Shown here: in pieces, positions 1-64,000 of the stretch
How positions within the stretch are numbered: the first letter of the stretch is position 1
Layout of the letters: the number at the start of each line of letters is the position of its first letter
DNA from: Chryseobacterium joostei
Lineage (GTDB): Bacteria; Bacteroidota; Bacteroidia; Flavobacteriales; Weeksellaceae
Reading direction: 5' to 3'
Assembly: GCF_003815775.1 (NCBI RefSeq)
Contig: NZ_CP033926.1
Span: 4,588,001-4,652,000, forward strand
Length of the DNA: 64,000 bases
Program-made: the position numbers and the translations under genes
Notes under the pieces: model-generated
Database searches by the model: none
What the model saw: the letters and a program-made list of their open reading frames with translations, nothing else
What the model was told of the DNA's origin: nothing

Positions 1-839
1 CTTAATATTCCTCTAATTCTATTCGCATTAGTAATAAGCTCTTCAAGGTATTCGTAGTTTTCTTTTTCCAGAGCAGCCTTGAATTTTCTGAGCTGAGTGA
101 TATGCTCATTCAAAACATCCAGTACGTTTTCCTTGTTTTGTTTAAAGATGGGAACCCACATTTCAGGATGAGATTTTGCAAGACGTACGGTACTTGAGAA
201 ACCTGAACTGGCAAGCTGAAAGATGGTTTCTTCCTCACGTTCCTTTTCCAGTACAGTATTGGCTAGTGCATAGGAGGTAATGTGAGAAATATGGGAAATA
301 TAAGCGGTATGGATATCATGATCTTCTGCATTCATGTAAATCATGTGCATATCAAGGGCATTAACTACTGTTTCCACTACATTCAGTGCATCTTCAGCAG
401 ATTCTTCCTTGTTGCAGATCACTCCGGCTTTTCCTGAGAAACTTTCAGCAATAGCAGATTTTGGACCACTGTTTTCAGTACCCCACATCGGGTGAAAGGC
501 TACATATCTGGAACGTTTCGGGTGGTTTTTAACGGCACCAACGATCCCAGCCTTGGTAGAACCGGCATCCATCACAGTCTGATGATCAGATATAAGATCC
601 AGAATACTTGGCAATAATTTTCTCGCAGAATCTACCGGAATGGCAAGAATAATAAGGTCAGAATCTTTAATTCCTTTTTCCAGATCTGCTTCGGCATCAA
701 TTATTTTCAAGTTTAATGCTTCGCTGATATGCTCTTTGTTGTTATCAATTCCGTAGATGAAGCTGGCTATGTTTTTTTCTCTTAATTTTAAGGCCATTGA
801 CCCACCGATCAATCCTACTCCTATAATACTTATTTTCAT
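1..839 (-). CDS. tyrA: Prephenate dehydrogenase, 3' end outside window
   Basis: Converts prephenate to 4-hydroxyphenylpyruvate in tyrosine synthesis, in the cytoplasm. About 279 codons are visible and the stop lies beyond the left edge. The N-terminus has a Rossmann dinucleotide-binding motif (GVGLIGG, residues 7-13). The prephenate-site signature HPMWGTENSGP begins near residue 116. The length fits a stand-alone dehydrogenase with no fused chorismate mutase. The ATG at 839 lies about 20 bases after a terminator hairpin that follows a Tyr-rich leader peptide, so it is probably the first gene of an attenuated aromatic amino acid operon continuing out of the window. Confidence 0.9.
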   Translation of the reverse strand, partial: MKISIIGVGLIGGSMALKLREKNIASFIYGIDNNKEHISEALNLKIIDAEADLEKGIKDSDLIILAIPVDSARKLLPSILDLISDHQTVMDAGSTKAGIVGAVKNHPKRSRYVAFHPMWGTENSGPKSAIAESFSGKAGVICNKEESAEDALNVVETVVNALDMHMIYMNAEDHDIHTAYISHISHITSYALANTVLEKEREEETIFQLASSGFSSTVRLAKSHPEMWVPIFKQNKENVLDVLNEHITQLRKFKAALEKENYEYLEELITNANRIRGIL

Positions 840-862
840 CTTTTAAATTTTTTTAAAATAAA

Positions 863-888
863 AAAACCTCGTCCTAGGACGAGGTTTT
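863..888 (-). terminator. Attenuator terminator hairpin before tyrA
   Basis: A perfect 26-base palindrome centred on CCTAGG. On the minus strand it is followed by a run of T residues and then the tyrA ATG. It is oriented with tyrA and sits between the leader peptide and the gene, so it fits a regulated terminator better than the end of an upstream gene. The leader's stop region reads GGGATAGGG, which imperfectly resembles the terminator 3' arm (GGACGAGG) and could compete for the 5' arm. Confidence 0.8.
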
Positions 889-909
889 AAGTTATGTTCA
901 TAAGAATCC

Positions 910-966
910 CTATCCCAGATCTGAGGTAAAAATTCTATAATAATATGTTCCGTTGTTGAAATTCAC
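910..966 (-). CDS. Tyr/Phe-rich leader peptide of the tyrA operon
   Basis: An 18-codon ORF with a GTG start reading MNFNNGTYYYRIFTSDLG, ending in TAG. It has three consecutive Tyr codons and two Phe codons, followed 21 bases later by a hairpin with a T tract and then tyrA. This is the layout of ribosome-mediated attenuation: low charged tRNA-Tyr would stall the ribosome and favour an antiterminator. The GTG was chosen because it lies four bases after a TAACTTCG -7-like box, the same spacing as the ilv leader and dnaG; an ATT one codon upstream is an alternative. It is inferred as regulatory, not as a functional protein. Confidence 0.75.
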   Translation of the reverse strand: MNFNNGTYYYRIFTSDLG

Positions 967-970
967 AATG

Positions 971-978
971 CGAAGTTA
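971..978 (-). promoter_or_regulatory. -7-like promoter box of the tyrA leader transcript
   Basis: Minus strand TAACTTCG, one base off the Bacteroidetes TAnnTTTG consensus, four bases before the leader GTG. I see no convincing -33 TTG at the expected distance. The spacing implies a transcript that starts at or within a base or two of the leader start codon. Confidence 0.45.
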
Positions 979-1006
979 TAAAATATTTTTTAAAGTTGAT
1001 CACTTT

Positions 1007-1132
1007 TTATGATTTCTTCCTGACAAGAATTGGGCTATTGTACTGCCAGTCCTTGTTGTGAACGATACTGCTTTTGATATAATATTTTTTATAGAGTTGA
1101 ATGCATCTAATCAGCGCTGTGAATGATTGTTC
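1007..1132 (-). pseudogene. Possible C-terminal gene remnant
   Basis: An open stretch of about 41 codons, without an ATG and preceded in frame by TAA, overlapping the end of the lipoprotein gene at 1107. It ends in a protein-like segment (VHNKDWQYNSPILVRKKS) before TAA at 1007-1009. The residue mix looks coding, so it may be the surviving tail of a gene cut by the lipoprotein island. I do not recognise a family, and chance is possible. Confidence 0.2.
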
Positions 1133-1586
1133 TTTTTACATTTTCACCTTTCTGCTCCAATTCTAGGGTAGTAACACCGCCGGCAAATGAAAATTCAATT
1201 TCAATTTTATTAGAGGATACCTTGTAGCTGATTATGTCCAAACCATCCTGATTAATTTCTTTTTCAATATTTTGCTTGGGTAATTCTGCTAGAAGAAGCT
1301 CTGATTTTTCCACTTCTTTCTCCTTGATGGTTTTTTGATAAACCTCTTCCATTGTACTTTTCGGGAAGATGCATTCCTCTTCACTTCCGTATTCCAATGT
1401 TTTTTCTGTACATTCTTTCAGGGTAGGAATTTCTTTACTTTCCGGAGCTGTATTTTCTACGATGGGAGCTTTTACAACAGGGCTGTCTTTTTTAGGAGTT
1501 TCGGTTTCATGGGTTGCCTGTTTTGTATCGTTTTTACATCCTGTTATCATTAACAGGGCAATAGCGATGAAGCTTATTTTTTTCAT
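1107..1586 (-). CDS. Small lipoprotein of the immunity-like array
   Basis: 159 residues. The N-terminus is a lipoprotein signal (hydrophobic segment, then ITGC with Cys near residue 17). A Thr/Pro/Glu/Lys-rich linker follows, then a short domain ending in alternating beta-like residues. I do not recognise a family. It is the last of eight consecutive minus-strand lipoprotein or secreted-protein genes that follow the peptidoglycan-hydrolase effector candidate. The position suggests an accessory or immunity role in the periplasm; nothing in the sequence proves it. Confidence 0.65.
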   Translation of the reverse strand: MKKISFIAIALLMITGCKNDTKQATHETETPKKDSPVVKAPIVENTAPESKEIPTLKECTEKTLEYGSEEECIFPKSTMEEVYQKTIKEKEVEKSELLLAELPKQNIEKEINQDGLDIISYKVSSNKIEIEFSFAGGVTTLELEQKGENVKRTIIHSAD

Positions 1587-1633
1587 TAATAGTGGGTTAA
1601 AATTATTTCTATATTTAAATAATGAGTGTTAAT

Positions 1634-2197
1634 TTACCTGATATATATTCTACCTCTTTTTTTACCAGTACTAGGCCTGAATTTAGTGAGCTTACATTTT
1701 TCAGGAACGGAAGACTTTTTGGGGGATTTTATCAGATTCCAGTTCATGTAATAGTAGTTTTTTTCATTCCAATCTAAAAGTTCAGCTTTTCCTTTATCTT
1801 CAGCCGGATATGATGTAGGGTAAAACTCAATCACCATTTTTTTTTCTTTTATGATGCCTGTAATGACCCCCTCTTCTTTTATTTTTCCGTAAGCTTTGAA
1901 TAAATATGATCCCTTGATGCTATCATTATCTTTCTTTTTTTCTAAACTTATATGGAACTGAATCTGTTGAGAAATGTACATGTTTGAATATTCCCAGTCT
2001 CCGCCATTGATGGAATCTTTAACGCGGAGGTTATACGATTGTTGAAGATAGCTTTCAACAGCAGTACTGTCACGGGCGAAGATTGCTTCTTTGGGTTTCA
2101 TGACTTTGTTGTCCTGAGCTTTATTGCAGGAAAGCAAGCATGCTGCATACATACATAAGAAAGTTATTGAAAGAAATAAATATCGTTTTTCCGTCAT
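1634..2197 (-). CDS. Small lipoprotein, unknown function
   Basis: 187 residues with a lipoprotein signal (AACLLSC, Cys near residue 24). The mature part is charged and probably beta-rich, with phrases such as GSYLFKAYGKIKEEGVITG that suggest a compact barrel-like domain. The shorter lipoprotein at 3794-4219 has a comparable GKYYFEA segment, so the two could be distant relatives, but I cannot show this by eye. It lies 47 bases upstream of the 1586 start in the same orientation, as part of the lipoprotein array downstream of the effector candidate. Family not recognised. Confidence 0.65.
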   Translation of the reverse strand: MTEKRYLFLSITFLCMYAACLLSCNKAQDNKVMKPKEAIFARDSTAVESYLQQSYNLRVKDSINGGDWEYSNMYISQQIQFHISLEKKKDNDSIKGSYLFKAYGKIKEEGVITGIIKEKKMVIEFYPTSYPAEDKGKAELLDWNEKNYYYMNWNLIKSPKKSSVPEKCKLTKFRPSTGKKRGRIYIR

Positions 2198-2295
2198 GTT
2201 TCCTGAATCGATGGTCGTTTTTATGTTTTTTGTTCCTGAAAGATATTATAAAAAATTCAAACTTCAATAGGTTGGACGGGACAGGAAAGCTATTT

Positions 2296-3102
2296 TTATC
2301 TAGATTTTATCCTGCTTTTATGGATGTATCCTTTATTTCCTTCTTTGGAAATGATTGACCACCAGTCACCATTTTGGTCTAACACTTCAATCTGTTCTCC
2401 ACTTTTTATCTTTTGCAGAATTTTGGACGAGGAGTTTTTATCTTGTCTTAAATTGGTAAAACCATCAGAATCCTGAATATAATATTCTGTATTGCTCTTC
2501 TTTTCTATGCTGCATTTTTTATCCCTTACATTTTCTTCAGGAATAGGTACTATTTTATCAGTCCATCCTGTTTTTTGTATATCAATATTTTGAGGAACAT
2601 CACAAATGTATTTTACGGCATCCTGTGAAATATCTGACATTGTTTTATAGATGATATTTTGAAGAATCCATGTGTTATTTTGTAAGATAATATGATATTC
2701 CTTTTCATAATATCCACGGTCAGGAAAGAAGGTTTTTATAGTAAAACCCTTTTTGTCTGGTAGGGGAATGACGTCTTCGATAATATTGCCACCATCTTCA
2801 GAAAAGTTTCTTGTTTCTAGGGCTAATGTATATTTCCCATGTTTATTTCCGAAAAAAACAAATAGGTTTTCACCCAAATAAGGTTTGTTGCTTACCATCT
2901 TATCTGATATTCCATCTTTATTGACATCGAAAGTTTTTATGAAATAATCTTCGTTATTGATATAAGTTTCAAAAGAGCTTCTTTGATGAGCTTCACTTGA
3001 TGATTGTTTATACTTTACAGTGCCCTTATTTTTATCCTGAGCAGGACAAATAAAACTATATGTTAAAAAAATGAATAGACAAATATTTTTCATGAAATTC
3101 AA
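2296..3102 (-). CDS. Secreted protein with C-terminal bacterial SH3 domain
   Basis: 268 residues with a Sec signal peptide (about residues 1-21, ending CPAQ). A middle domain contains DVNKDGISDK, resembling an EF-hand or FG-GAP-like calcium loop. The last 65 residues form a bacterial SH3 domain with NLR, GEQIEVLD and GDWW. That tail is nearly the same as the tail of the protein at 4815-5951, while the front halves differ, which points to domain shuffling or partial gene duplication. SH3b domains often bind cell-wall peptides, so a periplasmic protein protecting peptidoglycan is a reasonable inference in this neighbourhood. Confidence 0.75.
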   Translation of the reverse strand: MNFMKNICLFIFLTYSFICPAQDKNKGTVKYKQSSSEAHQRSSFETYINNEDYFIKTFDVNKDGISDKMVSNKPYLGENLFVFFGNKHGKYTLALETRNFSEDGGNIIEDVIPLPDKKGFTIKTFFPDRGYYEKEYHIILQNNTWILQNIIYKTMSDISQDAVKYICDVPQNIDIQKTGWTDKIVPIPEENVRDKKCSIEKKSNTEYYIQDSDGFTNLRQDKNSSSKILQKIKSGEQIEVLDQNGDWWSIISKEGNKGYIHKSRIKSR

Positions 3103-3121
3103 TTTTAATTCTAAAAAATTG

Positions 3122-3769
3122 CTATTTAGAATGAATTGTTCTATCGTTAAAATTTTCGAATGAAATGAATCCGAAATCTTTTGTCGTTAGTTCTGTTTTA
3201 TATTCTTGTTCATCTCCGGAAGACATTTCAGAAGTTAGGGTAGAATATTTATGTAAATAAATTCCTTTTTTAATTTTATCATATTTAAAAGTTGTATAAC
3301 TATTTTCTATAATACCACCACCTGCATTAACCTGTTCAATGGTAAAGTAATTATCTTTAATTTTTACGTCTGAGAACCCAGATGCTACATTGTCAGGATA
3401 ATAAGGTTGAATAATGTTGGAATTCGTGAATGTTGTAAATTTATTTTTGTCATTACTTAATTTAACAACGACTCTGAAAATCTTAAAATCAGTTGGCTTA
3501 ATTTCTTTATTCCATTCAGTACTATAAACTATTATATTATCAGGTTTCCCATCTTGGTTAATGTCAGCTTCTTTTTCAGTGATAATAGAATAGGGATTGT
3601 TTTTTTTAGTTTTGGAGGATTTTGTTTCTTCAGATTTCGTTGATTGAGAATTTTTGCTTTCATCTTTTGATTTCGAATCCCATATGTCAGGAGGAGAGCT
3701 AGAAGATTCTTTCTGTTTGCCTGAACATGAAAATAGAATTAAGATTAATGGGATTAAAAGGGTTTTCAT
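3122..3769 (-). CDS. Lipoprotein, paralogue of the 4245-4802 protein
   Basis: 215 residues with a lipoprotein signal (ILFSCSG, Cys near residue 15). A Ser/Lys-rich linker follows, then a domain with an ADINQDGKPDN loop and the segments DNYFTIEQVNAGG and IYLHKYS. The protein at 4245-4802 carries the matching PYFTIEQAYREGD and IYLHKYA, and both start with MKTLLIPLI. They are therefore paralogues from a local duplication. It lies 19 bases after the end of the upstream SH3 gene's neighbour, within the array. Likely periplasmic; an immunity role is inferred from position only. Confidence 0.7.
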   Translation of the reverse strand: MKTLLIPLILILFSCSGKQKESSSSPPDIWDSKSKDESKNSQSTKSEETKSSKTKKNNPYSIITEKEADINQDGKPDNIIVYSTEWNKEIKPTDFKIFRVVVKLSNDKNKFTTFTNSNIIQPYYPDNVASGFSDVKIKDNYFTIEQVNAGGGIIENSYTTFKYDKIKKGIYLHKYSTLTSEMSSGDEQEYKTELTTKDFGFISFENFNDRTIHSK

Positions 3770-3793
3770 TTGTGTTGTTATTTGAGATTGCTA

Positions 3794-4219
3794 TTATCTA
3801 ACTTTTTGTATAGGCATTTCGTTATTTCCTGGATTAATAAAATATATAGGATTTCCTGAAATAAAGTAATCGTTGTCTGATTTCTTAATATAAATAACTC
3901 CCATATCATCTGAGGAGTTATCATAAGTTATTTTAATTTTTTCATTGTCAACTTCTTCAGCTTTTAAATGGGAATATTTATTTTTGACTCCTTCTTCAAT
4001 AACGGTTAATGTAATGTCTTCTAATGAGGATATTGTAATATCAAAAATTGTTTTTGCAGAATCTCTGTTGGTAGCTTCAAAATAATATTTCCCTTTCCAA
4101 GAATCTTTATCTTTTGTTGATTCCTTGATTTTGTATTCAACATTTTTAATGTCTTCTAATTTCTGTCCATTTGAACATGAAATTAGAATGAATAATATTA
4201 AGGTTAGAAATTTTTTCAT
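3794..4219 (-). CDS. Short lipoprotein in the immunity-like array
   Basis: 141 residues with a short lipoprotein signal (LISCSNG, Cys at residue 15). The mature part is a single small domain rich in charged and beta-branched residues (GKYYFEA, FDITISSLEDITLTV). I recognise no family. It is sandwiched between the two paralogous lipoproteins, about 25 bases from each neighbour, in the same strand and probably the same transcript. Its lipobox region SCSNG is shared with the neighbour at 4245, which suggests that signal-peptide sequence has been exchanged within the array. Confidence 0.65.
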   Translation of the reverse strand: MKKFLTLILFILISCSNGQKLEDIKNVEYKIKESTKDKDSWKGKYYFEATNRDSAKTIFDITISSLEDITLTVIEEGVKNKYSHLKAEEVDNEKIKITYDNSSDDMGVIYIKKSDNDYFISGNPIYFINPGNNEMPIQKVR

Positions 4220-4244
4220 TTGTGCTATTGTTTTGTGTTGAATG

Positions 4245-4802
4245 TTAATCTTTACTTCTTAATGAATAGAGGAGATCTGATGTAATATTTTGAATTTCAA
4301 TATTTCCAATCGTTTTTCTGTCAAGACTAAGCTCAGGAATATTTTCTTCAAGATCTTGAGTGCTTGTATAATTTACAGCATATTTATGCAAATAAATTGA
4401 TTGTCCCTCTTGCTTAAATGTAATGTATTCATAATTGGTGAAATCTCCTTCTCTATAAGCCTGTTCAATAGTAAAATAAGGATGTTTAATTGCTATTTTC
4501 TCAAAGCCACTATAGGGAGAATCTTCTTTAGCTATTCTTATAAACTTTCCAGATTCATGATTTTTAATTTTAATATATCCATAATTATAGAAATCATCTG
4601 TTTTTTCAGAGGGAAATAGATAGATTTTTTGATTGTTAAAAGTCCATTCTCTAATGGCTTTTTTCTTTGTGGTGGTTGTATCAGTTTTAATCTTATTAGA
4701 TGTGGGTAAATTGGAATTTTTACTTAATATTTCTTCTTTTTTTCGTCCATTTGAACATGAAATTATAATAAATATTAATGGGATTAAAAGGGTTTTCATC
4801 AT
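4245..4802 (-). CDS. Lipoprotein, paralogue of the 3122-3769 protein
   Basis: 185 residues; either of two consecutive Met codons could start it. Lipoprotein signal with IISCSNG. After a polar linker comes the domain shared with 3122-3769 (YFTIEQ, then YITFK, then IYLHKY). It lacks the NQDGKPD loop of its paralogue and is 30 residues shorter. Twelve bases separate it from the upstream SH3 gene at 4815. Tandem divergent copies like this are common in immunity-gene arrays; the function itself is unknown. Confidence 0.7.
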   Translation of the reverse strand: MMKTLLIPLIFIIISCSNGRKKEEILSKNSNLPTSNKIKTDTTTTKKKAIREWTFNNQKIYLFPSEKTDDFYNYGYIKIKNHESGKFIRIAKEDSPYSGFEKIAIKHPYFTIEQAYREGDFTNYEYITFKQEGQSIYLHKYAVNYTSTQDLEENIPELSLDRKTIGNIEIQNITSDLLYSLRSKD

Positions 4803-4814
4803 TTGGCATTGTAT

Positions 4815-5951
4815 TTATTCAGATTTTATCCTGCTTTTATGGACATAACCCTTTTTTCCTTCTTTAGAAACTACCAACCACCAATCTCCGCTTTGATCTA
4901 AAACATCAATTTGTTCACCAGTGTTTATTTTTTGTAGTATTTGAGAAGAAGAGTTCTTGTCCTTTCTTAAATTAGTATATCCGTCAGAATCTTGAATGAT
5001 AAAAATGGAATTATTTTCTTTTTGATAGATATATTTTACATAATCTTTTAAAGTAGGTAATTCATAAAAATTATTCTTTTCCAGATCTGATTTATACTTA
5101 GGATTTTTATTTATATAACTTTCAGCGTCACCTTGTATTCCTACTCTTAATTCGCGTTCAAATAAATAGGATATTGTTTTTTCAGGATCAGAATATTCTT
5201 TTGGAGATGATGATACTTTATTTATAATTTCACCAATTCTTAGATAACCATTTCCTTCTTTTGCATAAGAAAAATCTTCGGCCTTGCCTTTATAAATGAT
5301 TGTTTCTATGTCATCAAATATTTGTCTTTTTAATACCTTATGGGAGCCGGAATTCATAAAAATAAGTTCTTCCATATCAGAAAGGCTATTAAAATCAAAT
5401 TTTTTAAATATTGACTCTACGAGCTTTTTGTCCTTATTGTATCCATAATAAACAACTAAATCGTATAAAAGATTTGAATTGTTTGTTTGTAACCATACAT
5501 AGGATACGGGTGTATTATAAAATACATAAGAATTAAAATGATATAACAAGTCCGGATTTATAAACTCCGGTTCGTTAGCACCAGCATCTTGGATGAAAAT
5601 AAATTTATTATCTCTGATAGCTACTTCTGGAAACATTGCTGGACGTAATGCAATTATAGAATTTTTATATTCTTTTACATTGAAAGAAAATACATCCAAA
5701 ATTTTTTGATTGAAAGTATTTTCATCCAGAAATTGGAACTTTCTTTGCTCGAGTATTTTTTTTGCTTTATTGATAAACTCAAGAGATAGATCATCATAGT
5801 TTGATTTTGTTCCATCTCCTTCATCTGTAATATTGTAGGGGGCTATTTTTAATGAGTTCATTTCTTTGTTATTCTGCAACTGAATTTTACTTTCTTGTCC
5901 ATTGCAAGAAAGTAAAAGGAAAGTGAAAACTAAAGAAAGGGTTTTCATCAT
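4815..5951 (-). CDS. Lipoprotein with C-terminal bacterial SH3 domain
   Basis: 378 residues with a lipoprotein signal (FLLLSCNG, Cys at residue 16). Residues about 40-300 form an unrecognised, largely alpha-helical region. The last 65 residues are a bacterial SH3 domain (NLR, GEQIDVLD, GDWW, GYVHKSRIKS). The tail matches that of the protein at 2296-3102 almost residue for residue, whereas the N-terminal regions are unrelated by eye. It is the second gene after the effector candidate. A membrane-anchored periplasmic protein that touches cell-wall peptides is the likeliest reading. Confidence 0.7.
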   Translation of the reverse strand: MMKTLSLVFTFLLLSCNGQESKIQLQNNKEMNSLKIAPYNITDEGDGTKSNYDDLSLEFINKAKKILEQRKFQFLDENTFNQKILDVFSFNVKEYKNSIIALRPAMFPEVAIRDNKFIFIQDAGANEPEFINPDLLYHFNSYVFYNTPVSYVWLQTNNSNLLYDLVVYYGYNKDKKLVESIFKKFDFNSLSDMEELIFMNSGSHKVLKRQIFDDIETIIYKGKAEDFSYAKEGNGYLRIGEIINKVSSSPKEYSDPEKTISYLFERELRVGIQGDAESYINKNPKYKSDLEKNNFYELPTLKDYVKYIYQKENNSIFIIQDSDGYTNLRKDKNSSSQILQKINTGEQIDVLDQSGDWWLVVSKEGKKGYVHKSRIKSE

Positions 5952-5975
5952 TTGGTTGTATTAGTAATAAAAAAA

Positions 5976-6977
5976 TTATTTTTTTAGAATTATATTTTTT
6001 ATGCCATATTTCTTTTCCATATACTCACTCTCAAATAATAACTGACCTTGGTTATATTTTATATTACCGAAATAAAGTAGCTTGTCTGCATCTCCTGTAT
6101 AACCATTCATCAGTTGTGAATATTTTAGAAATGTTTTCCCATCAACAGTTTTGTCTACTTTAAGCAGGTATTGATTATATAGTTTGCCCATGTTTCCAGA
6201 TTCTGTATAAATGATAGAATCCTTTTCAATTTTCAATGAAATTCCATAATCATCCAATTGCTCGTTGGTAGCAAAATATTCTCCTGATGGAATTGAGATA
6301 AGTTTTTTTATTGAAGAAGTACTCTCTTTAATTTTTTGTATATCAGTTTCAAAAATTTGTGTATTAAGATCATCCTTTTTTTCTTTTTTCAGAAGACATC
6401 TTCTTTCTTTTTGATTATTAACTGTTCTAAAAGAAGTATCATTCCCCAGCCCAATAGCCTCGATTTTTTCTTTTGAAAAACCTAAACAATTAGGATCATC
6501 AGTACTAATATTTTCCAAATATGTAATTCTATTTTTATCAAAGGAATAAACATTAAAAACAGGGTACTCTTCTGTATATCCTGGTAAAAGTAAAAAGCCT
6601 TTATTTATGCCTGAATTATATAGAATTCTAATGTTTTTTTCTGCATCTTCATAAGAACTATCATAATTGAAATTATAAGATATTTGTTGCCAATCAGTAA
6701 CTATTTTATTATCTAGTTTATACTGTAGATATGTTCTGTCTTCAACAAATTTTAATGTATAACTAATATTTTTAAATGTTAAAACTAAATTTTTTAAGTT
6801 TGTACTTTGATAGTCACTTTTTTTATTGAAAGAAATTTCAGAAAATATTATATTTTCTTTTTTAAAGTTTGTGGACAATTCTTTCTTTGTAGTATGGCTT
6901 TCTTTACAACTTGATAATGTAAAGAAAATTAAAAGAAATATTGTGGATACTTTTAGAATAATGCTATTTTTTACCAT
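5976..6977 (-). CDS. Lipoprotein overlapping the effector gene, candidate immunity protein
   Basis: 333 residues. The first 24 residues form a lipoprotein signal (TLSSC). The rest is a large unrecognised domain rich in Lys, Ser and aromatic residues. Its ATG at 6977 lies inside the end of the 855-residue hydrolase gene, so the two ORFs overlap by 14 bases and are probably translationally coupled. In effector operons the gene directly overlapping the toxin is typically the cognate immunity gene, and a periplasmic lipoprotein is what a peptidoglycan-directed toxin would require. The function is inferred from context only. Confidence 0.7.
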   Translation of the reverse strand: MVKNSIILKVSTIFLLIFFTLSSCKESHTTKKELSTNFKKENIIFSEISFNKKSDYQSTNLKNLVLTFKNISYTLKFVEDRTYLQYKLDNKIVTDWQQISYNFNYDSSYEDAEKNIRILYNSGINKGFLLLPGYTEEYPVFNVYSFDKNRITYLENISTDDPNCLGFSKEKIEAIGLGNDTSFRTVNNQKERRCLLKKEKKDDLNTQIFETDIQKIKESTSSIKKLISIPSGEYFATNEQLDDYGISLKIEKDSIIYTESGNMGKLYNQYLLKVDKTVDGKTFLKYSQLMNGYTGDADKLLYFGNIKYNQGQLLFESEYMEKKYGIKNIILKK

Positions 6978-9531
6978 ATAAATTTTTAATTCTTGTTTTA
7001 GCGGTTTCTTTTTGTAAATTTAATTCATTTTGTGATTGTTCATTAGGTGCTTTAAAGTGAATATAGAACCCTGGATTACATCTATAATTTAATCCCATAC
7101 CTACTGCATAAATGGTTGTAAATATTTCAAAATGTAAATGAGGAGCACAAGTTCCTTTTTCAACACCGGAAACTCCACTTTTTGCGATAACTTTTCCCGC
7201 GCCTACTTCAACACCCTCTTCAACCAAGACTTGTTCTAAATGAGCATAAAATAAGAATATATCTTTTGTTTTATCAAAATTATTACTTTGACTAATTTCC
7301 CCATTAGAGGGGTACAGTAGAGAATAATCTCTCCTATGATTAAAAAACGATTCTTTATCAGTTATTTTTATTGTCATAGTATTACCATAGCCAGAATGCC
7401 ATTTAACTTTATGTACAATTCCTTTTACACATGCATATACACTACTTCCTGGTACGGCAAATAAATCTAATCCTTGATGGTTGCTTCCATTTCGTGTTTT
7501 TCCAAATAATCCCCAATGTTCACCACTAGTTCCTTTTCCACCACCCCCACTTTGCATATATAGAGTACAGATTGGGTTATCAACTGGATCATGCCATTTA
7601 TTTGTTGTTATCGGTTCAGGTTTTGTTTCTTGTGCATTTTGACATGAGAACTTTTGTACCTTGTTTTGTTTACCTTTATCATACCATTTTTTTATATTTT
7701 CTGCAATTTCCCAAACGTATGTTTTTCCTTTTTCTTTCGCTTCTTTATGAAAGGTAGGGTTTGCGGCATAACCAGCATTTCTCCAATAGTTAAGATTTTT
7801 AATAACCTTTCCATTTTTATAAGAAATTGGTAAACTATCATCAAAAACAATATGATTAGGCTGATTTCCCTTTCCACAATCTACAGGAAATAATACTGCT
7901 AAATAGAAATCTGTTAATGTATTTAACTTTCCTTTAACTAATGGTAAGTATAAGTATTTTTCAATGTAGTCTAATTGTTTTATCTGATCCATAGCTAACA
8001 ATTCTGTTCTTGTGATTTTCAAATCAGTAGCTGCATCTTTTCCTATTTGTAGTAAACCAACATACCCTTCGGTTGTTTCATTTTTCTTCTTTTTAAATGT
8101 TCCACATGTTGGATCAAATGTTCCACCTGTTTCATGAGCCATTGCTGCCATAAGATTGTTTGGATCAATAGATGCTCTCTTGCTTATTTCTATCACTTTT
8201 TTTCTAAATTCACAACTTACCGCACCTCCCCATATAAGATCTTTATATTGTTCTTGACAAATACAAGTTGTTTTTGGGGCTCCTGGTTTCGGTGTATTCT
8301 GCACCCCAGACGGACTCAGTGGATTTTCCACAGTCAGCAACCCTTCCGAATTTACCCCAAACTTCTTAGATTCTGCTGCAAGATCCTTGGAAATAATCTC
8401 AATAAAATAGTTTTGTGTTTTTTCATCCGGGTCATTGGGGATAAGAGAGTCAACTCCTTTTTTGAAAATATCTTTTGTAATGACAAAGCCCGTGGTATCA
8501 CAGAGATCGGCAGGAATTTTAATATTACCACTTCTATATACTTCATCATTGGATCCCATGTCATACTCCCAGATTACATACTGAATATATTTACCCACCA
8601 TGTTTTTAGAATGAATCCTTACATGTACTTTATTTCCAACAGCTACTTTAGAAAGTTCTTTTCCTGAGCTATCTACAAATACAGCTTCTATAATGTTGCC
8701 CTTAGGATCGGGTTGTCTTGGACCTCCTCCTTGGCCTGTAGGAAATTTTGGAGTGTTTGTTTGAGGTTGAGATTTGGGTTGAGTTGGTTGTTGTCCTGTT
8801 TTGTGATCAGGATTAGCTACATCTACGTTGGTTTGGCTGGCTCCCATAATTTTCCCAGAGTAGCTTGCCGTAACATAATACTCATGATTAGCCCCTTCAT
8901 TTTGGTCACCTTTCATGAGGAGCTTATTGGCCATTTGCCTTAATACTCTTTCATCAGACATCAGCGGAATGCCTATTTCTGCAATCCCTTTTTCATTCAC
9001 TCTTGCTGTATAGGTTCTGGTGTGGCGGTTATTTTTATTGATCGTAGAATTATGTCCTTTTCCAGGGGCATCATCTTCCCAAAGATGAAATTCAATGTCC
9101 TTATTGAACATACCAATACAATGAGCCTGCGCAATAAGAGTATCGCGATAACTCGCTTTGTTTACATCTCTTGCTCCTCTGTTGAAAAGGACAACCTTAT
9201 CTATCTTAGGAACCTTGTTACTGGTAGGGATCAATTTTATACTGCCTGCCAATTGCTTGCTGGAGGGCATTCCTGGTAATATGCCCTGTTTGGTTTCATA
9301 GACTTTCATTTCGAATTCTATTCCTAAACCAGGTTCTCCAAATCTGTAGGTTACTTTTTCTCCGGTTTTAGGACTTCCGGTAATATCTTTCCAGGTACCA
9401 TTCTTTTGCTTCTTGTACAGATACCATTCATATTTGCTTTTTGGACCAAACGAAAGACCAAATGGCTTTATTTCATAGTTGTAAGTTGTTCCCAGCAAAG
9501 GATTTTGATTGCCAATTATAATTCCTACCAT
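6964..9531 (-). CDS. Two-domain peptidoglycan hydrolase, putative secreted effector
   Basis: 855 residues with no signal peptide. Order by eye: a beta-rich Ig-like region (about 1-240), a Pro/Gln/Gly linker (245-283), a second Ig-like region (285-405), and a lysozyme/transglycosylase-like domain (about 425-620) with the probable catalytic Glu467 in AHET and a GLLQI motif. Last comes an M23/LytM endopeptidase domain (about 655-815) with His685, Asp689 (HQGLD) and His798/His800 (HLHFE). It would cut both glycan strands and peptide cross-links. No signal peptide, an adjacent PAAR-like gene and overlapping lipoprotein genes suggest delivery by a contractile injection system. A phage- or autolysin-like cell-wall enzyme is the alternative. 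Confidence 0.8.
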   Translation of the reverse strand: MVGIIIGNQNPLLGTTYNYEIKPFGLSFGPKSKYEWYLYKKQKNGTWKDITGSPKTGEKVTYRFGEPGLGIEFEMKVYETKQGILPGMPSSKQLAGSIKLIPTSNKVPKIDKVVLFNRGARDVNKASYRDTLIAQAHCIGMFNKDIEFHLWEDDAPGKGHNSTINKNNRHTRTYTARVNEKGIAEIGIPLMSDERVLRQMANKLLMKGDQNEGANHEYYVTASYSGKIMGASQTNVDVANPDHKTGQQPTQPKSQPQTNTPKFPTGQGGGPRQPDPKGNIIEAVFVDSSGKELSKVAVGNKVHVRIHSKNMVGKYIQYVIWEYDMGSNDEVYRSGNIKIPADLCDTTGFVITKDIFKKGVDSLIPNDPDEKTQNYFIEIISKDLAAESKKFGVNSEGLLTVENPLSPSGVQNTPKPGAPKTTCICQEQYKDLIWGGAVSCEFRKKVIEISKRASIDPNNLMAAMAHETGGTFDPTCGTFKKKKNETTEGYVGLLQIGKDAATDLKITRTELLAMDQIKQLDYIEKYLYLPLVKGKLNTLTDFYLAVLFPVDCGKGNQPNHIVFDDSLPISYKNGKVIKNLNYWRNAGYAANPTFHKEAKEKGKTYVWEIAENIKKWYDKGKQNKVQKFSCQNAQETKPEPITTNKWHDPVDNPICTLYMQSGGGGKGTSGEHWGLFGKTRNGSNHQGLDLFAVPGSSVYACVKGIVHKVKWHSGYGNTMTIKITDKESFFNHRRDYSLLYPSNGEISQSNNFDKTKDIFLFYAHLEQVLVEEGVEVGAGKVIAKSGVSGVEKGTCAPHLHFEIFTTIYAVGMGLNYRCNPGFYIHFKAPNEQSQNELNLQKETAKTRIKNLYGKK

Positions 9532-9534
9532 AAT

Positions 9535-10383
9535 TTAGCTGTAATAAAGTTCGTTCGATTCTTTTATGTCTTCCTTAAATTCACCAAAATCTACAACCGG
9601 ATTATAAACCTGCTGTTCCTGGGTATTTGCGTTTGCTGCTTGATTTTTACCCACTTCGCTTTGCTGTCCGTGTTTAAGGATGGTGATTTTCCCTCCTGTG
9701 GTGCACATGAGTTCAGAAATTTCTGTAAGGCAGCTTTTACCCGCAATCTTTACCTTTTCGTAAGATTTCTGCCATTTTCCTGCGGCAGCATAAGCACATG
9801 GAAGATAACCTCCCGAGGTTGGCTTAAGTTTGCATTGACCAAAAGGTTGTGCAGGCGGATCAAATTGTAGGTCTTCTTCTGTTACAGCAAGATAATCAGC
9901 TTGGCCCTCAGCATTATTCCAATAATGCTTTTTCTGGCTGGTCACCTTAAATTTTGGGAATTTGAATCCCTGGTTACATTGCACAGTTCCTTTTTGTACA
10001 ATAAAATACTTTCCATCATGAGGGCCGGAACTGCCGCTGCTTTCCTGTTTATCTTTATTTTCTTCTTTATCCTTGGTTTTATCAGATGCTTTATCATCAT
10101 TCTGACCCTGTTCGGTAGATTCTTCATTCTGAATTGTACTGTCTGAAGAATTTCTCTCTTCCTGATCAGAAGGACTGTCCATATTTTGAGACTCTGTTTC
10201 TTCAGTCATTAATTGAGGGTCTTCCGGAATAAGGATTTTCTTTCCCGGAACAGGCTCCTGCATAACATCTTCCTCTGAACAGTGAAGATTGTGAAAGGTC
10301 TTTAACGTGCCCTCATTTTTCAGCTTAAACTGCCGGGCCAGCGAACTGAATGTATCGCCCTTTTGTATGACATAATTTTTCAT
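9535..10383 (-). CDS. LysM and PAAR-like DUF4280 protein
   Basis: 282 residues. An N-terminal LysM domain (about 4-52, QKGDTFSSLA) is followed by a long acidic, Asp/Glu/Lys/Ser-rich linker (60-122). The C-terminal domain (about 126-245) has the DUF4280 pattern: VQKGTVQCNQG, PFGQCK, then a Cys-containing loop and LMCTTGGKITI. DUF4280 proteins are PAAR-like tips that cap VgrG-type spikes and load effectors. The gene ends four bases before the hydrolase start and begins two bases after the end of the LysM gene upstream, so the three form one operon. Confidence 0.8.
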   Translation of the reverse strand: MKNYVIQKGDTFSSLARQFKLKNEGTLKTFHNLHCSEEDVMQEPVPGKKILIPEDPQLMTEETESQNMDSPSDQEERNSSDSTIQNEESTEQGQNDDKASDKTKDKEENKDKQESSGSSGPHDGKYFIVQKGTVQCNQGFKFPKFKVTSQKKHYWNNAEGQADYLAVTEEDLQFDPPAQPFGQCKLKPTSGGYLPCAYAAAGKWQKSYEKVKIAGKSCLTEISELMCTTGGKITILKHGQQSEVGKNQAANANTQEQQVYNPVVDFGEFKEDIKESNELYYS

Positions 10384-10384
10384 A

Positions 10385-11410
10385 TTATCCTTGTGTTATT
10401 GTGATTTTGTGATGGTGAATCAATTCTTCTTCATGGCTTAAAGATATTGAGCTTTTTACCTGAAGCAGATTTTTATTTTTTGTATGAGTGGTGTATTCTA
10501 CTATAATATTTCCTGAGGCAATTGCTGTGGGAGATTCTTGAAGTCTGATTCCTCTCATGATCTCCTGCGAACTACATAATTCTATAACTTGGCCTTTTAG
10601 AACCGTTAAGACAAGATCATGATCTTTATCTTTTTGCTCAATTTCCATATGGCATTGTACCGGAAAGGAGTTTTGCAAAAAGTAAAATGATTCCTTCCAG
10701 CTTGCTTTCTTGTGAAACCAGTCCATTTTGGGAAATAGTGTTTGAAAGAGTAGGGTACTTTGGAGTTGCTGTAGAAAAAACTTTTCATCTGCAATATTCC
10801 TTTCAAATAGGTCCAGATACTTCTGGGAAACTTCCCCAATATAGAAGTCTTCAATCTCTTTACGCTCGTCTGCAAAAGCTTTAATGATTTTTTTGTGATC
10901 AACAAAACCGTTGATTTTACCAAAGTCACTTAGAGTAAATTCAATAGGCATAATGCTTTTCATGCAAGCTATGGAAAGACCTCCCATTTTATCATCCGGT
11001 GGATTTCCGTTTGATTTGAAATCCTTTTGACTGTATGCCAAAATGTAAAGGTTTTTGTCTTTGTCTTTATGAATGTTGAGTTCTATGGTGTAATCTATTG
11101 TTACAGGTGCCTCAAATGGACCTTCGATGGTTTCCGAAATAGTATAAGTCTTTGCAAAAAAGTCTTCTGATAATTGGGAAAGTGGTAAGATGTTTTTTCT
11201 TTCCTCTTCCTTTTGTTTTTCTGTTTTAAAATCTAAGGGAACAAGAATACTTCTAACCTCATTCAGGTTTTCAAACCAAATGGTATGCATCTTTTCACAA
11301 TGGGCATTATGGAACAGCTTTAGCTCTTCTCCGGTCATGCCCAACCGTGAAGCTATAGATTTCAGTGTATCTCCGTTGCGAACCTTATATTCTAAAAAAT
11401 CAATTTCCAT
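10385..11410 (-). CDS. LysM-domain protein at the head of the effector operon
   Basis: 341 residues. The N-terminal LysM module (about 6-58, RNGDTLKSIASRLGM) resembles that of the next gene; both include a HNxHC segment. The remaining 280 residues are an unrecognised soluble domain with no signal peptide or membrane segment. LysM proteins without export signals occur as structural or adaptor components next to contractile-injection effectors, which fits the downstream DUF4280 gene. It is the first gene of the minus-strand island; an imperfect inverted repeat lies about 75 bases upstream. Confidence 0.7.
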   Translation of the reverse strand: MEIDFLEYKVRNGDTLKSIASRLGMTGEELKLFHNAHCEKMHTIWFENLNEVRSILVPLDFKTEKQKEEERKNILPLSQLSEDFFAKTYTISETIEGPFEAPVTIDYTIELNIHKDKDKNLYILAYSQKDFKSNGNPPDDKMGGLSIACMKSIMPIEFTLSDFGKINGFVDHKKIIKAFADERKEIEDFYIGEVSQKYLDLFERNIADEKFFLQQLQSTLLFQTLFPKMDWFHKKASWKESFYFLQNSFPVQCHMEIEQKDKDHDLVLTVLKGQVIELCSSQEIMRGIRLQESPTAIASGNIIVEYTTHTKNKNLLQVKSSISLSHEEELIHHHKITITQG

Positions 11411-11483
11411 CGAAAGTGAATTATAGGATAAAGCTATTAAAAAACTCTACTGGAAATTAATTTTTAAGGTTAAATTTTAAAAA

Positions 11484-11503
11484 TTGTAGTAAAACTACGA
11501 CAA
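11484..11503. promoter_or_regulatory. Imperfect inverted repeat between divergent genes
   Basis: TTGTAGTAAAACTACGACAA, with arms GTAGT and ACTAC, in the 238-base gap between the LysM operon and the plus-strand gene at 11649. It could be an operator for either; there is no direct evidence of a binding protein. Confidence 0.25.
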
Positions 11504-11538
11504 GTGATTTCCACGGATTTTTAAATAAGAAGATTTAT

Positions 11539-11546
11539 TAATTTTG
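11539..11546 (+). promoter_or_regulatory. -7 box upstream of the 11649 gene
   Basis: TAATTTTG matches the TAnnTTTG consensus. No clear -33 TTG is seen at about 19 bases upstream. The start codon follows about 100 bases later, so other promoters are possible. Confidence 0.4.
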
Positions 11547-11648
11547 CAGAAATAGAATATGAAACCGTAGTAAGAGGGTTTCTGATTATTCTAACCATAA
11601 AAATCATAAAATAGGTTATAGTTTTTAACTTCACACAAACCAAATGAT

Positions 11649-12302
11649 ATGAAAAATAAATATTTAGCGGTACTTTTCATTCTATTGACTGCAATCAGTT
11701 TTATATATGCAGAAAACTTACAACATGGTTTTTCGAGCTCTTCTGTTGACAGGATGGGAGATACAATAAGAATCAAGGAAAGTTACAAGGAAAAGGATAG
11801 GGATACCAATGAATACCTGAAAGACAGATTGAAACCTATTCAGTATAATTTTAAAAGGATTAATTCCATTACGAATTGGACTTCCATTAAAAAACAAAAT
11901 ATTGAGGGAGAATCGGCTGAGGGAGGAGAAGCAACATATTATTATAAAAATAAACGTCTGGAAAAAATTATGGCCAGACATTATGGAGAAATGGGACAGG
12001 TTTTGATAGAATATTATTTGCTTAATGGTAACCTATCCTTTGTTTTTGAGAAAGATTATAAATACAACCGTCCACTTTTCTATGATGTAAAAGCTATGAA
12101 AGAAAATAATGATACTGAGGTTTTTGATTTTGAAAAATCAGAAATTATTGAGACCAGAAATTATTTTGAAAAAGGAAATCTGATCCATATTGTCAACAGC
12201 CAGGATTGTGGCGCTCCGTTCAGTGGAAGTTATATGTCTGAGGAAGAAAGAAGTATAAAAGAGGATTTTAAGAGACTTTTGAAATTATTACAAGAGAAAT
12301 AG
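11649..12302 (+). CDS. Secreted protein, unknown function
   Basis: 217 residues with a Sec signal peptide ending near residue 21 (SFIYA/EN). The mature protein is charged and contains YYYKNKRLEKIMARHYGEMG, a pattern of repeated short beta strands seen in Bacteroidetes toxin-antitoxin-like or MORN-like proteins, but no family is recognised. It stands alone between the divergent LysM operon and a convergent zinc-ribbon gene. No similarity to the lipoproteins of the neighbouring island is visible, so I do not count it with them. Confidence 0.7.
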   Translation: MKNKYLAVLFILLTAISFIYAENLQHGFSSSSVDRMGDTIRIKESYKEKDRDTNEYLKDRLKPIQYNFKRINSITNWTSIKKQNIEGESAEGGEATYYYKNKRLEKIMARHYGEMGQVLIEYYLLNGNLSFVFEKDYKYNRPLFYDVKAMKENNDTEVFDFEKSEIIETRNYFEKGNLIHIVNSQDCGAPFSGSYMSEEERSIKEDFKRLLKLLQEK

Positions 12303-12376
12303 CCTTATATAATGTAACAATGTAACAATTATTTGTAAACCATTACATTTTTAGATTACTACATTGAAAAAATAGA

Positions 12377-12913
12377 TTATTTATTTTCACGGATGGTGGA
12401 AAGCCGTTCTTCAATCTCCTTGATTCTATTGATCCAGTAATTAATTCCCTCCTGATTGGTTACCGTTTCTTTAAAGGCATTATGGCTAACAGCCCATAGC
12501 TGAGGTCCATTTTTTTGATACTCAATTTCGCGTTCTCTTTTATTTTCCGGTTCTATGCGGTACCTCCAGAATACCAGAGCACGCATATATTCTGAGCGTA
12601 TTTTTTCAAGGTAAGTAATAATGGCTTTTCGGTCCTGAGGAATATATCCGGGTCCGGAGCATCCACAGGAGTGAAAGGTAATTCCTACGGTATAAAGATT
12701 TCGGATATGTGTCCATTGCTTGTGATCGTTTTTTGCGGGAGATTCAAAATCAAGTCCCATATTAGCCATCAGATTTCCACATTCGGGGCATTTAGCCTCC
12801 ACAGAGGTTTGTCTACTTTTATCCACGTCGCATAAAGCACGTCGTTTAAATGTTTTCTGGCAGTTGAAACAGGCATAATGAGCTTTGTAAACCATCATGG
12901 CATATCGGCACAT
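12377..12913 (-). CDS. Zinc-ribbon protein, unknown function
   Basis: 178 residues, cytoplasmic. The N-terminal 55 residues hold two Cys pairs (CFNC and CPEC) spaced as in a zinc ribbon. A GITFHSCGCSGPGY segment follows, with further Cys and His. The C-terminal third is helical, with a coiled-coil-like end. The gene follows a decayed ORF on the same strand (12941 upward). No enzyme motif is visible; nucleic-acid or protein binding through the ribbon is possible but unproven. Confidence 0.7.
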   Translation of the reverse strand: MCRYAMMVYKAHYACFNCQKTFKRRALCDVDKSRQTSVEAKCPECGNLMANMGLDFESPAKNDHKQWTHIRNLYTVGITFHSCGCSGPGYIPQDRKAIITYLEKIRSEYMRALVFWRYRIEPENKREREIEYQKNGPQLWAVSHNAFKETVTNQEGINYWINRIKEIEERLSTIRENK

Positions 12914-12940
12914 ACTATACTATTTTTGTTTTTGTGGTTA

Positions 12941-13250
12941 TTAATTGTTTTTCTCATCATTATAACAGATTCCCATCAGGCTGCTGCCGGCACCTCTCGG
13001 ATCATATACAGACCAGATATTTCCCATGGAAATTTGAAGATGCAGTTTGGATAGGGCGTTTTCTTCTTTTGTGTTGAAGCAAATTGAGCCGAATTCCCTT
13101 ACACAGCCGTCCAGCAAAAGCCACCAGTTTTATGGCGTCCTTTTCACTGTTAATCAGTATGTCAAAAAAAATGAAGCCATAAATATACCCGTTTTTTCTT
13201 TACAGACAACGAATAATATTTACAGCTTCATGTAGAAATAGAAATATCTG
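12941..13250 (-). pseudogene. Decayed gene with an in-frame stop and a frameshift
   Basis: This fills the 341-base gap without an intact gene. On the minus strand a coding-like stretch (FLHEAVNIIRCL, stop, then RKNGYIYGFIFFDILINSEK) runs into a -1 or +1 shift near 13125. It then continues as WWLLLDGCVREFG through WSVYDPRGAGSSLMG to a TAA at 12941. Together these would give about 100 residues broken by one stop and one frameshift. The family is not recognised. Confidence 0.5.
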
Positions 13251-13254
13251 TGTG

Positions 13255-15534
13255 TTAGGGATTTGAAATAATTAATGTTGACGGAATATCAGACAACCAT
13301 AGGCTCTTAGTATCAATCAGGTTTTTCCAGCTTTTGCTGCTGATCAACATTAGGTCTTGGGAGCTTAGGAATTCCTTTTCAATTTTTTTCTCATTGTACA
13401 GGGTGATATGATTAGGTGCAACCTGTTCAATACTTCTGATGAGTTCTTTCACCTCAATATTATTACGGATTTGTCCTGCAGCGTCAAGAATAATGATTTG
13501 AGAATTGTTATTGTTAATCAACCTCTTGGCGTATTCAAGAAGATAAAAGTCACTTAAATTGAAGATCGGGACAAATACCTTATCTGCTGCTGTGAAATCT
13601 TTTTCTACCAAAACACCTACAGGGATATTTGCTTTATCCAGAATTTGTAAGGTAAAATCGTCAAAAGGAGAATTATTGAAGATATTTCCTTTCCCTTTTA
13701 CCGTATTCAAAAGCTTTTCCGGGTTAATGATCTTAGTAGTGAAACCAAGAAGTCTTCCTAGCAGACTTCCCTCATACATTGATTTACCAAGCATGATCAG
13801 GAGAAGATCATAATGCCCTTTGTTGGTGATACTGGTAAGATCATTTTCTATATCAGTTGAGGCTTTAAAAAGGGTAGCAACCTCCAAATTCAGTTCATGA
13901 GATGTTTCAATAACATTTTGAAATTGTGATTCTTCATATTCATTAATGTCATAGGCATGCATTTCATCTACCGGAGCAATATTCATCGCCGTAATGCTCT
14001 TATTGCCATTCATTTTATTCGTAAAATCGTGGGCAAGTCTTAGAAGGGTACTTCCCGATTCAGGTTTGTCAAAAGATAGCAATACCCGGTACTTGGAGTC
14101 ATTTTCAGGAATTGCTTCGTCATCGTCTTTTTTAGATTTAAAAATAAAATTAATAAAATCTAATGCGGGACCTGTCATAAAAGTAGTAAACAGAGCCATA
14201 ATAACAAGCATTGCAAAGATTTCCGGGCCTAATACTCCAAGATCATAACCTATATTTAGTACGATTAATTCCATCAAACCTCGGGTATTCATCAAGGCTC
14301 CAATTGTTAAGCTTTCCTTCCAGTTTATTCCTACGAACCTGGCGGTCAATGCACTTCCTGCAAATTTTCCAACAACTGCGGTTAAAATGATAAAACCTGC
14401 TGTCATCCATAAATGGCTGTCATTCAATAGGCCAATTTGAGTACGAAGTCCTGTGAAAACAAAGAACAATGGAAGAAGAAGTACCAAGGCCACATCCTCT
14501 ACCTTGTCGATAAACAAGGTACGGAATTTTGCGTTTTCCGGCATAATAGCTCCTGCCATAAACGCTCCGAATAAAGCATGAATACCAATAACTTCTGTAA
14601 CATATGATGATAAGATCAGGGTAAGGAAGAAAATGGCAACCATTGGTTTGTTGATGGTATTTTTTCCTGCCTGAAGATCCCCGATTCTTTTCAGGAATGG
14701 TCTTACAATTTTAATCATTAAAAGAACGTAGGCAATGGCCATAATGATCACATAAATTGAACTTGTAAAAGAACCTGCTTTTACAATGGCAATTACTGCT
14801 GCAAGAATACACCATGCCGTAATATCATCGGCTGCTGCACAGGTAATAACGATGGTTCCAAGCTTGGTTTTCTGAAGATTCCTTTCCTGTACAATCCTTG
14901 CCAATACCGGAAAGGCCGTAATACTCATAGAAATAGCTATAAATAAGGCAAAAGAAGTAAACTGAATACCATCCGGCGAAAATTCCCGATAAATAAAGTA
15001 GGATAGCCCAATTCCCAGTGCAAAAGGAATAATAATACTGGCATGGCTGATGACAACAGCATCATGTGCTTTTTTTCTTAAAACACTCAAATCCAGCTCC
15101 ATTCCTACAATATACATAAAGAGAATAAGGCCTATCTGGCTCAAAAACTGTAGGTTACCTAATGATTCTTTTGGGAAAAGAAACGCGGAAAACTCAGGAA
15201 AATACATCCCAAGAAGTGATGGCCCCAGAATAATACCGGCAATCATTTCTCCAATTACGCTTGGCTGTCTTATTTTCATACAGATCCAACCAAAAAGCCT
15301 CGCTGTAAGGATAATGGTAACAATTTGGGCCAATAATAATGCGAGTGGGTGGTGTAGATTTGTTTTGAATGATTCCTGAAAGTTTTCCCAGGTAGAACCA
15401 GTGCTGGTTTTAGCAACAATGTTTTCCTTTATTTCCAAGGTCTGTCCTTCAATGATGAAATAGTACATCAGGCATGAAAAGACGGCTATGGTAGTGATGT
15501 AGAAAATTAAATTTCTGTATTTCCCCAAATTCAT
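13255..15534 (-). CDS. Monovalent cation:proton antiporter (CPA2 type) with stress-protein-like tail
   Basis: 759 residues. A first membrane segment (about 9-28) and a periplasmic loop precede a CPA2/Kef-type exchanger domain (about 60-440) of some 12 hydrophobic helices. Recognisable parts include GEMIAGIILGPSLLG and the acidic pair in CAAADDITAW, where Asp residues bind the exchanged ion. The final 300 residues are cytoplasmic and resemble tandem universal stress protein folds. It exchanges Na+ or K+ for H+ at the inner membrane. It is probably monocistronic: the next gene upstream is 244 bases away and I see no operon partner. Confidence 0.85.
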   Translation of the reverse strand: MNLGKYRNLIFYITTIAVFSCLMYYFIIEGQTLEIKENIVAKTSTGSTWENFQESFKTNLHHPLALLLAQIVTIILTARLFGWICMKIRQPSVIGEMIAGIILGPSLLGMYFPEFSAFLFPKESLGNLQFLSQIGLILFMYIVGMELDLSVLRKKAHDAVVISHASIIIPFALGIGLSYFIYREFSPDGIQFTSFALFIAISMSITAFPVLARIVQERNLQKTKLGTIVITCAAADDITAWCILAAVIAIVKAGSFTSSIYVIIMAIAYVLLMIKIVRPFLKRIGDLQAGKNTINKPMVAIFFLTLILSSYVTEVIGIHALFGAFMAGAIMPENAKFRTLFIDKVEDVALVLLLPLFFVFTGLRTQIGLLNDSHLWMTAGFIILTAVVGKFAGSALTARFVGINWKESLTIGALMNTRGLMELIVLNIGYDLGVLGPEIFAMLVIMALFTTFMTGPALDFINFIFKSKKDDDEAIPENDSKYRVLLSFDKPESGSTLLRLAHDFTNKMNGNKSITAMNIAPVDEMHAYDINEYEESQFQNVIETSHELNLEVATLFKASTDIENDLTSITNKGHYDLLLIMLGKSMYEGSLLGRLLGFTTKIINPEKLLNTVKGKGNIFNNSPFDDFTLQILDKANIPVGVLVEKDFTAADKVFVPIFNLSDFYLLEYAKRLINNNNSQIIILDAAGQIRNNIEVKELIRSIEQVAPNHITLYNEKKIEKEFLSSQDLMLISSKSWKNLIDTKSLWLSDIPSTLIISNP

Positions 15535-15778
15535 GATTTCTATAATTTTGACGCAAAGTTGATAAGAATATTTTGAGATTAAAATACCTTATTTTTTAAA
15601 TGTAATGAATGTTGCAAAAAATGTAATAAAAATATAAGGACTGAAAAGTAATATTTAATATCTGTTGCACTTCATAAAACATATTTCTAATAATATTCTT
15701 TTGCTTTGAAACAAGTGAATGAGAAATTTAAGATGTATGCAGGTAAAAAGTATATTTAATTGATAAGAGTTCAGGAAG

Positions 15779-16489
15779 CTATTTTGTATACAATTCCAAG
15801 AGAGCATTTTTATAAGCTTCTCCGATCTGAAGCTTCAGGAAATTATGGTCTTCCGTAGGAATAGTGGTAATGATTTCGTTGGTTGAAAATACTTTGATAG
15901 AGGCCAGTGCAATGATCTCCTTTTTGTTAACCTGTGCAAAATCATTGGCTGGAAGCATTTCCAGAAGGTTTTTAAAATTAAGATTCTTTAAAACGATAGT
16001 TGTTCCGTCATTGAGAATGATATCTTTATCACGACTGTCTATTTCTGAGGTCTTAATATAGGCAATCTGCTCTGTTAAAATAACTGTTTTACCGATATTG
16101 GTATTCCATTCAATAAAGGCTTTCTTCTGAACGGTAGTAATTTGTTCCTTGGCTTTTTCAAAAGCCTGTACCAAACGTTCTTTTTTGATGGGCTTTCGTA
16201 CATAATCTACAACATTCAGGTCAAATGCCTCAGCTGCGTATTCTTTGTAAGCGGTAGTAAAGATTATTTTTTTGGAACCAGAAATTAGCTCTGCAACCTG
16301 AAGCCCCGTCATTCCGGGCATTTCGATGTCCAGTATACAAAGATTACAATGCAGAGAATCAATTTCATTTAGAAATATTTTAGGATCATTGAAAGCTTTT
16401 ATGACTTCTACGTCATCAATTTGCTCACATAGAAGCTTTAGATAGCTTATGGCTAGTAGTTCATCATCCAGAATAACGCACTTTATCAT
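15779..16489 (-). CDS. LytTR-family response regulator
   Basis: 236 residues. The receiver domain (1-120) has the acidic pair at Asp8/Asp9, phospho-acceptor Asp54 (LDIEMPG) and Lys99 (VRKP). A LytTR DNA-binding domain (about 135-235) follows, with the usual IAYIKTSE and NFAQVNKK-like core. The sensor kinase gene is immediately upstream and overlaps by 26 bases, so the two proteins form a pair. No target promoter is evident in the window. Confidence 0.88.
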   Translation of the reverse strand: MIKCVILDDELLAISYLKLLCEQIDDVEVIKAFNDPKIFLNEIDSLHCNLCILDIEMPGMTGLQVAELISGSKKIIFTTAYKEYAAEAFDLNVVDYVRKPIKKERLVQAFEKAKEQITTVQKKAFIEWNTNIGKTVILTEQIAYIKTSEIDSRDKDIILNDGTTIVLKNLNFKNLLEMLPANDFAQVNKKEIIALASIKVFSTNEIITTIPTEDHNFLKLQIGEAYKNALLELYTK

Positions 16490-17237
16490 AAAATTCTCCT
16501 AAATTGATTTTTAATTCTGCAGTGAAGATACCGTTTTTTGAACTTCTTTCCAGTTGGTAGTAGGTGCTATAGATCATTTTAAGCCTTTGATCCAAAGACT
16601 GACTTCCAAATCCGCTTTTTTCCTTTTCCAGAATATTTTTTAATGAAGCTTTATTACTCACCTTCATCGTAAAAATACCGTTTTCAAGTTCCAGATAAAT
16701 AGAAATGAAAGAATCCTGGGCCAGAAAATCAGTATGTTTGAAAGCATTTTCAATAAGATCAACAGAAATCAATGGTGCAAAGACTTTTTCTTCATAAACG
16801 GAATCCGATTTATTGACCTTAGATTTGATCCTGAAATCAAAAAGGGGATTGATCTTAATTTTATTAATTTCAATAAGGCTTAAGGCAAAATTTAGCTCCT
16901 CCTTCGGACTTACATACTTATTATTGCTTTCATATAGAATATAATCCAGAACATTGGCCAGTTTATCCAGAGACATATAAGTCTGGTAGGCATGTGACTG
17001 AACAGAATTAAGTATATTTTTAAACAAATGCGGGTTCAGCTTTGTTCCGATATGCTCTAAGCGAACTTCATTAAGGCGTTGCTCAATAATCTTATTGGTT
17101 TCGGACAGCTTGGTATTTTTCTGTTTCAGCTTCTGATTTTGGCTGAAAAGATAAATACTGGTCGTTAAAAAAAGGAAAATGGCAAAGACTCCGATGAATA
17201 TCAGATAATCATGAATCATGTAGTAATTGCCTTCCAT
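16464..17237 (-). CDS. LytS-type sensor histidine kinase
   Basis: 257 residues. One transmembrane helix (about 8-32), then a coiled coil (35-62), then the His_kinase dimerisation/phosphorylation box with His70 in LNPHLFKNILNS. The usual NPHFLFN is altered here but the His is retained. An ATP-binding domain follows with DLIENAFKH (N box) and a GFGSQSLDQRL glycine motif. There is no periplasmic sensor domain, so it probably senses within the membrane or through a partner. The start may be Met7 instead of Met1. Confidence 0.85.
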   Translation of the reverse strand: MEGNYYMIHDYLIFIGVFAIFLFLTTSIYLFSQNQKLKQKNTKLSETNKIIEQRLNEVRLEHIGTKLNPHLFKNILNSVQSHAYQTYMSLDKLANVLDYILYESNNKYVSPKEELNFALSLIEINKIKINPLFDFRIKSKVNKSDSVYEEKVFAPLISVDLIENAFKHTDFLAQDSFISIYLELENGIFTMKVSNKASLKNILEKEKSGFGSQSLDQRLKMIYSTYYQLERSSKNGIFTAELKINLGEFYDKVRYSG

Positions 17238-17253
17238 AATTTGTTTTTAAAAA

Positions 17254-17625
17254 CTATTTAAGTTTTTTTAAGCTAATAAAACCTGCGTGATCCTCACATT
17301 TGTCAAAATGAATTTCGAATCTCGGATTTTTTTCAGGATAGGTGATAACATAATCCGGACATGGTTTCTTTTGTGCATGACTACGGTCAAAATCTACTTT
17401 TCCGTTGGTAATTATACTGTCTTTTAAAAACTTTTCATCAATATTATTTAAAATCATTTCATTATGAAATTCTTCTGAATATTGAAATTCTTTAGAAAGG
17501 GTTTCGGCAATTACACGGCTGTTGGGTAGATACCCGCTGCAGCTTGCTCCTTTCTTGTTTAAAATAAAAAATACAATAACTAGCCCCGGAATGAAGCCTA
17601 TTGCATAAAATTTAAGTTTTTTCAT
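17254..17625 (-). CDS. Membrane-anchored small protein next to ald
   Basis: 123 residues with one N-terminal hydrophobic segment (about 5-22) that could be a signal anchor. The extracytoplasmic part has three Cys residues (ASCSGY, PCPDY, KCEDH), enough for a disulphide. Family not recognised. The start ATG lies directly next to the ald stop, so the two genes are co-transcribed. The gap to the histidine kinase gene downstream is 16 bases, suggesting a four-gene run on the minus strand. Confidence 0.65.
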   Translation of the reverse strand: MKKLKFYAIGFIPGLVIVFFILNKKGASCSGYLPNSRVIAETLSKEFQYSEEFHNEMILNNIDEKFLKDSIITNGKVDFDRSHAQKKPCPDYVITYPEKNPRFEIHFDKCEDHAGFISLKKLK

Positions 17626-18816
17626 TTAGAAAATTAAAAGATTGATATCGTGGTACGTAAGTCCGAAACGGTCACAGATGATCTTTTTTGTATGTCTTCC
17701 TTTGTACATATATAAGCTCTGCTTCATTTCATTTTTGCGGATTAGCATGTTTTCAAAGCCGCCTTCTTCATCATAATTTAAAATATAGGAAAGGAAGAAA
17801 TTTGAGATTGCCTTTGTTGTAGTTCTTGGCATTCTTGATGTAAGGTTCGGAAGTCCGCAGTGGATAACACCGTGCTTGATGATGTAAGGATCTTCCATGG
17901 TTGTAAGTTCTGATGTTTCAATCACCTTACCGTTGTCTATGGTAATATCGATAATGACACTTCCTTTTTTCATCTTCATCACCATATCTTCGGTTACGAT
18001 AGGGGTCATATTTAATCTTGGAAGAGCTCCAATTACTACATCTGCACGTCTTAGGCTTTTGCTAAGCTCCTTAGGATCAATGATGGAAGTGGGAACGCGG
18101 CTGTCAACCATTGTGTGAAGCCTTCTCAGCTTCGACAATGAGTTGTCGAATACCTTGATACTTGCTCCCAAGCCGATGGCTGCCTTTGTGGCAAATTCAC
18201 CTACAATTCCTGCTCCAAGGATTACGACTTCTGCAGGTCTTACACCCGTAATTCCGCCAAGCATTAAACCGTTGGAAAGGGCTAGTAATTCTGAAGCATA
18301 TAGAACAGAAACGGTTCCTGCAATTTCACCGATTAGTCTTACCAGTGCAAGCTGCTTATATTCATCAACGATAAATTCAAAGGCGATTGCATTTATTTTT
18401 TTCTCTGCAAGCTTAAGGAAATATTCTTTATCCCTAAGATTAATTTGAAGGGCTGAAACCAAATAGGTATTAGGTTTCATAAAGTCGATTTCGTCCTCAG
18501 TGGGAGGGTTAATCTTTAAGATCAGATCCTGTCCGAATGCTTCCTTCGGATCATTGGTAATCTTAGCCCCAGATTCGGAATATTGTAAATCTGTAAAAAA
18601 TGAACCTTGTCCGGCCCCCGATTCTACGATGATCTCATGGCCGTGCTCTACCAATACCTGTACTGCGTCCGGAGTAATGCAGGTTCTCCTTTCGTTGAGA
18701 CAGGTTTCCTTAGGAATTCCAATACTGAATTGTTTTCCTTTCTTTATAACCTCCAATTTTTCCTCTTTCGGCATCAATTCTTCTTCTGTGAAAGGAGTAA
18801 AAATGTTTGTGCTCAT
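17626..18816 (-). CDS. ald: Alanine dehydrogenase
   Basis: 396 residues. Catalyses reversible NAD-dependent deamination of alanine to pyruvate and ammonium. The N-terminal substrate domain contains IGIPKET and ERR. The Rossmann region (about 190-220) has VILGAGIVGEFATKAA. The C-terminal half keeps the HGVIHCGLPNLTSRMPRTTT segment typical of alanine dehydrogenase/transhydrogenase proteins. It is about 25 residues longer than typical enzymes because of an N-terminal extension and a tail. A transhydrogenase alpha-subunit role is unlikely, as no pntB partner is present. Confidence 0.9.
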   Translation of the reverse strand: MSTNIFTPFTEEELMPKEEKLEVIKKGKQFSIGIPKETCLNERRTCITPDAVQVLVEHGHEIIVESGAGQGSFFTDLQYSESGAKITNDPKEAFGQDLILKINPPTEDEIDFMKPNTYLVSALQINLRDKEYFLKLAEKKINAIAFEFIVDEYKQLALVRLIGEIAGTVSVLYASELLALSNGLMLGGITGVRPAEVVILGAGIVGEFATKAAIGLGASIKVFDNSLSKLRRLHTMVDSRVPTSIIDPKELSKSLRRADVVIGALPRLNMTPIVTEDMVMKMKKGSVIIDITIDNGKVIETSELTTMEDPYIIKHGVIHCGLPNLTSRMPRTTTKAISNFFLSYILNYDEEGGFENMLIRKNEMKQSLYMYKGRHTKKIICDRFGLTYHDINLLIF

Positions 18817-18884
18817 CCTTAAATTAAATTATGTCTTACAGATTGTTTTTTTACACTTAATTAGTAAGCAAAGATACATAATAT

Positions 18885-19292
18885 TTAATCGAATGAAACT
18901 TCTCTGTTTTCACCCGTATTCAGAATACTCATTGTGTGGTAGTTGAGCCCGTAAAGCTCATCTTCATATACTTCCGGCCATTCAATAATGCATAGAAAAG
19001 AGTTATCAAGATATTCTTCAATCCCGATATCATAAACTTCTTCAATGTTTTTTAGACGATAAAGATCAAAGTGATATACTTTTCCTTTTGACGTGTTGTA
19101 TTCATTAACAATAGAATAAGTAGGAGAGTTAACCTCATCTTTACTTCCCAGATTTTTAAGTAAAAATTGAGTGAAAGTGGTTTTTCCCGCTCCCAGATTT
19201 CCCTTTAATAACAGGATGTTATGTTTTAATTCAGGAATGATGGTGTCAACAATTTCCTGCCAGTCTTCAATTGTATGGATAGTGAACTGCAT
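18885..19292 (-). CDS. tsaE: tRNA threonylcarbamoyladenosine biosynthesis ATPase
   Basis: 135 residues. The Walker A motif is GNLGAGKTT (about 31-39). The family signature SPTY, HFDLYRL and IEWPE all follow in order. TsaE joins TsaB and TsaD in making the t6A modification on ANN-decoding tRNAs. It is a single-domain protein of normal length. It is divergent from dnaG, sharing a 97-base intergenic region. Confidence 0.92.
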   Translation of the reverse strand: MQFTIHTIEDWQEIVDTIIPELKHNILLLKGNLGAGKTTFTQFLLKNLGSKDEVNSPTYSIVNEYNTSKGKVYHFDLYRLKNIEEVYDIGIEEYLDNSFLCIIEWPEVYEDELYGLNYHTMSILNTGENREVSFD

Positions 19293-19355
19293 ATGCTAAT
19301 TTGTTTGCAAAAATAATCATAAAAATCCTCGGAATATATAAGTGCGTTTATATAA

Positions 19356-19385
19356 TTGTAAGGTTTTTTTTTATGTGTATTTTTG
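19356..19385 (+). promoter_or_regulatory. dnaG promoter, TTG and TATTTTTG
   Basis: TTG at 19356-19358, a 19-base spacer, then TATTTTTG at 19378-19385: a full match to the Bacteroidetes primary promoter. The dnaG ATG follows after only four bases, implying a leaderless or nearly leaderless mRNA. Confidence 0.7.
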
Positions 19386-19389
19386 TACC

Positions 19390-21378
19390 ATGATTTCTAA
19401 GCAGACCATTGATAAAATATTCTCCACAATCCGCGTTGAAGAGATTGTAGGTGAGTATGTGCAGTTGAAAAGAGCAGGGTCTAACTTTAAAGGACTCAGC
19501 CCTTTTCATGAAGAAAAGTCTCCAAGTTTTGTGGTTTCTCCAAGTAAGCAGATCTGGAAGGATTTCTCTACAGGAAAAGGAGGTACAGCGATCTCTTTCC
19601 TAATGGAAATTGAAAACTTTACTTATCCTGAGGCACTTCGCCATGCAGCCAAGAAATACGGAATTGAAATTGAAGAAGATCTCCGTGAAATTTCTGAGGA
19701 AGCAAAGCATGCACAGACTGAAAAGGATCTATTGTATAAGATCCATGAGGTTGCCAATACCTATTTTCAGGAGATCCTTTGGGATGATGATGAGGGTAGA
19801 AGTATAGGTCTTGCTTATTTTAAGGAAAGAGAGCTTAAGGATGATATTATCAAGAAGTTCCAGCTTGGATATTCACCCGAAAAAAAGAATGCCTTTACAA
19901 CCTATGCTTTAGAAAAAGGATACAATAAGGAGATTCTTGAAAAATCAGGACTTTCCATTTTCCCTGAAAATACACCTGCAGGAGTAGATCGTTTCAGAGA
20001 AAGGGTTATTTTCCCGATCCATAGTTTTTCAGGAAGGGTTTTAGGATTTGGAGCAAGGATTCTTAAGAACAATGTTAAGACTGCAAAGTATCTCAATTCA
20101 CCGGAAACAGAGATTTATCATAAATCCAATGTTCTTTACGGATTAAACCAAAGTAAGCAGGCTATTTCGAGAAAGAATGGCTGTCTTTTGGTAGAAGGAT
20201 ATATGGATGTGATTTCTCTTCATATGTCCGGAATAGAGAACGTGGTAGCCAGTTCCGGAACTTCCCTGACTACAGAGCAAATTAAGTTGATTAAAAGGCT
20301 TACAGAAAATGTAACGATCCTTTTTGACGGAGACAATGCCGGTATTAAAGCCAGTTTCCGAAGCATTGATATGTTGCTGACAGAGGGAATGAACATCCGC
20401 GTATTGCTATTTCCGGATGGTGATGACCCGGATTCCTTTGCCAGAAAACATCCACAGGAATATGTTGAAAAATACATTGAAAATGAAGCGATGGATTTCA
20501 TCGACTTTAAGGCTGAAATTCTTCTAAGGGATGTAGGAAGTGATCCTATAAAAAAGGCTGAAGCTATTCGTGATATTGTAAAATCGGTTTCCTTTGTACA
20601 GAACGCACTGAAAAGAGAGGTGTATCTTAAGGAGGTTTCCAATAAGTTTGGTCTTTCTGAGCAGAGTCTTTTTAATGAGCTGGATGTTCAGAAACAAATT
20701 ACTCAGAATCAGACGCATCATGTTCAGCAGCAGCAAAAAGAAAAAGCGGCAGCTCCAAAAATGGAGATTGTTCCGTTGGATAAGGAAAAAGAAGATCCCT
20801 TTCTGTTTGATGTCTTGTTTATGGAGAATAAACTGGTAGATCATATGCTGATGTTTGGGGATATTGTATTGAAGAGGAAGAATGAACAAAATGAAGAGTA
20901 TCAGATTACCGTTATTGAGGAAATTTTGCATCATTTTGAAGAGGAGCAATATACATTTTTAGTTAAAGAAAACGAGATCATTATTAACCAGGTAAGAGAG
21001 GGAATTCAGAAAGATGAACTTAGAAGTGGGAACTTTTTTGTATCTTTTATGGATGAAGAGATTACCACCAAGGTGGTGGATGCCTTACTGCCTTTGGATG
21101 AACTTGAAAACTGGGCTTCCAGAAACATCTATCCGCCCAATTACGGAGATAAGGTGGCAGATCAGATCAAAGGGGATGTTTTATTGCATAAATACAGGTA
21201 TATTGATTATTTAATCACAGAAACAGCCAAGGAACTTGATGAATACAGCAGTACGGATGAAACCAAGTATTATGAGCTGATTAAAAAGATTACCTTACTG
21301 AAACAGGCTTCCATACGATTAAGCAATATCATCGAATACTCACCGATTAAGGGTATTTATGGGAATAGAAAAAGATAG
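19390..21378 (+). CDS. dnaG: DNA primase lacking zinc-finger cysteines
   Basis: 662 residues from the ATG at 19390; an upstream ATG at 19342 lies before the promoter and is rejected. Makes RNA primers at the replication fork. The N-terminal domain keeps the CHC2 fold pattern (SPFHEEKSPSF, GKGGTAISF), but Ser37, Asp58 and Thr61 replace all three cysteines that bind zinc, leaving only His40. The catalytic TOPRIM core is intact (EGYMDVI, then FDGDNAG). The C-terminal 200 residues are the helicase-binding region with a Gln-rich linker. tsaE is divergent; clpP follows 109 bases downstream. Confidence 0.92.
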   Translation: MISKQTIDKIFSTIRVEEIVGEYVQLKRAGSNFKGLSPFHEEKSPSFVVSPSKQIWKDFSTGKGGTAISFLMEIENFTYPEALRHAAKKYGIEIEEDLREISEEAKHAQTEKDLLYKIHEVANTYFQEILWDDDEGRSIGLAYFKERELKDDIIKKFQLGYSPEKKNAFTTYALEKGYNKEILEKSGLSIFPENTPAGVDRFRERVIFPIHSFSGRVLGFGARILKNNVKTAKYLNSPETEIYHKSNVLYGLNQSKQAISRKNGCLLVEGYMDVISLHMSGIENVVASSGTSLTTEQIKLIKRLTENVTILFDGDNAGIKASFRSIDMLLTEGMNIRVLLFPDGDDPDSFARKHPQEYVEKYIENEAMDFIDFKAEILLRDVGSDPIKKAEAIRDIVKSVSFVQNALKREVYLKEVSNKFGLSEQSLFNELDVQKQITQNQTHHVQQQQKEKAAAPKMEIVPLDKEKEDPFLFDVLFMENKLVDHMLMFGDIVLKRKNEQNEEYQITVIEEILHHFEEEQYTFLVKENEIIINQVREGIQKDELRSGNFFVSFMDEEITTKVVDALLPLDELENWASRNIYPPNYGDKVADQIKGDVLLHKYRYIDYLITETAKELDEYSSTDETKYYELIKKITLLKQASIRLSNIIEYSPIKGIYGNRKR

Positions 21379-21487
21379 TTTAAAGACATCAATTTTCAGG
21401 ATTCTGTGACAAAAAGTCCTATAAAATTTTAGGAATAAATATTGTAATTTAAACTTCGAGAATATTAAAATAATACATAATAGAAAT

Positions 21488-22174
21488 ATGGACATTAAAA
21501 AAGATTTCAGAGACTTCTCTGTAAAGCATTTAGGAAACAACGGTTTGGTTACCGATCAGTATATGGGTATGTATGGCCCAACGAATCTTACACCGTACAT
21601 CATGGAGGAAAGAAGATTAAACGTTGCTCAGATGGACGTTTTCTCCCGTTTGATGATGGACAGAATTATCTTCCTGGGAACAGGTATTGATGATCAGGTA
21701 GCGAACATCGTTACAGCACAGCTTTTATTCTTGGAAAGTGCTGATCCGTCAAAAGACATTCAGATCTACATCAACTCTCCTGGTGGTAGCGTTTATGCAG
21801 GTTTAGGAATTTATGACACTATGCAGATCATTAAGCCTGACGTAGCAACAATCTGTACAGGTATGGCTGCTTCAATGGGAGCTGTATTATTGGTTGCAGG
21901 TGAAAAAGGAAAACGTTCTGCTTTAAAGCACTCAAGAGTAATGATTCACCAGCCTTCAGGAGGTGCACAAGGGGTTGCTTCTGATATGGAGATCAACTTG
22001 AGAGAGATGCTGAAATTAAAGCAGGAGCTTTATGAGATCATTGGTCACCATTCAGGACAAACTTATGAGTGGGTTGAAAAATCTTCTGATAGAGATTACT
22101 GGATGACTTCTGAAGAAGCAAAAGGCTACGGAATGGTAGATGAGGTTCTTCAAAGATCTACTGAGAAAAAATAA
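21488..22174 (+). CDS. clpP: ATP-dependent Clp protease proteolytic subunit
   Basis: 228 residues. Serine peptidase of the Clp barrel, working with ClpX or ClpA-type unfoldases. The catalytic triad is visible: Ser129 (GMAASMG), His154 (MIHQPSGG) and Asp203 (SDRDYWM). The 35-residue N-terminal extension before the mature fold is probably a propeptide. The gene stands alone, with its own intergenic region before it and a strong hairpin terminator after it. Confidence 0.95.
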   Translation: MDIKKDFRDFSVKHLGNNGLVTDQYMGMYGPTNLTPYIMEERRLNVAQMDVFSRLMMDRIIFLGTGIDDQVANIVTAQLLFLESADPSKDIQIYINSPGGSVYAGLGIYDTMQIIKPDVATICTGMAASMGAVLLVAGEKGKRSALKHSRVMIHQPSGGAQGVASDMEINLREMLKLKQELYEIIGHHSGQTYEWVEKSSDRDYWMTSEEAKGYGMVDEVLQRSTEKK

Positions 22175-22192
22175 TTGATTTTAAAAATCATA

Positions 22193-22222
22193 AAAAAACG
22201 TACCTGAAGAGGTACGTTTTTT
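22193..22222. terminator. Bidirectional terminator between clpP and the T9SS gene
   Basis: A 13-base-pair stem with arms AAAAAACGTACCT and AGGTACGTTTTTT and loop GAAG. Flanking A and T runs allow it to end both the clpP transcript and the minus-strand gene at 22264. Confidence 0.9.
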
Positions 22223-22263
22223 TGTTATGATAAACCTTGTGTATACAAAGTTCAGAATATTTC

Positions 22264-23382
22264 TTATTTCTTAACCATCCTATGTATCGTAGAACTGTTC
22301 GATGTCTTAATCTCCACCCAATATACGCCTGCATTTAAAGATTTCACATTGATTGTTGCTGCTTGGGAAGTCATTACCTTTTGTCCCGGCGCAGAATAAA
22401 TATTCACTTCCTTAATGTTTTCTGATGTTTCAATATGAATAAAATCACTTGTCGGATTAGGATAAACACCGAATTTATTTTTCTGTACAGAAGCAACTCC
22501 TAATGTTGCATTATTAGCTTCTGTAGGAGTAAATGGTCTCCTTTCTCCAAAACCTAATCCTAGCCAGCTATTATTACTCAATTGTATTTGACTAAGATCT
22601 GCTTTTTTCTGCCAGCTCGAAAGATCTTTTCCTGTATATAATTTCCAGTTTTGTGTTCCTGAAGTGTTTCCTGCAAAGGTATTTAATGATAGATTGGAGA
22701 TTTGATTATTACCTGAAGTGAAATTAAAATAGGAAGCCTGAGACTTAATAAGCTGTAGTGCCTGTTCTGCGGTTATACTTCCGTTATATTTAATTCCAAA
22801 AACAAAAGAATTTGCACTGCCATTGGCATTATCGGTTCCAAAGTCTATCACAACAAGGCTTTTGTTATTTCCTGTTCCAATCCAGTTGATGATTTGGGAT
22901 GAGGTAAACCATTGGGAGCTGTAGGCAGGGACAGGAGTGGATGGCGGAATGTCAACTTGGCCATTATCAGTACCATAGGTAATCCCAAACCAAAGTCCGT
23001 CTGTTAAATGAACATAACCGGCCCCATTATTTTCATTAGACATATTTTCTGCACTTGGCCCGAACCAGGGAATCCAGGAATCATCGGTACCCGGAGCATG
23101 ATGGTTATAGGAGAAGCTGAACAGATATCCTGAAAAAATATCAGCCTGCATTTTAGGCTCTGCTGATATAATGGCATTGATCATGTCTTCTGCCATTAGA
23201 TTATCGGCGTCAAAACGATACCCCCACGCATAGGATTTTGGAGTGTTATTGTCATTGAAATCGGCAATGAAATAAGCCTTTTTAGAACCCGTTCCTACCC
23301 AAAACTTAATGTCGTTTTCTGTGAATTGAGCAAAGAAAAACTGCATACAAAGCAGCAAGAAAAAAAGATAGATTTTTCTCAT
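22264..23382 (-). CDS. T9SS-exported two-repeat protein under a cobalamin riboswitch
   Basis: 372 residues. Signal peptide of about 19 residues (FFFAQ). Two copies of a roughly 110-residue domain follow: 24-135 starting WVGTGSKKAYFIADF and 164-280 starting WIGTGNNKSLVVIDF. Each contains a GYRF- or GIKY-like strand and a TAEQALQLI-like helix, and ends in WFG or WLGLGFG. The last 75 residues are a type IX sorting tail (FGVYPNPTSDFIHIE). It should reach the cell surface. A B12 riboswitch lies in the leader and no second gene follows, so a role in capturing or handling corrinoids is inferred. The family is not named with certainty. Confidence 0.8.
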   Translation of the reverse strand: MRKIYLFFLLLCMQFFFAQFTENDIKFWVGTGSKKAYFIADFNDNNTPKSYAWGYRFDADNLMAEDMINAIISAEPKMQADIFSGYLFSFSYNHHAPGTDDSWIPWFGPSAENMSNENNGAGYVHLTDGLWFGITYGTDNGQVDIPPSTPVPAYSSQWFTSSQIINWIGTGNNKSLVVIDFGTDNANGSANSFVFGIKYNGSITAEQALQLIKSQASYFNFTSGNNQISNLSLNTFAGNTSGTQNWKLYTGKDLSSWQKKADLSQIQLSNNSWLGLGFGERRPFTPTEANNATLGVASVQKNKFGVYPNPTSDFIHIETSENIKEVNIYSAPGQKVMTSQAATINVKSLNAGVYWVEIKTSNSSTIHRMVKK

Positions 23383-23467
23383 AATATAATTAAATTAAAG
23401 TTTTATTCCCGAAACTTATTACAGAAAAAAGAATCAGATCCTTAGTTCTGTAATTAAAAATGTATTC

Positions 23468-23632
23468 AAGGCAGGTCTCCTGGCTTACATCCTTATAGCT
23501 AACCTTCCCGGATTTTTTGATCCAGTGGTATAATATTGCTATAGGTGAAACGGCTTACAGTTGCGGGTACAGCTCAAGAATTGAATAATATTCTCACTTG
23601 ATTCCCTATTAATGAACAGTGTTCAACCTTAA
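23468..23632 (-). ncRNA. Cobalamin riboswitch
   Basis: On the minus strand the conserved blocks occur in order: AGGGAATCAAGTG, GCTGTACCCGCAACTGTAAG, CACTGG, CGGGAAGG, and the B12 box GTAAGCCAGGAGACCTGCC at about 23470-23488. It ends about 85 bases before the T9SS gene start. A weak stem (TTACAGAA with TTCTGTAA, 23414-23454) lies between them and may be the expression platform. It lacks a strong T tract, so control at translation initiation is as likely as termination. The 519-base gap 23383-23901 also holds the promoter of the divergent phytase-like gene. Confidence 0.93.
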
Positions 23633-23901
23633 ATCGCTGCAAATATATCATATAAATTTTTGAAGACGTTTTGTGAATTATGTACGAAATTGTGCTTTTT
23701 TTGATGGTTATATATGCTTTGTTGCTTTAGATTTCATGAGTTGATACTTAATTTTAGTTTGTCTTTTGATTTTCGGATCAAACGGTGGGTTTTTATTGTT
23801 TATATTGAATTCATTCTTGGGTTTCATTGTTAAAACATAATTATTATTGCATTCAAGATCAGTTTACAATCAATCTATACTTTCGCGCCATAAAAGTTAA
23901 T

Positions 23902-25167
23902 ATGAAAAAACTACTATTATCTGCTTTGGCAATGACGGCATTATTATCATGTAATAAAGATGATGACAATGTGAATAATCAGGATGTCAATTATTCTAAA
24001 CTTCCTCAGGAGTTTCCTTTTTCTAAAATGGCAACTATCAATGGGGTAGATGTGATAAATGGTGGCTTTGGCTCAGGTGCTGCGGCTCATCCCAGCAGAA
24101 AAGGTGAATTTTACGTGATTACGGATCGTGGCCCGAATACAGATTATCTGAATGGTAAGAAGTTTTTGACACCTAATTTTACCCCAACCATTATGCATTT
24201 TAAAATTAATGCTGAAGGAAATGTAGAAGTAATCAAATATATTAAGCTTAAAAATCCATCAGGACAACCTATTACCGGACTTCCAAACCCGGTAGGAATG
24301 GGAAGTACAGGTGAAGTGGCTTATGATGCTACAGGAACTGTTCTGGGTACGGATAATTATGGTCTGGATAGTGAAAGTATCGTTGCTGCACCAGATGGCA
24401 CATTCTGGGTATCTGATGAGTATGGTCCACACATCGTTCATTACAGTGCAGAAGGAGTAGAAATGGAGAGAATAAGTCCAATTGGGGTGAATACAGGAAC
24501 AAGAAAATTACCTGCAGTTTTGGCGAAAAGAAGAGCCAATAGAGGGATGGAGGGTCTTTGTATGACTCCGGACGGAAGAACATTAGTAGGAACCATACAG
24601 TCTATGATGCTGGTACCTACGAAAGCACTGGCAACAAATACCACTTTAACAAGAATCGTGACTTTTGATATTGCTACAGGACAAACCAAGCAATATTTGT
24701 ACAAGCAGGATGGTGGTGCGTCTGATTCAGTATGTGATATCACGGCTTTAGGCAATAATGAATTTCTTGTCATTGAAAGAGACGGAAACTTCGGAACGCA
24801 GGGGGGAGTTAAAAAAGTATACAGAATCAATCTAAGCAATGCATCGGATGTAAACGGGAATGATATCGCTGCTGTAGACGGAATGAAAGTAAATGGTAAG
24901 GCCTTGGAGCAATGTAGCTGGGATGAACTTACCAATGCGGGAATTAAACCTGTTACTAAAAAACTGGCCGTAGATTTAGTAGCAAAACTAGGATATGAAC
25001 ATGATAAATTTGAGGGGATTGTTTATTTAGGAAACAATAAACTGGCTGTTTTCAATGATGATGACTTTGGAGTGGTGGATGACGGAAGCGGAAACCCGAA
25101 AGCAAAAATCCTTCCTAAAACAGGAAAGGTAGATAAAGGAACTATGTATGTAGTCGATATTCAATAA
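23902..25167 (+). CDS. Phytase-like/esterase-like lipoprotein
   Basis: 421 residues from the ATG at 23902; a longer frame begins at 23827, but the lipoprotein signal starts at 23902 and a TACTTTCG promoter-like box lies between. Lipobox ALLSC (Cys near 17), then a phytase-like beta-propeller domain (PF13449 type) with VITDRGPNTDY, VSDEYGPHIVHY and GMEGLCMTPDG. The family includes predicted phosphoesterases of uncertain substrate. The lipoprotein signal places it in the periplasm or at the surface. It is divergent from the riboswitch-controlled gene but is not itself in the riboswitch transcript. Confidence 0.82.
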   Translation: MKKLLLSALAMTALLSCNKDDDNVNNQDVNYSKLPQEFPFSKMATINGVDVINGGFGSGAAAHPSRKGEFYVITDRGPNTDYLNGKKFLTPNFTPTIMHFKINAEGNVEVIKYIKLKNPSGQPITGLPNPVGMGSTGEVAYDATGTVLGTDNYGLDSESIVAAPDGTFWVSDEYGPHIVHYSAEGVEMERISPIGVNTGTRKLPAVLAKRRANRGMEGLCMTPDGRTLVGTIQSMMLVPTKALATNTTLTRIVTFDIATGQTKQYLYKQDGGASDSVCDITALGNNEFLVIERDGNFGTQGGVKKVYRINLSNASDVNGNDIAAVDGMKVNGKALEQCSWDELTNAGIKPVTKKLAVDLVAKLGYEHDKFEGIVYLGNNKLAVFNDDDFGVVDDGSGNPKAKILPKTGKVDKGTMYVVDIQ

Positions 25168-25184
25168 TTAGATTTTTTTAAAAG

Positions 25185-25211
25185 AAAACGGCGAATTTAT
25201 TCCGCCGTTTT
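25185..25211. terminator. Terminator between the phytase-like gene and tpiA
   Basis: Stem AAAACGGCG with CGCCGTTTT around a nine-base loop, followed by a T-rich run. It serves the plus-strand gene, and possibly tpiA from the other side. Confidence 0.85.
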
Positions 25212-25265
25212 TTATTTTAGATCAATAAAAGTGAGCTATAGCTCCCAAATATTAGTCTTCTATTA

Positions 25266-26024
25266 TTAATTGAAACCCTCAATAATCTTAGAGAAATCCT
25301 CTAATTTCAAAGCTGCACCTCCAATCAGACCTCCGTCAATATCCGGCTGAGAGAAGATTTCCTTAGCATTATCCGGCTTCACAGAACCTCCGTAAAGAAT
25401 AGAAACTTCATCCGCTACTTCCTGACCGTATTTAGCTGCAATGATGCTTCTGATATGTGCATGAATTTCCTGAGCCTGCTCAGGTGTTGCTGTTTCTCCT
25501 GTTCCGATAGCCCAAACCGGTTCGTAAGCAATAACTACTTTTTTGATTTCATCAGCAGAAAGAGTGAAAAGAGCTACTTCAGTTTGGTTTTTAACCACTT
25601 CAAGGTGTTGTCCTGCCTTTCTTTGTTCAAGCGTTTCTCCGTTACAATAGATTGGAGTAAGGCCTTTATCTAAAGCTAATTTTACTTTTCTGTTGCAGTG
25701 AGAATCTGTTTCACCGTGGTATTGTCTTCTTTCAGAGTGACCGATCAAAGATCCGTTTGCTTCAATAGATTCTAACATATCTGCAGAAATCTCACCAGTG
25801 TAAGCTCCGCTTTCATGCTCGCTCATATCCTGAGAGAATACCCCGATTTCATCCTTTTCAAAGATGTCTTTTGCCATCATTAAATATAAAGCCGGTGGAG
25901 CGATCCAAACCTCACAGTTGGTTGCATTGTTGTTTTTATAGCTTAGTAACTGAATCATCAATTGTTGTGCATCAATTACATTTTTGTTCATTTTCCAGTT
26001 TCCTGCAACTATTTTTCTTCTCAT
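25266..26024 (-). CDS. tpiA: Triosephosphate isomerase
   Basis: 252 residues. Interconverts dihydroxyacetone phosphate and glyceraldehyde 3-phosphate. Catalytic residues are intact: Lys11 (AGNWKMN), His96 (IGHSERR) and Glu168 (AYEPVWAIGTG). The phosphate-binding YGGSVKPDN and GGLIGGAAL are present. Normal length. A truncated second copy of the first 28 codons lies 1.76 kb upstream at 27784-27867, separated by a T9SS gene and a peptidase remnant. This points to an old duplication of the tpiA region. Confidence 0.96.
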   Translation of the reverse strand: MRRKIVAGNWKMNKNVIDAQQLMIQLLSYKNNNATNCEVWIAPPALYLMMAKDIFEKDEIGVFSQDMSEHESGAYTGEISADMLESIEANGSLIGHSERRQYHGETDSHCNRKVKLALDKGLTPIYCNGETLEQRKAGQHLEVVKNQTEVALFTLSADEIKKVVIAYEPVWAIGTGETATPEQAQEIHAHIRSIIAAKYGQEVADEVSILYGGSVKPDNAKEIFSQPDIDGGLIGGAALKLEDFSKIIEGFN

Positions 26025-26171
26025 AGTTATAAATATTGATGTTATAAATTTTATTTTAGTGTAAAAATCTGAAATATTATCTTATAAAAAAAATAAAGCA
26101 AAAAGATATGGTTCATTTTGCTCTATTTTTATCATTAACTTGTTGGATACCTTTTTCAAAAAAAATATTTT

Positions 26172-27635
26172 TTATTTTTTTAATAGTTTAGTAATTATTA
26201 CTTTACCATTTATAAATTTAGTTTTCAAAAAGTAAATTCCTTTTGGTAATTCAGAGATATTGGTATTGTTTTTTTCTATTGTTTTTACCAATTTGCCATC
26301 TAAAGTATACATCTGCATTTCGCTAATTTTTTCCTGGGTTTTATAAACAAGTACATCATTTGCCGGATTTTCGAATGTTATGAATGGGGTAGAGTTGACT
26401 TCGTTGGTTGATAGCGTAGGGTTAGCTAGTAAATATTTAACAATCCTATAGTCCCCCGATACAATAATATTGTTATCGTTTATTACCATATCATGCATGA
26501 AATCCCCATAAACAGGACCTTCTGAATAACTTCCGAAAGCTGAATCAGCTGTACCGTTTTGTAAATGTTTAGAAATAAGCATAGGACTAAAGGCACTATT
26601 ATTTTCTTCTAAAGCCCAAAGAACATAATAAAAACCATTTTTTTCTTTAATATTTATTATTCTACCTGTATATGGTGTATTTGTGAAAGGATATGAGGGA
26701 GGGAGCGGAAATGTAGGACGAATAAAATTAAGTGTATCATCAAATGTTCCATCTGGATTCACTCTGTAAATAGTATTATCTTTTGCGTATATAATCTTAT
26801 TATTCTCGTCTACTAATAAATCTTCGTACGAGGTGTTAGCGTAATAATTAGAGGGAAGTTGAACTTTACCATTATTTCCAAAACCGGTAAAAGGTTGCCC
26901 GTTGGGTGTATATTTTTCGATACTATTAAAACAAATATTGATAATGTTTGATTGCTTATCTACTAATACAGTATTGTATTCTTCATTTAATGCAGTAGTT
27001 TGTGAAGTTATTAAGCCATTACTCCCAAAGGAAGTATCTGTACTTCCATCGGCGTTCAGTCTGTAAATAATTTTATTGTAAACGTTGGGTGCAACATTTT
27101 GACTACCATACACGAGTATTTTGTTGTTTTGAATAACAAAACCTGAGTGATGACAAGAATCAAAAGCGAAGATCGTTGTAATCGTACCGTTTGTCCCAAA
27201 TGTAGGGTCTGGTTGCCCATTGGGAAGTAATCTTTTGATAATATATTCGTGAGAGTTGTCATTTTTGCTTATTGTCAATAGTTTTCCGTTGAGTTCTTGT
27301 ACGTAATCAAAAATAGTGAAAGAAGTTACAGAAGCCAGCTCGCCGTTATTGCCAAAAGAGGTGTCTAAAGTTCCATTACTCGATAATTTTCGAGTAGAAG
27401 TTACATCTATTCCACCCGGAAATGTATAACCAGGAAAAGAACTGTAGTATAAGCTTCCATCAGGATGTTGCAGAATTTGCCCGCCCATATTCTGGTAAAT
27501 ACCACCAGTAGGAACATTAATCGGAGTAACGGTATATTCTCCATTGACACCAAAGGAAGGGTCTTTAGAAATAATTTGTGCAAAAAAAGTCTGTATAGGC
27601 AATGACAGAAAAAGAGCTAAATTTAATTTTTTCAT
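26172..27635 (-). CDS. Delta-60-repeat T9SS surface protein
   Basis: 487 residues. Signal peptide of about 19 residues (QTFFAQ). Five or six delta-60-type repeats follow, each with a core such as LDTSFGNNGEL, PDPTFGTNGTI or TDTSFGSNGLI, suggesting a beta-propeller. The last 80 residues form a type IX sorting tail (VLVYKTQEKISEMQMYTLDGK). Such proteins are exported to the cell surface or medium; no enzymatic motif is visible. It lies between tpiA and the remnants of a second peptidase/tpiA pair, so it may have been inserted or carried there with the rearrangement. Confidence 0.85.
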   Translation of the reverse strand: MKKLNLALFLSLPIQTFFAQIISKDPSFGVNGEYTVTPINVPTGGIYQNMGGQILQHPDGSLYYSSFPGYTFPGGIDVTSTRKLSSNGTLDTSFGNNGELASVTSFTIFDYVQELNGKLLTISKNDNSHEYIIKRLLPNGQPDPTFGTNGTITTIFAFDSCHHSGFVIQNNKILVYGSQNVAPNVYNKIIYRLNADGSTDTSFGSNGLITSQTTALNEEYNTVLVDKQSNIINICFNSIEKYTPNGQPFTGFGNNGKVQLPSNYYANTSYEDLLVDENNKIIYAKDNTIYRVNPDGTFDDTLNFIRPTFPLPPSYPFTNTPYTGRIINIKEKNGFYYVLWALEENNSAFSPMLISKHLQNGTADSAFGSYSEGPVYGDFMHDMVINDNNIIVSGDYRIVKYLLANPTLSTNEVNSTPFITFENPANDVLVYKTQEKISEMQMYTLDGKLVKTIEKNNTNISELPKGIYFLKTKFINGKVIITKLLKK

Positions 27636-27674
27636 TTGTGTTTTTTTATAAATTGTTTTTTTTCCGAATGCAAG

Positions 27675-27746
27675 TTAAAAAAAAGAATTATAAATGCGTA
27701 AACAAGGTAAACGTCTTTTAGATAATCAAATCTTCCAGAAGTGTCA
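27675..27746 (-). pseudogene. Remnant of a second S9 peptidase (C-terminus)
   Basis: The minus strand reads TSGRFDYLKDVYLVYAFI, then diverges to a stop. The intact peptidase ends ASGRFDYLKDIALVYAFM, so this is a decayed copy of its last 20 or so codons. The rest of the copy is missing. Confidence 0.75.
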
Positions 27747-27783
27747 CATTGTTCGTAATATATCTCGTTTTAAGAAAAGTACA

Positions 27784-27867
27784 CTTAGTAACTGAATCGT
27801 AAACTTTTGTGCTTCAGTCATGTTTTTTGTTCATTTTCCAGTTTCCTGCAACTATTTTTCTTCTCAT
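27784..27867 (-). pseudogene. Truncated, frameshifted tpiA copy
   Basis: 84 bases aligned with the first 83 of intact tpiA (25942-26024). The 44 bases nearest the start codon are identical. There are about nine substitutions and one extra A in the rest. It reads MRRKIVAGNWKMNK and then shifts out of frame. It joins directly to the S9 remnant, forming a duplication scar. Confidence 0.85.
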
Positions 27868-27926
27868 AAGATTTATATTGATTTATTTACTTTTAAATTT
27901 TTATTCTAATGAATCTGCTAAACTTA

Positions 27927-30053
27927 TTATTTATTAATTCCCTCTAATTTAAACATGAAAGCATACACCAAGGCAATATCTTTCAGATAATCAAATCTTC
28001 CTGATGCACCACCATGGCCATAATCCATGTCTGTTTTCAATAATAATACGTTTTTATCAGTCTTCATATCCCTAAGCTTTGCGACCCATTTCGCAGGCTC
28101 AAAATATTGTACCTGAGAATCGTGAAGCCCTGTTGTTACCAATAGATTAGGATAGTTTTTCTTCTCTATATTTTCATAAGGAGAGTAAGATTTCATGTAT
28201 AAATAAGCATCCTTGTTGTTAGGATTACCCCATTCGTCATATTCATTTGTTGTCAAAGGAATACTTGTGTCAAGCATTGTATTAACTACATCCACGAATG
28301 GTACCTGTGAGATCACTCCATTCCAAAGATTAGGACTCATATTAGCTACAGCCCCCATTAGCAGCCCTCCTGCACTTCCTCCCTGAGCATACAAATGTTT
28401 AGGAGAAGTATATTTTTCCTTAACTAAATATTCTCCACAATCGATAAAGTCGGTAAATGTATTTTTCTTTTTCATCATTTTTCCGTCTTCATACCATTGT
28501 CTTCCCATTTCCTGACCTCCACGGATGTGGGCAATTGCAAAGGCAAAACCTCTGTCTAAAAGACTCAGCCTTGTACTGCTGAAAGCTGCATCCATAGAAT
28601 TTCCATAGGAACCGTAAGCGTATAATAAAAGTGGATTACTTCCATCTCTTTTAAATCCTTTCTTATACACAATAGAGATAGGAATCTGAGTTCCGTCTTT
28701 TGCTGTGGCAAAAAGCCTTTCGGTAGTGTAATTCTCTTTATTATAACCTCCCAGAACTTCCTGTTGTTTCAAAAGAATTCTTTTTCCGGTCTTTAAGTCC
28801 TGTTCAAACTGAGAACTTGGGGTAATCATGGAAGTATAACCGAAACGGAAATTATCTGTATTGTATTCCGGATTTCCTGATGGAGAAACAGTATAAGCTG
28901 CCTCGTCAAATTTCAGAAACTCCTTTTTACCTGTTTTTCTGTCATAGATCACCAACTGGGAAAGTCCGTTTTGTCTTTCACTGAAAACAAGATAATTCTT
29001 AAACTCAGAAATCCCCTGCATCAGAACCTCTTTTCTGTGAGGAATAAAGTCCTTCCAGTTTTCAACGCCCGTTTTGTTTAAAGGCGTTTCTACCACTTTA
29101 AAGTTAAGGGCATCCTTATTGGTAGTAATTAAAAATTTATCTTCCAAAGGAGTTACATCGTATAATACATCCTTTATTCTTGGTTGGAAAACCTTAAAAG
29201 TTCCGTTAGGATCATTAGCATCCAGATATTGGATCTCAGAAGATGTTGTTGCCTGAGAATAGATCATGATAAATTTCTGATTCTTGGACTTTTCTGCACC
29301 TATATAATTGGTTTTGTCCTTTTCTTCATATACCATAGCATCCTTGGAAGAATCTGTTCCCAAAGTATGTCTGTAGATCTTTTCTGTTAAAAGAGTTTCA
29401 GGGTTTTTGGAGGTATAAAAGATCGTTTTATTATCATTGGCCCATACTGCAGATCCCGTTGTATTTTTAATACCAAGATCAGTGGTTTTTCCGGTAGATA
29501 AGTCCTTTAAAAATAATTTATATTGTCTTCTGGAAACATCATCCACTCCATAAATCATCTTCATATTATCCGGGCTGATACTGAAACCTGAAGCCGCATA
29601 ATAAGGGTGTCCCTCTGCCAGCTGATCTACATCCAGCAGAATTTCCTCAGGAGCACTAAGGGTTGCTTTCTTTCTGCAGTATTTGAAGTATTGTTTTCCG
29701 GTTTCTGTACGGGTATAATAATAATATCCGTTTCTAAAAACCGGCACAGACTCATCTTTTTCCTTGATTCTCGCTTTCATTTCCTGAAAAAGCTTTTCTC
29801 TGAAAGGTTCCGTGTCTTTCATCATGCCTTCCCAATAGGTGTTTTCAGCCTTTAAATAATCAACGACCTTGGTAGAGTCTTTTCCTTTTTTAAAATAATC
29901 GATCATCCAGTAATAAGGATCATTTACCTTATCACCGTGGATTTCCCTAATATGCTCCTGCTTTTCTGCAACAGGGGCTTTCATGTCCGGAAATTTTTGA
30001 GATTGAAATGTTGATGCACTCATTACTAATAATCCTAGATAAATTTTTTTCAT
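27927..30053 (-). CDS. S9 family prolyl oligopeptidase-type peptidase
   Basis: 708 residues from Met at 30053, which gives a proper signal peptide; the ATG at 30074 is seven codons upstream. An N-terminal export signal (about 1-17) is followed by a seven-bladed propeller (about 70-430) and the C-terminal alpha/beta-hydrolase domain. The nucleophile Ser560 sits in GGSAGG and the catalytic His680 in DYGHGG, with an Asp expected near residue 645 (LHDSQVQYFEPAK). This fits oligopeptidase B/prolyl oligopeptidase of family S9A, here exported, cutting short peptides. Downstream on the same strand lie the tpiA and S9 remnants. Confidence 0.9.
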   Translation of the reverse strand: MKKIYLGLLVMSASTFQSQKFPDMKAPVAEKQEHIREIHGDKVNDPYYWMIDYFKKGKDSTKVVDYLKAENTYWEGMMKDTEPFREKLFQEMKARIKEKDESVPVFRNGYYYYTRTETGKQYFKYCRKKATLSAPEEILLDVDQLAEGHPYYAASGFSISPDNMKMIYGVDDVSRRQYKLFLKDLSTGKTTDLGIKNTTGSAVWANDNKTIFYTSKNPETLLTEKIYRHTLGTDSSKDAMVYEEKDKTNYIGAEKSKNQKFIMIYSQATTSSEIQYLDANDPNGTFKVFQPRIKDVLYDVTPLEDKFLITTNKDALNFKVVETPLNKTGVENWKDFIPHRKEVLMQGISEFKNYLVFSERQNGLSQLVIYDRKTGKKEFLKFDEAAYTVSPSGNPEYNTDNFRFGYTSMITPSSQFEQDLKTGKRILLKQQEVLGGYNKENYTTERLFATAKDGTQIPISIVYKKGFKRDGSNPLLLYAYGSYGNSMDAAFSSTRLSLLDRGFAFAIAHIRGGQEMGRQWYEDGKMMKKKNTFTDFIDCGEYLVKEKYTSPKHLYAQGGSAGGLLMGAVANMSPNLWNGVISQVPFVDVVNTMLDTSIPLTTNEYDEWGNPNNKDAYLYMKSYSPYENIEKKNYPNLLVTTGLHDSQVQYFEPAKWVAKLRDMKTDKNVLLLKTDMDYGHGGASGRFDYLKDIALVYAFMFKLEGINK

Positions 30054-30077
30054 GGTTATTGGATTTTGGATCAATGT

Positions 30078-30428
30078 TTATGATAGTCCCCAAAGATTTT
30101 TCAGAAGAATGTAGAACGTATGTTCCTCTTCTGTTACCTTGTTGTCTGCTTTTATTAATGATTTTGCAAACTGAGCAAACTTTACACGCTCATCCTCGGT
30201 AGAATCATCAAGAAAACATCTTCCGTGGAATTCAAAGTGATCTTTCCATTCTTCAGGTTGTAAAAGAGCAAGCGTATCAAGCTCATTATCAAGATTCATT
30301 CTGAAAGGAAACTCATCTGCTAAATATTGCTGTACAAGCATCCCTTCCTCCGGGGCAAATTCTCCGTCTACAGATGAAAGGATCATTAATAAGTGGTAAC
30401 CAGCGATAGATTTATTTGATTTTTGCAT
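30078..30428 (-). CDS. TerB-like protein
   Basis: 116 residues, all helical and acidic, with paired SVDGEFAPEEG and KADNKVTEEE segments that resemble the metal-binding helices of TerB/tellurite-resistance proteins. No membrane segment. It ends 24 bases before the S9 peptidase start, in the same strand. Its function beyond fold resemblance is unknown. Confidence 0.7.
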   Translation of the reverse strand: MQKSNKSIAGYHLLMILSSVDGEFAPEEGMLVQQYLADEFPFRMNLDNELDTLALLQPEEWKDHFEFHGRCFLDDSTEDERVKFAQFAKSLIKADNKVTEEEHTFYILLKNLWGLS

Positions 30429-30485
30429 GTGTTGTTGAAATTTAATGTTGTAGTTGAATGTTTAAATTAGATAGCTCACCATTTG

Positions 30486-31595
30486 TTATTTAACATAGTC
30501 CTTTGCAGGCTGCTTGTCTACAATTTTTCCGTTTTCAAGGATCAGTACAAATGGATTGCTTCTTGCGATAGTTTTGATGGCTGTTCCGTCCATCATTGTA
30601 TTTTTAATAGTTTTAAAGGTATTCTGATATGTTGAAACCCCATAAATAAGAGCTCCTTTCTGAGTATTTACCTTGGCTTCCACTTTTTGAAGAAGATCTG
30701 CAGGAACCTCTTTTGGGAGGTAAGAAAACACTAAGATAGCCTTTGGAGCTTTGATGATCTCCTCAGTAAGTTCCATTCCGGTAGGATCTTCAATCTTGAA
30801 TTTCACAATCTCAGATTTATATCCCTCTTTTACCAGAACAGATTCATTCTTACCCTCTTCAATTTTCCAAGGAGAATCCTCTGCCCAGTATTTTGTTTCC
30901 TTGATATAATCATCCTGATTTACCTTTAAAACTTCTCCTGTCTTTTGATTTTTAAGAGAATAGTAAGTCTTGTATTCGGATGGGTTTTTATTGATTTTTT
31001 CTTTCTCACCCTTAATGTCTGTTCCTATTTTGTAATCACGGAAATCAATCATCGGTTCATGCATAATTCCCTGTGCCATAATGTAGATCATCACTAAGGA
31101 AAATGCTCCCAGAATATAATATTTGAATTTGCTTGTAGATTCTTTTTTGGTACTGCCATATTCATCCTTTTTGCAGAAATCCTTTCTGTATAATAAAAAC
31201 AGAAGAATAAGTCCTACAAGAAGCACAATATCTTTCAGAAAGCTTTGCCAAGGCGTAAACTTAATGGCATCTCCAAAGCATCCGCAATCCGTTACAACAT
31301 TGAAGTAAGCAGAATAGAAAGTAAGGAAGCCAAAGAACACACAAAGTGCTATTAAGGCTGATAAGGTAAATTTAAGCTTTAATTTAATCAGTAACATAAA
31401 CCCTAAGAAAAGCTCCAGCACAACGACGATAATTGAAAACAGCAACGCAAATTTTTCAAAAAACGGCATATTGAAGACTGCAGGTGAGAAATATTCCTCC
31501 ATTTTAAAGGAAAATCCTACCAAATCCACAGCTTTTACGAAGCCTGAAAGGATAAAAATAACAGCGATAATAAAGCGTAATAAACCTTTGATCAT
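30486..31595 (-). CDS. DoxX-like BT_3928-type membrane protein
   Basis: 369 residues. The N-terminal 150 residues hold four predicted membrane helices of the DoxX/MauE type (GFVKAVDLVGFSFKMEEYF). A fifth helix (about 160-178) leads into an extracytoplasmic domain of about 190 residues. That part contains VFSYLPKEVPADLL, which resembles a thioredoxin-like fold but shows no CxxC. DoxX/MauE proteins feed electrons or thiols across the membrane; the role here is not known. It is two bases from the DUF1599 gene upstream, so they form an operon. Confidence 0.75.
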   Translation of the reverse strand: MIKGLLRFIIAVIFILSGFVKAVDLVGFSFKMEEYFSPAVFNMPFFEKFALLFSIIVVVLELFLGFMLLIKLKLKFTLSALIALCVFFGFLTFYSAYFNVVTDCGCFGDAIKFTPWQSFLKDIVLLVGLILLFLLYRKDFCKKDEYGSTKKESTSKFKYYILGAFSLVMIYIMAQGIMHEPMIDFRDYKIGTDIKGEKEKINKNPSEYKTYYSLKNQKTGEVLKVNQDDYIKETKYWAEDSPWKIEEGKNESVLVKEGYKSEIVKFKIEDPTGMELTEEIIKAPKAILVFSYLPKEVPADLLQKVEAKVNTQKGALIYGVSTYQNTFKTIKNTMMDGTAIKTIARSNPFVLILENGKIVDKQPAKDYVK

Positions 31596-31597
31596 AA

Positions 31598-32164
31598 TTA
31601 AATAGTTTTGGGTTCGAATTGGTTTTGTTGTTCAGAAAACTTAATCAGGCAAAAGACAGCATAGTTCAGCATATCGAAGTAATTGGCATCCAGCCCTTCA
31701 GAAACGATGGTTTTTCCCTGATTATCTTCAATCTGTTTGGTTCTTAATACTTTCTGATAAATAAGATCGGTGATTGAGGAAATTCTCATATCTCTCCAAG
31801 CCTCACCGTAGTCATGATTTTTTCTTTCCATTAAAGCTTTCGCTTCACCGGCATATTGGTTATAAAGACCTAAAATTTCTTCCTTATTTTCATTAAAATC
31901 ATTGGAAAGACCTTTTTCAAGCTGAATAAGTCCAATAATAGAGTAGTTGACAATCGCGATAAATTCATCTTCTTCACTTTCATCCACCATTTTTACATCG
32001 GTCATTTGCAGCGTACGGATTCTGTTCACTTTTATATAAATCTGATCCGTTATGGAACTCGGTCTCAAAACCCTCCAGGCTGCTCCGTAATCCTGTAACT
32101 TTTTACTGAAAAGATCACGACACTGACTGATAATTTTCTCGAATTGTACTGATGTTTTTAGCAT
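31598..32164 (-). CDS. DUF1599 protein with two repeated halves
   Basis: 188 residues. Two copies of a signature lie about 100 residues apart: QDYGAAWRVLRPSSITDQIY and HDYGEAWRDMRISSITDLIY. This gives an internal duplication typical of DUF1599. The family is distantly linked to nucleotide-modifying proteins, but the activity is unproven. It is the first gene of the operon that includes the DoxX-like protein, and it is divergent from folP; the 217-base gap holds the folP promoter. Confidence 0.85.
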   Translation of the reverse strand: MLKTSVQFEKIISQCRDLFSKKLQDYGAAWRVLRPSSITDQIYIKVNRIRTLQMTDVKMVDESEEDEFIAIVNYSIIGLIQLEKGLSNDFNENKEEILGLYNQYAGEAKALMERKNHDYGEAWRDMRISSITDLIYQKVLRTKQIEDNQGKTIVSEGLDANYFDMLNYAVFCLIKFSEQQNQFEPKTI

Positions 32165-32340
32165 AAATTTTCTTAATCTTCCAAATATACGAATTAGGTT
32201 TTGTTTATGAAATGAGTTTGATTTGAATCATGTTAGAATGCGTCAGGATTTTAGAGTAAGAGAGAGTATTAGAGTAGGAGAATGGTGTTTTTTTTATTTA
32301 ATTTCTCAACTCTTGCCCTTTAATTCAAAGTACAAATCCT

Positions 32341-32348
32341 TAATTTTG
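32341..32348 (+). promoter_or_regulatory. -7 box of folP
   Basis: TAATTTTG matches TAnnTTTG and lies 33 bases before the chosen folP ATG at 32382. This supports the shorter start over the upstream ATG at 32223, which precedes the box. Confidence 0.55.
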
Positions 32349-32381
32349 CATTATATAAATCATTCATTACTTATAAACTTC

Positions 32382-33248
32382 ATGCTCCCAAATTCTCAAA
32401 TTCCCGAACCCTCAAACCCTCAGAAATACTCCATCAACTGCAATGGCAGGCTGGTACAACTTGATACCCCAAAGATTATGGGAATCCTCAATCTTACCCC
32501 AGATTCTTTCTCCGATGGTGGGAAATTTAACAATGAAAAACTGGCATTAAAACATGCTGAAAAGTTATTAAAAGAAGGAGCAGAAATTCTTGATATCGGA
32601 CCACAATCTACCCGTCCCAATGCAGAATTTTTGAGTAGTGAAGAGGAAATTGGCAGGATGGGAAACATCATTTCTCAAATTAAAAAAGAATTCCCTGAAG
32701 CACTGGTTTCTTTAGACACTTTTTATGCTGAAACCGTAAAATTCGGATTTAATGAAGGGATTGATATTATCAACGATATTTCAGGAGGACAATATGATAA
32801 AAAAATATTTGATACAGCAGCAGAAACAAGGCTTCCCTACATTTTGATGCACGTTAACCCGTCCTACGAAACCATGCATGATAAAATTAAGTTTGAAGAT
32901 ATAACCCTGGAAGTAAACCGATATTTTTCAGAAAAAACCAATGAGCTTTTACAGAAAGGAGTACATGATATTATCCTTGATCCCGGTTTTGGCTTCGGAA
33001 AAACAGTAGAAGATCAGATGAAGATGATTCACGAAGTAAACTTTCTTGGTTTTGGGAAGTTTCCTTTGTTGATAGGGATTTCCAGAAAATCATTTATCTA
33101 TAAACCTCTTGGGAAATCTCCTCTTGAGATCAATGAGGAAACACAAAAACTTCACATGAAAGTTTTAGAGCAGGGAGCAAAGATTCTTAGGGTTCATGAT
33201 GTGGCTGAGGCAAAGGAAACTCTCGATCAGTTTTTACAGAAAAAATAA
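32382..33248 (+). CDS. folP: Dihydropteroate synthase
   Basis: 288 residues from ATG 32382. Condenses 4-aminobenzoate with the pterin pyrophosphate in folate synthesis. Motifs in order: GILNLTPDSFSDGG, DIGPQSTRP, then LDPGFGFGK. The C-terminal half is complete (RKSFIYK, RVHDVAEAKE). The TIM-barrel length is normal. The gene ends 16 bases before the promoter of the ilv leader, so the ilv transcript is separately controlled. Confidence 0.94.
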   Translation: MLPNSQIPEPSNPQKYSINCNGRLVQLDTPKIMGILNLTPDSFSDGGKFNNEKLALKHAEKLLKEGAEILDIGPQSTRPNAEFLSSEEEIGRMGNIISQIKKEFPEALVSLDTFYAETVKFGFNEGIDIINDISGGQYDKKIFDTAAETRLPYILMHVNPSYETMHDKIKFEDITLEVNRYFSEKTNELLQKGVHDIILDPGFGFGKTVEDQMKMIHEVNFLGFGKFPLLIGISRKSFIYKPLGKSPLEINEETQKLHMKVLEQGAKILRVHDVAEAKETLDQFLQKK

Positions 33249-33264
33249 AAAGTGTTAAAAAAAC

Positions 33265-33294
33265 TTGCGAGTAATTAAAAAGTTTATACATTTG
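33265..33294 (+). promoter_or_regulatory. ilv operon promoter
   Basis: TTG (33265-33267), 19-base spacer, TACATTTG (33287-33294): a perfect Bacteroidetes promoter. The first leader ATG is only four bases further, so the mRNA probably begins at or next to the AUG. Confidence 0.8.
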
Positions 33295-33298
33295 CAAT

Positions 33299-33382
33299 AT
33301 GAATTTTACGAATCAGAAAAATATTATTGTCATTTCTATTGCAGCTGTTGTCATTTACAACAGTCAGGAAGCGGCATTTTAG
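33299..33382 (+). CDS. First ilv leader peptide
   Basis: A 27-codon ORF with the core IIVISIAAVVI, so eight Ile or Val codons in an eleven-codon stretch, and a stop at 33380. Bases 33368-33375 (GAAGCGGC) near its end repeat the 3' arm of the following terminator and can pair with the 5' arm at 33409-33416. This is the classic antiterminator arrangement: a ribosome stalled at Ile/Val codons leaves the pairing free, while one at the stop codon covers it. Confidence 0.88.
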   Translation: MNFTNQKNIIVISIAAVVIYNSQEAAF

Positions 33383-33406
33383 CATATATTTTTCTTTAAA
33401 TTATAC

Positions 33407-33438
33407 AAGCCGTTTCATTGTTGAAGCGGCTTTTTTTT
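33407..33438 (+). terminator. First ilv attenuator terminator
   Basis: Stem of 11 pairs: 33407-33417 (AAGCCGTTTCA) with 33422-33432 (TGAAGCGGCTT), loop TTGT, followed by eight T. It lies between the first and second leader peptides. Confidence 0.9.
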
Positions 33439-33464
33439 ATTTTAATTTTTTTATAGTCAAGAAT

Positions 33465-33521
33465 ATGTATCAGTTATTCGCAGTAATTATTATCGTCATT
33501 ATTATTCCCTTGCGCCTGTGA
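33465..33521 (+). CDS. Second ilv leader peptide
   Basis: An 18-codon ORF reading MYQLFAVIIIVIIIPLRL: six Ile, two Val and three Leu codons. It lies 27 bases after the first terminator and before a second one. The stop TGA falls inside GTGAGATGG (33518-33526), which repeats the 3' arm GTGAGAGGG of the second terminator and so could pair with its 5' arm. It thus repeats the logic of the first unit with unrelated hairpin sequences. Confidence 0.85.
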   Translation: MYQLFAVIIIVIIIPLRL

Positions 33522-33552
33522 GATGGAAGATGTATGACTGTACATATATTTT

Positions 33553-33583
33553 AGCCCTCTCACAACGTGAGAGGGCTTTTTTT
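33553..33583 (+). terminator. Second ilv attenuator terminator
   Basis: Stem of 11 pairs: AGCCCTCTCAC (33553-33563) with GTGAGAGGGCT (33567-33577), loop AAC, then seven T. It lies 33 bases before ilvE. Confidence 0.92.
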
Positions 33584-33615
33584 ATTCCCTTTTGTTAATT
33601 TTTAACCCCTATAAC

Positions 33616-34488
33616 ATGTATTACAACAACGACACGGTCATCTATTTTGATGGAAGCTTTATGAAAGCAAAAGAGGCCGGTATGGATCTTTACGGACAAT
33701 CTCTTCACTACGGATATTCTGTTTTTGAAGGAATCAAATCTTACAGTACTGCCCACGGAACAAGGGTCTTTAAGGCAAAAGAACATTACGAAAGATTGAG
33801 AAGATCAGCAGAACTGATGCATATTCCCTTCGATTATTCAGCAGAACAACTTACAGAACTCACCTACGAACTTCTAGAACTGAATGGCTTCACAGACGCC
33901 TATATCCGTCCATTGGTTACCTGTTCCCCCAATATGTCTCTTTCAAAAGGGAAAGAATCTTACCTCTCCTTGCTGGCTTGGGAATGGAGCAATGGTTATC
34001 TGGCAGATAAAATGAAGATTATGACCTCAGGTTTTCAACGCCCCAATCCTAAAGCATTTAAAGTAGAAGCCAAGGTGGGTGGGCATTATGTGAACTCTAT
34101 TCTTGCCTGTCAGGATGCCAAGGACAAAGGATATGATGAAGCCTTGGTATTGGACGAAAATGGAAATGTTGCAGAAAGCTCAGGTGCCAATGTTTTTTAT
34201 GAAAAAGATGGAACCCTGTTTACACCGGCAAAAGGAAGTATTCTACCTGGGATAACGAGAGAGACTGTTTTTGAAATATGCAGAGATCTTAATATCCCTG
34301 TTAAGGAAACTTTTTTTAAACCTGAGGAAATGAGAGGTGCTGATGCTGCTTTTTTCTGTGGTACCGCTGCTGAAATAGTTGCGTTGGATTCCCTTGATGA
34401 TATTCCTTTTGCAAAAAATTGGGAAGATACCGCAAGTCAAAAGGTACAACAGGCTTATTTGAAATTAGTGAGAGTTCTGTCGTTGTAA
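33616..34488 (+). CDS. ilvE: Branched-chain amino acid aminotransferase
   Basis: 290 residues from ATG 33616 (an upstream ATG at 33592 overlaps leader DNA). Last step in Ile, Leu and Val synthesis, PLP-dependent class IV fold. Recognised: SLHYGYSVFEGIKSY, the PLP Lys in KVEAKVGGHYVNS, and ESSGANVF. It is the first structural gene after the two attenuators, with 213 bases before ilvD. That gap holds a TAGTTTTG box (34596-34603), a possible internal promoter for the rest of the operon. Confidence 0.93.
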   Translation: MYYNNDTVIYFDGSFMKAKEAGMDLYGQSLHYGYSVFEGIKSYSTAHGTRVFKAKEHYERLRRSAELMHIPFDYSAEQLTELTYELLELNGFTDAYIRPLVTCSPNMSLSKGKESYLSLLAWEWSNGYLADKMKIMTSGFQRPNPKAFKVEAKVGGHYVNSILACQDAKDKGYDEALVLDENGNVAESSGANVFYEKDGTLFTPAKGSILPGITRETVFEICRDLNIPVKETFFKPEEMRGADAAFFCGTAAEIVALDSLDDIPFAKNWEDTASQKVQQAYLKLVRVLSL

Positions 34489-34646
34489 AAACAATGAATT
34501 TAATTGTTTGATTATTAGCTTGTTGTATTCGTTTTCTAAACAATTGAATATTGTAGTTTTCAGAAAAGTTGAAGATTAAAAAATATTACAAGGTGTAGTT
34601 TTGGACCAAAATTAAGTAAAAACCTCATTAGTGAATTTCGAAAAAA

Positions 34647-34700
34647 ATGAAATTTTTGACATCACACCAAGAGATGAGAAGAACAGGAAAAGAAGGATAA
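34647..34700 (+). CDS. Possible 17-codon ORF before ilvD
   Basis: ATG at 34647 to TAA at 34698-34700, ending one base before the ilv[21 protein letters not shown]. It could couple translation to ilvD or be chance. It has no excess of branched-chain codons, so it does not look like an attenuation leader. Confidence 0.2.
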
Positions 34701-34701
34701 T

Positions 34702-36378
34702 ATGTTAAATAAATATTCAAAAACATTCACACAAAATAGCGAACAGCCCGCTGCAAAGGCAATGCTTTACGGAATAGGCTTTACAGAAGAAGATATGCAT
34801 AAGGCTCAGATCGGGATTGCCAGTATGGGATATGACGGAAATACCTGCAATATGCATCTAAACGATCTGGCCCGAATTGTAAAGAAAGGGACATGGGACA
34901 CAGGATTGGCAGGGCTAATCTTTAACACCATTGGTGTAAGTGATGGTATGAGTAATGGTACCGATGGTATGCGTTATTCTCTGGTAAGCCGGGATGTTAT
35001 TGCAGACAGTATCGAGGCGATTTGTGGAGCACAGTATTATGACGGGCTTATTGCTCTGCCGGGTTGCGACAAGAATATGCCGGGAACCATTATCGCAATG
35101 GGAAGATTGAACAGGCCATCCCTTATGGTATATGGCGGAACTATTGCACCGGGATGCTACAAAGGAGAAGCTTTGAATATCGTTTCGGCCTTTGAGGCGT
35201 TAGGTAAAAAAATTGCCGGTGAAATTTCTGAAGAAGATTTTGATGGAGTTATTAAAAATTCATGTCCCGGAGCAGGAGCATGTGGCGGAATGTATACAGC
35301 CAATACCATGGCTTCAGCAATAGAAGCATTGGGAATGAGTCTTCCGTACTCATCTTCCAATCCGGCTTTAAGCAAAGAAAAACAAAATGAATGTCTGGAA
35401 GCAGGAAAATATCTCAAAATATTATTGGAAAAAGATATCAAACCGTCAGACATTATGACCCGAAAAGCCTTTGAAAATGCACTTCGCCTGATTGTTATTT
35501 TAGGAGGAAGTACCAATGCGGTTCTGCATTTTATAGCAATGGCGAAAAGCGTTGGAGTATCTGTTACACAGGATGATTTTCAAAAAATGAGTGATTGTAC
35601 TCCTGTACTGGCAGACCTTAAGCCCAGTGGTAAATACCTGATGCAGGATCTACATGAACATGGAGGAACGCCGGCTGTCATGAAATATTTGTTGGAAGAA
35701 GGATTACTGCATGGCGACTGTTTAACGGTTACAGGAAAAACATTAGCCGAAAATCTGGAAAATATACCGACGCTGGATTTTAATACACAAAAGATTATAA
35801 AACCACTATCAAATCCAATAAAGCCTACAGGTCACCTAAGAATACTGTATGGAAACCTTGCAGAAAAAGGAAGTGTTGCCAAGATAACAGGAAAAGAAGG
35901 AGAAAGGTTTGTAGGAAACGCCCGTGTTTTTGATGGAGAGAAGAACCTGATAAGAGGGATTGAAGATGGAACAGTACAACATGGAGATGTCATTGTTATT
36001 CGCTATGAAGGACCTAGAGGAGCACCAGGCATGCCGGAAATGCTGAAACCTACCAGTGCTTTGATTGGAGTGGGGCTGGGAAGCAGTGTTGCCTTAATTA
36101 CAGATGGCAGATTCAGTGGAGGGACTCATGGTTTTGTAGTGGGGCATATTACGCCCGAAGCCCATGAAGGCGGTCTGATAGCCTTTGTAAAAGATGATGA
36201 TCTCATTGAAATAGATGCGGTAAATAATACAATACAACTCAAGGTTTCAGATGAAGAAATTGAAAAAAGGAAACAAGGCTGGCAAAAACCAGCTCTAAAG
36301 GTAAAGAAAGGTTTACTCTATAAATATGCATTAACAGTATCATCTGCCGCCGAGGGCTGTGTAACGGATGAAATTTAA
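34702..36378 (+). CDS. ilvD: Dihydroxyacid dehydratase
   Basis: 558 residues, normal length. Dehydrates the dihydroxy acids to 2-keto acids in Ile/Val synthesis. Fe-S ligand motifs are visible: GCDKNMPG and [17 protein letters not shown]. The C-terminal half contains [14 protein letters not shown]. It follows ilvE by 213 bases and precedes ilvB by 11, in the same attenuated operon. Confidence 0.96.
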
Positions 36379-36389
36379 AATAAAACATC

Positions 36390-38114
36390 ATGAACAACCT
36401 AAATCTATCAATAGAAACAGAACTGAGCGGAAGCCGGATTATACTTGAAGCATTCCTTAAGGAAGGTATAAAGACTGTTTTTGGATATCCCGGAGGCGCC
36501 ATTATTCCAATCTATGATGCGCTTTATGACTATAAAGAACAGTTAGAGCATATTCTTGTCCGCCACGAACAGGCCGCAGTACATGCCGCACAAGGATTGG
36601 CACGAGTATCAGGAAAAGTAGGAGTGGTAATGGCAACAAGCGGTCCCGGAGCTACTAATCTAGTGACAGGGCTGGCTGATGCCTTACTGGATAATACTCC
36701 TCTTGTATGCATTACAGGACAGGTCTTTGAACATCTTTTGGGAACAGATGCTTTTCAGGAAATAGATGTAATGAATGTAACTAGTCCTGTTACCAAATGG
36801 AATTATCAGGTTACAGATGCCAACGAACTGCCTGAAGTGCTCGCAAAGGCTTTCTATATCGCAAGATCAGGTCGTCCGGGACCCGTACTCATTGATGTTA
36901 CAAAAAATGCCCAGTTACAGAAAGTTCCATATAAAGGATATTCACCCTGTCATTCATTGAGAAGCTATAAACCGGATCCGGTTCCATCCATGGAGTGTAT
37001 TGAACAAGCAGCTGATTTGATTAACAATGCAGAAAGGCCATTCATTATTGCTGGTCAGGGGATTATGCTAGGGGAGGCCGAGGAAGAGTTCTTGCAGTTT
37101 GCAGAAAAATCAGGAATTCCGATTGCATGGACTGTTTTGGGGATGGGAGCTGTTCCTACGGATCATCCTCAGGCTGTGGGAATGGTAGGAATGCATGGGA
37201 ATTATGGGCCTAATATTCTTACCAACCAATGTGATGTACTTATTGCTGTGGGGATGCGCTTTGATGACCGTGTTACAGGAAGACTGGATCAATATGCAAA
37301 ACAGGCAAAGATTATCCATCTGGATATTGATAAGGCGGAGATCAACAAAAATGTAAAAGTAGATGTGCCTGTTCTTGGAAATTGTAAGGAGACTCTGCCA
37401 CTTATTACAACGTTCATCAATAAAAGAGAACATTCAGATTGGCATCAAAAATTTAAAGATTGTCTGGAAGTTGAAAGTATTAACCTTATCAATGATGAAT
37501 TATTTCCTACAGAAGAAGAAATTACAATGGGGGAAGTCATCAGATACCTCAACGAAATTACAATGGGGGAAGCGGTTATTGTAACCGATGTGGGACAACA
37601 TCAGATGGTAACCTGTAGATATTCAAGCTTTAAAAACTCCAGAACGAATATTACAAGTGGAGGATTGGGTACCATGGGATTCTGTCTTCCTGCAGCAATA
37701 GGAGCAGCTTATGGAGAACATAATCTCCCTGTAATTGCTGTAATGGGTGATGGAGGAGCACAGATGAACATTCAGGAGTTGGGAACTGTGATGCAATATC
37801 ATCCGGATATTAAAATCTTAATTCTTAATAACAGCTATCTGGGAATGGTGAGGCAATGGCAGGAGCTTTTTCATGAGGAAAGATATTCATTCGTAGATAT
37901 CCAAAGCCCTGATTTTGTACAGGTGGCAAAAGGATATAGCATTTCCGGAAGAAAAGTCACTCAAAGACAAGATTTGAAAGATGCTCTCCACGAAATGCTT
38001 GATCATAAAGGAGCGTTTCTTCTTGAGGTAATGACAGGAAAAAAACACAATGTATTTCCCATGATTCCACAAGGGAAAAGCGTTTCAGAGATTGTATTGA
38101 ATCATAAACAATAA
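36390..38114 (+). CDS. ilvB: Acetolactate synthase large subunit
   Basis: 574 residues. ThDP enzyme forming acetolactate or acetohydroxybutyrate. The N-terminal domain has GYPGGAIIP and the catalytic Glu in HEQAAVHAAQG. The FAD domain follows. The ThDP motif is GDGGAQMNIQELGT to NNSYLGMVRQWQ. Normal length. ilvN follows 15 bases later, so the holoenzyme is co-expressed. Confidence 0.96.
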   Translation: MNNLNLSIETELSGSRIILEAFLKEGIKTVFGYPGGAIIPIYDALYDYKEQLEHILVRHEQAAVHAAQGLARVSGKVGVVMATSGPGATNLVTGLADALLDNTPLVCITGQVFEHLLGTDAFQEIDVMNVTSPVTKWNYQVTDANELPEVLAKAFYIARSGRPGPVLIDVTKNAQLQKVPYKGYSPCHSLRSYKPDPVPSMECIEQAADLINNAERPFIIAGQGIMLGEAEEEFLQFAEKSGIPIAWTVLGMGAVPTDHPQAVGMVGMHGNYGPNILTNQCDVLIAVGMRFDDRVTGRLDQYAKQAKIIHLDIDKAEINKNVKVDVPVLGNCKETLPLITTFINKREHSDWHQKFKDCLEVESINLINDELFPTEEEITMGEVIRYLNEITMGEAVIVTDVGQHQMVTCRYSSFKNSRTNITSGGLGTMGFCLPAAIGAAYGEHNLPVIAVMGDGGAQMNIQELGTVMQYHPDIKILILNNSYLGMVRQWQELFHEERYSFVDIQSPDFVQVAKGYSISGRKVTQRQDLKDALHEMLDHKGAFLLEVMTGKKHNVFPMIPQGKSVSEIVLNHKQ

Positions 38115-38129
38115 CATAAACATAAAAAA

Positions 38130-38411
38130 ATGAAAACAGAAAATAAAGAATATACCATAACAGCCTATACAGAGGATTGTTTGGGATTGATTACCAGGAT
38201 CAATGCTATTTTTTCAAGAAGAAGGATTTCAATTATGAATTTCAATATGGGACCTTCCGAAATAGAAAAGATAAAAAAGTTTGTGATCACCATTAAAGAA
38301 ACGGAAGAATCTGTTCAGAAGATTACCAGACAAATGGAGAAACAAGTAGATATACTGGAAGTTCATTATCACAAAAATCCACATCTGACCGTAGTAGAAT
38401 ACGCAAGCTAG
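38130..38411 (+). CDS. ilvN: Acetolactate synthase small subunit, short form
   Basis: 93 residues: a single ACT domain (about 8-85, TAYTEDCLGLITRINAIFSRR). Typical small subunits of about 160 residues carry a second domain that is missing here. It probably still binds valine for feedback control, but the range of regulation may be reduced. It sits between ilvB and ilvC. Confidence 0.88.
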   Translation: MKTENKEYTITAYTEDCLGLITRINAIFSRRRISIMNFNMGPSEIEKIKKFVITIKETEESVQKITRQMEKQVDILEVHYHKNPHLTVVEYAS

Positions 38412-38453
38412 GCAGAAAGTAAAAATCATATATAACAAATAAAATTAAAAGAA

Positions 38454-39500
38454 ATGGCAAAATTGAATTTTGGAGGAGTAGAAGAAAACGTAGTAACAAG
38501 AGAAGAGTTTCCATTGAAAAAGGCTCAGGAAGTATTAAAAGATGAAGTGGTAGCTGTAATTGGGTACGGTGTACAGGGACCTGGACAGGCACTTAATCAA
38601 AAAGACAACGGAATTAATGTCATCGTAGGGCAGAGGAGAAATTCAAAATCATGGGATAAGGCTGTTGCAGATGGGTTTGTTCCGGGTGAAACGCTTTTCG
38701 AAATAGAGGAAGCTCTGCAAAAGGGAACCATCATCTGCTATCTTCTGAGTGATGCCGCACAAATAGAATACTGGCCAAAAGTAAAGCAACATCTTACTGC
38801 CGGAAAAGCACTATATTTTTCCCATGGATTCGGGATTACCTTTAATGAACGGACAGGAATTGTTCCGCCAGCAGATGTAGATGTTTTTCTTGTAGCTCCA
38901 AAGGGATCAGGAACTTCATTAAGAAGAATGTTTCTTCAGGATAGAGGACTGAACAGTAGTTTTGCTGTGTATCAGGATGCCACAGGAAAAGCCAGAGAAA
39001 GAGTTACTGCCCTTGGAATTGCCATAGGAAGCGGCTATTTATTTGAAACCAATTTTAAAAAAGAAGTTTACAGTGATCTTGCAGGAGAAAGAGGAACCTT
39101 GATGGGTGCGGTACAGGGAATATTTGCTGCCCAATATGATGTATTAAGGAAAAACGGACACAGTCCTTCTGAAGCATTTAACGAAACTGTAGAAGAACTT
39201 ACCCAATCATTAATGCCTTTGGTTGCAGAAAACGGAATGGATTGGATGTATGCCAACTGTAGTACAACAGCTCAAAGAGGAGCCTTGGATTGGTGGAAAC
39301 GCTTTAGAGATGCTACTTCTCCATTATTTGAAGAACTGTATGACAGCGTAGCTCAGGGAAATGAAGCCCAAAGATCCATAGACAGCAACAGTAAGCCGGA
39401 TTACAGAGAAAAACTGGAGGTAGAGTTAACTGAATTAAGAGAAAGCGAGATGTGGAGAGCCGGAAAAACGGTACGTAGTCTGAGACCTGAGAATAATTAA
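38454..39500 (+). CDS. ilvC: Ketol-acid reductoisomerase
   Basis: 348 residues, class I short enzyme. The NADPH-binding motif is GYGVQGPGQALN, and the metal/catalytic region includes DLAGERGTLMGAVQG and EETLTQS-like helices (EELTQSLMPL). Two Mg2+ are expected. The C-terminal region after 320 is short, consistent with class I and not the 490-residue class II. It lies 42 bases after ilvN. Confidence 0.95.
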   Translation: MAKLNFGGVEENVVTREEFPLKKAQEVLKDEVVAVIGYGVQGPGQALNQKDNGINVIVGQRRNSKSWDKAVADGFVPGETLFEIEEALQKGTIICYLLSDAAQIEYWPKVKQHLTAGKALYFSHGFGITFNERTGIVPPADVDVFLVAPKGSGTSLRRMFLQDRGLNSSFAVYQDATGKARERVTALGIAIGSGYLFETNFKKEVYSDLAGERGTLMGAVQGIFAAQYDVLRKNGHSPSEAFNETVEELTQSLMPLVAENGMDWMYANCSTTAQRGALDWWKRFRDATSPLFEELYDSVAQGNEAQRSIDSNSKPDYREKLEVELTELRESEMWRAGKTVRSLRPENN

Positions 39501-39516
39501 ACAAAAAAAAAAGAAA

Positions 39517-40779
39517 ATGAGGACGGGAGAAACCTATCTATCCATCTTGGATAATGTTTATAGCGCTGCAGAAAGACTCAAAAATGTATGTGTAAGAACC
39601 CCTTTGGCTTTTAATAATAATCTGTCAACGGTTTATAATGCGAAAATAAGCTTTAAAAGAGAAGATCTTCAAAGAGTAAGATCCTATAAAATTCGGGGAG
39701 CCTATAATAAAATGGCGACGATGTCTCAGGAAGAGCTTTCTAGAGGTGTTGTTTGCGCCAGTGCAGGAAATCATGCCCAGGGAGTTGCCTTTGCCTGCAA
39801 TTCTATGAAGGTGAAAGGTACTATTTTTATGCCTTTGCCAACCCCGGGACAAAAACTGGAGCAGGTGAAAATGTTTGGTGGGAATGATATTGAAGTCATT
39901 TTATTCGGGGATACCTTTGACGAAGCTAAAGATGCTGCGATGAGGTTTTGTAACGAAAAAGACGGAATATTTATTCATCCGTTTGATGATCCCGCGATTA
40001 TTGAAGGGCAGGCTACCACCGCGTTGGAAATTCTTGAACAAGCAGAAGAACCTATTGATTATCTTTTTGTACCAATAGGCGGCGGTGGGTTAGCTGCAGG
40101 CATATGCTCTGTCTTTCATGAGCTATCTCCCCATACAAAAATTATTGGAGTAGAACCATCGGCAGCGGCAAGTATGAAAAAGGCCCTGGAAAATGGAAAG
40201 CCTGTACTTCTTGAAAAAATCAGCCGATTTGTGGATGGTGCAGCAGTACAGCAGGTAGGAAATCTCACTTTTGAGCTTTGTAAAGATGTTTTGCATGATA
40301 TGGCAACCGTAGAGGAGGGCCTGGTATGCGAAACCATACTTTCACTGTATAACAAAGATGCCATTGTTGTGGAACCTGCAGGAGCACTTTCCGTTGCAGC
40401 ATTGGAAAAATATAAAGATCAGATCGAAGGGAAAAATGTAGTATGTATTATCAGTGGAAGCAATAATGATATCACCCGAATGGAGGAAATCAAGGAAAAA
40501 GCCTTGCTGTATGCCAACTTAAAGCACTATTTTTTGGTGAGGTTTCCTCAACGTCCCGGAGCTTTGAAAACCTTTGTAATGGATGTCTTGGGACAAAATG
40601 ATGATATTACTTTTTTTGAATACACTCAAAAAAACTCAAAGGAAAAAGGGATAGCAGTGGTGGGAATTGCCATAAAGCAAAAAGAAGATTTTACACCATT
40701 GATTGATAACATGAAAAAACATGATTTCTTTGTCAACTATCTGAACAATGATCCGTCCTTAATGAATTTACTTATATAA
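39517..40779 (+). CDS. ilvA: Threonine dehydratase
   Basis: 420 residues. PLP enzyme that makes 2-ketobutyrate for isoleucine. The PLP Lys sits in RSYKIRGAYNKM (about residue 53), and the substrate loop SAGNHAQGVA and the PLP phosphate-binding GGGGLAAG are present. The last 80 residues form one ACT-like domain (HYFLVRFPQRPGALKTF), the likely isoleucine-sensing site. It is the last gene of the ilv run, followed by a convergent hairpin terminator. leu genes are not in the window. Confidence 0.94.
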   Translation: MRTGETYLSILDNVYSAAERLKNVCVRTPLAFNNNLSTVYNAKISFKREDLQRVRSYKIRGAYNKMATMSQEELSRGVVCASAGNHAQGVAFACNSMKVKGTIFMPLPTPGQKLEQVKMFGGNDIEVILFGDTFDEAKDAAMRFCNEKDGIFIHPFDDPAIIEGQATTALEILEQAEEPIDYLFVPIGGGGLAAGICSVFHELSPHTKIIGVEPSAAASMKKALENGKPVLLEKISRFVDGAAVQQVGNLTFELCKDVLHDMATVEEGLVCETILSLYNKDAIVVEPAGALSVAALEKYKDQIEGKNVVCIISGSNNDITRMEEIKEKALLYANLKHYFLVRFPQRPGALKTFVMDVLGQNDDITFFEYTQKNSKEKGIAVVGIAIKQKEDFTPLIDNMKKHDFFVNYLNNDPSLMNLLI

Positions 40780-40807
40780 TCAGGCATTTACTAAAAACAC
40801 TATGATG

Positions 40808-40837
40808 AAAAAAGCTTCACAATTTGTGAAGCTTTTT
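40808..40837. terminator. Bidirectional terminator between ilvA and the M28 peptidase
   Basis: Near-perfect stem AAAAAGCTTCAC with GTGAAGCTTTTT around AAATTT, with A and T runs on both sides. It ends the ilv operon and the convergent peptidase gene. Confidence 0.9.
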
Positions 40838-40842
40838 GTTAT

Positions 40843-42312
40843 TTATCTTTCAAGGGTGAAATTTGAAATAATTTTCGGACGTTCAGCTTCATTAGCTACT
40901 TTCCAGGAAGTTCTGTACATCCATTCAGTCATTTTATACAACTTTTTGTAATTGATGTTTTCAGATTCATCTTGTGGGGTGTGGTACTGATCATGCAGTA
41001 CGCTGGTGAAAAATATGGCAGGAATACCAATTTTAGCATAAGGAAGATGGTCACTACGGAAATAAAAGAATTCTGCATGACTAGGAGAGTCCCAGTCTTT
41101 CAGATACTTGAATTTAGTACTTTCATTATTGGCTTCCTCTGCCATTTTTACCAATTCCTCAGAGTTTTTATGTGGAGCATTTCCACCCAATAAAGCGGCT
41201 TCATCATTACTGTTTCTGCCGATCATATCTCCATTAAGGACTGCTACAATTTTCTCTTTTGGAACAACAGGATGTGCTGCGTGCCATCTTGATCCAAGCA
41301 AACCTCTTTCTTCAGCACCATGGAAAACAAACAGCATGCTTCTTTTTCCGGGTTGCTTTTTATAGGCTCTTGCCATTGCTAACATTGCTACGCAGGTACT
41401 GGCATTATCATCGGCCCCGTTGTAGATGGTATCATTCTTTACAGGATGTCTGATTCCGTCGTGGTCCTGATGTCCGCTAAGCAGAACATATTCATCTTTA
41501 AGGGCAGGATCTGTTCCTTCAATTTTTCCGATGATATTTACAGATGGATATTTATAGGTTTCCGTAATCAGGTTAAGAGAAGCTTTCGGATTGTTCTTTA
41601 CCCAGCCCGCATTTTCTCTTTTGATCCAAAGAACAGGGATATTATTCGTTATTTTTTCTCTTAATCCTTCTACGCCATAGCTTCCTCTTGTCATTTGGGG
41701 AAGAACTTCCGGCCAGCTTTGTTCAGACAGGTCATCAGTGATAAAGATGATTGCTTTTGCCCCAAGTTCAGAGGCTTTATTGTAGTACTTGGTTCTTACA
41801 AATCCAGGATATCTTCTTACAAAAAGAGTCATTTCCTTGTCTATATTTTTATCAGAAGCATTTACTGCCAATACTTTTCCTTTGATATTCAATTTAGAAA
41901 GATCCTCAGGTTCTGCATTTCCTGCGTATACAACTTCAGCATCCAAAGACGCATTTACAGGCTCTGCCACAAGATAATCTTTCCATAGCTTTAAGTTATT
42001 ATCTCCAATTTTCAGGCTGCTTTGAGGAATTACCTGATGTCTGTACATATCAAAGAACTGGAAGAAGGTACCGTGATCACCGGCAGGCTTCATTCCTGCT
42101 TCCTTGGCTTTGTCCGCAAGCCACATGGAAACCTTTAATTCATCAAGGGTTCCTGCCTCACGTCCCCAGAATTGATCTGCTGCCAATTCATACATGTCCT
42201 TTTTAAGATCAGACTCCTTGATAGCGGAAACCAGGGGCTTCTTATAGCTTTGAGCATTCCCGATACTGAATACAAGAATACTCAATAGGGAAAAAATATA
42301 ATTTCTATTCAT
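40843..42312 (-). CDS. M28 family aminopeptidase-like peptidase
   Basis: 489 residues. Signal peptide of about 20 residues (IGNAQ). The peptidase domain (about 250-480) has zinc-ligand motifs: SGHQDHDG, NGADDNAS, HGAEERGLLG, NGDMIGRNS and a final HDQYHTPQDE. The insertion before it (about 100-250) resembles a PA domain. Exported, probably periplasmic or surface, and trims N-terminal residues from peptides. It is separated from ilvA by a terminator and from the small gene at 42319 by six bases. Confidence 0.9.
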   Translation of the reverse strand: MNRNYIFSLLSILVFSIGNAQSYKKPLVSAIKESDLKKDMYELAADQFWGREAGTLDELKVSMWLADKAKEAGMKPAGDHGTFFQFFDMYRHQVIPQSSLKIGDNNLKLWKDYLVAEPVNASLDAEVVYAGNAEPEDLSKLNIKGKVLAVNASDKNIDKEMTLFVRRYPGFVRTKYYNKASELGAKAIIFITDDLSEQSWPEVLPQMTRGSYGVEGLREKITNNIPVLWIKRENAGWVKNNPKASLNLITETYKYPSVNIIGKIEGTDPALKDEYVLLSGHQDHDGIRHPVKNDTIYNGADDNASTCVAMLAMARAYKKQPGKRSMLFVFHGAEERGLLGSRWHAAHPVVPKEKIVAVLNGDMIGRNSNDEAALLGGNAPHKNSEELVKMAEEANNESTKFKYLKDWDSPSHAEFFYFRSDHLPYAKIGIPAIFFTSVLHDQYHTPQDESENINYKKLYKMTEWMYRTSWKVANEAERPKIISNFTLER

Positions 42313-42318
42313 CTGATT

Positions 42319-42555
42319 TTAATTTAAATGATTTAGTTTATCAGCAAATTGCTTTGAAAACTCCTTTCTGTCTTCTTCCAATTTCTCTGGGTTAGAAGGT
42401 AAAACATAATTGAAGAGAATTTTATCTTCATTATCCAAAAATATAATTTCTTTTTCTTCTCCGTTTATCATCTGTGAAAATATTTCCCACATGGAAGTAT
42501 CTTTTAACTTTAATAATTCAAAAAATGCTTCCGCTTTTATTTCTATTCTCTGCAT
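42319..42555 (-). CDS. Small hypothetical protein
   Basis: 78 residues, acidic, no signal and no membrane segment. Not recognised. It lies six bases before the start of the M28 peptidase gene, so it is probably translated from the same transcript. Confidence 0.55.
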   Translation of the reverse strand: MQRIEIKAEAFFELLKLKDTSMWEIFSQMINGEEKEIIFLDNEDKILFNYVLPSNPEKLEEDRKEFSKQFADKLNHLN

Positions 42556-42614
42556 GGTAACTTATATATGATGTATAATGTATTGTATAATGGGTGTTAT
42601 TGAAGATTTGGAGT

Positions 42615-45008
42615 TTAAAATTCCAGGAACTTTAATTTAAACTGAATGGCAAAATTTTCCTTAAAATGTGGGGTTGCATAATAACCCACTCTGTAGAATA
42701 ATCCAAGATTGAAATAGCTCGAAAGGAAGTTATTCCATTCCAAACCAACCTCCTGATACAGGTGGTCCAGCTTCTTAAATTTAAACTGATGATACTCCGG
42801 ATGCTTCATATCTCCAATAGTTCCTCGCAGAACAAAATCAAAGCTTGACACATTGTGTCCAAAACTTTTGAAGTAAAAAGGCAGCTTATGGGTAAAGTAG
42901 TAGGCAACGAACTTATCATTATAAAACTTTCCACCCTCCAGTGTTGCAAATCCGAGGAATGAAGTAAGGTTAAAATTGAAATCCTTACCCGGAGAGGCAA
43001 GCCCGTTCATGGTAAAGTTCTTCCAGATTGGAGCTTCACCCAAAACTACACCTCCATACAATCTGAAACCTGTGGTTCCGATCGGGGTTTTGAAATTATG
43101 TACGAAAAGAGCATCAAAACGAGAGTAATTAAAGCTTCCACCCGCCATTTTATAGCTTTGCTCATAGTTAAAATAAAGCTCCGGATACTTCTGATCAATC
43201 AGGGATTTCCCTTGTGGAGTCATAATATTGGTAGAATTCGGGGAATACTTTAACGTGAACAAGGTGTTGAAGTTCTTAAACGAAGATCCACTATCTCTAA
43301 ACTGGTAATCAAACTCAGCCTCTTCAATATTTCTTCTTACGGCAAGAGCAAGGGTAAGTCCGTTGGTAACATCATTCAGATAAGACAAAGATGCGCCCTT
43401 GAAGTGGAAATATTTATCATTGTTAAGGTTATTTCCAAAGTTCATCATCCTCATTTTAAAATTCCAAAGACGTCTGTAAAACTCCCCTGAAGCTGTTACA
43501 TCATCATAAAATTCAAACCTGAAGAACGAATTTTTTCTTAATGTAGTTTTTACATCTATCCCCATTCCATATTTCCACCTTCTGTCCTTTACACCATAGG
43601 CAAAATAGTAATCAGGAGAAAAATAAGGGTTAAAGTTTTCATTAATCTTAGCTTTTAATCCAAGTCTGAAACCCTCATACGAGTTATAGTTGGCAATTTC
43701 ATCCACTGCAAAGTCTACTGCTTTTACTCTTATTTGACCGTTAAGCAGCCCGGAAATAATTTGTGCCTTACTATCAATTTTATATTTTTTGCCAAGGCTG
43801 TCAATTGTTTTATAGGTATTTTGTTCTCTTTCGGTAAGCGGATCTGTTCTGTATTGGTCCAGAGAATGTCCGTCGATACTTTTTACAGAGAATGTATAGC
43901 CCTTGAAGTCTTGGGCTTTTTCTTCAATGGGAGATTCAAAATCAAAATATTTGGAAGTGAGGAAAGCGTAGGTACCAAAGCTTTTCTTATCCTTTTTAAC
44001 ATGCTCTTTGTCATCCATCGCCATTTTACCCATTTTAAGCTTGGTTTTTTCATGGGCAAGGAACCATTTGTTATTATAAAATACCCAGGTACTGGTGATA
44101 ATTCCGTCGTTCTTATTTTTACTGAAATTTTCAATTTTTTTAATTCCGTAGGTCTCGGTATCTATATAAATAGAACCGTTGTACTTCCGTTTTCTGTCCG
44201 GATTTTTGTAGTTAACTTCACGGAAACGGATCACAAAGTTTTTTCTTCCGTCAAGTTCAATGGTATCTGAAAGAAAGAATCTGTAAAGACCCCTGTTTTC
44301 CGGTTTTAACTGTTCAGGAACAATATCCCTGTTACTTTGCTGAAGAGCAATCATCTCATAAACCGGCTGCTTTAAGCCGGAAATTCTGTTGTCCAGAATA
44401 TTGATCTTTTCCCCATACTTTTTGGAATATAAAAACTCCTGCGCCCTTTCCCAGAGAAAGAGTTTACTTTTTGCAAAGATTTTCCTTGCATTGATATTAT
44501 TCAGAGAGTCTTTTTCTCTCTTTTTCTTGAAAATGTTGAGGTCATTGAAATACTGATTAAACTGTGAAAGGCTGTCCTCATCAATATCCAGGGATATTTT
44601 TTCGTAGGATTTATAAGCATAGGAGCCTAAGCTTTTAGGAGAGTTTTCGTTAAACAGCTTGTTGACTTTTTTAAGGATTTCCAGTGCTCTTGGGTCACTT
44701 TTATCTTCAATTACAACTGCTTCAATGGCTGTAGTCTTTGATGATTTTTTAGTAAGGGAAACCTCCATGCTGCTTTCCACAGATGTTGTTTCCTTTTTAT
44801 AAGATTCTGCTTCTACTTCTATATTCCTGCATGTTGATTTAAACTCTAAAATCCCCTGTGCATTGGTATAACCAAGGATTTTATCATCACAGAAAACCTT
44901 AGCATTAGAGACAGGTTTTTGGTTGGCATCATCCACAACTTTTATTTTCAGTTGCGAATAACCCCAAAAATAGATCAGGAAAAATAATAATTGTAAACCC
45001 CTTTTCAT
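42615..45008 (-). CDS. DUF5686 outer-membrane protein with carboxypeptidase-regulatory-like domain
   Basis: 797 residues. Signal peptide of about 18 residues. The N-terminal domain (about 20-105, VVDDANQKPVSNAKVFCDD) is a CarboxypepD_reg-like beta sandwich. A middle region (110-400) leads into an aromatic-rich C-terminal half with many amphipathic strands and a terminal aromatic residue, consistent with an outer-membrane barrel. DUF5686 proteins are common in Bacteroidetes; the cargo or function is unknown. A 218-base gap without genes lies between it and alaS, holding the alaS terminator. Confidence 0.8.
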   Translation of the reverse strand: MKRGLQLLFFLIYFWGYSQLKIKVVDDANQKPVSNAKVFCDDKILGYTNAQGILEFKSTCRNIEVEAESYKKETTSVESSMEVSLTKKSSKTTAIEAVVIEDKSDPRALEILKKVNKLFNENSPKSLGSYAYKSYEKISLDIDEDSLSQFNQYFNDLNIFKKKREKDSLNNINARKIFAKSKLFLWERAQEFLYSKKYGEKINILDNRISGLKQPVYEMIALQQSNRDIVPEQLKPENRGLYRFFLSDTIELDGRKNFVIRFREVNYKNPDRKRKYNGSIYIDTETYGIKKIENFSKNKNDGIITSTWVFYNNKWFLAHEKTKLKMGKMAMDDKEHVKKDKKSFGTYAFLTSKYFDFESPIEEKAQDFKGYTFSVKSIDGHSLDQYRTDPLTEREQNTYKTIDSLGKKYKIDSKAQIISGLLNGQIRVKAVDFAVDEIANYNSYEGFRLGLKAKINENFNPYFSPDYYFAYGVKDRRWKYGMGIDVKTTLRKNSFFRFEFYDDVTASGEFYRRLWNFKMRMMNFGNNLNNDKYFHFKGASLSYLNDVTNGLTLALAVRRNIEEAEFDYQFRDSGSSFKNFNTLFTLKYSPNSTNIMTPQGKSLIDQKYPELYFNYEQSYKMAGGSFNYSRFDALFVHNFKTPIGTTGFRLYGGVVLGEAPIWKNFTMNGLASPGKDFNFNLTSFLGFATLEGGKFYNDKFVAYYFTHKLPFYFKSFGHNVSSFDFVLRGTIGDMKHPEYHQFKFKKLDHLYQEVGLEWNNFLSSYFNLGLFYRVGYYATPHFKENFAIQFKLKFLEF

Positions 45009-45174
45009 GTAAAAAAACTATGTCAAAATTAATGATATTTATTCTTGTATAAAAGTTTTTTAACAGAGTATAACATTGATTTAATCTAATGAGTAAATGG
45101 ATGTTTCCTACAGAATGAAGATTAAGCTTGGAGTGTAGATAGTCTTTCTGAAGTTCTTTACAATTTCCAATAAA

Positions 45175-45207
45175 AAAACTCCTGAACAAATTAAATTCAG
45201 GAGTTTT
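45175..45207 (-). terminator. alaS terminator
   Basis: Stem AAAACTCCTGAA with TTCAGGAGTTTT around a nine-base loop, followed on the minus strand by a T run. It lies 20 bases after the alaS stop. Confidence 0.88.
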
Positions 45208-45226
45208 CTATATTTTGAAATATTTT

Positions 45227-47830
45227 TTAAATATTCAAGGCTTTTTGATAAGCATTTTCCAATCCGGAAAGGTTTTTCCCCCCTGCAGTTGCAAAGCCAG
45301 GGTTTCCACCGCCACCGCCTTGGATTTCTTTTGCCAGATCTTTTACAATAGCTCCAGCCTGATAATCTGCTGCCAGGTCATCAGAAACTCCTACGGTAAT
45401 CATTGGTTTTCCATCTGCGTCAGAAAGGATGATCGTTACCGAAGTTGGGATCTCTCTCTTCAACTGGAATACAATATCCTTAACAGAACCTGCATCCAAA
45501 GAAGTCTTCTTCACCAGCAATTGCTTGTTGCCTTTCTGCTCATACGCAGTCTTCCAATCACCGATTTCTCCTTTTGCTTTTTCCTTTTTAAGGGCATCTA
45601 CCTCAGCTTTCAATGAAGTATTTTCCTCAATCAGTTTTTCGATGGATCTTACTACATCTTTAGATTTCAGCAATTGTGAAAGTTCAATGATTTGCTTTTC
45701 AAGATTATTGAAGTATTCTTCAGATTTATCACCTGAAATAGCTTCAATTCTTCTGATTCCTGCTGCTGCAGAACCTTCAGACGTAATTTTGAAATGACCA
45801 ATTTCGCTGGTGTTTTTTACGTGAGTTCCTCCGCAAAGTTCTCTTGAACTTCCGAACTGAATCATTCTCACACTGTCACCATATTTTTCTCCAAATAAAG
45901 CCATTGCACCTTTTTCCAGAGCCTCCTGAATAGGAATATTTCTGAACTCCTGTAAAGCAATGCTTTCCTTGATCTTATGATTTACTTTTTCTTCAATTAA
46001 AGCCAATTCTTCCTCAGTCATTTTATTGAAGTGAGAGAAGTCAAAACGAAGATAATCAGGACCTACGTAAGAACCTTTCTGTTCAACGTGTGTTCCTAAA
46101 ACATCTCTTAATGCCTCATGTAAAAGGTGAGTTACAGAGTGGTTGGCCTGAGAATTCTTTCTGTCGGTAGCATTTACTTTAGCATAGAAAACTGCTCCTG
46201 CATCCTTTGGAAGACCATTAATCAATGAAACGATTAATCCGTTTTCCTTTTTGGTTTCCAGTACTTCAAAGCTTTCTGAAGCATTTTCTAAAAGACCCTT
46301 GTCTCCAACCTGTCCACCTCCTTCTGGGTAGAAAGGAGAGCTGCTCAGTACTACCTGATAAAATTCTCCGTCTTTGTTTTCTACCTTTCTGTATCTTGTA
46401 ATATACGTTTCAGATTCAATCTGGTCATATCCTACGAATGATTCCGGTTTCTCTTCCAAAACTACCCAATCATAAACCTTTTGAGCAGAATCTGACTTGG
46501 AACGTTGCTTTTGCTTTTCCATTTCAGCCTTGAATCCTTCCTCATCAATGGTTAATCCTTTTTCCTCAGCAATAATTCTTGTTAAGTCATCCGGGAAACC
46601 ATAAGTGTCATATAGTTCAAAAACTTCTTCACTTGGTAATACCTTTAGATTGTCAGCAATGGTCTGTTGAATTAATTTTTCAACTCTGATCAATCCGTTT
46701 TCAATAGTTTTTAAGAAAGATTCCTCTTCACTTTTGATTACTTCAGAAACCAGTTTTCCTTGCTTCTCAAGCTCAGGGAAGAAAGATCCCATTTGCTCCT
46801 GTAGAACAGCAACCAATTTATAAAGGAAAGGCTCTTTCATTCCAAGGAATCTGTAAGAATAAGAAATACCTCTTCTTAAAATTCTTCTGATTACATAACC
46901 TGCCCCTCCGTTAGAAGGAAGCTGTCCGTCTGCAATAGCAAAAGAAACCGCTCTGATGTGGTCTACCACAACGCGGATGGCAATATCTTTTTCGTCTTCT
47001 AAAATTCCGGTATATTTCTTACCTGAAAGTTCCTCAACCTTAGAAATAAGCGGAGTGAAAACATCTGTATCATAGTTGGAAGATTTCCCTTGAAGTGCCA
47101 TACAAAGACGCTCAAAGCCCATTCCTGTGTCTACATGCTGAGCAGGAAGCTTTTCCAGAGACTTATCAGCCTTTCTGTTGAATTCCATGAAAACCAAGTT
47201 CCATACCTCAACAACCTGAGGGTGATCGTTATTCACTAATTCAAGTCCTGATACTTTAGCCTTTTCTTCAGGTGTTCTTAAGTCAATATGGATTTCTGAA
47301 CATGGTCCGCATGGTCCACTTTCACCCATTTCCCAGAAATTATCCTTTTTATTTCCGTTGATGATTCTGTCCTCAGAAATGTGAGATTTCCAGAAGTCAT
47401 ACGCGTCCTGATCTCTGTCAAGATTTTCAGAAGCATCTCCTTCAAAAATCGTTACATATAAATTTTCTTTTGGAATTCCGTATACTTCAGTCAGTAATTC
47501 CCAGGCAAAAGCAATAGCCTCTTTTTTGAAGTAATCCCCGAAAGACCAGTTCCCTAACATTTCGAACATGGTGTGGTGGTAAGTATCTCTACCTACATCA
47601 TCCAAATCATTGTGCTTTCCTGAAACTCTCAGACACTTCTGTGTATCGGCAATTCTTGGGGCCGTAGGCGTTTTGTAGCCTAGGAAAAAATCCTTGAATT
47701 GTGTCATTCCGGAGTTGGAAAACATAAGGGTAGGGTCGTCTTTCAGCACAATAGGAGCCGAAGGAACGATAAGGTGCTCCTTACTTTTAAAATAGTCTAA
47801 AAATTTTTGACGTATCTCTTGTGATGTCAT
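45227..47830 (-). CDS. alaS: Alanyl-tRNA synthetase
   Basis: 867 residues from ATG 47830 ([11 protein letters not shown], the usual family start); the ATG at 47908 lies upstream of the -7 box and is rejected. The class II core has [13 protein letters not shown] and [13 protein letters not shown]. The editing domain carries the zinc motifs [11 protein letters not shown] and CGGTHV, both intact. The C-terminal domain is [13 protein letters not shown]. Normal length. Confidence 0.97.
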
Positions 47831-47874
47831 AGTATTGCTTTTGCTTTTTTTTAATATCAAATTTTGATAAGATG

Positions 47875-47882
47875 CAAATTTA
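47875..47882 (-). promoter_or_regulatory. alaS -7 box
   Basis: Minus strand TAAATTTG, an exact TAnnTTTG match 45 bases before the alaS ATG. The gap of 340 bases from here to the sigma gene shows a TATCTTCG box at about 48130 for the plus strand and nothing else I can name. Confidence 0.5.
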
Positions 47883-48170
47883 AGATTTTTAGGTGATTTA
47901 ATATCCAATATTATATATTTTCAAGGATGTTTTATCAAATGTCAGACATAATATTAGCCATAACTTCCATTTGTCCTTTTTAAAATGTGGTAGAATCAAG
48001 AATAAATTTATTATTTGAGATAATTCGTACTCAATAATGACAATTAAGATAGGCAGTCTAAAATTTTATCGAAGATAAAGTACTTGCTTTATCTCATAGT
48101 AATAATTGTTCCTTTCCATTTAACTTATTATCTTCGCTATGATCTGAATAAGATAAAAACCGTTCCAATA

Positions 48171-48719
48171 ATGAAAAATGAAATCGTGAAAAGCTGGATC
48201 GATCAATATTCCGGACCTCTTTTGAAAAAGGCCCTGTACCTGCTTTCTAATAAGGAGGATGCTCAGGATGTAGTTCAGGATGTCTTTATCGCTGCATTTT
48301 CAAGTTATGATTCATTTGAGGGAAAAAGCCAGCCTTTAACATGGCTGATGGCTATTCTTAATAGAAAAATTGCCGATTTCTACCGGAATAAATATAAATC
48401 CGAACCTACTATAAAGCTAGATCACTTCTTTGATGAAACTGGATCTTGGAAGAATAATGATGTTTTGAATGACTGGAATGTTTCAACAGAATCTGAGCTT
48501 CTGGATAATAAGGAGTTCAATAAAACACTTGAAGAGTGTATTGAAGAATTGCCTGCCAGATGGAAGATTTTATTAAAAATGTATTATTTGGAAGAAAAAA
48601 AAGCACCCGAAGTGAGTCAGGAATTGAATGTTTCTACGACTAACCTTTGGAAGATCCTTCAACGAAGCCGGATGCAGCTCAGAGAATGTCTGGAGTTTAA
48701 CTGGTTTTCAAAATCATAA
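48171..48719 (+). CDS. ECF-type RNA polymerase sigma factor
   Basis: 182 residues from ATG 48171; the ORF opens at 48084 but the alignment with sigma-70 region 2 begins here. Region 2 (about 20-85, DAQDVVQDVFIAAF, TWLMAILNRKIADFYR) and region 4 (about 120-175, ELPARWKILLKMYYLEEKKAPEVSQEL) are intact. It is followed seven bases later by a small Cys/His protein that looks like its anti-sigma factor. Confidence 0.88.
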   Translation: MKNEIVKSWIDQYSGPLLKKALYLLSNKEDAQDVVQDVFIAAFSSYDSFEGKSQPLTWLMAILNRKIADFYRNKYKSEPTIKLDHFFDETGSWKNNDVLNDWNVSTESELLDNKEFNKTLEECIEELPARWKILLKMYYLEEKKAPEVSQELNVSTTNLWKILQRSRMQLRECLEFNWFSKS

Positions 48720-48725
48720 GAGATC

Positions 48726-48995
48726 ATGATAAGAAGAATACTACATAGATTATTTTTACCATGCAGTGAAGCTACTTTACTGATGGAAAAAAGGAATGCC
48801 CAATCCATTTCTACCAGAGAAAACAGGATGCTTAATATGCATATTATGATCTGCAAGTGGTGCAGGATGTACAACAAGAAACTTGCACTTCTAGATAAAG
48901 TTTTTAAAAAGACCTTTTCTGAAAAAGAAACCGAAATAAATGAGTCTGAAATTCAGGGTTTTAAAAATAAAATGATTGATAAATTAAATTTTTAG
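48726..48995 (+). CDS. Small ZAS-type zinc-binding anti-sigma factor
   Basis: 89 residues, soluble, no membrane segment. It has the H-x3-C-x2-C pattern (His39, Cys43, Cys46 in NMHIMICKWC) plus Cys13, the ligand set of redox-sensitive zinc anti-sigma proteins of the RsrA/ChrR type. It follows the sigma gene directly. Oxidation of the Cys residues would free the sigma factor. The assignment is from motif and position. Confidence 0.65.
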   Translation: MIRRILHRLFLPCSEATLLMEKRNAQSISTRENRMLNMHIMICKWCRMYNKKLALLDKVFKKTFSEKETEINESEIQGFKNKMIDKLNF

Positions 48996-49032
48996 GAAAA
49001 TTTTTGTCAGGATTTTGAAATAGCCCCGACTA

Positions 49033-49040
49033 TACTTTTG
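49033..49040 (+). promoter_or_regulatory. -7 box before the DUF417 gene
   Basis: TACTTTTG, an exact TAnnTTTG match 37 bases before ATG 49077. It covers a TTG at 49038 that would otherwise extend the ORF, so that start is rejected. A TTG at 49015-49017 gives a spacer of 15, shorter than usual. Confidence 0.5.
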
Positions 49041-49076
49041 AAAACAATAAAAGTATTAATTCAAAATCTTAAAAAA

Positions 49077-49526
49077 ATGGTCGGAACAACAAATACAACG
49101 GGTAAAAATCAATCAACGTACAAACTGGGATATTATATTTCCCTCTTCGGAGCTGCTCTTATTTTGCTCTGGATTGGTATTTTCAAATTTACTCCCACTG
49201 AAGCTGCAGCTATAAAACCTTTGGTTGAAAACCATTTCCTAACTTTTTTCGTATATAAGATTATGAGCGTTCAGGCTGTGTCTAATCTTATCGGAGCGAT
49301 AGAAATTATCATTGCCTTACTACTCCTATTTAGTGCGAAATTTGCTGTACTGAAAAAGTATGCAGGGATAGGAATGATTGTAACTTTTCTAGTGACTTTA
49401 AGCTATTTATTTACAACACCAGGAATGTGGAAAGTAGTGGATGGAGTACCTGTGACGGATTTCTTTATTTTAAAAGACCTTATGCTTTTAGGATTTGGAT
49501 TAATGATTGTTCAAAATAATAAATAA
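49077..49526 (+). CDS. DUF417 (YkgB/RclC-like) membrane protein
   Basis: 149 residues from ATG 49077. Four predicted membrane helices, with [20 protein letters not shown] after the first helix, the hallmark of DUF417. The family member RclC of E. coli belongs to a reactive-chlorine resistance operon. Its stop TAA overlaps the start of the MsrAB gene by one base (TAATG), so the two are coupled. This supports a role in oxidant defence, together with the sigma/anti-sigma pair before it. Confidence 0.8.
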
Positions 49527-50644
49527 TGAATAAAAAGCTAAATATGAAAAATATATTAATAGTACTTGGAATTATTCTGGGTATAGCAGTTTTTGCTGCA
49601 GAATCCGGGCTTTTTAAAAAAAATAAGCCCAATGAAGTAGAGATAAAGAAAGAAAAACAAGAAATTATGGATAATAAAAACATCAAAGAGATTTATTTTG
49701 CCGGTGGATGCTTCTGGGGAACAGAGCATTTCTTTCAACAGATTCGTGGAGTGGTAGGAACAGAAGTTGGTTATGCAAACGGAAATACTCAAAACCCTAC
49801 CTACGAGGAAGTGGTAAGCCATACAACAGGTTTTGCAGAAACTGTAAAAGTGAAGTATGATCCGGAGCAGGTAGATCTGAAACTTTTGATTGATCTGTAT
49901 TTTAAAACTATCGATCCTACGAGCAAAGACCAACAGGGAAATGATCGCGGAAACCAATATAGAACGGGAATTTATTTTACAGATAAAACTACTGAAGCAG
50001 TTGTAAAAGATGAAGTTCAGAAATTGGCTAAAAACTATAATAAACCTTTAATGGTAGAAACTATTCCGTTGAAAAATTTCTATAAGGCAGAAGACTATCA
50101 TCAGGATTATTTGGATAAAAACCCAGGAGGTTACTGTCATATTGAACCGGGCCTTTTTGAAATGGCGAAAAAAGCAAACCCGCTTCCAAAGGCCACAAGC
50201 TATCAGAAGCAGGATAAAAAAGTTTTAAAGGAAAAGTTAAGTGCAGAACAATATAATGTAACTCAGGAAAACGGAACAGAAAGACCTTTCCAAAATGAAT
50301 ATTGGAACGAAACAAGAGAGGGTATTTATGTGGATATTACCACAGGTGAACCTTTATTTATATCAACAGATAAATTTGAATCAGGTTGTGGATGGCCAAG
50401 CTTTTCAAAACCTATTACAAAAAGTATGATTGATGAAAAACTGGATCGTACGCACGGAATGACCAGAGTAGAGGTAAGAAGTAAAATTGGAGATGCCCAC
50501 TTAGGACATGTTTTTACAGATGGACCGGCAGATAAAGGCGGACTTCGTTACTGTATCAATAGTGCTTCCCTGAAGTTTATTCCAAAAGCTGAGATGGATA
50601 AAAAAGGATACGGAAAATATCTTTCGTTGTTAGATAAAAAGTAA
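49526..50644 (+). CDS. msrAB: Fused methionine sulfoxide reductases MsrA-MsrB
   Basis: 372 residues. An N-terminal membrane anchor or signal (about 7-25), then MsrA (about 54-215) with catalytic Cys62 in [10 protein letters not shown], then MsrB (about 222-360) with SGCGWPSF and RYCINSAS, the catalytic Cys region. It reduces both S and R forms of oxidised methionine. The anchor suggests a periplasmic location. Co-translated with the DUF417 gene; the sigma/anti-sigma pair upstream may control both. A hairpin terminator follows. Confidence 0.93.
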
Positions 50645-50653
50645 TTTGAAAGT

Positions 50654-50677
50654 AAGGCTGCCAAATGGCAGCCTTTT
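50654..50677. terminator. Terminator after msrAB
   Basis: Stem AAGGCTGCCA with TGGCAGCCTT, two-base loop AA, followed by T-rich DNA. Convergent genes share it. Confidence 0.88.
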
Positions 50678-50686
50678 ATTTTTGAG

Positions 50687-51322
50687 TTAATAATGCAATT
50701 GAAACCTTTCCTTGATACTGAGCATAGAAATATTTAAAAACAGGAGAAAGCCAAAAATCATATAAAAAGATTGCTGAGGTAAATGTTTTAGCTGATTTTC
50801 CAGTTTTTGATAGCCTTTTAAATAATGTTCACTCGGATAATAATCATGAGTAGTTCCGCACCAATTTACAAAATCATCAGGACTTCCAATAGATGTTTTA
50901 TCTTGATGGATTACAAAAAGGTGTCCTGTCTTATTCAGATCAAGATGATACTCAGGATGGTTGGCCAGTTCTATATCATTTAATAGCGAAACAAGATCAT
51001 TATAGGTGTTTTTATCATTTAACATGAATTCAATACCGGTATTTTTCTCATTTCTTTTTTGAAGATTTTTGAGCTCTGATACATAGCGTTTTGAATTTTC
51101 TTTGGCAGTATTGGGTGTTATTTCTATTTTTTTATAATTCCAGCTTCTGTAGGGCTCAAAGTTGATGAAAGGAAGTTTACTATCGGTTTTTTCTTTTATC
51201 GGAATCCAGATGTCCAATACTGAAACATTGATTTCATTAAATTTTTGATTCCCATAATACCATAATAACAGAGGAAGCAATATAGCACTCATCAATCCCG
51301 GAATGTAGTATATTTTTTTCAT
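50687..51322 (-). CDS. Membrane protein, unknown function
   Basis: 211 residues from ATG 51322 (the ORF opens at 51376, but MKKIYYIPG begins the hydrophobic segment). Two membrane helices, one at the N-terminus and one near residues 180-200, with a charged extracytoplasmic middle. Not recognised. It follows the ABC permease gene on the same strand after a 100-base gap and could belong to the same transcript. Confidence 0.55.
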   Translation of the reverse strand: MKKIYYIPGLMSAILLPLLLWYYGNQKFNEINVSVLDIWIPIKEKTDSKLPFINFEPYRSWNYKKIEITPNTAKENSKRYVSELKNLQKRNEKNTGIEFMLNDKNTYNDLVSLLNDIELANHPEYHLDLNKTGHLFVIHQDKTSIGSPDDFVNWCGTTHDYYPSEHYLKGYQKLENQLKHLPQQSFYMIFGFLLFLNISMLSIKERFQLHY

Positions 51323-51422
51323 GGATAAGTTTTGATGATACCGAATGAAAATTTTAAGCCAAAAAAAGTGATCCAAAACGAACCACTTTAAAAATAATCT
51401 TTCAATGTTTAATATTGAGATC

Positions 51423-52268
51423 TTACCAATCTCTTTTTTTCAAAATCCAGTATGATCCGAATATGAAAACAGAAGACCATACCAGACATGCGATAAGGCT
51501 TTCTGTAGGGTAGTGGAACTCATATTTTATGCCCATCATTTTGGCCATATTTAACCTCATCATAGGATTAGGAATAAGGTTAGACATACTTTCCAGTGGT
51601 AAAAGATGCGTTATAAAAAAGTCATTCTGAAGGATGTCATTCCTTTGTGGGCCTTGCATTCCTTTTACTTTTGAATATACTTCAAGAGCTGTTAAGATTC
51701 CCTCGCCAATCCAGAAAATAAAAAGAGCAAGAAATACAAAGATCGATTTTCTTAATAAAATGGAAAGAAACATTAGAAAACAGAAGAAGGTAAATAGCTT
51801 AACCAGGTAATTTCCAATAAAGAAAATCTCTGCAAAAACCTTTGTAGATTCTGTTGTATTGGAGTATTGATATCCAATAAATAAAGTGATTCCCAATACA
51901 ATTGCCGTAGAAACAATTGTGAAGATGCTTATTGTCAGCAATTTTGAAATGATAAATTCTTGTCTGCTCAATCCATCAATCGTATTCTGCTTGAACATCC
52001 GGTTGCTGAACTCCTGTGAAATGGAAAAAACAATAATCAGTCCCAGAAAAATTTTCAATAAAGCAACAATCCATGTGGTAAAGTTCCAGATTTCCGGAAA
52101 ATTATAAATTCCTTGTTCCTTTAAGTTAATCGTTCCTCCGAAAAGATCAAAGTCCACCAATCCAATAAAAAGTAAGGCTATAAGAATGGCGAAATATAAT
52201 ATCGTGAAAACCTTAAACGGTTTGTAGTTCAGGTTTTTGTAGTATTCCAGTTTTAATAATTTTATCAT
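51423..52268 (-). CDS. ABC transporter permease
   Basis: 281 residues with six predicted membrane helices (for example FKVFTILYFAILIALLFIGLV) of the ABC-2/YhfE type. A large loop precedes the third helix. It is the membrane half of an exporter whose ATPase gene ends two bases upstream. The substrate is not visible; the class often moves lipids, peptides or antibiotics. Confidence 0.82.
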   Translation of the reverse strand: MIKLLKLEYYKNLNYKPFKVFTILYFAILIALLFIGLVDFDLFGGTINLKEQGIYNFPEIWNFTTWIVALLKIFLGLIIVFSISQEFSNRMFKQNTIDGLSRQEFIISKLLTISIFTIVSTAIVLGITLFIGYQYSNTTESTKVFAEIFFIGNYLVKLFTFFCFLMFLSILLRKSIFVFLALFIFWIGEGILTALEVYSKVKGMQGPQRNDILQNDFFITHLLPLESMSNLIPNPMMRLNMAKMMGIKYEFHYPTESLIACLVWSSVFIFGSYWILKKRDW

Positions 52269-52270
52269 GA

Positions 52271-53173
52271 CTAATTGGTGTTTTTTACAAGTTCAAGGAA
52301 TTGAGATTCAAGAGATAATTTTTTCTTGGTCAAATGGGAAAGATAGATTCCTCTCTCAGCCAGTTTTTGATTCATCGCCGAAGCTGAAATTGAAGCATCA
52401 TCACGGATCTGAGCCTTGATAATATCACCATCCTGATTGATGGATGAGAACCATTGAAGCTCGTTCAATGCATTTAAAAGCAAAGTATTATTATCTGCTT
52501 TCAGTTCAAAATACCCATTATTGGAAGTCATTTCGTCCACTCTTCCACAGTAAATGGAATTTCCTTCTTTCAATACAATTACATGGCTGCAGATTTTTTC
52601 AATTTCATCCAAAAGATGGCTGGCAATGATAATGGTGATCCCTTGTTTGGCAATATCACTGATGATTTCTCTGATCTGAATGATTCCTTCAGGATCTAAT
52701 CCGTTTGTTGGTTCGTCTAATATCATTACTTCAGGGTTGTTCAGCATTGCTGAAGCAATGGCGAGACGTTGTTTCATTCCTAAAGAAAACGTTTTGAAGG
52801 TATCTTTTCTCCTTTCATACAAATTCACGGTCTTCAGAACTTCATCAATCCTTGAATAAGGGGCATTTTTAATTTCCGCTACAATTTTAAGGTTCGTTTC
52901 TGCACTTAAATAAGGGTAGAAGTTGGGCTGTTCGATAATAGCTCCGATCTTTTTTAAAGTTTCAGAATCTGTCCCTTTTTTACCAAACCAAAACCAGTCT
53001 CCGCTGGTAGGATTGATGGTTGAAAGCAGCATCCCGAAAGTCGTTGATTTCCCGCTTCCGTTAGGACCCAAAAGCCCATACACGTTTCCTTTTTCGACAT
53101 CAAAAGAGATATTGTTGACTACAACTCTTTTAAATTTTTTTGTCAAATTTTTTACTGATAAAATCTTTTCCAT
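52271..53173 (-). CDS. ABC transporter ATPase
   Basis: 300 residues from ATG 53173 (MEKILSVKNLTKKF); the ORF opens at 53245. Walker A GPNGSGKST (about 37-45), signature SLGMKQRLAIA, Walker B VMILDEPTNGLDP, and a switch His in ASHLLDEIE. The C-terminal 80 residues form a small regulatory domain. Pairs with the permease at 51423. Confidence 0.93.
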   Translation of the reverse strand: MEKILSVKNLTKKFKRVVVNNISFDVEKGNVYGLLGPNGSGKSTTFGMLLSTINPTSGDWFWFGKKGTDSETLKKIGAIIEQPNFYPYLSAETNLKIVAEIKNAPYSRIDEVLKTVNLYERRKDTFKTFSLGMKQRLAIASAMLNNPEVMILDEPTNGLDPEGIIQIREIISDIAKQGITIIIASHLLDEIEKICSHVIVLKEGNSIYCGRVDEMTSNNGYFELKADNNTLLLNALNELQWFSSINQDGDIIKAQIRDDASISASAMNQKLAERGIYLSHLTKKKLSLESQFLELVKNTN

Positions 53174-53289
53174 GTAATTTGTTTTACATAGTAGTAGTCT
53201 ATGTAAATTAGATAATGTTACAGAATTATCATAAATCAATGTCAATTTATTGGTAAATACATTAAATTTGATAGAACTAATAGGGAATT

Positions 53290-54639
53290 ATGAAGTTAAT
53301 AAAACTCGCAGAAGAACTCAGTGTTTCTGCAGAAGCCATAAAGCAGTTTATACAGGATTTCGATCTGGAATTGGTAGATTGCATCAGTACAAACTTTGAA
53401 GTAAAGGAAGATTTTGAAAAATTTGCCCGTGAAAATGTAGATTTTTTAAGATTATACGAACAGGATCTTGACAAGAATAAAACCTTGGAACAGATTGCAG
53501 AAGTCATTAATCAGCCTAAAGACAAAGTGGAAAAAGCCATTAAAGATAATAATCCTAATATCTTCGACAACGGTTTTTTCAAATCCTCTATTTCAAGTTA
53601 TGGTATAGATAATAAAATGGGAGGGAACTATAAGTTCGTATATGATTATTTTGGCCATAAGACCAGTTTACAGCAAAGAGATTTTATAGGATACAAAGAC
53701 CTGTTTTTCTACACATCTGCAGTACTGGAGCCATTTTTAAATCCCCAACAGATCAAGGACTGGGGAATCAATAAACCCGCAGGAATTATTTTATATGGAC
53801 CTCCGGGAAGCGGAAAGATTTTTTGGGCCAATAAAATTGCTGAAATTATAGGATATCAGTTTAAAGAAGTTAAAAAGCACTATCTGGGAACCTCATTCAT
53901 TGATGGAAATGAAATTAATTTTAGTGACTTTCTGCAAACCATGATGAAAGAAAATAAAATGCTGCTTTTCCTTGAGGATTTTGATGAAATTATGATGCAG
54001 AGAAAAGCAGAAAAAGATATTGCTTCCTGTAATCTTGAGGCTCAGGAGCTGATTCTTCATTACATTGGTAAGTTTGAAAAAGAAGGAGTACTAATGGTAG
54101 GTTCTGCCAACTCTGTTTCAGAAATTGATGAAGAAATTCTGGCACCTGGAAGATTTGATGTGATGATTCCTATATTTCCGCCTAATGCTTCGGAACGCTC
54201 AGAAATTATCTTATATGCTATGACCAGGGGGCTTGAAGAAGATTCCTTACTTTATAAGATTCTTAAAAATAATAAAGCAGATAAACTTCCTTTCTGGCAT
54301 GACGTTTCTTCAAGAATGAAAGCTTTTAGCAATACCATGCTGATCGACTTTACCCAAAGCCTAAAGAAGCGTATTAAAAATCTCTACCAAAGAACGAGAA
54401 ATGAAAAGCTTAAAATTGACAAAAATCTTTTGAATGGAGCCTTAAGAGATGCCACAGCAAAGCTTACTGAAGAATATCTGGATCAGGTAGCAAGATTTCT
54501 GGCTGATGCAATCATTAATAATTTTGAAGAATTTCATTTTAGAATTCAGGCATTGAAAAGTGAATTGGAGACTTATAAGATCGTTGAGCAGCCAAGGCGT
54601 GCCATTGGATTCCATCATAGCGGAGAAAAAGAAGAATAG
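53290..54639 (+). CDS. AAA-family protein with degenerate nucleotide motifs and IF2-N-like head
   Basis: 449 residues. The first 48 residues (LAEELSVSAEAIKQF) resemble the IF2 N-terminal fold. A linker with a second helical repeat leads into an AAA domain (about 140-330). Its Walker A is GPPGSGKI, with Ile177 replacing the usual Thr/Ser after the Lys. Its Walker B reads LFLEDFDE, with Glu229-Asp230 in place of Asp-Glu. APGRFD (the segment before the arginine finger) remains. The C-terminal part is helical with coiled-coil signs. It may bind but not hydrolyse ATP. No partner is evident in the neighbouring genes. Confidence 0.75.
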   Translation: MKLIKLAEELSVSAEAIKQFIQDFDLELVDCISTNFEVKEDFEKFARENVDFLRLYEQDLDKNKTLEQIAEVINQPKDKVEKAIKDNNPNIFDNGFFKSSISSYGIDNKMGGNYKFVYDYFGHKTSLQQRDFIGYKDLFFYTSAVLEPFLNPQQIKDWGINKPAGIILYGPPGSGKIFWANKIAEIIGYQFKEVKKHYLGTSFIDGNEINFSDFLQTMMKENKMLLFLEDFDEIMMQRKAEKDIASCNLEAQELILHYIGKFEKEGVLMVGSANSVSEIDEEILAPGRFDVMIPIFPPNASERSEIILYAMTRGLEEDSLLYKILKNNKADKLPFWHDVSSRMKAFSNTMLIDFTQSLKKRIKNLYQRTRNEKLKIDKNLLNGALRDATAKLTEEYLDQVARFLADAIINNFEEFHFRIQALKSELETYKIVEQPRRAIGFHHSGEKEE

Positions 54640-54733
54640 TTTTTAGAGGTTGAGAATAAGAGAGTCCTATTTTTGGACTCTGATCTATTTTGTATTATCC
54701 AATACTTTATACATTGTAAAAAAAACATCACTC

Positions 54734-55840
54734 ATGATCAGTATCTGGGAATTGGAAACCTTTTACCGTAAAAGAGATATCATTATTATTGGGGCCGGTT
54801 TTACCGGGCTTTGGACTGCCATATCCATCAAGGAGAAATATCCCGAAAAGTCTGTATTGATTATAGAACGGAATTCAATTCCATTAGGAGCTTCAACGAG
54901 GAATGCCGGATTTGCCTGCTTTGGAAGCCTTACAGAAGTCATTGCAGACTCCCAAAATATGGGTTGGGAAAAAACATTGGATCTTGTTAAAATGCGGTTT
55001 GATGGACTTCAAAAGATCAGACACTATTTTAAAAGTGATGAAATAGATTTTGAACTCAGTGGCGGTTATGAGATATTGAATACTGAAGAGCCTTTGTCAT
55101 ATCTGGAAGAGGTGAATGCTCAACTGAAATCCATAACTGGATTAGCGCAGACATATACCTTGAAACAGAACAAAATAAAAGACTTTGGATTAGGAAAATC
55201 CCAGTTTTTGATTGAAAATCCTTGTGAAGGAAGCCTGCACTCCGGGAAGTTATTACAAAAGCTTACAGAAAAGTGTCATGAACTGAAAATTGAGTTTTTA
55301 TTGGGAGCAGAGGTGAAAAAGATTGAGGAAACCTCAGATGAAGTTAAAGTTTATCTATCGGAAGATCTCTCTGTGAAAGCTGATGCACTGGTGTATTGTA
55401 CCAATGCCTTCAGCTCAAAATTTCTTGAGAATGAGAATATAATTCCTGCTCGCGGACAGATCTTATTGACTGAGCCTATAGAAAATTTACAATTGAAAGG
55501 AACTTTTCATTACGATGAGGGGTTTTATTACTTTAGAAATTTAGGAAATAGAATATTACTAGGTGGCGGGCGTAATCAGGATTTTAAAACTGAAGAAACT
55601 ACTGCCTTTGAAACTACAGAATTTCTCCAACATCATTTAGAAAGTTTTTTGAAAGTAGTTGTTCTGCCGGGTCATGAATTCAAGATTGCTCTCCGTTGGT
55701 CCGGAATAATGGCTATGGGTACTGAAAAGACCCCCATTGTGAAACCGATTTCAGAAAAACAGTTTTGCGCGGTAAGACTTTCAGGCATGGGAGTAGCCTT
55801 AGCTCCGAAAATAGGTGAAATTATAACGCAAATAATTTGA
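54734..55840 (+). CDS. FAD-dependent amino acid oxidase-type oxidoreductase
   Basis: 368 residues from ATG 54734 (MISIWELETFY); the frame opens at 54650. The dinucleotide-binding motif is IIIIGAGFTGLWTA (about 18-31). The C-terminal region has RGQILLT, YYFRNL, GGGRNQDF and RWSGIMAM, typical of the DAO/DadA family. A cytoplasmic flavoenzyme; the substrate could be an amino acid or a small amine. The 16-base gap to the next gene hints at an operon. Confidence 0.85.
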   Translation: MISIWELETFYRKRDIIIIGAGFTGLWTAISIKEKYPEKSVLIIERNSIPLGASTRNAGFACFGSLTEVIADSQNMGWEKTLDLVKMRFDGLQKIRHYFKSDEIDFELSGGYEILNTEEPLSYLEEVNAQLKSITGLAQTYTLKQNKIKDFGLGKSQFLIENPCEGSLHSGKLLQKLTEKCHELKIEFLLGAEVKKIEETSDEVKVYLSEDLSVKADALVYCTNAFSSKFLENENIIPARGQILLTEPIENLQLKGTFHYDEGFYYFRNLGNRILLGGGRNQDFKTEETTAFETTEFLQHHLESFLKVVVLPGHEFKIALRWSGIMAMGTEKTPIVKPISEKQFCAVRLSGMGVALAPKIGEIITQII

Positions 55841-55856
55841 TATAAAAACACAAACA

Positions 55857-56894
55857 ATGAAGAAAATGCTTTTTATTTTGGGACTAACTTGCTCGGTTTT
55901 TTGTTATTCTCAGAAAAAAGAAATGGTAGCTGCATTTAAAACAAAAAATTATATAGAAGCACTTTCCTTAGGACACAAAGTACTTGAAAACATCCCAAAC
56001 GATTTTGATGCTAATCTTCTCATGGCTGCATCTTATAACAATCTTGGAGACTTTCAGAAAAGTCTTTTGTATTCAACGAATCTTGAAACTCTTTCAGAGA
56101 ATGATGAAAAGAAGAGTTGGGCATTAATGCAACTAATGGCTGCTAATTATGGACTAGGAAATAAGGAAGCATCAAAAAAGTACTATGATCTGGTCAAAAG
56201 TATTAAGCTATCAGAAAAAGCGAAAACTGAATTGAATACTTTAATAAAACGGCTAGGTTTAGATGATTTTTATAATCAATGGAATATTGTGGAAACAGAA
56301 AATTTAATATTTCATTTTGAAAATTCCATTAGTGAGGAAGCCAGAAATAGGATTGCAAAAAGCCGGCAAAAAGCTTTTACAAAAATTAATGAATTTTTTG
56401 GAGCGAAATTGCCCAAGAAAATTGATTTTTTTGTTTGGGGTTCTAATGATACCTATAACGAGTTTTTGGAACATAATTTAGGGTTTACTCAGGCTAATTA
56501 CTGTGTTTCCCATAACAGGTTGAATCAAACTGCCGGCCATGAAATTGCTCATAATCTTAGTTTTTGGCGAGGAAGTAGGGGAAAAATTACGACACAGTTT
56601 ATTAATGAAGGAATAGGTGTTTGTTTCGATTTGAATGAGAATGATAAACTTGAAGCAGCTAAACAAGCCTATAAAAAATCTCCTATCGACATTAAAAAAG
56701 TATGGTCAGAAAACCAGAAAATTAGTAGTGATATTTTGTATCCTGTTTCAGGAGCATTTGTAGAGTTTTTAATCAAGTATGATAAAGTCAAGTTTATTGA
56801 ACTAAATAATGATCAAACGTATGAGAATGCTAAGAAAGTTTATGGAAACGAAATAGAAATCCTGATTGAAAATTTTATGAATAAACTGAAATAA
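55857..56894 (+). CDS. TPR protein with HExxH metallopeptidase-like motif
   Basis: 345 residues with a Sec signal peptide of about 17 residues. Residues 20-130 show TPR-like helices (ANLLMAASYNNLGDFQKS). The C-terminal half has GHEIAH (HExxH) followed about 25 residues later by INEGIG, the spacing of gluzincin zinc peptidases where NEG supplies the third ligand. No catalytic test was possible. A secreted zinc peptidase with TPR helices is the best reading; it follows the FAD enzyme gene by 16 bases. Confidence 0.7.
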   Translation: MKKMLFILGLTCSVFCYSQKKEMVAAFKTKNYIEALSLGHKVLENIPNDFDANLLMAASYNNLGDFQKSLLYSTNLETLSENDEKKSWALMQLMAANYGLGNKEASKKYYDLVKSIKLSEKAKTELNTLIKRLGLDDFYNQWNIVETENLIFHFENSISEEARNRIAKSRQKAFTKINEFFGAKLPKKIDFFVWGSNDTYNEFLEHNLGFTQANYCVSHNRLNQTAGHEIAHNLSFWRGSRGKITTQFINEGIGVCFDLNENDKLEAAKQAYKKSPIDIKKVWSENQKISSDILYPVSGAFVEFLIKYDKVKFIELNNDQTYENAKKVYGNEIEILIENFMNKLK

Positions 56895-56900
56895 AATAGC

Positions 56901-57206
56901 ATGAGTAATTATAAATATACATTATGGCTATCTATATTAACAATTCCTCTTGGGTTTATTGCAATTCTTGCAGGCGGAGGAGGACACGGGACCTATTTTC
57001 CTATACTGGCTATCTTTCCTTTTAGCTTGCTAGGAACATTTTTTAATGAAAAAATATCTTTATTTATTGGAATAGTACAGTTACCTATTTATGGTTTTTT
57101 AATCGATAAATTTAGTACAAGAAAAGTACTTCCTATCATTATTGCAGTACATGTTATATGTATGTATATTGTTTTTGTGTTGAAAAGAGAAACCTTTTTT
57201 AGTTAA
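56901..57206 (+). CDS. Small membrane protein
   Basis: 101 residues with three or four hydrophobic helices (for example YTLWLSILTIPLGFIAILAG). Not recognised. It starts six bases after the TPR peptidase stop and overlaps the end of the opposite-strand gene by four bases. Confidence 0.55.
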   Translation: MSNYKYTLWLSILTIPLGFIAILAGGGGHGTYFPILAIFPFSLLGTFFNEKISLFIGIVQLPIYGFLIDKFSTRKVLPIIIAVHVICMYIVFVLKRETFFS

Positions 57207-57475
57207 TTATTTTCCCACCAGATAAAAATTTCAGACGCCAATTCTTCTGAATTGAACTCAGATCTGTAAAGACCATAAGAAATACATAATTCAGTTTCTA
57301 TCATGTTTTTTAGTTGGTTCTTATCAGCCCCTTTTTCTAGTTTTTGAAGTAACTTTTCAGTTAAATGATCAAAACTGTTTTTAGAAATGCTGGGTATTAA
57401 ATTTTTTGAGACAATAAGTGCCATTAACCGAGCAAAATTCGCGTTGTGCTCATTAATCAAATCATTGAAATCCAT
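57203..57475 (-). CDS. Small helical protein, unknown
   Basis: 90 residues, all helical, no signal. Ends with an acidic and aromatic tail (ASEIFIWWENN). Not recognised. Convergent with the small membrane protein gene, sharing four bases. Confidence 0.45.
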   Translation of the reverse strand: MDFNDLINEHNANFARLMALIVSKNLIPSISKNSFDHLTEKLLQKLEKGADKNQLKNMIETELCISYGLYRSEFNSEELASEIFIWWENN

Positions 57476-57583
57476 TCAAACTTATTTTTTAGAATATAAA
57501 TATAAAAGAAAGATACTTTTTTTTCCTAGATCAAATTCTAAACCTTAACAAAACTCAAAACTCTCTACTCTAAAAGAATTCCT

Positions 57584-57591
57584 TATTTTTG
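57584..57591 (+). promoter_or_regulatory. prfB -7 box
   Basis: TATTTTTG, a perfect TAnnTTTG match, 17 bases before the GTG start at 57608. No -33 TTG at 19 bases. Confidence 0.5.
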
Positions 57592-57607
57592 TAAAAAAGA
57601 AAAACTC

Positions 57608-58720
57608 GTGATTAACAACGACCAGATAAAAGAAGTTCAATCCAGGATTGAAGACCTACATAGATACCTTCAGATTGAAAAAAAGAAGATAGAAATAGCC
57701 AACGATGATGAAAAAACAGCAGCTCCTGAATTTTGGGATAATCCTAAGACTGCAGAAGCTTTTCTGAAGCAGCTTCGATCCAAAAAAAAATGGGTGGAGG
57801 GTTATGATGAAATTCAGACACAGTTTGAAGACCTACAGGTTTTAGTTGATTTTGCTAAAGAAGATCCTGATTCTGAAAAAGAATTGGATGAAACCTTCCC
57901 ACAGCTGGTTGAAAAAATCGAGGACCTTGAATTCAAGAATATGCTTTCCAACGAGGGAGATGAGCTTTCGGCTGTTCTTCAGATTACGGCAGGAGCAGGA
58001 GGTACAGAAAGTTGTGACTGGGCATCTATGCTGATGAGAATGTACACCATGTGGGCAGAAAAGCAAGGCTATAAGATCCGTGAACTGAATTTTCAGGAAG
58101 GTGAGGTAGCCGGTGTGAAGACGGTTACTCTTGAAATTGAAGGTGAATATGCCTTTGGATACCTGAAAGGAGAGAATGGAGTACACCGTTTGGTAAGAAT
58201 TTCACCTTTTGACAGTAATGCTAAACGCCATACCAGCTTCGTTTCCGTGTATGTTTATCCGTTGGTGGATGATACCATTGAAATTAATATTAATCCTGCC
58301 GATATATCATTTGAAACAATGAGATCTTCCGGAGCAGGAGGGCAGAACGTAAACAAGGTTGAAACCGCTGTACGTCTTCGTCACGCACCTACAGGAATTA
58401 TCATTGAAAACTCAGAATCCCGTTCACAGCTTCAGAATAAAGAAAAGGCAATGCAGCTCCTTCGTTCCAGATTATACGAAATGGAATTGGAAGAACGTAT
58501 GAGAGCCAGAAATGAAATTGAAGCCAATAAAATGAAAATCGAGTGGGGAAGCCAGATCAGAAATTATGTGATGCACCCTTACAAATTAGTAAAAGATGTA
58601 CGTTCAGGCCATGAAACCTCAGATGTGGATGCCGTAATGAACGGAAATATTACCCCTTTCCTGAAAGCTTTTCTAATGGCTGATGGTACGGCTGTTTCCG
58701 ATGATGATATGGAGCTATAA
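57608..58720 (+). CDS. prfB: Peptide chain release factor 2
   Basis: 370 residues from a GTG start. Frees nascent chains at UGA and UAA. The SPF tripeptide (RISPFDSN) and the GGQ loop (GAGGQNVNK) are intact. In most bacteria the early part of the gene carries an in-frame UGA and a programmed +1 shift. Here the matching region ([13 protein letters not shown]) runs on in one frame with no UGA, so the frameshift control is absent. The C-terminus is complete. Confidence 0.94.
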
Positions 58721-58805
58721 AATATCATATGATTTTTAGTTAAAATCTTATAATTAATTTTTGTTTCAGACATTTTAGACTTATTTTTGTTGTTCATCGA
58801 TATAT

Positions 58806-59507
58806 ATGGAAGATTTCAATAGCTGGAAGGATTTATTAAACCCGGAGTTTTATATTAAAATGGGAGGGTTTTGGCTTATTTTGTTCATTGTTTTTGCTGA
58901 AACAGGTCTTTTTGTAGGATTTTTTCTACCTGGGGACTCATTATTGTTTGTTTCAGGAATTTATGCCGTTGAAATCATCAAGGAGACTTTCGGCTCCACA
59001 GGGAGTGATTTCTTAGATACAACACTTTTAGCTTCCGGTGTAGCACTTGCTGCTATTATAGGAAATGAAGTAGGTTACTATTTTGGACGTAAAGCAGGTC
59101 CGGCTTTGTATAAAAGACCAGATTCAATGCTTTTTAAGAAAAAATATCTATATCAGGCTCATGATTTCTTTGAAAAACATGGTGCATTAGCTATTATTAT
59201 GGCTAGGTTTTTACCTGTTGTAAGAACATTTACACCCATTGTTGCAGGAATTGTAAAAATGGATAAGAAAGAATTTCTAAGGGATAACGTTATCGGAGCA
59301 ATCCTGTGGTCATTTATTTTGATCTTTGCAGGACATTACCTTGATAAATTATTCATGGAACAATTTGGAATCAACTTAAAAGAGAAATTGGAATATATCA
59401 TCATTGTGATTGTATTGATAACAACACTTCCGGTGATCATCAAATTTGTTTTTGGTAAAAAAGAAGACTTCTCCAAATATGAAAACAATGATTCCGACCC
59501 TGAATAG
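58806..59507 (+). CDS. DedA family membrane protein
   Basis: 233 residues. The family core has ETGLFVGFFLPGDSLLF, GYYFGRKAG, and the arginine-containing segment MARFLPVVRTFTPIVAG. Four or five membrane helices. DedA proteins help transport lipid carriers across the membrane. Free-standing, followed by a hairpin terminator shared with a convergent hydrolase gene. Confidence 0.92.
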   Translation: MEDFNSWKDLLNPEFYIKMGGFWLILFIVFAETGLFVGFFLPGDSLLFVSGIYAVEIIKETFGSTGSDFLDTTLLASGVALAAIIGNEVGYYFGRKAGPALYKRPDSMLFKKKYLYQAHDFFEKHGALAIIMARFLPVVRTFTPIVAGIVKMDKKEFLRDNVIGAILWSFILIFAGHYLDKLFMEQFGINLKEKLEYIIIVIVLITTLPVIIKFVFGKKEDFSKYENNDSDPE

Positions 59508-59524
59508 GAATCAATAGAAATATA

Positions 59525-59556
59525 AAAAATAACCTGCTTTTTAGTAGGTTATTTTT
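59525..59556. terminator. Terminator between DedA and the hydrolase gene
   Basis: Stem AATAACCTGCT with AGTAGGTTATT around a TTTT-type loop, with A and T runs. It serves the plus-strand DedA gene and reaches into the last codons of the minus-strand hydrolase. Confidence 0.8.
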
Positions 59557-60418
59557 TTATCCATTCCAGAATATTCGGATAGATAATACTATCTCTTTTT
59601 GTTTTACTGAAAAACCTCGGAACATGGCCTGTTTTCTCCATAAAGATAAATCTATGGGGAACATTCATGTGGGTGAGCGCAGAGTCCATTGCCTGCCCCT
59701 GACGATGGTTAACAAGGAAATCATTGTTCCCCTGAAATAATAAGGTAGGAACATTGGTGATGTTGGCGATTGGGCTGGCTTCCTTAAAGGCTTCAGAAAT
59801 ATTGTTACGATCAAACTTAGCTCCCACCACTTTTTGAAAAGTAGGAGAAGTATATTTAGAATAAAATGAATTCAGATATTCCGGGCTGTAGAAATCTGTA
59901 GGTCCACTTAGAGAAATGATTTTTTTGATCTGATCAGGATGCTGGTATCCATATAATAAAGCAAGATGCCCACCGGCACTTTCACCCAAAAGAATATAAT
60001 TATTAGGTTGAAGTTCCGCTTTTTTGGCCAGAGAATTAAACCTTTCGATGACCAGGGCAATATCTTCCAGTTGTTGCTTATAGGTGATGTTCTTCTTCTT
60101 AGAGACCAATCGATAGTTCATGTTGATACTGGGAATCCTACTCTCAAAAAGCATTTTCTGGATTTGAATCATATGTTCCTTTTTCCCAAGCGTCCAGGCT
60201 CCACCATGTACAATCAGAACAACGGGAGAATCTTCGGCATAGTCTTTTGGAAGGAAGACATCCATTTTTTGTCTTGTATGCTCTCCGTATTTTAAGTTAT
60301 AGATTTTTTGCTGGCCATCCGGGCCTACCCAAACCCTGAACTTTGTATTACAGGACTGCAACAGGAAACTGGTGCATCCCATAGCGAAAAAATGATACTT
60401 GAGAATAAGCTTTTTCAT
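59549..60418 (-). CDS. Alpha/beta hydrolase of the esterase/lipase type
   Basis: 289 residues with a lipoprotein-like start (LLQSC, Cys near 23). Oxyanion HGGAW, nucleophile Ser in GESAGGH, and a late TGHVPRF His (catalytic). Resembles the hormone-sensitive-lipase or acetyl-xylan-esterase group. The substrate is unknown; likely exported and membrane-anchored. Confidence 0.85.
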   Translation of the reverse strand: MKKLILKYHFFAMGCTSFLLQSCNTKFRVWVGPDGQQKIYNLKYGEHTRQKMDVFLPKDYAEDSPVVLIVHGGAWTLGKKEHMIQIQKMLFESRIPSINMNYRLVSKKKNITYKQQLEDIALVIERFNSLAKKAELQPNNYILLGESAGGHLALLYGYQHPDQIKKIISLSGPTDFYSPEYLNSFYSKYTSPTFQKVVGAKFDRNNISEAFKEASPIANITNVPTLLFQGNNDFLVNHRQGQAMDSALTHMNVPHRFIFMEKTGHVPRFFSKTKRDSIIYPNILEWIKK

Positions 60419-60442
60419 AAATTAGAACCGAAAACAGTAGCT

Positions 60443-60934
60443 TTAAAAAGATTCTTTATGCAATGCATCTGCATAATTAAACAAAGATTTATTGTATCTG
60501 GGTAAATGTAGGGAAATTGCTTTTAAGGTTAATGATAATGCTTCTTTATATTCTCCTGCTGAGGAAAGGGAAAGTGCTAAAAAAGAGTCTACTGCATCAT
60601 TCAGTTCATCCGAATAATTTGCTTTTTCTTCTCTTAAAATATGGATGCTTTCCTCTATCTTTCCATTATTCCTTAATGTACTTGCCAGTTGGATTCTTGC
60701 TCTCCTTCTTCGTAAACCGGATAATCCCTGAGCTAATGCAGATCTGTATAAAGGTTCAGCTTCCTTTTCATGTCCTGTTGAGTCGAAAGTACAAGCCATT
60801 TCAAAATCTGCAATAGCTTGTGAGCCTTTAAGCAATGTGATATGTTCTTTAATTTGTTGAATAAATTCTTCATTGCTTATTGTTCCAAGCTTCTGCCAAA
60901 TCCTCTGTAATTGGATTTCCCAGTTTTCATCCAT
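60443..60934 (-). CDS. TPR protein
   Basis: 163 residues made of TPR-like helical pairs (DSTGHEKEAEPLYRSAL, TLRNNGKIEESIHI, SSAGEYKEALSLTLKAI). Cytoplasmic; a scaffold for protein contacts. Its start is 146 bases from the divergent DUF808 gene. It follows no known partner. Confidence 0.72.
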   Translation of the reverse strand: MDENWEIQLQRIWQKLGTISNEEFIQQIKEHITLLKGSQAIADFEMACTFDSTGHEKEAEPLYRSALAQGLSGLRRRRARIQLASTLRNNGKIEESIHILREEKANYSDELNDAVDSFLALSLSSAGEYKEALSLTLKAISLHLPRYNKSLFNYADALHKESF

Positions 60935-61038
60935 GATATAATTTTAAACAAAGATATAAAATATTGAAAACGAAGTTTTACTTTATAATTCTAAAAAATT
61001 ATTGTCGTGCTATGAATCATAAAATGGAATTAAATATT

Positions 61039-61046
61039 TATTTTTG
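61039..61046 (+). promoter_or_regulatory. -7 box of the DUF808 gene
   Basis: TATTTTTG, a full TAnnTTTG match, 34 bases before ATG 61081. No -33 TTG at the consensus distance. Confidence 0.45.
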
Positions 61047-61080
61047 CTGAACTTAACAAAGATTAAAAAAAAATTAAAAT

Positions 61081-61962
61081 ATGGCATCAGGCTTTTTTGC
61101 GATTTTAGATGATATTGCAGCATTAATGGATGATGTGGCAGTTACCAGTAAAATAGCTACACAGAAAACAGCAGGAATTTTAGGAGATGATCTGGCTGTA
61201 AATGCAGAAAAAGCCACCGGCTTTCTTTCTTCAAGGGAACTTCCTGTATTGTGGGCAATCACAAAAGGCTCATTTATCAATAAGCTTATTATTCTTCCCA
61301 TTGCTTTCCTGCTCAATTGGCTCTACAAACCAGCTATTGAGATGATTCTTATTTTGGGAGGTCTATATCTAGCCTTTGAAGGAGTGGAAAAAATCATTGA
61401 ATTCCTGTTTCATCGTTCCAAAAAAGGACATGAAGTAGTAAAAGAAAGTGCTGAAGATGAAGATTCTGAAGTTTCTGAGAAAGCAAAAATAAACTCAGCT
61501 ATCAGAACAGATTTTATCCTTTCCATTGAGATTGTAATTATTGCATTGGGGACGGTAATTCAGGAAAATCATCCACTTCTTACTCAGATTCTTACCGTAA
61601 CATTTGTGTCATTTATTGCTACAGTAGGGGTTTATGGAATTGTTGCCCTTATTGTGAGAATGGATGATGCAGGTTTTAAGTTAATCAAAAAAAGTCACGA
61701 CAAGGGATTCTTCTCCAAGTTGGGTCATTTGCTGGTAAAAGCATTGCCAATCATTATCAAGATTTTAGGAGTAGTAGGAACCATCGCTCTTATCTTGGTT
61801 TCAGGCGGTATTTTTACTCATAATATTCATTATTTACACGAATTGTTACCCACATGGCCTGCTATGCTTAAAGAATTTACATTCGGTATTGTAGGTGGCC
61901 TTGGTGCAGTTGCTTTGTTTACAATTGGTAAAGCAATATATTCATTGGCTACGAAAAAATAA
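61081..61962 (+). CDS. DUF808 (YedI-like) membrane protein
   Basis: 293 residues. The N-terminal region GFFAILDDIAALMDDVAVTS and the repeated ALA/DDLAVNAEKATGF are the DUF808 hallmarks. Several membrane helices follow in the C-terminal two thirds. Function unknown in all species. Preceded by a -7 box and followed by a strong terminator. Confidence 0.9.
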   Translation: MASGFFAILDDIAALMDDVAVTSKIATQKTAGILGDDLAVNAEKATGFLSSRELPVLWAITKGSFINKLIILPIAFLLNWLYKPAIEMILILGGLYLAFEGVEKIIEFLFHRSKKGHEVVKESAEDEDSEVSEKAKINSAIRTDFILSIEIVIIALGTVIQENHPLLTQILTVTFVSFIATVGVYGIVALIVRMDDAGFKLIKKSHDKGFFSKLGHLLVKALPIIIKILGVVGTIALILVSGGIFTHNIHYLHELLPTWPAMLKEFTFGIVGGLGAVALFTIGKAIYSLATKK

Positions 61963-61980
61963 GATATACTCTAAATCATA

Positions 61981-62016
61981 AAAAATCCTGTACTTGAAAT
62001 ATAGTACAGGATTTTT
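61981..62016. terminator. Terminator after the DUF808 gene
   Basis: Stem AAAAATCCTGTACT with AGTACAGGATTTTT and an eight-base loop. Strong on both strands. Confidence 0.9.
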
Positions 62017-62110
62017 TATTTAAAGCTGCCGATTAAAGTATCAATTCCCTTTTATTATTTTTGCTATCCAAACGTTTTAAATGGAATTGTATTACAGATT
62101 GATAAAACAA

Positions 62111-62133
62111 AAAAGAGACCCCTGAGGCCTCTT
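62111..62133 (-). terminator. dnaJ terminator
   Basis: Minus strand AAGAGGCC, loop TCAG, GGGTCTCTT, then a T run. It lies four bases after the dnaJ stop. Confidence 0.72.
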
Positions 62134-62137
62134 AATA

Positions 62138-63259
62138 TTAGTTGAATAAATCTTTTACTTTATCAAAAAAAGTTTTTTCCTTTCCGGATGGTTCTGCAAC
62201 CATTTCTCCGCTGGACATCTGCTTTTCAAAGAAGTCTTTTTGCTCCTTATTAAGCTTCTGTGGTGTCCAGACATTGATATGAATGAACATGTCTCCTTTT
62301 CCATAGCTATCGATGCTTGGAAGTCCTTTTCCGGCAAGTCTTAAGATCTTTCCGGATTGTGTTCCCGGATCAACAGTGATTTTCACTTTTCCGCCAACGG
62401 TAGGAATCTCTTTTTTAGTTCCTAAAGCAGCTTCAGCAAATGAAATATAGAGTTCTTGGTGAAGATTATCGCCTTCTCTCTTGATTGTTTGATCTACTTC
62501 CTCTTCAATGATTACCAATAAATCACCTGGAGTTCCGCCAAATGGAGCATCATTTCCTTTTCCTCTTACATTAAGCTGGATTCCGTCTCTTGCTCCGGCA
62601 GGAATATTAATCGTGATTTCCTCTTCATCTTTCACAAGCCCCTGTGCGTTAGCTCCTGCAGGAATTTTATCGGCAACTTTTCCGATTCCCTGGCAAGTAC
62701 CACAGGTTGTTTGGGTTTGCATTTGACCGAACATGGTATTCATTACTTTAAGTTGAACACCAGATCCGTTACAGGTAGGGCAGGTTTTTGAAGTAGCACC
62801 TTCCGCCATCTTCATTTTTTTAACCTTAATGGTTTTGTGAGTTCCGTTAACCATTTCCTCAAGGTTCAGCTTGATTCGGATTCTTAAATTAGAACCTCTT
62901 ACCTGCTGGCGACCACCGCCGCCACCGCCACCGAATCCTCCGAAACCACCACCGAAAATATCTCCAAACTGACTGAAAATATCCTCCATGTTCATTCCGC
63001 CTCCGAAGCCTCCGCCTCCGAAACCTCCATTTCCTCCCATTCCGGCATGTCCGAACTGGTCATATCTGGCACGTTTCTGATCGTCGCTTAGTACTTCGTA
63101 AGCTTCAGCAGCTTCTTTGAATTTTTCCTCAGCCTCCTTATCTCCTGGATTTTTATCCGGGTGAAATTTGATGGCCATTTTTCGGTATGCTTTTTTTATT
63201 TCGTCGGCCGATGCAGATTTGCTGATCTCAAGAACCTCGTAATAATCTCTTTTTGACAT
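62138..63259 (-). CDS. dnaJ: Chaperone DnaJ lacking zinc site I
   Basis: 373 residues. J domain (1-70) with His33-Pro34-Asp35; G/F-rich region (about 71-118); C-terminal substrate domains complete ([17 protein letters not shown]). DnaJ normally has four CxxCxGxG repeats forming two zinc sites. Here only the two inner repeats remain (Cys160/163 and Cys186/189), while [10 protein letters not shown] and [12 protein letters not shown] stand where repeats 1 and 4 should be. Zinc site I is thus absent. It works with DnaK; grpE lies upstream in the same strand, 110 bases away. Confidence 0.93.
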
Positions 63260-63369
63260 GACTTTCTATTCTATAATTGATGATCGATAAATGATAAAAG
63301 ATATTTAAAATTTAGTAATAAAAGTATAGCGGTCTATCCATTATCACTCATCATTTATCATTAATAATA

Positions 63370-63906
63370 TTAGTTTCCTGTTACTACTTTTGCAAAACGG
63401 ATTACCTTATCACTTAAAGTATATCCTGTTTCAATAACATCTACGATTTTCCCTTTTAGATCCTCCGATGGAGCAGGGATTTGAGTGATAGCTTCATGGA
63501 AATCTACGTTGAAACTGTCTCCAGCTCTAACTTCCATTGGTTTTAAGCCTTTTTCGGTAAGTTTATTCTTGAATTTTTGATAGATCAATTCTACGCCCTG
63601 CAGATCAGCTGGATTTCCGTTTTTAGCGATTTCCTTTAATGCTCTTTCGAAGTCATCCAAAACTCCTAACATAGAAACCATCATTTCCTGATTAGCAAAT
63701 TGGAAGAACTCCATTTTTTCCTTAGACGTTCTTTTTTTATAGTTTTCGAATTCAGCATACAATCTGATGTAACGGTCTTTCTCTTCTGCCAAAAGTTCCT
63801 CTGCAGATGGAGTAGCTGTCACATTGTCCTGAGACGCTGTGTCATTCTGAACATTGTTATCTTCCTGATTATTGATGCTTTCTTCGTTAATATCCTGATT
63901 TTCCAT
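63370..63906 (-). CDS. grpE: Nucleotide exchange factor GrpE
   Basis: 178 residues. An acidic, Asn/Gln/Glu-rich N-terminal stretch (1-38) precedes the long coiled coil (YAEFENYKKRTSKEKMEF) and the C-terminal beta domain (AITQIPAPSEDLKGKIVDV, ETGYTLSDKVIRFAKVVT). It opens the DnaK nucleotide site. Upstream of dnaJ in the same orientation; the two are likely co-transcribed. Confidence 0.95.
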   Translation of the reverse strand: MENQDINEESINNQEDNNVQNDTASQDNVTATPSAEELLAEEKDRYIRLYAEFENYKKRTSKEKMEFFQFANQEMMVSMLGVLDDFERALKEIAKNGNPADLQGVELIYQKFKNKLTEKGLKPMEVRAGDSFNVDFHEAITQIPAPSEDLKGKIVDVIETGYTLSDKVIRFAKVVTGN

Positions 63907-64000
63907 AATTCAATATTTATTTACTCAATTGTTTGACAAAGACTCTGCCAAAGGAGAAAACAAGACATTAAGGCAGAAAAAGATCACTCATGCACATCGT

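Follow-up and report, generated by a model that had tools for sequence, protein, structure and literature searches.

Leader-peptide attenuation is well established and is usually drawn as one switch; the ilvGMEDA and ilvBN operons of Escherichia coli each carry a single leader-peptide attenuator. Upstream of ilvE in Chryseobacterium joostei, a first-pass annotation had described two complete ribosome-mediated attenuators in tandem behind one promoter. What would two such units in series do for one operon, and do they respond to the same signal? We examined this locus in a window of 64,000 nt, the whole stretch of DNA analyzed, which belongs to a 4.89-Mb genome (G000). All elements of the proposed arrangement were recovered and proved to be conserved. 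Together with the genes that follow, they are:

33265-33294 (+), promoter from reading of the sequence: TTG at 33265-33267, a 19-nt spacer and the -7 element TACATTTG at 33287-33294
33299-33382 (+), leader peptide A, 27 aa, sequence MNFTNQKNIIVISIAAVVIYNSQEAAF, with Ile/Val-rich codons at 33323-33355
33344-33364 (+), hairpin 1:2 of unit A, within the leader A ORF; 33344-33351 pairs with 33357-33364
33368-33375 (+), 5' arm of antiterminator A, GAAGCGGC, partner 33409-33416; its last base lies 4 nt before the leader A stop codon
33407-33438 (+), terminator A, an 11-bp stem at 33407-33432 followed by a T tract; fold z -6.3
33465-33521 (+), leader peptide B, 18 aa, sequence MYQLFAVIIIVIIIPLRL, with the VIIIVIII codons at 33483-33506
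33505-33528 (+), hairpin 1:2 of unit B, overlapping the end and the stop of leader B
33518-33526 (+), 5' arm of antiterminator B, GTGAGATGG, partner 33555-33563; contains the stop codon at 33519-33521
33553-33584 (+), terminator B, an 11-bp stem at 33553-33577 followed by a T tract; fold z -5.9
33616-34488 (+), ilvE, branched-chain aminotransferase, first gene of the operon (NCBIfam TIGR01122, above cut-off)
34702-36378 (+), ilvD (NCBIfam)
36390-38114 (+), ilvB (NCBIfam)
38130-38411 (+), ACT-domain ilvN-like gene, 93 aa (NCBIfam, under the curated cut-off)
38454-39500 (+), ilvC (NCBIfam)
39517-40779 (+), ilvA (NCBIfam)

The content of the operon, in the order ilvE-ilvD-ilvB-ACT(ilvN-like)-ilvC-ilvA, fits Ile/Val synthesis, and a dihydropteroate synthase (folP-like) gene ends upstream of the promoter, at 33248. 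The closest named match of IlvE is that of Chryseobacterium aurantiacum (96% identity). Under strict criteria, these were the only two Ile/Val/Leu-type units on both strands of the whole 64-kb window. No Rfam leader family matched the attenuator region at the gathering score; at E up to 5 there were 17 matches, all of them under the gathering score and none of them a T-box. Elsewhere in the window lies a cobalamin riboswitch (23453-23646, minus strand, Rfam RF00174, 108 bits).

The ilvE-ilvD gap carries a feature of its own. At 34540-34700, it contains a block homologous to the region directly upstream of this genome's leuA (L316, 1400-1580), which continues into a decayed copy of the first codons of leuA. 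Allowing up to three mismatches, the genome has two copies of a 34-nt core of the block. The block is largely retained in the 17 other Chryseobacterium gaps of the clade that were printed, with decay of the leuA part, and the two blocks are possibly a shared regulatory site.

We consider it highly likely that the region before ilvE consists of two ribosome-mediated attenuators of the same kind and of nearly the same specificity (charged tRNA-Ile and also tRNA-Val), placed in series on one transcript. This reading is based on conserved anatomy, on the covarying terminators and hairpin 1:2 of unit A, on the neighboring position of the two units, on the predicted stall profile, and on codon bias. 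From these features, we infer termination, ribosome stalling, and multiplication of repression as follows. With ample Ile and Val, the ribosome would reach the end of leader A and cover GAAGCGGC, and terminator A would form; polymerases escaping this terminator would face the same test at leader B. Upon starvation, a ribosome stalled in the Ile/Val run would allow the antiterminator to form, and both gates would open. Overall read-through would then be the product of both units, so that repression would be tighter, the range wider, and the response steeper than with a single unit.

To place the units in an evolutionary context, we read the DNA upstream of 80 named loci obtained by an ilvE search. 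The window and 53 other Chryseobacterium loci carry the same A+B pair, as does Flavobacterium beibuense (L051) in a more distant form. These make up the 55 alignment rows; two loci were excluded, one with a contig that begins 113 nt before ilvE with other sequence (L027) and one with a contig that begins inside unit B (L052). Structure tests were run on alignments of 43 rows for each unit (A1 and A2), with shuffle controls that ignore relatedness. In the covariation check that the first-pass annotation had proposed, both terminators covary across Chryseobacterium: 99.8% of cells were paired in terminator A, where both sides had changed in four pairs, and 99.4% in terminator B, where this was so for three, and neither covariation score was matched in 500 shuffles. 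Hairpin 1:2 of unit A was paired in 92.7% of cells; four of its eight pairs changed on both sides, a count equalled by 7 of 500 shuffles, and its covariation score was matched by none of 500. The corresponding hairpin of unit B (96.8% of cells paired) is almost invariant and hence gave no covariation signal.

The bases around each leader stop had been said to repeat the 3' arm of that unit's own terminator, and we located these repeats at 33368-33375 and 33518-33526. In the single sequence of the window, the score of the match was equalled by 42 of 2000 shuffles for A and by 230 of 2000 for B. Taken alone, an antiterminator match in one sequence is weak evidence; the case rests on conservation and on a cross-lineage test. 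Within the alignment, antiterminator A was paired in 96.2% of cells as compared to 28-57% in slid controls, while shuffles inside the clade were not significant (107 of 500 on cells and 31 of 500 on the covariation score). Antiterminator B, paired in 89.2% of cells, hardly varies: 41 of 42 rows share a mismatch at a single position, and there was no significant covariation inside the clade. The terminator sequences are plainly different from one lineage to another, as in CCCTCTCAC here versus CCTGTATCA in Gelidibacter (L078). Over 66 distinct units, with the ORF picked regardless of fit, the leader-stop sequence scored a mean of 4.82 against its own terminator versus 4.04 against foreign ones, a modest shift reached by none of 5000 permutations, which ignore relatedness. 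A score of 5 or more was found for 64% of these units with their own terminator versus 49% with those of others. An earlier version of the test, in which the detector's choice of ORF leaned to a good antiterminator, gave 4.93 versus 4.09.

Next, we evaluated where a ribosome would have to stall. For 52 loci per unit, we placed a ribosome at every codon in turn and folded, at equilibrium, the free RNA from its downstream edge to the terminator loop. Predicted antitermination was about 0.78 in A and 0.67 in B for stalls in the Ile/Val run through the last Ile codon, and it dropped within three codons after that, reaching 0.03 (A) and 0.08 (B) at the stop. In this model, the stall position thus decides the fold in both units, and the collapse after the last Ile indicates that the run ends where the ribosome starts covering the antiterminator arm, which is what cis attenuation requires. 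A calculation on the truncated transcript with no ribosome also favored the antiterminator (0.69 for A and 0.72 for B); basal termination must therefore stem from kinetics or from hairpin 1:2, which are invisible to equilibrium folding. Equilibrium folding is a rough tool for this question.

Codon use in the leaders is biased. Across 35 long ORFs in the window, 6.5% of the Val codons are GUC and 17% of the Ile codons are AUA. In the 54 Chryseobacterium rows, GUC accounted for 94 of 163 Val codons in leader A (58%, a 9-fold enrichment) and for 56 of 120 in leader B (47%, 7-fold), while AUA was used once among 298 Ile codons in A and once among 327 in B. At 20 other loci, 24 of 58 Val codons were GUC versus 5.1 expected, and 13 of 198 Ile codons were AUA versus 47.8 expected, the expectation for four of these loci being drawn from very few local codons. 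The third bases are also constrained, as seen in 47 of the 55 rows (eight were left out for gaps or another frame). The third base of six Ile codons of leader B was identical in all 47 rows, while the nine conserved Ile codons of ilvE had a mean third-base identity of 0.55 (leaders versus ilvE, p = 0.0002 for Ile and p = 0.03 for Val). One of the four conserved leader Val codons varies at its third base as much as those in ilvE (0.54).

Because the only tRNA-Val genes among 84 tRNA matches in the genome are two with the UAC anticodon, GUC seems to lack a Watson-Crick tRNA here, which would make it a starvation-sensitive codon; tRNA-Ile(GAU) is represented by seven genes. Elf et al. reportedly proposed in 2003 that the leaders of attenuators favor those codons that respond most strongly to starvation. 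One of the 84 matches, a 100-nt tRNA-like Rfam match (L312, G000:C1:4570728-4570827), was not called by ARAGORN.

If A and B sensed different amino acids, for example Val and Ile in A and Ile or Leu in B, the pair would form a logic gate, an arrangement that we regard as unlikely. Both leaders are Ile-rich with some Val. Over 17 tandem lineages, the Val share was slightly higher in A (0.23) than in B (0.17; p = 0.03, uncorrected, in a set that includes A units identified by eye and lineages that are not fully independent), and the B units of L067, L174, L178, and G239 have no Val codon, as such a gate might predict; in this clade, however, both leaders hold Ile and Val. It had also been suggested that the Leu codons added by the second peptide could let the operon respond separately to different charged tRNAs. 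This proposal fared poorly. Ribosomes stalled at Leu16 or Leu18 of leader B would already prevent the antiterminator from forming (predicted antitermination 0.14 and 0.00), and Leu content did not differ between A and B over the 17 lineages (p = 0.79). We therefore downgraded Leu sensing by leader B. Leu4 of the same leader falls in the permissive zone, and an effect of Leu through this codon is conceivable in the model.

The paired units were then followed through the genus by running covariance models of B (R1) and A (R2) on 169 genomes, with E below 1e-8 taken as strong. The conservation of leader ORFs and hairpins in relatives, for which the first-pass annotation had called, was present: strong matches were found in 84 genomes for B and 83 for A, and in all 83 genomes with A it lies 4-23 nt upstream of B on the same strand. 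The sole genome with B but no A (G313) has a contig edge inside unit B. Weak matches (E above 1e-5), which were the sole type in two genomes for B and nine for A, were not counted. IlvD was detected at E 1e-150 or better in 120 of the 169 genomes. It is close (87-100% identity) in 85 of them, including one in which it is in two pieces (G334), and 84 of these 85 carry B. In G314, which corresponds to the L027 contig and has a close ilvD, the 113 nt before ilvE that the contig covers have a different sequence and a different hairpin, with no terminator B; this may be a true exception or an assembly edge, the locus (L249) beginning at a contig end, as does L260. In another 35 genomes, and in the second copy carried by G340, IlvD identity is just 70-75%. 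A single unit was found in 14 of the 16 genomes examined among these 35, showing that two units are not required.

The existence of such single-unit relatives would suit a simpler scheme, in which regulation comes from one unit alone and its partner is either an evolutionary remnant or just a terminator that shields the operon from read-through of the upstream folP-like gene. We find this scheme improbable, because the peptide, the synonymous sites, and the covarying stems are kept in both leaders, and A or B alone at strong scores was found just at a contig end. The two units are also not a fresh copy of one another: their identity of 59% falls within the shuffle range (mean 54%, maximum 60%), in agreement with the initial annotation, and a recent A-to-B duplication in this clade was rejected.

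The survey also revealed some heterogeneity of the genus. No IlvD match at E 1e-150 was found in 49 of the 169 genomes, which suggests Ile/Val auxotrophy in some species. The genus holds two distinct ilv operon lineages, both of them present in G340. Ahead of the more distant ilvE, a different tandem pair was found in G335, the second copy of G340, and G239 (L250-L252); it is clear in L252, while the first unit is weaker in L250 and L251.

The region between the promoter and leader A has a fixed length in Chryseobacterium. In Flavobacterium johnsoniae, the -7 consensus is TAHHTTTG, with 4 or 5 nt between box and start, according to the available text of PMC6847099. The box at 33287-33294 (TACATTTG) fits this consensus, and in all 54 Chryseobacterium rows its end lies 4 nt from the ATG of leader A, the box itself being TACATTTG in 50 rows, TACCTTTA in three, and TACTTTTG in one. 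Based on this spacing and that of F. johnsoniae, the transcript probably begins on the ATG of leader A, which would make it leaderless. In 39 other box-bearing loci and L051, the distance is mostly 15-21 nt; it is 7 or 8 nt in three loci and 51 or 58 nt in another three, at least two of which have an earlier unit missed by the strict detector. Leaderless transcripts are described as a minority (5.5%) in Flavobacterium psychrophilum (PMC9723704, in the part available), and Bacteroidota as a phylum without Shine-Dalgarno sequences (PMC6847099, likewise in part). Within the 45 nt preceding leader B, a TAHHTTTG box was found in none of 55 loci. A second promoter of this type between the units was rejected on this basis, and unit B thus probably depends on read-through of unit A.

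A probably leaderless and strongly conserved leader A could also be expected if there were trans action, by the leader peptides or by the short RNAs that termination produces, besides or in place of cis attenuation, for which peTrpL of Sinorhizobium offers a precedent (PMC7298713, available in part). Because conservation follows codons and stems, as cis attenuation needs, we consider such trans action very unlikely.

To assess how far serial attenuators extend beyond this clade, we ran a strict detector over 211 upstream regions, some genomes being represented twice or more. It found 235 units, as compared to 1 in one approximate dinucleotide shuffle per region and 8 on the reverse strand. That the locus merely combines chance ORFs with two ordinary terminators, as the shuffle result for the antiterminator of B might allow, can be practically dismissed given these counts and the conservation, adjacency, and covariation in more than 80 genomes. 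Two or more units in a row occurred at 80 of the loci. Setting aside the named Chryseobacterium rows leaves 28 of these, of which 10 are further rows of the same clade, and the tandem loci beyond the clade number 16 (L051, L066, L067, L072, L076, L078, L159, L160, L174-L178, L181, L231, and L252), with L066, L146, and L173, which are one genome, counted once. The detector missed the first unit of the latter genome, which has a TTG start, and the first units of L142, L064, L250, and L251, which were found by eye or with looser settings; L122 is a false tandem.

Triple units were found in L067 and L174, and also in L066 if its TTG-start first unit is accepted. The last two units in these three loci are 92-96% identical, that is, unit B was duplicated, which identifies duplication as one route to additional units. 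In an ilvE tree of 82 rows, the two-unit label, which is rough, changes at least 12 times. In the sampled Flavobacterium loci whose operon starts with ilvD, at most one unit was detected. Our guess is that tandems may have arisen through fusion of an ilvD-type with an ilvE-type unit. The ilvE of F. beibuense (L051) clusters with Weeksellaceae (support 94/82, and 99/96 one fork deeper), and its tandem leader resembles theirs, which suggests that its operon and leader were acquired by horizontal transfer.

Among 199 Flavobacteriaceae genomes, about one per genus, 11 had an operon-type IlvE with at least 50% identity; seven of these 11 have tandem units, two a single unit, and two none. In an order-level sample, IlvD was present in 108 of 196 genomes and 60 upstream regions were taken, without most of the small-genome family f15 and the weak matches. 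In a phylum-level sample, IlvD was found at E 1e-150 or better in 64 of 158 genomes; 15 of the 64 had been sampled before or were the window's own genome, and from the other 49 we took 46 upstream regions, plus a second copy in G570. Only G585 (L231) among these 46 genomes had a tandem, indicating that tandems are recurrent but not general. The initial judgment that a double attenuator is unusual in Bacteroidetes needs the correction that tandems also occur in other members of the phylum.

Another amino-acid operon of this genome has an attenuator as well. Before hisG there is a His-codon attenuator (MKPIFLALHHYYHHLC, TAGGCGG, and a terminator; L313, 1155-1285), with one unit in the 1500 nt examined. 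The detector found no attenuator upstream of leuA (L316), and none was seen upstream of homoserine dehydrogenase (L314 and L315).

Compared with known systems, the locus shares with E. coli ilvGMEDA and ilvBN and with Corynebacterium ilvBNC an Ile/Val-rich leader and a terminator ahead of the first gene. In contrast to these operons, which have one unit each, it has two full units in series, the first of them probably leaderless. The Corynebacterium ilvBNC attenuator is described as a single leader-peptide unit in the accessible portions of PMC11857589 and PMC1262725. F. psychrophilum, a member of the same phylum, is reported to give "strong clues" to leader-peptide attenuation ahead of its amino-acid operons; in the available main text of PMC9723704, a serial arrangement is not mentioned and "ilv" does not occur. 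The Salmonella mgtCBR leader, as far as the available text of PMC3641672 describes it, similarly has two short ORFs, each steering transcription. Its tandem attenuators respond to different signals, ATP and proline, while here there is one signal class and each unit has its own intrinsic terminator. The inputs of mgtCBR are reported to be additive, which counts against multiplication, an assumption in our scheme. Tandem T-box riboswitches before ilv, leu, trp, and thrS in Bacillota (PMC12452182, in part) likewise form a series of two or three like sensors upstream of the same type of operon, using a tRNA-binding RNA in place of a translated leader. Finally, the rimP-leader of several Gammaproteobacteria shares the two serial terminators, the second with a potential antiterminator, and differs in that no leader peptide is described in the available part of PMC2965389. 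In the accessible portions of the attenuation literature, mainly outside subscription journals, we found no other leader-peptide attenuators of a single specificity arranged in series. Taken singly, the units are ordinary; their conserved arrangement in a row is not.

More tentatively, serial leader-peptide attenuation may be a recurrent design of Bacteroidota, in which two or three units of the same specificity, repeatedly gained and lost by duplication or by joining of ilvD-type and ilvE-type units, would form a multi-stage gate with multiplying read-throughs. In the Chryseobacterium clade, stage one would be leaderless, and the preference for GUC, a Val codon without a Watson-Crick tRNA, might sharpen the response to falling tRNA-Val charging.

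With a conserved two-stage attenuator, three-stage in a few relatives, nature offers a way to ask whether gates in series multiply and make a response steeper. Single-unit and two-unit relatives that share the same operon are found within one genus and could be compared directly, and the codon choice of the leaders offers a test of the starvation-sensitive-codon idea. For Chryseobacterium itself, the retention of the pair in nearly all of one large group points to a two-step brake on one operon.
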